A DNA stretch of 34,948 nucleotides from Clostridiales bacterium (GTDB lineage Bacteria; Bacillota; Clostridia; Oscillospirales; Ruminococcaceae), in contig JAAYSW010000029.1 of NCBI GenBank assembly GCA_012523875.1, positions 1 through 34,948 on the forward strand. Reading direction: 5' to 3'. The notes below the pieces were generated by a model. That model worked only from the letters and a program-made list of their open reading frames with translations, was not told where the DNA came from and searched no databases. Both the position numbers and the translations under genes were made by a program. Below, in pieces: positions 1 through 34,948 of this stretch. Position 1 is the stretch's first letter, and each line of letters starts with the position of its first letter.

Positions 1-39
1 CATTTCTTTGGTTCGTTTCTTTGTGCGAGCAAAGAAATG
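1..39. repeat. Nested inverted repeat: CATTTCTTTG (1-10) / CAAAGAAATG (30-39), with an inner TTTCTTTG(16-23)-TGCGAG-CAAAGAAA(30-37) hairpin
   Basis: Direct reading; arms are perfectly complementary. Intergenic, downstream of bipA. Confidence 0.7.
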
Positions 40-115
40 AACATAGGTATTTACTAAGTGTAACAAACAAATTATAACTCCGAGCGTTAGACTAAATCAA
101 CACAGAGCCTTGCGG

Positions 116-180
116 CGACTGAGCATAGGAGCCCGACTGAGCATAGGAGCCTTGTGGCGACTGAGCATAGGAGCCTTGCG
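116..180. repeat. Short direct-repeat array, three copies of CGACTGAGCATAGGAGCC at 116-133, 134-151 and 158-175, with GAGCCTTGCG/GAGCCTTGTG linkers
   Basis: Direct reading; exact 18-mer x3 with 18 and 24 bp periods. Confidence 0.85.
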
Positions 181-239
181 ATTACTAAACATAATAACAA
201 AGGCATTCCACTAATAGAATGCCCGTTATAAAACTATTA

Positions 240-2051
240 TTATTTCCTTGATTTTGCCCTCATCGTATTACTTAATATCCTCTTTCTAATACGAATAGAA
301 TCTGGAGTAATCTCCAGCAATTCATCATCCGCTAAGAATTCCAAACTCTCCTCTAAACTCAACTTTCTAGGCGGAACCAGCCTCAACGCATCATCACTCC
401 CACTTGCCCTCATATTCGTAAGATGCTTCTTCTTGCAAACATTTACAACCAAATCCTCTGCTTTGGGGGATGCACCAACAACCATTCCCTCATAAACTGG
501 TGTGCCTGGTTCGATGAAGAGGCTACCCCTCTCCTGTGCATTATATAAGCCATACGCAATCGCTGTGCCTGGCTCATAGGATATAAGTGAACCCGTATTC
601 CTCCTTGAAATATCTCCCTTATATGGTTGATAATCAATGAATACACTACTCATAATTCCCTCACCTTTAGTATCCGTCAGAAACTCACTCTTATACCCAA
701 AAAGACCTCTTGAAGGCACTAGAAATTCAAGACGCATACGAGAACCTTGTGGATTCATTGATTGCAATTCAGCTTTTCTTGTACCCATCTTTTCCATAAC
801 AGCACCGACGCTTTCCTCAGGAACATCCACAATAAGCTGTTCGATAGGCTCACACTTCTTGCCATCAATCTCTTTAATTAAGACTCTGGGCGTTGAAACG
901 GATAATTCATAACCCTCACGTCGCATATTCTCAATAAGTATCGATAAATGCATTTCACCCCTGCCTGCGACCAAAAATGAATCCGTCGTTTCTGTGTCTG
1001 AAACTCTAATTGAAACATCTTTTAGTACTTCCTTATAAAGCCTGTCCCTAAGTTGTCTTGAAGTAACATATTTACCCTCCTTGCCAGCAAAAGGGCTGTC
1101 ATTAACGGAGAAAGTCATCTCAACGGTTGGCTCACTTATTTTTGTAAATGGCATAGGTTCAAAGTTTGCATTATCACAAATTGTATCACCTATAGTAATA
1201 TTTTCTATACCACTAACCCACACAATATCGCCAACCTTAGCTTCCTGTACTGGAGTACGATTAAGCCCCTCAATCTGAAAAAGCGATGCAATCTTTGCCG
1301 AGTATGGTTTCTTAGTATCATGATAATCGCCAACCATAATATTCTGGTTAACTTTAATGGAGCCTCTTTCAATCCTTCCTATTCCAATTCTTCCAACATA
1401 TTCATTATAATCTATGGATGAAACAAGCATTTGTAATGGTAAATCCTCTTCTCCTTTTGGTGGCTCTATATAGTTTATTATAGTTTCAAAAAGGGGAATT
1501 AAATCCTTCCCAGTTTCATACTGGCTCAAGGATGCAGTTCCACTCCTTCCAGAACAAAAAAGCAATGGACTTTCAAGTTGTTCCTCATTTGCATCGAGGT
1601 CAAGCAAAAGTTCTAAAACTTCATTGCCAATTTGGTCAAGCCTTGCATCAGGACGATCTATTTTATTAACAATAATTATAATTTTTTGCCCCATCTCAAG
1701 TGCTTTTGAAAGAACAAACCTTGTCTGTGGCATAGGGCCTTCCGCAGCATCAACAAGCAACAGAACACCATCTACCATGTTCAACACTCGCTCAACCTCA
1801 CCGCTAAAATCAGCGTGCCCAGGAGTGTCAATAAGGTTAATTTTTATATCCTTATAGCAGACAGATGTATTCTTCGCAAGAATTGTAATACCACGCTCCC
1901 TCTCAATATCATCGCTATCCATAATTCTATCGGCAATAACTTGGTTTTCTCTGAACGCTCCACCCTGTTTCAACATTTCATCAACTAAAGTAGTCTTTCC
2001 ATGGTCAACATGGGCAATAATCGCAATATTTCTTAAATCTTTTCTAATCAT
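240..2051 (-). CDS. typA: Ribosome-associated translational GTPase BipA/TypA
   Basis: 603 aa; N-terminus RNIAIIAHVDHGKTTLVDEMLKQGG, ERERGITILAKNTS, DTPGHADFSGEVERVL and BipA-type C-terminus. Confidence 0.97.
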   Translation of the reverse strand: MIRKDLRNIAIIAHVDHGKTTLVDEMLKQGGAFRENQVIADRIMDSDDIERERGITILAKNTSVCYKDIKINLIDTPGHADFSGEVERVLNMVDGVLLLVDAAEGPMPQTRFVLSKALEMGQKIIIIVNKIDRPDARLDQIGNEVLELLLDLDANEEQLESPLLFCSGRSGTASLSQYETGKDLIPLFETIINYIEPPKGEEDLPLQMLVSSIDYNEYVGRIGIGRIERGSIKVNQNIMVGDYHDTKKPYSAKIASLFQIEGLNRTPVQEAKVGDIVWVSGIENITIGDTICDNANFEPMPFTKISEPTVEMTFSVNDSPFAGKEGKYVTSRQLRDRLYKEVLKDVSIRVSDTETTDSFLVAGRGEMHLSILIENMRREGYELSVSTPRVLIKEIDGKKCEPIEQLIVDVPEESVGAVMEKMGTRKAELQSMNPQGSRMRLEFLVPSRGLFGYKSEFLTDTKGEGIMSSVFIDYQPYKGDISRRNTGSLISYEPGTAIAYGLYNAQERGSLFIEPGTPVYEGMVVGASPKAEDLVVNVCKKKHLTNMRASGSDDALRLVPPRKLSLEESLEFLADDELLEITPDSIRIRKRILSNTMRAKSRK

Positions 2052-2071
2052 AAATACCCCTTCATAATCAT

Positions 2072-2101
2072 AAAAAATGACCGCCCCTAAAAGGAACGGT
2101 C
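2072..2101 (-). terminator. Intrinsic terminator or attenuator hairpin between the tRNA cluster and bipA
   Basis: On - strand GACCGTTCC-TTTTA-GGGGCGGTC (9-bp stem with two G-U pairs) followed by ATTTTTTATG; ends about 20 nt before the bipA start. Confidence 0.65.
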
Positions 2102-2162
2102 CTTCTCACCAACAAAAGAAACGTTCCCCACAGCCGCAGAGAACGCTCATCTAAACATCGTA

Positions 2163-2247
2163 TGGTGGGAGTGGACGGATTTGAACCATCGAAGCGAATT
2201 GCAGCAGATTTACAGTCTGCCCCCTTTGGCCACTCGGGAACACTCCC
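2163..2247 (-). tRNA. tRNA-Tyr (anticodon GTA)
   Basis: Reverse complement GGGAGTGTTCCCGAGTGGCC...CTGTAAA...GGTTCGAATCCGTCCACTCCCACCA; long variable arm, encoded CCA. Confidence 0.95.
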
Positions 2248-2299
2248 TTATATTAAGCTTAGAAAAAAATCGTGAGGGAGGAAACCTCTCCTCACAATT

Positions 2300-2375
2300 T
2301 GGAGCTGGTGGACGGATTTGAACCCCCGGCCTGCTGATTACAAGTCAGCTGCTCTACCAACTGAGCTACACCAGC
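2300..2375 (-). tRNA. tRNA-Thr (anticodon TGT)
   Basis: Reverse complement GCTGGTGTAGCTCAGTTGGTAGAGCAGCTGACTTGTAATCAGC...GGTTCAAATCCGTCCACCAGCTCCA. Confidence 0.95.
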
Positions 2376-2482
2376 ATTGTAACGTTATAAAGTATAACAT
2401 ATACAATTTATTTTGTCAAGCTTTTTTTGTAGTTTTATAAGTTTTTATTTATTCTTTTGAAATAAAAACAATTTATAAAACA

Positions 2483-2559
2483 TGGTCGAGGCGACAGGAC
2501 TTGAACCTGCGGCATCTTGGTCCCAAACCAAGCACTCTACCAAACTGAGCTACGCCTCG
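2483..2559 (-). tRNA. tRNA-Pro (anticodon TGG)
   Basis: Reverse complement CGAGGCGTAGCTCAGTTTGGTAGAGTGCTTGGTTTGGGACCAAG...GGTTCAAGTCCTGTCGCCTCGACCA. Confidence 0.95.
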
Positions 2560-2780
2560 TTGTTGACGATTGTGTGTGATAAATTCCCTTTAAAATCACA
2601 CACATAGAAGATTAGCAAAATATCCTCCACTCTGTTTGCGTCATCAAACAGCTTTATCATTATACAACAATATTTTTTATTTGTCAAGCCTTTTTTAAAA
2701 AAAAGTTTTATTTTTTAAGAAACCATGTTTTATAAGGGTATATAAAAATATACCCTTAATACATTCTAAACTTATTTTAA

Positions 2781-3071
2781 CTAATCCTCATTTGAATCAG
2801 GATCCTTCTCAAAATCATCAACTACGCCATCAATATCTTCAAATGATGCCAAATCCATATCTGCATCATCAATTTCTTCTGATGGAATTTCTATATCTAA
2901 ATCTGCGTCATCATCACAACAACATCCACAAAAATCGTCCTCATAGATATCAAAATCGTCTGGGTCGCAATAAATCCCCAATTCCCTACGCTTTTTCAAT
3001 ATAATTGTAACTGCCAAAGCCGTAACTGCACCAACAGCTGCTGCAATGCCTATAACCGTTTTCATCTTCAT
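2781..3071 (-). CDS. Small single-TM protein with a CGCCC cluster in an Asp/Glu-rich tail; unknown function
   Basis: ORF-track start is a TTG (3083); ATG at 3071 preceded by TTGGAG is more likely. Sequence MKMKTVIGIAAAVGAVTALAVTIILKKRRE...DDFCGCCCDDDADLDIEI. Confidence 0.7.
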   Translation of the reverse strand: MKMKTVIGIAAAVGAVTALAVTIILKKRRELGIYCDPDDFDIYEDDFCGCCCDDDADLDIEIPSEEIDDADMDLASFEDIDGVVDDFEKDPDSNED

Positions 3072-3179
3072 AGCATACTCCAATTCTCCGCAAATATATT
3101 TTATTAGCTTACAGCCACCATTGCGGGTATGACTGCAGCCGTTTAGCTTGTCCTCAGCACTTATTAATGACTTAAAAAT

Positions 3180-3208
3180 ATAATATCCTTTTTAATAAAT
3201 ATAATCAA
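3180..3208 (-). promoter_or_regulatory. SigA-type promoter for the Cys/Asp-rich protein gene
   Basis: - strand TTGATT (3208-3203), 17-nt spacer, TATTAT (3185-3180). Confidence 0.55.
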
Positions 3209-3268
3209 AATTAAATAATAAAGCTTGTATATATTATATCATATATTCTCCCATATTTCAATAATAAT

Positions 3269-3988
3269 TTATAAATTTTTTGTTAATAACATTGCTATTG
3301 AAATCGCAGCTAGTGGTGCTGTTTCACATCTTAAAATCCTATGCCCCAGCCAAAGTGGCTGTACTCCATAACTCTTTGCAAGCGTGATTTCAGACTCCTC
3401 AAAACCACCCTCACTTCCAACAAGTATCGCCATACTTTCAACTTTTTCAACATTGGTTTCAGTAAATCTTATACCACCCTTTTCATAAAGCACCAACGGA
3501 CAGTCAACCTTTGCCATCTCTTTCAACGCTTCCTCAAGCTTTACAAACGGCGTAACTTCGGGGATTATCCCCCTCCCAGACTGCTTTGATGCCTCAAGTG
3601 AAATTTTATTATACCTCACAAGCTTTTTAGCAAAATCCTTTTCACTAGGTCTTGAAACACATCTATTCGTCAAAACAGGAACAATTCTTGACACACCCAG
3701 TTCAACAGATTTCTGTATAATACTTTCCATCTTATCATTCTTTGGTATCGCCTGATATAAGGTTAGGGAAATATTCGGTTCAGCCAAGCATATTTGAGGA
3801 TCTCCTGCTTTTAAAATTACCATATCGCTAGAAATATTTATAATCTCACATGAATAATCCATACCCCTCGCACAAATGATAATCTCATCACCAATTTTCA
3901 TTCTCAACGAACGTCCAATATGCCTTGCATCATCGCCAGTCATTATTACTTCTTTACCTAAAACTTCATCCACAAAAAAACGCGGCAT
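3269..3988 (-). CDS. rsmE: 16S rRNA (uracil-1498-N3)-methyltransferase RsmE
   Basis: 239 aa; SVELGVSRIVPVLTNRCV, ILVGSEGGFEESEI, LGHRILRCETAPLAAI motifs. Confidence 0.93.
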   Translation of the reverse strand: MPRFFVDEVLGKEVIMTGDDARHIGRSLRMKIGDEIIICARGMDYSCEIINISSDMVILKAGDPQICLAEPNISLTLYQAIPKNDKMESIIQKSVELGVSRIVPVLTNRCVSRPSEKDFAKKLVRYNKISLEASKQSGRGIIPEVTPFVKLEEALKEMAKVDCPLVLYEKGGIRFTETNVEKVESMAILVGSEGGFEESEITLAKSYGVQPLWLGHRILRCETAPLAAISIAMLLTKNL

Positions 3989-4178
3989 ATCATTACCTCA
4001 ATAATAAAATTAACCCTTGCGTAGATTTATTTTATATGTATGTTATACGCAAAAAGTCGCAAAAAATTCTTTATTATATCATTATACATTAATTCTTTTA
4101 AACAAGCAAGGCTCAGAATAATTACTGGAATATTGTACAATTAATTTAGTGGAAATGCACAAATTATAATTATTATAA

Positions 4179-4207
4179 TTGACTTGACCATCTTTCTATG
4201 ATATTAT
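4179..4207 (+). promoter_or_regulatory. SigA-type promoter for the downstream lipoprotein gene
   Basis: TTGACT, 17-nt spacer, TATTAT. Confidence 0.65.
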
Positions 4208-4266
4208 TTAATGGAGAATGTTTATTGATACTTTCTACTAATTTCACGCATGAAAGGTAGTTTAAC

Positions 4267-4887
4267 ATGAAAAAAGCAATATCAATTTTTTTAACAATAT
4301 TTATGCTGGCAATATTTTTTACTGGCTGTTCAAAAGAGGAATCTTCTAGAGAAAATGTAAAGATGACAGATTTACCCTACGGCTCAACAATGGTTGATGA
4401 CAATAAAAACTATAAAATACCAATTCTATATGATAAGCGTTTTCTTGAGGCGAGTCAGCTTGAGGCTATCACCAATTATTACTATGCAGTTCAAGAAAAT
4501 GATTTAGAGCTATACAACTCAACTATGATTCCCATCTTTTCTGATTATATTAAGGCTAATAGCTCAACTGGGGAGGCTGATTCTAAATATATGCTTGAAA
4601 ATGCCCACTCAACTATAAATGTAATGATTGGGGGAAGTTTTGAAATTAAATCATGTGAAGTTACTGGAATTACATCGGAACATATAACTTCTGGAATAGA
4701 TACCCTCCTTGAGAAAATGGATTTGGTTTCTGAGAAAATTGATGGTACAAAGATTTCAGATAAAGTCACAAAGGCATATGCTATCACCCTTAACTTTACA
4801 GTTAAAAGCGAGGAGAATTCAGCAATAATACCAGATGATATCCTTTTCCTATTCGAAATTGATAATAAATTTTATGTAATGTTTTAA
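4267..4887 (+). CDS. Putative lipoprotein of unknown function
   Basis: 206 aa; signal peptide with lipobox-like FFTGC; ATG after GAAAGGTAG. Confidence 0.8.
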   Translation: MKKAISIFLTIFMLAIFFTGCSKEESSRENVKMTDLPYGSTMVDDNKNYKIPILYDKRFLEASQLEAITNYYYAVQENDLELYNSTMIPIFSDYIKANSSTGEADSKYMLENAHSTINVMIGGSFEIKSCEVTGITSEHITSGIDTLLEKMDLVSEKIDGTKISDKVTKAYAITLNFTVKSEENSAIIPDDILFLFEIDNKFYVMF

Positions 4888-4957
4888 TAATGAATAGTAT
4901 CCCTATCAATTTAAAACATTAATCCATTACATAAATTAATTTCTAATTATAAAATTA

Positions 4958-4990
4958 AAATCTGACGACATTTATGCCGTCAGATTTTTT
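4958..4990. terminator. Terminator between convergent genes, probably bidirectional
   Basis: AAATCTGACG ... CGTCAGATTTTTT stem followed by T-rich sequence on both strands. Confidence 0.75.
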
Positions 4991-4991
4991 A

Positions 4992-7388
4992 TTATCCTAA
5001 AATAACAACTATTTTATTATTATCAGCTAGTTTATCCATTGCTAGAAAATTATCAGCTAACTTTTCACCATTAAGCATCATCTCTTTAACACCACTTTGA
5101 ACATGGTTAGGATTTTTTATCTCAATAAAGAGTTTCTTTCCTCTGAAATCCTTTTCAATTGTAAAGCCGTCCCATTCTGATGGAATTGAAGGTGAAATTA
5201 CAAGCCCATCCGCATTCGGACGCATACCACAAATACCCTCAACACAACCAACCATTACAGTTGAAGCTGTACCTGTGAGCCAATGAACATGGGATCTGCC
5301 TTCATGAGGGGATGCCTTACTTTCAGTAAATTGCCCATGTACATATGGTTCAATTACCCTTATTTCAGCCTTGTCATTCATGGATGCAGGGGAAGTTTCC
5401 ATAAAGTATTCAAAAGCTCTATCACCATTACCAAGCAAACTCTCAGCAAGTATCACCCAACCCTGTGATTGAGAGAATATTCCACCATTCTCCTTTGTAT
5501 CAGGATTGAATATATGCATTAATGCACCTTCAAAATAATGCTCCATATATGGTGGGTCAAGCAGCTTCAAACCATATGGTGTGTTCAATATCTTATTCGC
5601 TGTATCCATAGCTACCTTACCCTTTTCCCCCGTTGCAAAGCCTGAAATAACAGACCAGCTTTGGGGATTGAGCCACATTGATGCCTCTGGGTCCTTTTTA
5701 GCTCCAACAATAACGCCATCTTCACGGATACCACGAATAAATCTATCCTCATCCCAACATTTTTCTAAAGCATCACCAAGATTTTTCTGGTTCACACTTA
5801 TATAATCGATATACTCCATATCTTTTCTATCAACAGCCATATCTTTCAACACGCACATTGCATAATAAAGTTGAAATGCGACAAAGGTACTCTCACCTTT
5901 TTTACCCAACCTCAGACAATCATTCCAATCTGCATGAAGTCCTGCCGGCATATTATTATCACCCATACGCTCCATTGAGAACTGAACAGCTTTTTTCAAA
6001 TGCTCATAAACCGTATCTTCTCCACCATTTGCATAAACTATAACTTCATCTAAGAATGATTTATTTCCACTTTCTCCGATATATTTAACTATTGTTGGGA
6101 ATAACCACAATGCATCATCTGCACGATATGATGGATGTCCTGTTTCCTTGACATACGATGGGTCATCAGGTGTATCCTCAAACCCTGCATTATGATTAAA
6201 CTTAACAAGAGGTAACCCTCCGCCATTATTAACTTGTGCTGAAAGCATAAATCTAATCTTATCAGCCGCAAGCTCTGGATCAAGATGAATAATCCCCTGT
6301 ATATCCTGAACAGTATCTCTATATCCATATCCATTACGAAGTCCACAATAAACTAATGATGCAGCCCTAGACCAAATAAATGTTATAAAGCACTGATAAG
6401 CATTCCACACATTAATCATATTATTAAACTCATCACTTGGGGTATTAACCTTAAATCTATCCAACTTTGAATGCCAGTAGTTTTTTAATTCTGCGATTTC
6501 CTCATCGACCTTGCCCACAACCTTATACTCATTAAGGATAGCATCTGCCGCTACTGCATTTTTCTGTCCTAAAACATAAATAAGTTCAACTGTTTGTCCA
6601 GGTTCAAGTATAATATCTGATTGCAATGCACCACATGAATTTAGATTGAAATTCACCTTATTATCGCATCTACCCCTTTCAACAGCTATCGGGTTTGCAT
6701 AGGTTCTATATTCGCCGATAAAATCATCTAAACTTCCATTATAGGCAGTAATATCAGCTCCAACCATACCAAAGAAGCGTTCCATATTATTTGAACCATT
6801 TTCGTCTTTTTTGCTATTTTCATTAATATGCTGAATAATTTTATTACCCTCAAAGCTTGTCCTTGAAACGAATAGAGAATATTGTAAATTCACTTGGTCT
6901 TGTTCATAATTATCCTCATTTGTAAATTCGATAAATCCAAATGTAGAAAGGTTTCTTGGCTTAGTATCGTTATTTGTAATCCTTGAACACCAAACCTCAT
7001 GAGTTTTATCAAGCGGTACATAATAAGTCACTTCAGAAACTATCTTTTCATATTCAGCCCTTATCAATGTATAGGCTGTGCCATGAATACATTCACTTTT
7101 ATATTTATCTAAAGGCTTACCAACTGGCTGCCATGATGCTGACCAATAATCATTTAAATCATTATCCCTTATATAAATATATCTGCCAGGTAGGGCCATA
7201 TTTGAGTTAAATCTATAACGAGTAATTCTTCCGTTAGCTCCACTTTTAACAAAGCTATAGCCTGCTGCATTATTTGATATAATCGCCCCATACTCAGGTG
7301 AACCTAAATAATTTGTCCATGGTGCTGGAGTATCAGGCTTTGTTATAATATATTGCTTATTTTCCAAGTCAAAATATCCATATTTCAT
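4992..7388 (-). CDS. GH94-family glycoside phosphorylase (cellobiose / N,N'-diacetylchitobiose phosphorylase-like)
   Basis: 798 aa; MKYGYFD...PAPWTNYLG N-terminus, GLRNGYGYRDTVQD, LHADWNDCLRLG, WLTGTAS; start preceded by GGAG. No signal peptide. Confidence 0.9.
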   Translation of the reverse strand: MKYGYFDLENKQYIITKPDTPAPWTNYLGSPEYGAIISNNAAGYSFVKSGANGRITRYRFNSNMALPGRYIYIRDNDLNDYWSASWQPVGKPLDKYKSECIHGTAYTLIRAEYEKIVSEVTYYVPLDKTHEVWCSRITNNDTKPRNLSTFGFIEFTNEDNYEQDQVNLQYSLFVSRTSFEGNKIIQHINENSKKDENGSNNMERFFGMVGADITAYNGSLDDFIGEYRTYANPIAVERGRCDNKVNFNLNSCGALQSDIILEPGQTVELIYVLGQKNAVAADAILNEYKVVGKVDEEIAELKNYWHSKLDRFKVNTPSDEFNNMINVWNAYQCFITFIWSRAASLVYCGLRNGYGYRDTVQDIQGIIHLDPELAADKIRFMLSAQVNNGGGLPLVKFNHNAGFEDTPDDPSYVKETGHPSYRADDALWLFPTIVKYIGESGNKSFLDEVIVYANGGEDTVYEHLKKAVQFSMERMGDNNMPAGLHADWNDCLRLGKKGESTFVAFQLYYAMCVLKDMAVDRKDMEYIDYISVNQKNLGDALEKCWDEDRFIRGIREDGVIVGAKKDPEASMWLNPQSWSVISGFATGEKGKVAMDTANKILNTPYGLKLLDPPYMEHYFEGALMHIFNPDTKENGGIFSQSQGWVILAESLLGNGDRAFEYFMETSPASMNDKAEIRVIEPYVHGQFTESKASPHEGRSHVHWLTGTASTVMVGCVEGICGMRPNADGLVISPSIPSEWDGFTIEKDFRGKKLFIEIKNPNHVQSGVKEMMLNGEKLADNFLAMDKLADNNKIVVILG

Positions 7389-7584
7389 TTGGAATCTCCT
7401 TTTCTAATAGAATTATACTTAATAAAATAAAACTACTTCAATAATAACATTAATTATACTTTTTTGCAAGGTAGTTTAACATAGAATGGCATTGTTTTTG
7501 AAAGGTTAATGGGGTGGGAATATATGATAACGCCTAATTTATATATATTTGATAAAACTAGAATAACATTACTTTAGTATGAAA

Positions 7585-7621
7585 AGCAAAAGCTACAAGA
7601 CAGGTATTATGCCTTGTAGCT
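7585..7621 (-). terminator. Intrinsic terminator downstream of the DUF4352-like gene
   Basis: AGCTACAAG ... CTTGTAGCT inverted repeat; - strand followed by TTTTGCTTTT. Confidence 0.7.
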
Positions 7622-7641
7622 ATAAATTATTATTTTACACA

Positions 7642-8274
7642 TTAAAGAGGGGAAATATCCTCGCTAGTAAACGTGAATGTTATTGTATCTCCCGTTACAC
7701 CTTTCTCTGGATAAATGCTAATTTTCATTTCAGTAAAATCCAAGGGTGCTTCCGCATAGGCATACCCCGTTAGTGTAGTGCCAGCCATAACTGAATCCGC
7801 AAATGGCGAAATATCTTTAATCTCCCTTAATGCTGCCGTAACAGCACGGCTACTTGTGAAAGCACCTTTTAATTCCTTGCCATTTTCATGCAATGTAAAA
7901 TTAGAAATTACAGTCATACCTAAATTTTCTTGAGAGTTATTTTCAATTGTAAAAACAAATGCATAATAACCCTTATCGCCATCTTTTTCAGCTCCAACCC
8001 TATGTACCTTATCAAGCCTTATGCTGATTTCATCTTTATAGACAACTGATTCACCAATAACAGCAGAAATATCTTCTCCTGGAAGCGTTGTTTCTTCCTT
8101 TTTGGAACTAGTTTTGCTATCGCTATCCTTAGTTCCCTCTTGCTGATTTTGGCTTTTTGAATTTGTTGGCTCAAGCTTTTCTAAAGACTCTTTACCCTTA
8201 GAACATCCTGTAAGTGGTGTGGTAAACAATGTAGTAGCAATTGTAATAATAACCACTTTTTTTATTATTCCCAT
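7642..8274 (-). CDS. Putative lipoprotein with DUF4352-like (immunoglobulin-like) domain
   Basis: Start at MGIIKK (8274) preceded by GGAGG; lipobox LTGC; C-terminal pattern YYAFVFTIENNSQENLGM typical of DUF4352. Confidence 0.7.
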   Translation of the reverse strand: MGIIKKVVIITIATTLFTTPLTGCSKGKESLEKLEPTNSKSQNQQEGTKDSDSKTSSKKEETTLPGEDISAVIGESVVYKDEISIRLDKVHRVGAEKDGDKGYYAFVFTIENNSQENLGMTVISNFTLHENGKELKGAFTSSRAVTAALREIKDISPFADSVMAGTTLTGYAYAEAPLDFTEMKISIYPEKGVTGDTITFTFTSEDISPL

Positions 8275-8520
8275 TTTAAATCCTCCATATTTATCTGTCA
8301 TAATTTAATTTATATTTTAAATTTTATCCATAATGAATTTAACTATAGTTGTTTTAATGCCCTGAAACATCCCCCTCACCCTATAATTTGAGGTTTAATT
8401 CCATAAACAAAATAACAAACATAGTTTTCATTAATCTCTTTTATAATATAACATTTTTTAAAGGCTTTTGCAAGAGGTTTTTTATAGAATACTAAGTTTA
8501 TTTTTTAATACTTAAAAAAA

Positions 8521-8567
8521 ATATTTTTAAAAAATACCCCTAAGCCAAATGGGCTTAGAGGTACCTT
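8521..8567 (-). terminator. Intrinsic terminator of the ferredoxin gene
   Basis: TACCCCTAAGCC-AAAT-GGGCTTAGAGGTA hairpin; - strand followed by a T-rich tract. Confidence 0.65.
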
Positions 8568-8576
8568 TATGTATCT

Positions 8577-8747
8577 TTATGCTGGGTTAGGAGCTGAAAC
8601 TGGACAAACATCAGCACAAGCGCCACAATCAATACATTGTTCTGCATCGATTACATATATTTCATCACCAGCCGAAATACAATTTACTGGACATTCGCTT
8701 TCACAAGCACCACAATTAATGCAGTCCTCATTAATTTTGTATGCCAT
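8577..8747 (-). CDS. 2[4Fe-4S] ferredoxin, 56 aa
   Basis: Read directly: MAYKINEDCINCGACESECPVNCISAGDEIYVIDAEQCIDCGACADVCPVSAPNPA; two CxxCxxCxxxCP motifs; GGAGG upstream. Absent from ORF track because of size. Confidence 0.96.
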   Translation of the reverse strand: MAYKINEDCINCGACESECPVNCISAGDEIYVIDAEQCIDCGACADVCPVSAPNPA

Positions 8748-8860
8748 ATCTATACACCTCCAAATGTTTTAAGGGTAGATATTTTATCTACTATACTCAT
8801 TTTAACACAATTTTATAAAAAATCAATAGTATATTTTAAAAACACTGAAAAAAATATATT

Positions 8861-9691
8861 TTAATTTAATTTCAAGAGCCTTTTGGCATTCTTATATAAT
8901 ATATTATTCCTGTCCTCACTCGTTAAATCTAATCTTTCAACAAGTGAAACTATATTTTGTGGAGAATCCCAAGGCATATCACTTGCAAAAAGTATGCGGT
9001 TTGAGCCATGCTTTTTTATCATTCTTTCCGCTTGCTCGTCACCTAGATAGCCTGTGACCGTTGATAAATCAAAATACAAATTTTCTCCTCTTCCAATAAG
9101 ATATTCCTCAACCATATCCCATTCTAGCATTCCTCCAAAATGTGCTAAAACCATCGTTATATTAGGCAATGCATCCAAAACCTTTGAAAAGGCATCAGGC
9201 ATAGCATGTACTTTTTTCGGCGAAATCGGATCAAACCCTGCATGAAAAATAATAGGTAAACCTAACTCTATACACTTCTCATAAATAGGAAATAAACGCT
9301 CCTCATCTACGAAGAAATTCTGATAATCAGGGTGCAGCTTTACCCCATAAAGACCCAATTCCTTTATCCGCTCCAATTCATCAAGTGCATCATCTGCATC
9401 GGGGTGAACGCTACCGAACGGAATTATTCTATCCGATTCCGATTCCTTTGCCCAGTTATTAACAACCCTTTGCTGTGATGGTTTAGTTGCTATCGGCAAA
9501 AGGACCCCCTTATCTATTGAAAACTTATCCATTTTTTTTATTAAATCCTTTAATGTGCCATCTGTGCAAGGCAAAATATTAGCTGTTTTCGGCAAATATT
9601 CTGTTGCATCCAATAATGTTTTTTCAAGTCGTCCCATTGCTCTTTCCACAATTTTATCAGAAAAGGCATGAACATGAAAGTCTATAACCAT
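8861..9691 (-). CDS. Amidohydrolase-family (Amidohydro_2-like) metal-dependent hydrolase
   Basis: DFHVHAF, GVKLHPDYQ, IIFHAG, MVLAHFGG, ILFASDMPW motifs. Start ATG at 9691 is an alternative to the upstream GTG. Confidence 0.85.
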   Translation of the reverse strand: MVIDFHVHAFSDKIVERAMGRLEKTLLDATEYLPKTANILPCTDGTLKDLIKKMDKFSIDKGVLLPIATKPSQQRVVNNWAKESESDRIIPFGSVHPDADDALDELERIKELGLYGVKLHPDYQNFFVDEERLFPIYEKCIELGLPIIFHAGFDPISPKKVHAMPDAFSKVLDALPNITMVLAHFGGMLEWDMVEEYLIGRGENLYFDLSTVTGYLGDEQAERMIKKHGSNRILFASDMPWDSPQNIVSLVERLDLTSEDRNNILYKNAKRLLKLN

Positions 9692-9805
9692 TTTAATCAC
9701 CAATCCTTATCTTGTAATATTATCACACTTACTAAGAAAATACAATACTAATTGATATAAATGTGGTAAAATGGTATAATAACTACAAGGATAAGGAGGT
9801 TGCTT

Positions 9806-10039
9806 ATGAAAACTATTACTTTTCAGGAGCTTATTGAGCTGAATAATATGCTTGAGGAGAATGATTTACAGGTAAAAATTCACATTAGGGATTCTTGCGG
9901 AGGACAGGCTTTCTGGATTAATAAGCTTGATAGCACCAATATTCCAACAGAAGTTTATGAGGTGCTTGAAAAGTTTTTTAACCAGAGAAACATTGACATT
10001 AGTTTCAATAATAAAAAAACAGAATTTTGGTCTAAATAG
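9806..10039 (+). CDS. Small conserved protein with RDSCGGQ motif (RDAC-family-like)
   Basis: AAGGAGG 7 nt before ATG at 9806; 77 aa MKTITFQELIELNNMLEENDLQVKIHIRDSCGGQAFW... Confidence 0.7.
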   Translation: MKTITFQELIELNNMLEENDLQVKIHIRDSCGGQAFWINKLDSTNIPTEVYEVLEKFFNQRNIDISFNNKKTEFWSK

Positions 10040-10076
10040 CTAAAATTATATTAAATATTTTAGATTATTAAGCCAG

Positions 10077-10110
10077 TTAAAAAAGCGAATGTAATAATCT
10101 ACATTCGCTT
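10077..10110 (-). terminator. Intrinsic terminator of fba; may also stop the convergent + strand gene
   Basis: AAGCGAATGTA-ATAATC-TACATTCGCTT; - strand followed by TTTTTT. Confidence 0.8.
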
Positions 10111-10128
10111 ATATGCTTTATTACTAAT

Positions 10129-10992
10129 TTAAGCCTTATTAACAGAGCCGAATAACTCCATTTTTTCCTTAACTGCATCCTTAATTGCATTAAACCCAGG
10201 TTCAAGCAGCTTTCTTGGGTCAAAGCCCTTACCCACTAAGTCTTTGCCTTCCTCAATATATTTTCTTGTTGCCTGTTGGAACGCCCATTGGCACTCTGTA
10301 TTAACATTAATTTTTGCAACCCCTAGTGAGATTGCTTTTTTTATCATCTCTTCTGAAATTCCTGTTCCACCATGTAAAACTAATGGCATATCACCAGTTT
10401 TCGCCTTTATTGCCTCAAGGGTATCAAAATTTAAACCCTCCCAATTATCAGGATACTGACCGTGAATATTACCGATTCCAGCAGCAAGCATTGTAACTCC
10501 CAAATCAGCAATTGCTTTACATTCCTCAGGGTCAGCTTGCTCACCAGTTCCAACAACACCGTCCTCTTCACCACCGATAGAGCCTACTTCTGCTTCAATT
10601 GATAATCCTTTTTCATTGCAAACTTCAACCAATTCTTTTGTTTTAGCAATGTTTTCTTCAATATCATAATGCGAGCCATCAAACATTACTGATGAAAACC
10701 CAGCATCTATGCAAGCTTTTGCTCCCTCAAATGAACCGTGGTCAAGATGTAGTGAAACTGGAACAGTTATATTCAACTCCTCAAGCATACCATTCACCAT
10801 ACCAACTACTGTTTTATAGCCCCCCATATATTTACCCGCACCTTCGGAAACACCTAAAATAACAGGTGAATTCATTTCTTGAGCGGTTAACAATACAGCC
10901 TTTGTCCATTCAAGGTTGTTTATATTAAACTGACCTACCGCATATTTACCATCCCTTGCTTTATTAAGCATATCCTTTGCTGATACCAACAT
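10129..10992 (-). CDS. fba: Class II fructose-1,6-bisphosphate aldolase
   Basis: 287 aa; YAVGQFNINNLEW, VSLHLDHGSFE, SIEAEVGSIGGEEDG, LVLHGGTGI, KINVNTE. Confidence 0.96.
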   Translation of the reverse strand: MLVSAKDMLNKARDGKYAVGQFNINNLEWTKAVLLTAQEMNSPVILGVSEGAGKYMGGYKTVVGMVNGMLEELNITVPVSLHLDHGSFEGAKACIDAGFSSVMFDGSHYDIEENIAKTKELVEVCNEKGLSIEAEVGSIGGEEDGVVGTGEQADPEECKAIADLGVTMLAAGIGNIHGQYPDNWEGLNFDTLEAIKAKTGDMPLVLHGGTGISEEMIKKAISLGVAKINVNTECQWAFQQATRKYIEEGKDLVGKGFDPRKLLEPGFNAIKDAVKEKMELFGSVNKA

Positions 10993-11105
10993 ATTTTAGT
11001 CCTCCAGATTTTATTTTAATGTTATTGCAAAAAGCACTAACTCTTATTGAATTATTATAACTCATTTTATTAAAAATTGCAATAAGTTTGACGAAAATTT
11101 ATCAA

Positions 11106-11852
11106 TTATTTTCTTCTAAATATTATTTCCGTCTCAAAACAGGGCTTATCGCATATTTTACCAATTAGGATTACCTTGTTTTCTTCTATCTCCCCATAAA
11201 TATCAATTATATCTCCTAGAATTGCTTCACTAATAAAGTTAATTCGAAAGTTTTCAACGTTCTGTTCAAAGAGTTGTTGAGAAATTACATCAACAGCCAT
11301 ATCTGCATAATTTCCGTTGTATACATGCCCGTTTCCATCTAAATCGCTTAATCGTACTTCTCTTTTTCCTAAAACATTAAGATTTTTACTAGAAATCTTA
11401 CCTATATCAAGGGCCTTACATTCCCTATCCATTATTTGCGGCATATTATATGGGAAGTTTTTTGGTTTAATTATATGCCTTGTCTTAGGATTTACTAATA
11501 CCCAACCAGCAGTTCCCTCCACATATTTTCGTCCTCCTCCTGCACCTCTTATTTCAAAACCTCTTAAAAACATAGCTCCCCTCTTACCTTTTTCCCAAGT
11601 GCTACTAAGTAGTTTATCTTGATTTTTTGGGTACTCAAATATATGAAAACTAACTTTTGATACAAGAAAAACCATGCCATTTTCCCATAGAAACTCGTGA
11701 GATAGACCCTTTTCTGTATAGTCATGCCCTGCAAGTTCAGCTGATAATTTCAGTATTTCCGATAGTTTAAGACGATTTTTATAGTCACATTCATAAAAAT
11801 ACACCCTCTTGCTATCAAATGTTTCACTTATATTTGTTATAATCTCGCCCAT
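11106..11852 (-). CDS. Acyl-ACP thioesterase
   Basis: 248 aa; hot-dog fold motifs; LSDLDGNGHVYNGNYADMA matches the acyl-ACP thioesterase catalytic region. Confidence 0.85.
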   Translation of the reverse strand: MGEIITNISETFDSKRVYFYECDYKNRLKLSEILKLSAELAGHDYTEKGLSHEFLWENGMVFLVSKVSFHIFEYPKNQDKLLSSTWEKGKRGAMFLRGFEIRGAGGGRKYVEGTAGWVLVNPKTRHIIKPKNFPYNMPQIMDRECKALDIGKISSKNLNVLGKREVRLSDLDGNGHVYNGNYADMAVDVISQQLFEQNVENFRINFISEAILGDIIDIYGEIEENKVILIGKICDKPCFETEIIFRRK

Positions 11853-11872
11853 TTTAATGCCTCCAAAATCTG

Positions 11873-11907
11873 AAAGGATACCCTTTTCTAACGAATTGGT
11901 ATCCTTT
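11873..11907 (-). terminator. Hairpin downstream of serS, terminator-like
   Basis: AAAGGATACC ... GGTATCCTTT inverted repeat; weak T-tract. Confidence 0.5.
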
Positions 11908-11935
11908 CTTATTATATTGTCTCTTTTTTATGCAA

Positions 11936-13207
11936 TTACTTAATGATATTCACACCCATATATGGCACTAGGACTTCAGGAATTGTGATGCTACCATCGG
12001 CATTTTGATAATTTTCCAGGATTGCTGCAACAGTCCTCCCAACAGCAAGCCCAGAACCATTCAGCGTATGCACAAACTGTGCCTTATCCTTAGAATTATT
12101 TTTATAGCGAATACCAGCACGCCTTGCCTGATAGTCTAGGAAGTTTGAGCAGCTAGAAATTTCTACATATCTATTATAAGATGGCATCCAAACCTCAATA
12201 TCATATGTTTTTGCACTTGAAAAACCAATATCTCCACTGCAGAGTGCAACAACTCTATAGGGTAATCCCAAGCCTTGTAAAAGTTTTTCAGCATCCTTTG
12301 TAAGACTTTCTAGTTCTTCATCAGAACTTTCTGGTGTAACAAACTTCACAAGTTCAACTTTATTAAACTGATGCTGACGAATCAACCCCCTTTGATCACG
12401 CCCCGCACTGCCAGCCTCTGCCCTAAAACAAGCTGAATAAGCACAATATTTTATTGGCAAAGAATCTGAGAACAATATTTCATCTCTATGAATATTTGTA
12501 ACAGGTACTTCAGCTGTTGGAATTAAAAAATAATCCTCATTAGCAAGCTTAAAGGCATCCTCCTCGAACTTTGGAAGTTGCCCCGTCCCCGTCATTGAAG
12601 CCCTATTTACCATGAATGGAGGGAGGATTTCTGTATAACCGCTCTCAGAATGAGAATCTAAAAAATAGTTAATAATTGCTCTTTCGAGCCTAGCACCTAG
12701 CCCCCTGTAAAAATGAAACCTTGCACCTGTAACCTTCGCTGCTACTTCGGGGTCAAGTATTGCTAAGTTTTTACCTAAATCCCAATGTGGAATGGGTTCA
12801 AAATCAAATTTAGTTGGTTCGCTATACTTCCTAACCTCAACATTTTCACTTTCATCCTTACCTATCGGAGTTGTTCCATGTGGAACATTTGGTATGGAAA
12901 GCAGCAGAAATTGTTGTTTTCTCTCCAATTCGCTAATTCTTACATCCTCTTGCTTAATTTTCTCTGAAATAATTTTCATTTGCTGCATTATTTCAGAAAT
13001 ATCCTCACCATTTTTCTTCATAAGAGGTATTTGCTTTGACACCTTATTTTGTTCTGCCTTTAACTTGTCTGTTTCAGTAGAAATTTTTCTTCTTTCAGCA
13101 TCAATTTCAAGTATTTCATCAATATAATTATCGTAATTCGTGTTCCTCGTAGCAAGTCCTTCCTTTATCTTGTCTGGTTTTTCTCTAATTATTCTAATAT
13201 CAAGCAT
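11936..13207 (-). CDS. serS: Seryl-tRNA synthetase
   Basis: 423 aa; [18 protein letters not shown] coiled-coil N-terminus, [48 protein letters not shown]. Confidence 0.98.
12872..12887. promoter_or_regulatory. parS-like site inside serS: TGTTCCATGTGGAACA
   Basis: 15/16 identical to the two parS sites at 15007 and 15045 (one central base differs). Confidence 0.5.
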
Positions 13208-13222
13208 ACTACATAATCTCCT

Positions 13223-14068
13223 TTAATTTTCTACTAACTTCTCCGCAATTGCTGCAAGATCTTCTTTATCATAAAACTCAAGAATCAATGCCCCTTTATT
13301 TTTTGAATAGTCGACCTTAACCCGCCTACCTAGGCGTTCATTAAGGCTTATCTCCATTTCCTTAAAGTAACTATCTATTTTATTTGGAGATTCAAATTCA
13401 GATTCTGGCTCATCTATTCTTGAAATTATTTTTTCAATTGCTCTTACCGTCAACTTATCTGCTGCAGCTTTTACTGCTAAGTCCATAAGCAAATCCTCAT
13501 CTTCAACAGAAACCAAAGCTTTAGCATGTCCAACGGTTAAATCCCCATCCTTTAGCATTTCTTGAACTTCTTTAGGCAAGTTAAGGAGCCTTAAAGAATT
13601 TGCAACTGCTGAACGAGAACGTCCAACAATCTTCGCAACAGCATCCTGCGTCATGCTATACACATCTATAAGTTCTTTATAGCCCATCGATTCCTCAATT
13701 GGATTTAGGTTTTCCCTCTGCAAATTCTCAATAAGAGAAATCTGCATTGCTTCAAGATCACTCAATTCTTGAATAACCACCGGCACTTCGTCCATTGCAA
13801 GCATCCTTGCAGCACGCCAACGCCTCTCTCCTGCAACTATCTGATAAGAATTGTCTCCAAGTGGTCTAACCAAAATTGGTTGGATCATTCCATGCTGACT
13901 TATCGATTCTGCGAGCGTTGCTATAGCTTCTTCGCTAAATCTTTTCCTTGGTTGAGAGCGATTTGGTTCTATTTCTGACATCCTCAATGTTCTTTTAACC
14001 TGTGCATCCGTACTATTATCATCAAACAAAGCATCTAATCCTAAGCCAAGACCTCCTGCTTTAACCAT
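13223..14068 (-). CDS. parB: Chromosome partitioning protein ParB (Spo0J)
   Basis: 281 aa; GLGLDALFDD, VAGERRWRAARM, ENLQRENLNPIEE, GHAKAL. Confidence 0.97.
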   Translation of the reverse strand: MVKAGGLGLGLDALFDDNSTDAQVKRTLRMSEIEPNRSQPRKRFSEEAIATLAESISQHGMIQPILVRPLGDNSYQIVAGERRWRAARMLAMDEVPVVIQELSDLEAMQISLIENLQRENLNPIEESMGYKELIDVYSMTQDAVAKIVGRSRSAVANSLRLLNLPKEVQEMLKDGDLTVGHAKALVSVEDEDLLMDLAVKAAADKLTVRAIEKIISRIDEPESEFESPNKIDSYFKEMEISLNERLGRRVKVDYSKNKGALILEFYDKEDLAAIAEKLVEN

Positions 14069-14087
14069 GTTTCATCCTCCTCATTAA

Positions 14088-14888
14088 TTATTTTCTAGAA
14101 AAAAATCTTTTTTTCTCTTTCCTAATAGGTGCTTCACCTAAAATTTCTAATCCTAAATTTTCATAAGCCAACGCACCTTTTGAATATCTATCATAATAAA
14201 TAACTGGTTTGCCATGGCTAGGTGCCTCAGAAATACGCACATTTCTAGGTATAGTAGTATCAAAAACTTTATCTGGGAAGTGTTTTTTCACCTCATTAAC
14301 AACCTGTTCAGATAAATTCAACCTGGAATCATACATTGTGAACAAAATACCCTCTATATCGATACCAGAATTATAATTAGCACGAACTAATTTTATGGTT
14401 TCTACTAATTGTGAAAGACCCTCTAGAGAGTAAAATTCACACTGAAGCGGAACAATTACACTATCACAGGCACATAAACCATTCAATGTAAGCAGGCTTA
14501 ACGAGGGTGGACAATCAATAAAAATGTAGTCATAATCTAATTTTATCGTTAAAAGCTGCATTTTAAGGCGATTAACTCTATTCTCAAGGTTAACCATTTC
14601 TATCTCACAACCAGCCAAATCCGGTGTAGATGGGACAACACTCACATTTCTAAATGATGTTTTTACGACGCAATTTTGAATCTTCTCTTTTCCAATAAGC
14701 ATTTCATATGCTGATGAAGTGAGCGTTTTCTTCTTTATCCCAAAGCCACTGGTGGTGTTCCCCTGTGCATCCATATCAATACAAAGCACTGTCTTGTCTT
14801 TTAATCCTAGATAAGCTGCCAGATTTACAACAGTAGTGGATTTTCCTACTCCACCTTTCTGGTTTGCAACTGCAAAAACCTTCCCCAT
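14088..14888 (-). CDS. parA: Chromosome partitioning ATPase ParA (Soj)
   Basis: 266 aa; ANQKGGVGKSTT deviant Walker A, DMDAQGN, FIDCPPSLSLLTLN. Confidence 0.97.
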   Translation of the reverse strand: MGKVFAVANQKGGVGKSTTVVNLAAYLGLKDKTVLCIDMDAQGNTTSGFGIKKKTLTSSAYEMLIGKEKIQNCVVKTSFRNVSVVPSTPDLAGCEIEMVNLENRVNRLKMQLLTIKLDYDYIFIDCPPSLSLLTLNGLCACDSVIVPLQCEFYSLEGLSQLVETIKLVRANYNSGIDIEGILFTMYDSRLNLSEQVVNEVKKHFPDKVFDTTIPRNVRISEAPSHGKPVIYYDRYSKGALAYENLGLEILGEAPIRKEKKRFFSRK

Positions 14889-14998
14889 GGTCTATTCCTC
14901 CAATCATATTTATATTTCACGACTAATTATAACATATTTCCTCAGAGAAGTAAACCATTTTAACTATTTATATATAATTTTAGTGGGATTAAATATAA

Positions 14999-15030
14999 AA
15001 ACAGGGTGTTCCACGTGGAACACCCTGTTT
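14999..15030 (-). terminator. 32-bp perfect palindrome containing parS; also positioned as a terminator for noc
   Basis: AAACAGGGTGTTCCACGTGGAACACCCTGTTT... symmetric 14999-15030; - strand continues TTTATATTTAATC. Confidence 0.55.
15007..15022. promoter_or_regulatory. parS site (ParB binding)
   Basis: TGTTCCACGTGGAACA, close to the known parS TGTTTCACGTGAAACA; between noc and parA. Confidence 0.93.
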
Positions 15031-15044
15031 AAGTTTTTATAAAA

Positions 15045-15060
15045 TGTTCCACGTGGAACA
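15045..15060. promoter_or_regulatory. parS site (ParB binding), second copy
   Basis: TGTTCCACGTGGAACA, identical to 15007-15022; 38 bp period. Confidence 0.93.
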
Positions 15061-15061
15061 C

Positions 15062-15883
15062 TTACTTGTTTATTGGTATCCTTACTCGATATTCTATGTA
15101 ATCTTCATTTTGCGTCTTACTCGAGTTAGCTAAAATCCCCGCCGCTTGCATTGTTTCAACAGCTTTATTAATTGTATTAACAAATATCCTTACATCCTGG
15201 AACACCTTACTCCGCCTCTTATAGCTCTCTTTAACTTCATTTTTCCCTATAAAGTCTTCTATTGCCTGTTCCGTTCTCTCTACATTGAGATTAAACTTCA
15301 CGACCCTCTCAATTATTTTCATTCTATCTTCCTTACTAGCCAACTTCAACAACGCTCTTGCATGCCTTTCTGTTAGGCTATACCTCATAATAATCTCTTT
15401 TTCTTCATCGGAAAGCCTAAGCAATCTCAATTTATTTGCAATTGTACTCTGTGCCTTGCCAAGTTTTATCGCTGCATCTTCTTGAGTCATTCCATAATAC
15501 TCGATTAGCTTTTCAATTGCATTTGCCTCATCAAAAAATGATAAATCCTGTCTTTGAATATTTTCAACAAGGGCTAGTACAGCTGATGCCCTATCACTTA
15601 TATCCAATATTATGCCCGGAACATACTCAAGTCCAACTAATTTTGCAGCTCTAAGCCTTCTTTCACCAGCAATCAACTCATATCGCGTATCAAACTTTCT
15701 TAATGTTAATGGTTGCAAAATACCATTTTGCTTAATACTCTCCGCAAGCGATGAGATATCAGCGTGATCAAACTCAGTTCTCGGCTGATGTGGATTTGGT
15801 ACAATTTCATCAATAGATACTTGCACCACCTTATTTATCTGTTTTTCTTTTGTAAATCCTAAAAAAGCAGCCATTTTAAACAT
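15062..15883 (-). CDS. noc: Nucleoid occlusion protein Noc (ParB paralogue)
   Basis: 273 aa; short hydrophobic N-terminus MFKMAAFLGF, then ELIAGERRLRAAK, ENIQRQDLSF, LGKAQSTIANKLRLLRL, TERHARALL as in Noc. Confidence 0.88.
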   Translation of the reverse strand: MFKMAAFLGFTKEKQINKVVQVSIDEIVPNPHQPRTEFDHADISSLAESIKQNGILQPLTLRKFDTRYELIAGERRLRAAKLVGLEYVPGIILDISDRASAVLALVENIQRQDLSFFDEANAIEKLIEYYGMTQEDAAIKLGKAQSTIANKLRLLRLSDEEKEIIMRYSLTERHARALLKLASKEDRMKIIERVVKFNLNVERTEQAIEDFIGKNEVKESYKRRSKVFQDVRIFVNTINKAVETMQAAGILANSSKTQNEDYIEYRVRIPINK

Positions 15884-15901
15884 CTCCTTTCATTTCTACA
15901 C

Positions 15902-15930
15902 AAAAAAGCTGTGAAGGTAAGTTCACAGCC
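15902..15930 (-). terminator. Intrinsic terminator downstream of rsmG
   Basis: - strand GGCTGTGAA-CTTACC-TTCACAGC followed by TTTTTTG. Confidence 0.8.
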
Positions 15931-16031
15931 CCTTCTATATTCAATTATACATCAACTGGGAAATTATTTCCACCAAAGAATTAATGCTAAAAAGGATATT
16001 TTATTATGATATTTATTATTGCACGACAAAA

Positions 16032-16736
16032 TTATAGGGGATTATTTTTAATCTGACCGCTATTTCTAGGATATTTTAGCGGAGTATGCGTTATTTTTCT
16101 TATGATAATTACTCTTCTTTGTTCTAAACCATCCAGATAATATCCAACATCATCAATAATCTCTCCACCTAAGGCATTAATTGCATTCTTTGCAAGAGAA
16201 ACATCCTCATTTGGACCCTTCATGGCAATAAAACTACCACCTAGCTTAACGAATGGTAAACAATATTCGCATAATTTCGGCAAGCCTGCAACAGCCCTTG
16301 CAACTGAAAAATCGAATTTCTCCCGATATACTTCCTCTTTTCCAAGCAACTCAGCACGACTATGAACACACTCATACTCAATTCCAAGCTTATTTTTCAA
16401 CTCCATAAGAAAATTCACACGCTTATTTAAGCTATCCAAAAGTGTAAAGTTTAAATCTCCCCGATAGAGTTTCAACGGCACAGAAGGCAAGCCTGCCCCC
16501 GTGCCAACATCAATAATGCTCGCTTTCTCTGGTATTTTTGCATGAATATCTAGTAAAATACTATCTAAAAAATGTTTTATAAATATTTCCCTTGGATCAA
16601 TAATTGCGGTTAAATTTATCTTTTGGTTATATCCACATAAAAAATCTGCATAAACATCAAGCTTTTCATATAAATTATTATTAAATTTTAAGCCATTTCT
16701 ATTGAAAATTTCCTCACAAATCTTATAATCAGCTAA
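16032..16736 (-). CDS. rsmG: 16S rRNA (guanine-527-N7)-methyltransferase RsmG
   Basis: Likely start MLADYK at 16736; INLTAI, IIDVGTGAGLPSVPLKL, ARAVAGLPKLCEYCLP. Confidence 0.95.
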   Translation of the reverse strand, partial: LADYKICEEIFNRNGLKFNNNLYEKLDVYADFLCGYNQKINLTAIIDPREIFIKHFLDSILLDIHAKIPEKASIIDVGTGAGLPSVPLKLYRGDLNFTLLDSLNKRVNFLMELKNKLGIEYECVHSRAELLGKEEVYREKFDFSVARAVAGLPKLCEYCLPFVKLGGSFIAMKGPNEDVSLAKNAINALGGEIIDDVGYYLDGLEQRRVIIIRKITHTPLKYPRNSGQIKNNPL

Positions 16737-18621
16737 CATTCTGCCTGCCTTTCTGCTCAAGCCATACAACTAAAATTGAAATATCTGCTGGTGAAACCCC
16801 TGAAATTCTAGATGCCTGCCCAATATTTTCAGGCTTAAGCTTATTTAATTTTTCCATTGCCTCAAGACGCAAACCACGTATTTGCGTATAATCTAAATCC
16901 TCAGGCAAAAGCTTTGATTCAAACTTCCTCATCTGATTAATATGTTCTAGTTGCTTTTTAATATATCCATCATATTTTATTTGCAAATTAACTTGTTCAG
17001 AAATATCATCACTAAGTAGCTTTCTTTCAACATCAAAAGGAGCAATTGTTGAATAATCAAGCTGTGGACGTCGTATTAAATCTGCTAATTTGCATCCTGT
17101 AGATAGCGGTGAAGTCCCTTTTTCAATGAGAAAATCGTTTAATTTGATACTTGGAGCAATATTTAGCTTACTAACCCGCTTTATTTCTTCATCAATTTCC
17201 TTCATCTTACTTTTAAGTCTATTATACCTCTCTGCACTAACCAAACCAATCCTATAACCAGTTGGTATGAGCCGCTGATCAGCATTATCCTGACGCAAAA
17301 TCAACCTATATTCGCTCCTGGAAGTCATCATTCTGTAGGGATCCTGGCAGCCTTTTATGACTAAATCATCAATAAGTGTACCAATATATGAACTCGCCCT
17401 ATCAAGAATTAACATTTCCCTGCCAAAAACTCTGCTTACAGCATTGATCCCTGCAACAAGTCCCTGTGCTGCCGCCTCCTCATAGCCAGAACTGCCATTG
17501 AATTGTCCTGCACCGAAAAGCCCCTTAATCTGTCTAAATTCAAGAGTTGAACGCAACTGGGTTGGATTGCAACACTCATATTCGATTGCATATGCAGGTC
17601 GCATAATTTCTATATTTTCAAAACCTTTAATTGTCCTTAGGAATTTCAACTGAATATCCTCTGGAAGTGACGTAGATAGGCCCTGTAGATAACATTCATC
17701 CGTATCAATCCCCATAGGTTCCACAAAAACCTGATGCCTATCCTTATCAGCAAAACGCACAACTTTGTCCTCTATTGAAGGACAATATCTTGGTCCAATT
17801 CCATCTATTCTCCCCGAATACATTGGCGATCTATGCAAGTTTTCCTTGATAATCCTATGTGTTTCCTCATTGGTATAAGCAATATAGCACGAAACTAGGT
17901 TCTTTATTGTACTTTTATCCGTTTCGAAGGAAAGTGGAAATATTTCTTCATCTCCACATTGCTCCTGTAAAACGCTAAAATCAATGCTTCTCCTGTGTGC
18001 CCTGCAAGGAGTACCAGTTTTAAATCGCCTTAACTCTATCCCATGTTTTTTTAAACTCTCATCTAAACCTTTTGCTGGAAGTGCCGCATCGGGTCCACTA
18101 TCATAAGAAGCCTCTCCTATATGGATTGTGCTTCTCAAGTATGTGCCTGTTGAAATAATTACAGCATTAGCGTAATAAATTCCACCAAGCGACGTAACTA
18201 CGCCCCTTACCTCGCCATCCTCCACAATAACTTCAGTAATTTCAGCTTGCTTTATATCCAAGTTTTCCTGCAATTCACAAACTCTCTTCATATAATTATG
18301 ATACTTTACCCTATCTGCCTGGATTCGCAAACTGTGAACAGCAGGTCCCTTTCCCTTGTTTAGCATACGGCTTTGGATAACACTGGCATCGGATGCTCTG
18401 CCCATTTCACCGCCCAAAGCATCAATTTCACGAACAAGATGTCCTTTAGCAGTTCCACCTATCGATGGATTGCAGGGCAAATTAGCAATTTGGTCGAGTG
18501 AAATCGTGAACATTACAGTTTTACAGCCAAGACGTGCTGCTACAAGACCTGCCTCGACACCAGCATGCCCACCACCAATGATTATTATATCATACTTCCC
18601 CATTTCAAAACTCAAAACCAA
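16729..18621 (-). CDS. mnmG: tRNA uridine-5-carboxymethylaminomethyl modification enzyme MnmG
   Basis: 630 aa; IIIGGGHAGVEAGL, CNPSIGGTAKGHLVREIDALGGEMG, GLFGAGQFNGSSGYEEAAAQGL. Confidence 0.98.
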   Translation of the reverse strand: MVLSFEMGKYDIIIIGGGHAGVEAGLVAARLGCKTVMFTISLDQIANLPCNPSIGGTAKGHLVREIDALGGEMGRASDASVIQSRMLNKGKGPAVHSLRIQADRVKYHNYMKRVCELQENLDIKQAEITEVIVEDGEVRGVVTSLGGIYYANAVIISTGTYLRSTIHIGEASYDSGPDAALPAKGLDESLKKHGIELRRFKTGTPCRAHRRSIDFSVLQEQCGDEEIFPLSFETDKSTIKNLVSCYIAYTNEETHRIIKENLHRSPMYSGRIDGIGPRYCPSIEDKVVRFADKDRHQVFVEPMGIDTDECYLQGLSTSLPEDIQLKFLRTIKGFENIEIMRPAYAIEYECCNPTQLRSTLEFRQIKGLFGAGQFNGSSGYEEAAAQGLVAGINAVSRVFGREMLILDRASSYIGTLIDDLVIKGCQDPYRMMTSRSEYRLILRQDNADQRLIPTGYRIGLVSAERYNRLKSKMKEIDEEIKRVSKLNIAPSIKLNDFLIEKGTSPLSTGCKLADLIRRPQLDYSTIAPFDVERKLLSDDISEQVNLQIKYDGYIKKQLEHINQMRKFESKLLPEDLDYTQIRGLRLEAMEKLNKLKPENIGQASRISGVSPADISILVVWLEQKGRQNVS

Positions 18622-18639
18622 TCACCTCCAAAATAAAAA

Positions 18640-20004
18640 TTACTTACCAATACAAAATCTTGAAAAAACCTCATTTAAGACTGTTTCCGACACCCTTTCA
18701 CCAGTAAGTTCCAATAAGTACGCTGCCGCTTCATCAAGTATAATTGTAATTGCATCTAACAATTCCCCCTGTTCTAAAGCATTTATGCTATCTAGAACTA
18801 GTTCTTCGGCCTTGGTAATGCAATTTTTCTGCCTTTCGTTAGCGATAATTCCTTTTTCAGCCTCAATATCTTCATGAAGAAACATCTCATTCACTGCATT
18901 TATAAGTCCTTCAATTCCTTCATTATTTTTCGCAGAAATTTCAACTATATATTTAAAATTTTCATTAATTAAATTTCTATCCAACGCTGATTTTTCGTCA
19001 ATTTTATTTATAACTGCAATTGATTTCCTATTCGATAATTTTTCAATTAATTTCAAATCTTCATCAGTAATTTCGCTAGAATTATCAAAAAGAGCAAGCA
19101 CCAAATCTGCCTCATCAATTCTTTTAAAAGCAAGGTTTACGCCAATACCCTCCACAATATCATCAGTTTTTCTTATCCCTGCCGTATCTGAAAGTCTAAG
19201 TTTTATCTCACCGAGTTGAACAGTTTCTTCAATAATATCCCTTGTTGTTCCAGCAACATCTGTGACAATACTTCTTTCAAAGCCACTCAAGCAATTCATT
19301 AGCGTCGATTTTCCCACATTAGGCTTACCAGAAATAACTGTATTTATGCCCTCACGAATAATCCTACCATAATCATATGTTTTGTTAGTTTCCACCAAGG
19401 ATTCATATATGCCTTTCAGCGTTTCCAATAAGTTTTCTGGGTCAACTTCTGGAATATCGTCCTCTGGAAAGTCTGCCCAAGCTGCTAAATCCCCTAAAAC
19501 TGATATAATTCTACGTTTAATTTTATCAATTCTCCTAAAAATAGCACCATCTTTTAAAGCAATGGCATATTTCAACTCACTTTTTCCACCCGCACTAATT
19601 AAATCAATAACAGCTTCAGCCTGCGTCAACGATAATTTTCCGTTAAGAAATGCTCTCTTTGTGAATTCACCAGCCTCTGCAGGCTTCGCACCGTTTTCAA
19701 AAATAAGCCTAAGTATTTTCTTGGTAATATAAACCCCACCATGGCATGAAATTTCCACAACATCCTCACCCGTATAGCTTTTAGGTGCCTTAAAAACTGA
19801 TAAAATAACCTCATCAACATGGGTATCTTCTCCATCCACCACAGCACCATGGGCACAGGTATAACCTTGCATCTCAGAAATTTTCTTGCCACTAGTAGAT
19901 CTAAAAATTTTCTCAGCTACTCCTATCGATTTTTCGCCTGAAATTCTTATAACAGAAATTCCTCCAACAGCATTTGGAGTAGAAATTGCAGCAATTGTAG
20001 GCAT
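18640..20004 (-). CDS. mnmE: tRNA modification GTPase MnmE
   Basis: 454 aa; DTIAAI-like N-terminus, GKPNVGKSTLMN, TDVAGTTRDIIEE, C-terminal FCIGK. Confidence 0.98.
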   Translation of the reverse strand: MPTIAAISTPNAVGGISVIRISGEKSIGVAEKIFRSTSGKKISEMQGYTCAHGAVVDGEDTHVDEVILSVFKAPKSYTGEDVVEISCHGGVYITKKILRLIFENGAKPAEAGEFTKRAFLNGKLSLTQAEAVIDLISAGGKSELKYAIALKDGAIFRRIDKIKRRIISVLGDLAAWADFPEDDIPEVDPENLLETLKGIYESLVETNKTYDYGRIIREGINTVISGKPNVGKSTLMNCLSGFERSIVTDVAGTTRDIIEETVQLGEIKLRLSDTAGIRKTDDIVEGIGVNLAFKRIDEADLVLALFDNSSEITDEDLKLIEKLSNRKSIAVINKIDEKSALDRNLINENFKYIVEISAKNNEGIEGLINAVNEMFLHEDIEAEKGIIANERQKNCITKAEELVLDSINALEQGELLDAITIILDEAAAYLLELTGERVSETVLNEVFSRFCIGK

Positions 20005-20046
20005 TTTTCCCTCCTATATTTTCACATAAATAAATATAAATTACAC

Positions 20047-20080
20047 AAAAGCACCTGTTTATGGTTAAAACAAGTGCTTT
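20047..20080 (-). terminator. Terminator-like hairpin downstream of jag
   Basis: - strand AAAGCACTTGTTT ... AAACAGGTGCTTTTG imperfect stem with short T-tract. Confidence 0.6.
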
Positions 20081-20102
20081 CACTCACTGAATAACTTTAT
20101 CA

Positions 20103-20873
20103 TTAAATATCAACTTTTCCATATAACCCCGAACCAATATCCTTATCAGGAATGGGTTTTTTATAATCTTTTTCAAAACTTGTTTTTAAATCAAGAGAAC
20201 GTGGCCCCTCCTGTTTTCTAGGATTATTTCTCTTTTCACCACGTGGTCTGTCTGGCTTCCTATTAACTGGATAAATTATAACTTTCCTAAACGGCTCCTC
20301 ACCGACAGAACGTGAATAAACTCCCTCAATTTCGGAAACAGTTGAATGGATAATTCTTCTTTCATAAGGATTCATTGGTTCTAAAGCTGATGAACGACCC
20401 TTTTTTAAAACGGAATTAGAAATTTTTGTAGCAAGTTCAATAATCGTATTCTTACGCTTTTCTCTATACCCACCGCTATCAAGCACGATTCTATGGTAAT
20501 TCTGGCTTCCCCTATTTGCAGCCATTGAAACTATATATTGAATTGCATCAAGAGTTTCTCCCCTTCTTCCAATAATTGCACCAACATCTTCACCCTCGAT
20601 ATTAATCGCTGTATTATCATCACTTTCCACAACATTAATATCATATGAAATCCCTAACTTGTCCAATATTTTCTTTAGATACTCAACAGCAATTTCGGTT
20701 TTCGTAGGATTATAAACAGCATTAATTCTTGCCTCACCTTTAAGCCTACCAAGAAAACCTTTTTTTGGTTCTTCAATAATTACATATGAAATCTTACTTT
20801 CTTCAACCCCAAAAGTTTGAACCGCTGCCTGTATAGCTTCCTCAACAGTTTTTCCTGTAAAAATCCCTTCCAT
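20103..20873 (-). CDS. jag: RNA-binding protein Jag/KhpB (Jag-N, KH, R3H)
   Basis: Likely start MEGIFTGKTVEEAI at 20873; GAIIGRRGETLDAIQYIVSMAAN KH motif, R3H-type C-terminus. Confidence 0.93.
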   Translation of the reverse strand: MEGIFTGKTVEEAIQAAVQTFGVEESKISYVIIEEPKKGFLGRLKGEARINAVYNPTKTEIAVEYLKKILDKLGISYDINVVESDDNTAINIEGEDVGAIIGRRGETLDAIQYIVSMAANRGSQNYHRIVLDSGGYREKRKNTIIELATKISNSVLKKGRSSALEPMNPYERRIIHSTVSEIEGVYSRSVGEEPFRKVIIYPVNRKPDRPRGEKRNNPRKQEGPRSLDLKTSFEKDYKKPIPDKDIGSGLYGKVDI

Positions 20874-20892
20874 AAAGCCTTCCTCCAATCTG

Positions 20893-22017
20893 CTAATCCT
20901 TATCGTCGCTTAGCTCATCACCGTATTTTTCAGCCATTCTTCTACGGGCATCCTTTAATAATTCACGATTATATGCATTAAGCTCTGAACGTGATAATCC
21001 TTCTGTTTCGTCAGAATAATTAACTCTATTTGAAGCTGAACCTTGGCTACCATTATTTTGCTGATTCATCAATTCCTGTTGCTCCAACATTTTTTGCATT
21101 AAGCCTGGTTTTCTTTTCTTTGCCTTTTCTTTTTCGATTGCAGAAACAATTTCAACTCGCTCGGGAGTAAAATAAACATCCAAAGCAATTGCCTGAATTA
21201 TTGCTACAATTGTAGATATTATCCAATAAAATCCAACCCCAGATGGAACTTTAAATGCAAACCAAACTGAGAAAACAGGCATTACATAAAGTAAAGCACT
21301 CATTGCCCCCATTGAAGGCATATCAGGAGTATTTTTTTTCTGTATCCTTTGTGTAATCAAAGTCATAACGAGCTGACTCACACCTGCAACTATGGGTATT
21401 AAGAATAGTAACACTGCTGTTTTATCCCAAACCTCAGGTTTAAATTGAGGTGTTGCACCCAAATCTATCCCCATAAACTTACTATTAAAACCTGAAAGTT
21501 TATCAAGAAAACCATTTACTGAGTTAAACTCGGCTTGATTATCTCTTACATAAGAAAGTATTTTCAATTCCTCACGCAAATCGTTTTTCATAAACATATC
21601 AGGAACTGATTTTGTAATAATATCTTTTGTCTTTTCTATTGTATTCCCACTAATTCTCAAGATATGCGAAAGAGGTTTATAAACAACATCTAATACACCA
21701 AAAAGAAATAAAAACTGTATAAGCATCGGCAAACAGCTTGCCATTGGATTTATCCCCTCTTGCTGTTGAAGCTTCATCTGTTCTTCTTGGATTCGCTGTG
21801 GATTATTTGCATATGCTTTTTTTATAGCTGCCATCTTTGGTGCTAAAGCCCTACTTCTGACGATATTTTTCTGTTGTTTAAAGTTCATAGGAAACATAAT
21901 AATTCTAGTAATAATTGTAAATAAAATAATTGATATTCCATAATTCTTTACAACTGAATATATTCCCCACATTATTAAACCAAAGGGTTTACCTATAATT
22001 GTATATATTGTATTCAT
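20893..22017 (-). CDS. yidC: Membrane protein insertase YidC/OxaA
   Basis: Start MNTIYTIIGKPFG at 22017 preceded by GGAGG; NYGISIILFTIITRIIMFPMNFKQQ, QEGINPMASCLPMLIQ. Confidence 0.95.
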   Translation of the reverse strand: MNTIYTIIGKPFGLIMWGIYSVVKNYGISIILFTIITRIIMFPMNFKQQKNIVRSRALAPKMAAIKKAYANNPQRIQEEQMKLQQQEGINPMASCLPMLIQFLFLFGVLDVVYKPLSHILRISGNTIEKTKDIITKSVPDMFMKNDLREELKILSYVRDNQAEFNSVNGFLDKLSGFNSKFMGIDLGATPQFKPEVWDKTAVLLFLIPIVAGVSQLVMTLITQRIQKKNTPDMPSMGAMSALLYVMPVFSVWFAFKVPSGVGFYWIISTIVAIIQAIALDVYFTPERVEIVSAIEKEKAKKRKPGLMQKMLEQQELMNQQNNGSQGSASNRVNYSDETEGLSRSELNAYNRELLKDARRRMAEKYGDELSDDKD

Positions 22018-22042
22018 TAAATCCTCCAAAGGTTACATTAGA

Positions 22043-22285
22043 TTATTTATTTTTATGCTTAAAGAAGTGGAATTCGTCAGGAACATAATCGATTCCTCCA
22101 ATATTCCATGGATTGCATCTTATAAGCCTATAAAAAGCAAGCCACAAGCCCCTAAAAACACCAAATTTTTGAAAAGCTTGCACAGCATAAGCTGAACAAG
22201 TCGGATAAAACCGACAACAAGGTGGTTTTAGCGGTGATATAAATTTCTGGTAACCCTTTATAAACAAAATAAATATTTTTTTCAT
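22043..22285 (-). CDS. yidD: Membrane protein insertion efficiency factor YidD
   Basis: 80 aa; [45 protein letters not shown]. Confidence 0.97.
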
Positions 22286-22293
22286 AATTTATT

Positions 22294-22638
22294 TTAATTC
22301 TCAACAGCTTTAACAATCTCTCTAATTGCCCTATTTGACAAATAATTATTAACGATACCCAATTTTGTATCAGGAAGACAATTCCTAGCAACAATAACTA
22401 TATCAATCCCAATTGGCATCTTCAATTCATTTTCTCGGTAAATTTGCCTAATAATTCGTTTAGCACGGTTTCTTCTAACGGCATTACCTACCTTTTTTCC
22501 AGCAGTAATACCAAGTCTATTATAAGATAAATTATTTTTTCTTACATAGATAACAAGCCATTTAGAAATTATAGGTTTTCCTTTTTTATATAGCAAAAGG
22601 AAAATTTTATTATTATTTAATATTTCTGTATATAACAT
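22294..22638 (-). CDS. rnpA: Ribonuclease P protein component
   Basis: KKVGNAVRRNRAKRIIRQIYR signature; located next to rpmH and yidD. Confidence 0.95.
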   Translation of the reverse strand: MLYTEILNNNKIFLLLYKKGKPIISKWLVIYVRKNNLSYNRLGITAGKKVGNAVRRNRAKRIIRQIYRENELKMPIGIDIVIVARNCLPDTKLGIVNNYLSNRAIREIVKAVEN

Positions 22639-22667
22639 AATCACAATTTTTCTGATATATTTTTGTA

Positions 22668-22687
22668 GGCGTGTTCAAAGACACGCC
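22668..22687. other. Hairpin in the rpmH-rnpA intergenic region
   Basis: GGCGTGT-TCAAAG-ACACGCC perfect 7-bp stem. Confidence 0.6.
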
Positions 22688-22753
22688 TTATTTGAGCATA
22701 AGTTTTAATCCTCTAAAATATCACAGGATTTACTAATAAAATAAAGTACAAAA

Positions 22754-22770
22754 GACCACAAGAAGTGGTC
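22754..22770 (-). terminator. Hairpin immediately downstream of rpmH, weak terminator or processing site
   Basis: GACCAC-AAGAA-GTGGTC; - strand followed by TTTTGTACTTTATTTT. Confidence 0.5.
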
Positions 22771-22778
22771 ATACTTGA

Positions 22779-22913
22779 TTAATGTGAGAGTCTAGCTCTG
22801 CCTCTAGCTCTTCTGCGAGCTAAAACCTTGCGACCGCTTTTTTTAGACATTCTCTTTAAAAAACCATGCTCTCTTTTTCTATGCAATTTCTTTGGCTGAT
22901 AAGTTCTTTTCAT
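22779..22913 (-). CDS. rpmH: 50S ribosomal protein L34
   Basis: Read directly: [44 protein letters not shown]. Absent from ORF track because of size. Confidence 0.98.
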
Positions 22914-23147
22914 AACCTTAAAGCCCCCTTTCACAAAACTAACTAGATTTTAATACTTGGGTATATTAATACATCATCAATTTCTATTTTAAATATAAGT
23001 AAATACAATGTTGTATGCGTACAACCCTACAAAGTAGATTATATACTAATAAATCTTACATGTCAAGCAATTTATAAAATATTTTCTCAAAAATAAGTTA
23101 TAATTATTCTATTTCATAAAACTTATTATTTTTATAGCAGTTGATTA

Positions 23148-23184
23148 TAATTTTCAACATTTATTTATTTAATGTTGAAAATTA
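23148..23184. repeat. 14-bp perfect inverted repeat TAATTTTCAACATT / AATGTTGAAAATTA, possible DnaA-box pair or operator upstream of dnaA
   Basis: Direct reading; arms 23148-23161 and 23171-23184, 9-bp spacer. Confidence 0.75.
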
Positions 23185-23391
23185 CTCTTGCAAATCTATA
23201 CTTTATATGATATAATAAATATGATTTTATAATAAGTAAGTTGTATATTTCAATAGCTATTTTTTATTCGCTTTTTGATCATATTCTCTACTTAATTCTT
23301 TTTTTTTTTGTTTTTTATTGACTTATTATATATTATAATACTTAGGTTTCGTTACATATTATTTGGATTTCGGTTTTAAGGAGGCAAGGGT

Positions 23392-24753
23392 ATGAATTCC
23401 TTTGAGGATGTATTTGAACATGTAAAAAAATATTGCATCGATGTTGGGGATATCGGTGAGGTTGCTTTGAAACTTTGGATTAATGCATTAGAACCCCAAG
23501 AACTTAATGGTTCCGACGCAATCTTCCATGTCCAGTCGGACTTTCAAAAAGGTGTTATTATTAATAATTATGAAAAGCTTCTTAAAGAGGCTTTTAAAAC
23601 CATACTTGGGTTTGATATAAATTTAATTATTATCACAAAAACAGAAGAACCTGTTAACCATCAGGTTGATTTCGAGGAGATTGAACAAAAGCATCTTCAG
23701 CTTGAAAAAAGTTTTGAAACTGCTGAGTATGATTACACTTTCGATACTTTCATAGTAGGTCGCTCCAATGAATTTGCATATGCTGCTTGTACCGCTGTTG
23801 CAAAGGATGCTTCTAAAGGAAGTACATATAATCCTCTTTTTATTCATGGACCTTCGGGGCTTGGTAAAACTCATCTTATTACCGCAATTGCAAATGAAAT
23901 GAGAAAAAATAATTCTGCCCTAAATATTATTTATGTAAGTGGTGAGGCTTTCGCTAATGAACTTATTGATGCAATTAAAATGAGAAAAGATACCACACAA
24001 TTCCATGATAAATACCGTAATGCTGATGTTCTTCTTGTCGATGATGTTCAGTTTATTGCTGGAAAAGAAAGTACCCAAGAGGAATTTTTCCATACATTTA
24101 ATAAGCTTCATCAACAGGGAAGACAAATTGTTTTGACTTCGGACAAACCACCGAAAGATATTAAAACTCTTGCAGAAAGAATTCGTTCTCGATTTGAAGG
24201 AGGACTTATTGCTGACGTTTCAACTCCAGATTATGAAACAAGAATTGCCATTATAAAAAGAAAAGCTGAACTTCTTGAGTTGAATATTCCTCATGAGGTC
24301 GCTGAATTTATTGCAAATAGGCTTAAAACTAATATTAGGCAACTTGAGGGAGCAGTAAAAAAACTGAAAGCCCTTAAACATCTTGCGGGAAGTCAACCAT
24401 CTATTTCCATGGCACAAAGCGTTATTCGTGACATTTTAAATGATGATCAACCTATTCCAATTACTGTTGAAAAAATTATAGCTGAGGTTTCCAATGTTTA
24501 TGGAGTGTCTCCTGAGGATATTCGCTCTAGTAAGCGTTCATCACAGATTTCAAACGCAAGAAAAGTTGCTATTTATGTTGTTCGTGAGATTACACAGATG
24601 CCACTTCAATCAATTGGACTTGAATTCGGTGGACGTGACCACTCTACTATAGTATATGCGATTAATAATATAACAGCGGGGATAAAAAAGGATTCTAATT
24701 TAAAGGAACTTGTTGAGGATATTATTAAAAATATTAGAGATAAGGGAAAATAA
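23392..24753 (+). CDS. dnaA: Chromosomal replication initiator protein DnaA
   Basis: 453 aa; FIHGPSGLGKTHL, VLLVDDVQFIAGKESTQEEFFHTFN, FGGRDHSTIVYA; AGGAGG upstream. Confidence 0.99.
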   Translation: MNSFEDVFEHVKKYCIDVGDIGEVALKLWINALEPQELNGSDAIFHVQSDFQKGVIINNYEKLLKEAFKTILGFDINLIIITKTEEPVNHQVDFEEIEQKHLQLEKSFETAEYDYTFDTFIVGRSNEFAYAACTAVAKDASKGSTYNPLFIHGPSGLGKTHLITAIANEMRKNNSALNIIYVSGEAFANELIDAIKMRKDTTQFHDKYRNADVLLVDDVQFIAGKESTQEEFFHTFNKLHQQGRQIVLTSDKPPKDIKTLAERIRSRFEGGLIADVSTPDYETRIAIIKRKAELLELNIPHEVAEFIANRLKTNIRQLEGAVKKLKALKHLAGSQPSISMAQSVIRDILNDDQPIPITVEKIIAEVSNVYGVSPEDIRSSKRSSQISNARKVAIYVVREITQMPLQSIGLEFGGRDHSTIVYAINNITAGIKKDSNLKELVEDIIKNIRDKGK

Positions 24754-24771
24754 AGATAAAAAGGATGTCGA

Positions 24772-25278
24772 ATGAACGAATTTCATAATAGTTTTGGGGA
24801 AATTGTACTATCTGTTTTATTTATTTTATTCGTCTTTTATATCATTTATAGGATATATAGATGGCTTAAACCCACGCCTTTACCATATGTAAAAAAAACA
24901 CTTCTAAGTAAGAATGAGTTAAGGTTTTACGAAAAACTTAGACAAATTACAAAAAAATATGATGTACACATTTTAAGTAAAATTAGGATGGCGGACATTG
25001 TTGAGGTAAAAAAAGGTCTAAAGCGTGAGGAATGGAGTAAATATTTTAATAAAATCAAGTCAAAGCATGTTGATTTTGCTCTTGCTGAACCAGATACCTT
25101 AGAAATTCTGGTACTTATTGAACTTGATGATAAATCTCATGCCCAAAAGGATAGGATTGAGAGGGATATTTTTGTTGATAAGGTCTATTCAGTTACCAAT
25201 ATTCCCATTATACATACCTATGGGAATGATATGGAAACGCTTGAACAGCTAATTGATACTATATTAGAAACAGTCTAG
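24772..25278 (+). CDS. Membrane-anchored DUF2726-domain protein (restriction-endonuclease-fold-like)
   Basis: 168 aa; N-terminal TM VLSVLFILFVFYIIYRIY, then LLSKNELRFYEKL, KHVDFALAEPDTLEILVLIELDDKSHAQKDRIERDIFVDKV characteristic of DUF2726. Confidence 0.8.
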   Translation: MNEFHNSFGEIVLSVLFILFVFYIIYRIYRWLKPTPLPYVKKTLLSKNELRFYEKLRQITKKYDVHILSKIRMADIVEVKKGLKREEWSKYFNKIKSKHVDFALAEPDTLEILVLIELDDKSHAQKDRIERDIFVDKVYSVTNIPIIHTYGNDMETLEQLIDTILETV

Positions 25279-25365
25279 CACCCTCTATATATAGTATAAA
25301 AAGATAATTCTGGTAAATAATATATAATTATGTTATAGTTTCTTTTAACAAGATACAACACTCAC

Positions 25366-25707
25366 TTTCAACAATGTTGTTAAATAATCAACCTTTCAAC
25401 AACACTTTCAACATATGTTGAAAACTCCAAAACAGGCTTGACCTTTGCAATATAGAAACTTAATCATTTATTTTTTAAAATTTAAACAGTTTTTAATATT
25501 AATATTTTCACAGCTTGTTAAATGTTGAAAACTATAACTCGCACTTTCCACAAAACTTTCAAGAAACTTTCCTTTTCAACAGAAGTTTTTTCAACAGATT
25601 AAACACAAAATTTATCTTTTAACATATCCACATTTTCTCCTAATTCCATTGTTGATGAACTAACACTGGCTGTTACGTGGTTTTGTGCTGGTTTCAAGTT
25701 TTCCACA
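25366..25707. repeat. Cluster of DnaA-box-like 9-mers in oriC: TTTCAACA-type (25366, 25394, 25406, 25415-, 25522-, 25573, 25588) and closer-to-consensus TTTCCACAA (25545), ATATCCACA (25624), TTTTCCACA (25699)
   Basis: Direct reading against TTATCCACA; located between dnaA and dnaN. Confidence 0.75.
25406..25423. repeat. 18-bp perfect palindrome TTTCAACATATGTTGAAA in oriC
   Basis: Direct reading. Confidence 0.9.
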
Positions 25708-25770
25708 GCCCCTACTACTACTACTATCTTAATATATATATATATTATTATTTATATATAATAAACCTTT
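25699..25770. other. oriC: oriC basal unwinding region: DnaA box TTTTCCACA, GCCC, five CTA triplets (DnaA-trios on the other strand), then AT-rich DUE
   Basis: TTTTCCACAGCCCCTACTACTACTACTATCTTAATATATATATATATTATTATTTATATATAATAAA; same architecture as the B. subtilis BUS. Confidence 0.88.
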
Positions 25771-25891
25771 TTTAATTTTCTCCTTTTGTTAAAAGGCTTT
25801 GCCAATAAGAAAGTTACAATTAGTATAATTTAAAGTTTTACTAATTGTATAATCAAATATAATATTAAAATAATAGAGAGGATTTACAAAG

Positions 25892-26989
25892 ATGAAATTC
25901 AGTTGCGATAAAACAAAAATATGTGAGGCTATTAATAATGTTTCAAAAGCAGTTGCAATTAAATCAACTATGCCTGCTTTAGAAGGTATTAAATTAGTGT
26001 TGTCAAACAATATACTGGAGCTTACTGGTTATGATTTAGAAATAGGTATAAGAACACAAATACAAGTTAAATCTGAAGATTCAGGAGAATATGTAATAAA
26101 TGCAAGACTTTTTAGTGAAATTACAAAACGTATGCCCGATGGGGAACTCCTATTCTTTATAGATGAAAATCTTAATGTAAGAATTTCTAGCGGGGTAACT
26201 GAATATGATATTTCTGCTTATTCATCTGATGAATATCCAGATTTACCTACTATGGAAAATGAAAAGCAATTTAATATTACTCAAAGTGTATTTAAAAGCA
26301 TGATTAACCAAACTATATTTGCCGTTTCTACAGTTGATAATAAACCTATTCTAACTGGCGAATTATTTGATATTGAAGATGGTGTTTTTAACCTTGTTGC
26401 AATTGATGGATATAGGCTTGCTATAAGAACTGAAAATATAAATTGTAGTGAAAAGTTTTATTTCGTAGTACCCTCAAAGGCTTTAAACGAAATTGCAAGG
26501 TTACTTAAAGATGATGAAGATTTATGTAATGTTTTTGTAAGTGATAGGCATATTATGTTTGATATTAATGGTTATTACTTCTTCTCTAGGCTACTTGAAG
26601 GAGATTTCCATAATTATAAAACAAGTTTATTTAATGATTTTAAAACTGAAGTAATTGTTAAAACAAGGGATTTCCTTAATAGCCTTGAGCGATGCTCCTT
26701 GCTAATAAGTGAAAAACATAAGGCTGCTGTTAAATGTAATTTTAATACAAGTGAAATGCAAATTGATTGTAAAACTGCTATAGGTAAGGTAAGTGATGAG
26801 ATTAAACTTGACCTAAATGGCGACCCTGTTCTTATAGCTTTCAATAATAAATATATTATGGATGCTCTTAAAGCATCAGAAAGTGATAAGGTAAAAATCC
26901 ATATGAATGGTTCAAATAGACCGATAAAGATATTGCCAATGCAGGGGGATAGCTATACATTTTTGCTGATGCCTGTTGCATTAAAATAA
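25892..26989 (+). CDS. dnaN: DNA polymerase III beta sliding clamp
   Basis: 365 aa; MKFSCDKTKICEAINNVSKAV, LEGIKLVL, C-terminal TFLLMPVALK. Confidence 0.97.
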   Translation: MKFSCDKTKICEAINNVSKAVAIKSTMPALEGIKLVLSNNILELTGYDLEIGIRTQIQVKSEDSGEYVINARLFSEITKRMPDGELLFFIDENLNVRISSGVTEYDISAYSSDEYPDLPTMENEKQFNITQSVFKSMINQTIFAVSTVDNKPILTGELFDIEDGVFNLVAIDGYRLAIRTENINCSEKFYFVVPSKALNEIARLLKDDEDLCNVFVSDRHIMFDINGYYFFSRLLEGDFHNYKTSLFNDFKTEVIVKTRDFLNSLERCSLLISEKHKAAVKCNFNTSEMQIDCKTAIGKVSDEIKLDLNGDPVLIAFNNKYIMDALKASESDKVKIHMNGSNRPIKILPMQGDSYTFLLMPVALK

Positions 26990-27031
26990 TATACTAAAAT
27001 CTATTTTATATTAGATTATTGGAGGTTTTTT

Positions 27032-27253
27032 ATGAGTAAAAGGGAAATTATGAATGTTAAAATTAAAACTGAATTTATAAAATTAGATTCACTGCTTAAA
27101 TATTCAGGGATTGCCGAAACAGGTGGTTTTGCTAAGGATTTTATTATAAACGAAGAAGTTACAGTAAATGGTGAAATTTGTACTATGAGAGGAAAAAAAA
27201 TAAGACCCGATGATATTGTTTGTTTTAAAAATTATGAATTGCATGTGAGTTAA
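27032..27253 (+). CDS. yaaA: S4-domain RNA-binding protein (YaaA type)
   Basis: 73 aa; [46 protein letters not shown] between dnaN and recF. Confidence 0.92.
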
Positions 27254-27254
27254 T

Positions 27255-28370
27255 ATGGTTATTACAGAGTTGAAGATTGATGGTTTTAGGAATCTTGAGG
27301 ATATTTATATTAAGCCCGATGAGAAATATAATTTAATCATTGGCGACAATGCACAGGGTAAAACAAATATTCTTGAGGCAGTTTGGGCTTTAACAGGTTG
27401 CAAAAGTTTTAGAGGCTCAAAGGAGAAGGATTATATTTGCTTTGATAAGCAGTTTATGAATATAGAAATGTCATTTATTGATAGTAAGCGTGAGCAGAAA
27501 ATAACCTATGCATTGGAAAAAAATAATATCAAAAAAAAGAAAATAACTCTTAATGGCGTTCCGTTAAAACATAGCCAAAGGCTTTTTGAAAGCTTTAAAT
27601 GCGTTGTCTTTACTCCTAATGATACAGAATTGGTTAAAGGTCCACCTGATAAACGGCGTTCTTTCATCGACCTTTGCCATTCCCAGATTTCCCATGGCTC
27701 ACTTAAATATATAAGACAGTATGAAACTATTATTAGCCAAAGGAATGCAGCCTTAAAAGATATTTTCTTTGGAAAATACAGTGAAGATATTCTTTTTATA
27801 TGGGATGAACAGCTGGCAAATATTTGTGCTTATATTTCAATTATGCGTAATGATTATATCGAAAAATTAAATAAATATTGTAAAAACTTGTATTCTAAAA
27901 TAACAGGTGGCAAAGAGGATTTATCTGTTTCATATTCCTCTAATGCTTTTGATATAGATGATTTTAGTAATAAAAATGCTAAACAAATGGCAGAAGAATT
28001 TTTTATTAAGCTCCGTAATAATTCAAGCGATGATGTAAGGCTTGGATTTACACAAAATGGAGTCCATAGAGATGATATTATCTTAAAAATAAATGGATTA
28101 AGTGTTAAAGAATTTGGCTCGCAGGGGCAGCAAAAAAGTACTGCACTTGTGCTAAAACTGGCACAGGCTGGAATTTATTATGAAAATAAAAAAGATTCAC
28201 CCATTATTTTACTTGATGATGTTATGGGGGAACTTGATATAAACAGGCAAAATTTAGTGTATGAGATTGTTAAGGATATGCAGGTGTTTATTACCTCTTG
28301 CAATAAAAATTCAGTTGAGGCAAATAATTTAGCTCGTGTTTTTCATATTGAGAATGGAGGGTTAGTTTAG
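27255..28370 (+). CDS. recF: DNA replication/repair protein RecF
   Basis: 371 aa; IIGDNAQGKTNILEAV, FGSQGQQKSTALVLKLA, ILLDDVMGELD. Confidence 0.97.
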   Translation: MVITELKIDGFRNLEDIYIKPDEKYNLIIGDNAQGKTNILEAVWALTGCKSFRGSKEKDYICFDKQFMNIEMSFIDSKREQKITYALEKNNIKKKKITLNGVPLKHSQRLFESFKCVVFTPNDTELVKGPPDKRRSFIDLCHSQISHGSLKYIRQYETIISQRNAALKDIFFGKYSEDILFIWDEQLANICAYISIMRNDYIEKLNKYCKNLYSKITGGKEDLSVSYSSNAFDIDDFSNKNAKQMAEEFFIKLRNNSSDDVRLGFTQNGVHRDDIILKINGLSVKEFGSQGQQKSTALVLKLAQAGIYYENKKDSPIILLDDVMGELDINRQNLVYEIVKDMQVFITSCNKNSVEANNLARVFHIENGGLV

Positions 28371-28371
28371 A

Positions 28372-28626
28372 TTGTATCTACATTTAGGTCAGGATACCGT
28401 AGTTAATATCAAAAATATTATAGGTATTTTTGATATAGAAAATACAACGGTAACTAAAAATACTAAAGAATTTCTAAACAAATCTACTAAAAATGGAAAT
28501 GTAATTAATGTTTCACACGAAATGCCCAGAAGTTTCATTGTATGTAGGGAAAATGATTCAGATGTTGTGTATATTTCACAAATTTCTGTTGCTACATTGA
28601 AAAAAAGGTCGCTTACTATGTTTTAA
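28372..28626 (+). CDS. remB: RemB-like extracellular matrix regulator (DUF370), TTG start
   Basis: 84 aa; YLHLGQDTVVNIKNIIGIFDIENTTVTKNTKEFL; GGAGGG upstream; between recF and gyrB. Confidence 0.88.
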   Translation: MYLHLGQDTVVNIKNIIGIFDIENTTVTKNTKEFLNKSTKNGNVINVSHEMPRSFIVCRENDSDVVYISQISVATLKKRSLTMF

Positions 28627-30630
<2,004 letters not shown>

Positions 30631-30649
30631 AACTTTATTAAAATAAAAG

Positions 30650-31324
30650 ATGGGAGAATTGAGTTTGGAGAATTATGATAACCCAATAATTGAAAAAGAA
30701 TATAATATACCTCTTGATATTTTTAATAAGGCTTTTACAGCCTTTCAAAAGAAGTTTATCTACCCTAAAACATACATTATGACATTTTGCTATGTTTTTA
30801 TTATCATATGGCAAGTTACCCTCATTGCAAGGGATATTGCTAGTAGCATTTCTGGTTTTATAATTGCAATTAGTATTTTTGCTATTTTTATTTCATGGTA
30901 TAACCCAAGGAAGATTAAAAATAATCTTTTGATATCAATTAAAGAAATAGAAACTGATTTATATAAATTCAAGCTTTATGAAGATTCAATTGCTCTCCTT
31001 GCATTATCAAAGGAGGAGATATATTCCATTAGTAATCCTCAAGAAGAAGCTGAAACTAGCGAAAAATTAGAAGTTCTAGATAACCCTGAAAATGAAGGAA
31101 ACTATGATATTTTTGAGGGGGATACAACAAATGATAGCATGAAAAAAGCTACTTTTTTGATATTTGATAATGCTTATTTTTCAATTATTGAAAAAGAAGA
31201 ATTTTATATGCTTTATCAATCTAAAGTTGTGTTCTATGTTGTGCCAAAAAAAGATTTTACAGAACCAGAAATTTTGCAGATGAATGAGCTTTTTAAAGAA
31301 AAGTTAGGTAAGAGGTTTTCGTAA
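30650..31324 (+). CDS. Membrane protein with YcxB-like C-terminal domain
   Basis: 224 aa; two TM segments, then FLIFDNAYFSIIEKEEFYMLYQSKVVFYVVPKKDF. Start uncertain (TTG at 30665 fits GGGAG better). Confidence 0.7.
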   Translation: MGELSLENYDNPIIEKEYNIPLDIFNKAFTAFQKKFIYPKTYIMTFCYVFIIIWQVTLIARDIASSISGFIIAISIFAIFISWYNPRKIKNNLLISIKEIETDLYKFKLYEDSIALLALSKEEIYSISNPQEEAETSEKLEVLDNPENEGNYDIFEGDTTNDSMKKATFLIFDNAYFSIIEKEEFYMLYQSKVVFYVVPKKDFTEPEILQMNELFKEKLGKRFS

Positions 31325-31421
31325 AACGCACTGTTTCTTGCTTTATATAATTGCCTTGCAATATTAAGGTTTGCATAGCAAAATGAGGTATATTGTACTT
31401 ACTAGCGAAAGGATGATTTAT

Positions 31422-33986
31422 TTGAACACCGATAATTCAAAGGTTATCAATGTGGATATAGAAAAGGAAATGAAAAAATCCTTTTTAGAATATTCCATGT
31501 CGGTTATTGTTTCAAGGGCATTGCCAGATGTACGAGATGGTTTAAAACCAGTTCATAGAAGAATTTTATATACTATGTTTGAGGCGGGTCTTACCCCTGA
31601 TAAAAAATATTTAAAGTGTGCAGCGACTGTCGGTGACGTTTTGGGTAAGTATCACCCACATGGTGACGCTTCTGTTTATGATGCATTAGTTAGAATGGCA
31701 CAAAAGTTCTCCTTGAGATACCCCCTTGTTGATGGTCATGGAAACTTTGGTAGTATTGATGGTGATCCTCCTGCTGCTTATCGTTATACTGAGGCAAAGA
31801 TGGCAAAGATTTCTGCGGAAATGCTCACTGATATAAATAAAGAGACAATTCCGTATACAACCAACTATGATGATAGATTGAAGGAGCCTGTTGTACTACC
31901 ATCAAGATTTCCTAATCTACTCGTAAATGGGTCTACTGGAATTGCTGTTGGTATGGCGACAAATATCCCTCCACATAATCTTGGGGAGATAATTGATGGT
32001 TTAAACTTGCTTATAGAAAATCCAGATTGCACTCTTGATGAGATGATGGAGCATATAAAAGGTCCTGACTTTCCCACTGGCGGTATTATAATGGGTAGGG
32101 CTGGGATTCGTGCAGCATATGCTACAGGTAGAGGTAAGATTACACTTAGGGCTAATACCACTATTGAGGAAATTAAAGGCAGAAATTGTATTATAATTAA
32201 TGAAATTCCCTATATGGTTAATAAAGCAAGGGTAATTCAAAATATTGCTAGGCTTGTTAAAGAGAAAAAAATTAATGGAATACATTTCATTCGTGATGAA
32301 TCCGATAGGGATGGTATGCGTGTTGTTATCGAGCTGAAAAGAGATGCTATTCCACAAATTGTTTTAAATAAATTGTATAGATATACTCAGTTACAGGATA
32401 CTGTTGGCGTAATTATGCTTGCACTTGTAAATGGTGAGCCTAAAGTATTGACTTTGAAACAGATGCTTGAGGAGTACTTGAAGTTTCAAGTTGAGGTTAT
32501 TACTAACCGTACAAAATTTGAGTTAAGAAAACTTCGTGAAAGAGAGCATATCTTACGAGGTCTTGCTATTGCTGTTGATAATCTTGATGAGGTAATTAAA
32601 ATCTGTCGTTCATCAAAAAACTTGCAGGATATTAAGGATACATTATGCGAAAGATTTGATTTGTCACAGATACAGGCTGAGGCTATTGCTAGAATGCAGT
32701 TGTATCAGCTATCTAATATGGAACGTCAAAAGATTCTTGATGAGTTAGCAGAGATTGAAATGAAAATAGCAGAACTAGAGGGAATTCTTGCTGATGAGGA
32801 TAAAATTTATCAGATAATTATGGATGAACTAGCTGAAATAAGGCGAAAGTTCAGTGATGATAGGCGTACACAGATTGAATCTGTTAGTGGTGAGGTTGAT
32901 ATTGAGGATTTAATTCCAGTTGAAGATTGCGTTGTTACCTATACAAATATTGGTTATATTAAGCGTATGCCTGTTGATGAGTATAAGACTCAAAGAAGAG
33001 GTGGGCGTGGAGTTACTGCAATGAAACAACGTGAGGAGGATTTTGTTGATGAGATGTTTATCTCTTCAACTCACGATAATGTGTTGTTTATAACTAATAA
33101 AGGTATTATGTTTAAAAAGAAATGTTATGAGCTTCCTGAGGGTTCAAAAGCCTCTAGGGGTGTTAATATTATTAATATTTTACCACTTGGTGAAGATGAA
33201 AAAATTGCAGCTATGATTAAAACTACTGATTTTGATGAAGATAAATATTTAATTATGGTTACTAAGAATGGAAGAATTAAACGTACCAACCTCTCAGCCT
33301 ATAAAAATGTAAGGAAGAGTGGAATTATTGCTATCGGGCTTAATGAGGGTGATGAAATAGCTGGTGCAAGGCTTACAAATGGTGATGCTGAACTAATTAT
33401 AGCAACCCATAATGGTAGAGCTATCCGTATTAAAGAGGAGCCTATAAGGGCTATATCACGTTCTGCACATGGTGTGCGTGCAATTAAGCTTCGTGGGGAT
33501 GATTATGTAGTATCTATGGCAAGGGTGCGTGAGGGAGCAACTGTGCTTACAGTGACTGATAAGGGGCAGGGACGACGCTCTGAACTTGATGCATATAGAG
33601 TCCAAAATCGTGGTGGATATGGATTAATTAATTATAAGACATCTGATGAAAAAGGCTATGTATGTGGAATTAAGGTTGTTGATGAAACAGATGATATAAT
33701 TCTTATCTCAAATGATGGGGTAGTAATAAGAATAAGGGCCTGTGATATTAGCATTATGGGTAGATATGCTACGGGTGTAAGGGTTATGCGTATTAGTGGC
33801 GAGGATAATAGGGTGGTTACCTTTACTAGAGCGGAACATGATGATGATGAGGAGATATCCACTGTTGAGGGACCAACTGAGGAGGAATTAGAGGAAGAAA
33901 ACAAATTAGCACTGCTTGAGGAACAAAATGAAACTGATGAAATAGATGATGAAGTAGATGATGAAGTAGACGATGAAGTAGACTAA
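31422..33986 (+). CDS. gyrA: DNA gyrase subunit A
   Basis: [54 protein letters not shown] GyrA box; TTG start at 31422 after AAAGGATG (ATG 31413 alternative). Confidence 0.97.
33948..33983 (+). repeat. 12-bp tandem repeat GATGAAGTAGAY x3 encoding the acidic GyrA tail (DEVD)n
   Basis: Direct reading at the 3' end of gyrA. Confidence 0.85.
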
Positions 33987-33991
33987 AATAG

Positions 33992-34020
33992 AACGCTGTA
34001 TGGAATTTCCATACAGCGTT
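33992..34020. terminator. Terminator between gyrA and the convergent gene
   Basis: AACGCTGTATGGAA-T-TTCCATACAGCGTT perfect inverted repeat followed by TTTAATCTTT. Confidence 0.8.
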
Positions 34021-34027
34021 TTAATCT

Positions 34028-34567
34028 TTATGATTGACTTTGTGGTAAATGTAAGTTTTCCAAATCTAATTCATTAAAAAGAGTTGCAATGTGATTCCAT
34101 GTAATGAGATTTACCGTTCCTGTTGGGTCAGTTTGAACTATGTTTTGTATGTTTTCTACACCAGCAACCGTTAAATCATCATAGATTCCTGTAACATTAA
34201 CCATTGGACAGTTTCTATACTTTAACCCCAACGCTTGTAGCATAACTTGTAATAAAGATACCAATATATTATTATCACCGGGCATCATTGTATATATTGT
34301 TGAGGGGAAAGCACTTAATTTCTTTATTATATCGGTTGATTCTTCATTATAAATCTCTATAATCTTATCCCAAATTTTTTTATCTACCTCACCATTTGTT
34401 GGGAGTTCATGTTTTTCACAGAACTTGATTACAACTTCCCTAGTTTCAGGTCCGTAAACTCCATCCACATTTAATTGGGGAATATCTGCATCTGATTTAA
34501 ATATTTTATTGAGGTATTCTTGTAACTCCATCACTACATTTTTTTTTTCATCTTCAGTATAAACCAT
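34028..34567 (-). CDS. Protein with two peptidoglycan-binding (PG_binding_1-like) domains
   Basis: 179 aa; LNVDGVYGPETREVVIKFCEKHELPTNGEVDKKIWDKI and a second degenerate repeat; RBS AAAGGCGG. Confidence 0.75.
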   Translation of the reverse strand: MVYTEDEKKNVVMELQEYLNKIFKSDADIPQLNVDGVYGPETREVVIKFCEKHELPTNGEVDKKIWDKIIEIYNEESTDIIKKLSAFPSTIYTMMPGDNNILVSLLQVMLQALGLKYRNCPMVNVTGIYDDLTVAGVENIQNIVQTDPTGTVNLITWNHIATLFNELDLENLHLPQSQS

Positions 34568-34603
34568 AAATTATTCCGCCTTTCTTTTATCGGATTAAAA
34601 ACC

Positions 34604-34948
34604 TTATGAAATTATAAATCCTGGGAATTGTTGAACACGTCTATCCATTCCATATTTTAAATCGGAATAAACTAAAGCAATTTTATTCCAAGTTATTGAA
34701 GCAACAACACCCCTCGGTGGTATTCCAAAATGTTTTTGGAATGCTATAACTGAAGCCTTCGTCTGAGGGCCAAAATAGCCCGTAGGTTCGACTGCAGGTA
34801 TATCAGGGTATGTTTGACTAATGAATGAGAGATACTCCTGTAAAAGGGCTACAGCGTCCCCACTCATGCCCTCTGATAAGATAACACCTTGGAAAATAGG
34901 AATTAGATCAATTAAATCAAGAGGAATAGCGTCAACGATACCTAAATA
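34604..34948 (-). CDS. Peptidoglycan-binding-domain protein, 5' end truncated by the window
   Basis: Frame stays open from the ORF-track ATG (34867) to the window edge (LGIVDAIPLDLIDLIPIFQGVILSEGMSGDAVALLQEYL...), so 34867 is probably not the start; TGYFGPQTKASVIAFQKHFGIPPRGVV is a PG_binding_1 repeat. Confidence 0.8.
   Translation of the reverse strand, partial: YLGIVDAIPLDLIDLIPIFQGVILSEGMSGDAVALLQEYLSFISQTYPDIPAVEPTGYFGPQTKASVIAFQKHFGIPPRGVVASITWNKIALVYSDLKYGMDRRVQQFPGFIIS

Follow-up and report, generated by a model that had tools for sequence, protein, structure and literature searches.

A membrane-anchored DUF2726 gene with a predicted nuclease fold between dnaA and the replication origin in a genus of Ruminococcaceae

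In a Clostridiales bacterium of the family Ruminococcaceae (assembly GCA_012523875.1, contig JAAYSW010000029.1, positions 1 to 34,948; the whole stretch of 34,948 nucleotides is referred to as the window), a gene encoding a transmembrane (TM) protein with a DUF2726 domain was found between dnaA and the DnaA-box cluster of oriC. Based on the results below, we suggest that the protein is probably a membrane-tethered nuclease of an ordinary kind with a REase fold, whose gene was relocated to the dnaA unit in the ancestor of the genus, and is not dedicated to the origin. The features of the locus are as follows.

23151..23181, no strand: inverted TTTTCAACA pair 5' of dnaA, apparently the other half of a bipartite origin
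23392..24753, plus strand: dnaA, probably co-transcribed with the ORF downstream, from which no terminator-like site separates it
24760..24766, plus strand: Shine-Dalgarno sequence AAAGGAT, 5 nt 5' of the ORF ATG, kept in the congener
24772..25278, plus strand: TM-DUF2726 gene, 168 aa, PF10881 95 bits, intact in the congener
24790..24861, plus strand: N-terminal TM helix, about residues 7-30, from hydropathy and the AlphaFold helix 2-32
24895..25263, plus strand: DUF2726 core with a REase-like fold and invariant E49, D101, E117, D120, H123 and D132
25365..25707, no strand: oriC DnaA-box cluster, mainly of the variant TTTTCAACA
25699..25765, plus strand: basal-unwinding-like element (DnaA box, GC cluster, DnaA-trios, AT-rich DNA)
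25699-25707: TTTTCCACA DnaA box, part of this element
25708-25712: GCCCC cluster, directly after the TTTTCCACA box
25713-25727: DnaA-trios TACTACTACTACTAT, followed by AT-rich DNA
25892..26989, plus strand: dnaN

The ATG of the gene is separated by 18 bp from the stop codon of dnaA (24751-24753), and the coordinates, protein length and gap reported in the first-pass annotation agree with the sequence. Its DUF2726 assignment was confirmed as well: the PF10881 profile matched residues 42-164 over profile positions 2-123 of 126 with 94.6-95 bits, the Pfam cut-off being 24.7 bits. This is the sole DUF2726 gene detected in the source MAG, which is 80% complete. The Pfam score, the conserved Shine-Dalgarno sequence and a dN/dS of 0.145 rule out a chance ORF. 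Weaker Pfam matches to ABC2_membrane_3, thioredoxin-like and cadherin families fell below the cut-off and were rejected as due to the TM helix or to chance. No Rfam families were found at 22900-26000, nor were solved structures with sequence homology to the protein.

The surroundings of the gene are those of a textbook Bacillota origin. To the left of dnaA lie genes which, from knowledge of their families, we take to be parB-like/parA, rsmG, gidA, mnmE, jag, yidC, rnpA and rpmH, and to the right of the origin there are presumably dnaN, an S4-domain gene, recF, gyrB and gyrA. Between gyrB and gyrA, a YcxB-like membrane protein gene was observed (30650-31324), and the congener has an ORF of comparable length (217 aa, L090 1964-2614) at this place. 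The cumulative GC skew of the window has its minimum at ~22-26 kb. The interval between the ORF and dnaN contains four copies of TTTTCAACA (0.04 expected), three of CTTTCAACA, and one each of CTTTCCACA and TTTTCCACA, and the origin looks bipartite because of the inverted TTTTCAACA pair upstream of dnaA. The arrangement of a DnaA box followed by DnaA-trios is that of the basal unwinding system (PMC6669920), and the order of DnaA box, DnaA-trios and AT-rich DNA 5' of dnaN resembles Bacillota origins with such a system, as in the incC region of Bacillus subtilis (PMC6669920); in contrast to the incC type, a protein gene here precedes the box cluster, and most boxes are TTTTCAACA. Thus, the gene does stand between dnaA and the unwinding element, as had been proposed, and the complete unwinding region lies 3' of the ORF and 5' of dnaN. 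The origin downstream of the ORF is intact and of the Bacillota type.

Regarding the boxes themselves, TTTTCAACA (CAACA for CCACA) is the commonest DnaA-box-like 9-mer of the genus, far over chance, and in the congener it is the box adjoining the DnaA-trios (downstream spacer of L058). It is common to some other genera of the family (L064, L068 and L073), with 12 copies in L068. The recognition motif of DnaA, GGRDHSTIVYA, is ordinary-looking in spite of these boxes.

No terminator-like sites were found between dnaA and the ORF, and a promoter scan gave no excess over shuffled sequences. The ORF is probably read from the dnaA transcript, in line with the co-transcription suggested earlier.

The genus was represented by two species, the window and the congener G001 (JAAYPV010000041.1, also a 'Clostridiales bacterium' MAG). 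In the congener, the order of dnaA, DUF2726 gene and origin is identical, the gap being 17 bp and the Shine-Dalgarno sequence unchanged, so the arrangement is not limited to one strain. An assembly or binning artefact was ruled out, since the junction is common to two separate MAGs of different species. The DUF2726 proteins share 76% identity and the DnaA proteins 96%. Between the two species, the dN/dS of 0.145 for the whole gene corresponds to 0.115 in the core and 0.216 in the TM segment, compared with 0.129 for jag and 0.111 for rnpA nearby; the gene is under purifying selection and is not decaying. At about 1, its dS is the same as for the flanking genes, and the gene has therefore been in place since the common ancestor of both species.

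The first-pass annotation had read the D...ExD pattern of the core as reminiscent of PD-(D/E)XK folds, and the structural results support this reading. The AlphaFold model (24-sequence alignment) has a pLDDT of 94.3. Its helix at residues 2-32 leads into a core ordered alpha-beta-alpha-beta-beta-alpha-beta-alpha, whose second strand (99-105) carries D101 and whose third (112-118) carries E117. The order of elements fits the alpha-beta-beta-beta-alpha-beta core of the PD-(D/E)XK superfamily. The top-ranked PDB structural matches were mostly of the REase fold (BstEII, 3ijm, TnsA, BsoBI, BpuSI), although they were weak (best E 0.009), and those in the viral library were restriction enzymes, DUF2726 and a VSR homing endonuclease. 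E49, D101, E117, D120, H123 and D132 are invariant across 24 diverse members and present in both species of the genus. Among the relatives, 15/21 also matched the REase_MTES_1575 HMM and 8/21 that of DUF559 (E<=0.1; best 1e-6). The modelled nuclease fold of the protein is thus supported, and it is a fold already known for the family, DUF2726 having been described as a REase-fold DNase in published work (PMC3710099).

The motif D101...E117-x-D119, accompanied by His123, carries Asp in place of the canonical Lys, as in Vsr-like/DUF559 relatives. With ExD where ExK is canonical, an inactive, nucleic-acid-binding role is possible, and the protein could then be a membrane-tethered DNA-binding adaptor with a catalytically dead nuclease fold. 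This is unlikely: the acidic residues and His123 are invariant even in very distant members, as expected of a Vsr/EDxHD-type active site. EDxHD and PD-(D/E)xK nucleases have a common active-site architecture (PMC3943268). The predicted fold and the D...ExD...H...D pattern are shared with the DUF559, REase_MTES_1575, Vsr-like and EDxHD nucleases. The window protein itself falls below the DUF559, REase_MTES_1575 and Vsr-like Pfam models, however, and unlike all these nucleases it has a membrane helix and is without a recognition domain or intron.

Among DUF2726 (PF10881) proteins, it corresponds to the TM subtype, with a full-length domain, the conserved residues and the N-terminal TM helix; it differs from some members in being without their C-terminal topoisomerase-type zinc ribbon. 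The same nuclease domain occurs fused to helicase-like or AbiJ-NTD3 proteins (PMC3710099), but these are large soluble multidomain proteins encoded by frames of about 900-1000 aa. In Avibacterium paragallinarum, transposon insertions in a DUF2726 gene were among those with increased biofilm (PMC13119452), a rare phenotype for this family.

The single N-terminal TM helix noted earlier was supported both by the model and by hydropathy (Kyte-Doolittle mean of 2.44 over 19 residues). The C-terminal flank of the helix is rich in Arg/Lys, which by the positive-inside rule suggests an N-out/C-in topology with the DUF2726 core in the cytoplasm. One such helix was found in nearly all stand-alone DUF2726 proteins, in several phyla; therefore, the anchor is a feature of the family and not an adaptation to oriC.

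A membrane anchor, a predicted DNA-acting fold, purifying selection, and a place after dnaA and ahead of the DnaA-box cluster in the two species are consistent with the role proposed in the first-pass annotation, in which the protein would tether, process or regulate the origin. On that account, it would bind or nick oriC, or hold the origin or DnaA at the membrane, and the control of initiation would be served by its synthesis being linked to dnaA. The survey of other genomes did not bear out such a link. DUF2726 relatives of the window protein were found in 38/398 genomes of the same GTDB-type family, so that most genomes are without DUF2726, and the family cut-off was passed in 37/396 genomes of the order sample and 52/398 of the phylum sample. 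None of about 80 DUF2726 loci outside the genus (family, order and phylum) was adjacent to dnaA or dnaN. The dnaA-dnaN spacers of 28 related genera contained no comparable ORF, with lengths of 307-798 bp where complete, which confirms the non-coding spacer as the usual layout; origins of this type thus occur in related genera that do not carry the gene there. In the nearest other genus (G157), whose DnaA is 78% identical, the spacer is 425 bp and likewise holds no comparable ORF.

Based on these loci and genera, the association with dnaA is a trait of one genus: linkage to dnaA/oriC did not recur across lineages and was seen in the window's genus only (2/2 species), the post-dnaA position setting this protein apart from other DUF2726 members. 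According to the tree, the window pair falls inside a clade of 14 same-family sequences (support 96/81) with mixed contexts. Relatives show the same TM+DUF2726 layout away from origins, and in the close ones the gene lies in unrelated contexts. It is the position in two species that makes an origin-specific role possible, and we consider a protein dedicated to the origin improbable. Equally improbable is the specific form of this idea in which the dnaA transcript yields a membrane-anchored REase-fold protein that acts on oriC or anchors it, thereby coupling initiator synthesis to the processing of the origin or its attachment to the membrane. With two species in the genus sample, the protein may nevertheless have acquired a new, genus-specific role at oriC.

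The contexts of the relatives are diverse. In seven genomes (L031, L033, L035, L038, L110, L111, L112), a small XRE/HTH_3-type gene lies directly 5' of TM-DUF2726, with gaps of 1-26 bp; four of these seven genes contributed to the local HTH profile, the other three are independent of it, and Pfam confirms three. The two genes may represent a two-gene module. A gene for a XerC-like tyrosine recombinase adjoins or lies within a few kb of 4-6 TM-DUF2726 genes in several genera (L032, L033, L039 and L053, also L042 and L100). The genes flanking xerC differ between genera, and in the window's genome xerC lies on a separate contig and has no DUF2726 neighbor; the ORF may have moved from an ancestral site beside xerC. 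In L042/L104, what appears from reading of the sequence to be a membrane-anchored NERD-domain-like protein is encoded directly 5' of TM-DUF2726, which would put tethered nuclease-like domains of two different kinds next to each other. Other TM-DUF2726 genes follow genes that we take, from reading their sequences, to be coaBC, alr and mutS2. The lack of a single conserved partner is what one would expect of a mobile function that is carried by one gene and tolerates many host operons.

TM-DUF2726 is a widespread but patchy family. This patchiness, the REase fold and the XRE-HTH gene directly 5' in the seven relatives, an arrangement characteristic of regulated conflict genes, would also suit a nuclease that breaks down phage or plasmid DNA on its entry or processes such DNA during uptake. 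The housekeeping contexts of coaBC, alr and mutS2 speak against this, restriction or methylase partners were not seen, and neither the window protein nor that of the congener matched any PADLOC model, even at E values up to 10. In favor of it, fusions of DUF2726 with AbiJ-NTD3 occur in proteins proposed to act in abortive infection (PMC3710099). Such a function in defence or DNA entry is a tentative alternative, with a real though lesser chance of being correct.

We therefore return to the reading proposed at the outset, that of an ordinary membrane-tethered nuclease in a new location. The gene would encode a small protein anchored in the inner membrane, its REase-fold domain of the Vsr/DUF559/MTES_1575-like kind facing the cytoplasm, predicted to be a metal-dependent nuclease on DNA near the membrane, whether incoming, damaged or recombining; catalysis is suggested by the conserved residues. 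In the genus ancestor, one TM-DUF2726 copy would have been relocated to the end of dnaA, leaving the downstream origin unbroken, and the relocated gene would be read from the dnaA transcript. Because relatives lie elsewhere in other genomes, the place beside dnaA probably results from a local relocation and is no evidence of an origin-specific protein. The position would provide dnaA-linked expression and a high gene dosage, and action on oriC would not be required.

These results indicate that the dnaA-dnaN spacer can accept an unrelated coding gene with the unwinding element intact. A membrane-bound oriC factor with a nuclease fold would be a rarity and would bear on how origins meet the membrane, if the protein did act there. 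More broadly, TM-DUF2726 is a common and almost unstudied family of membrane-anchored REase-fold proteins, often encoded after a gene for an XRE regulator.
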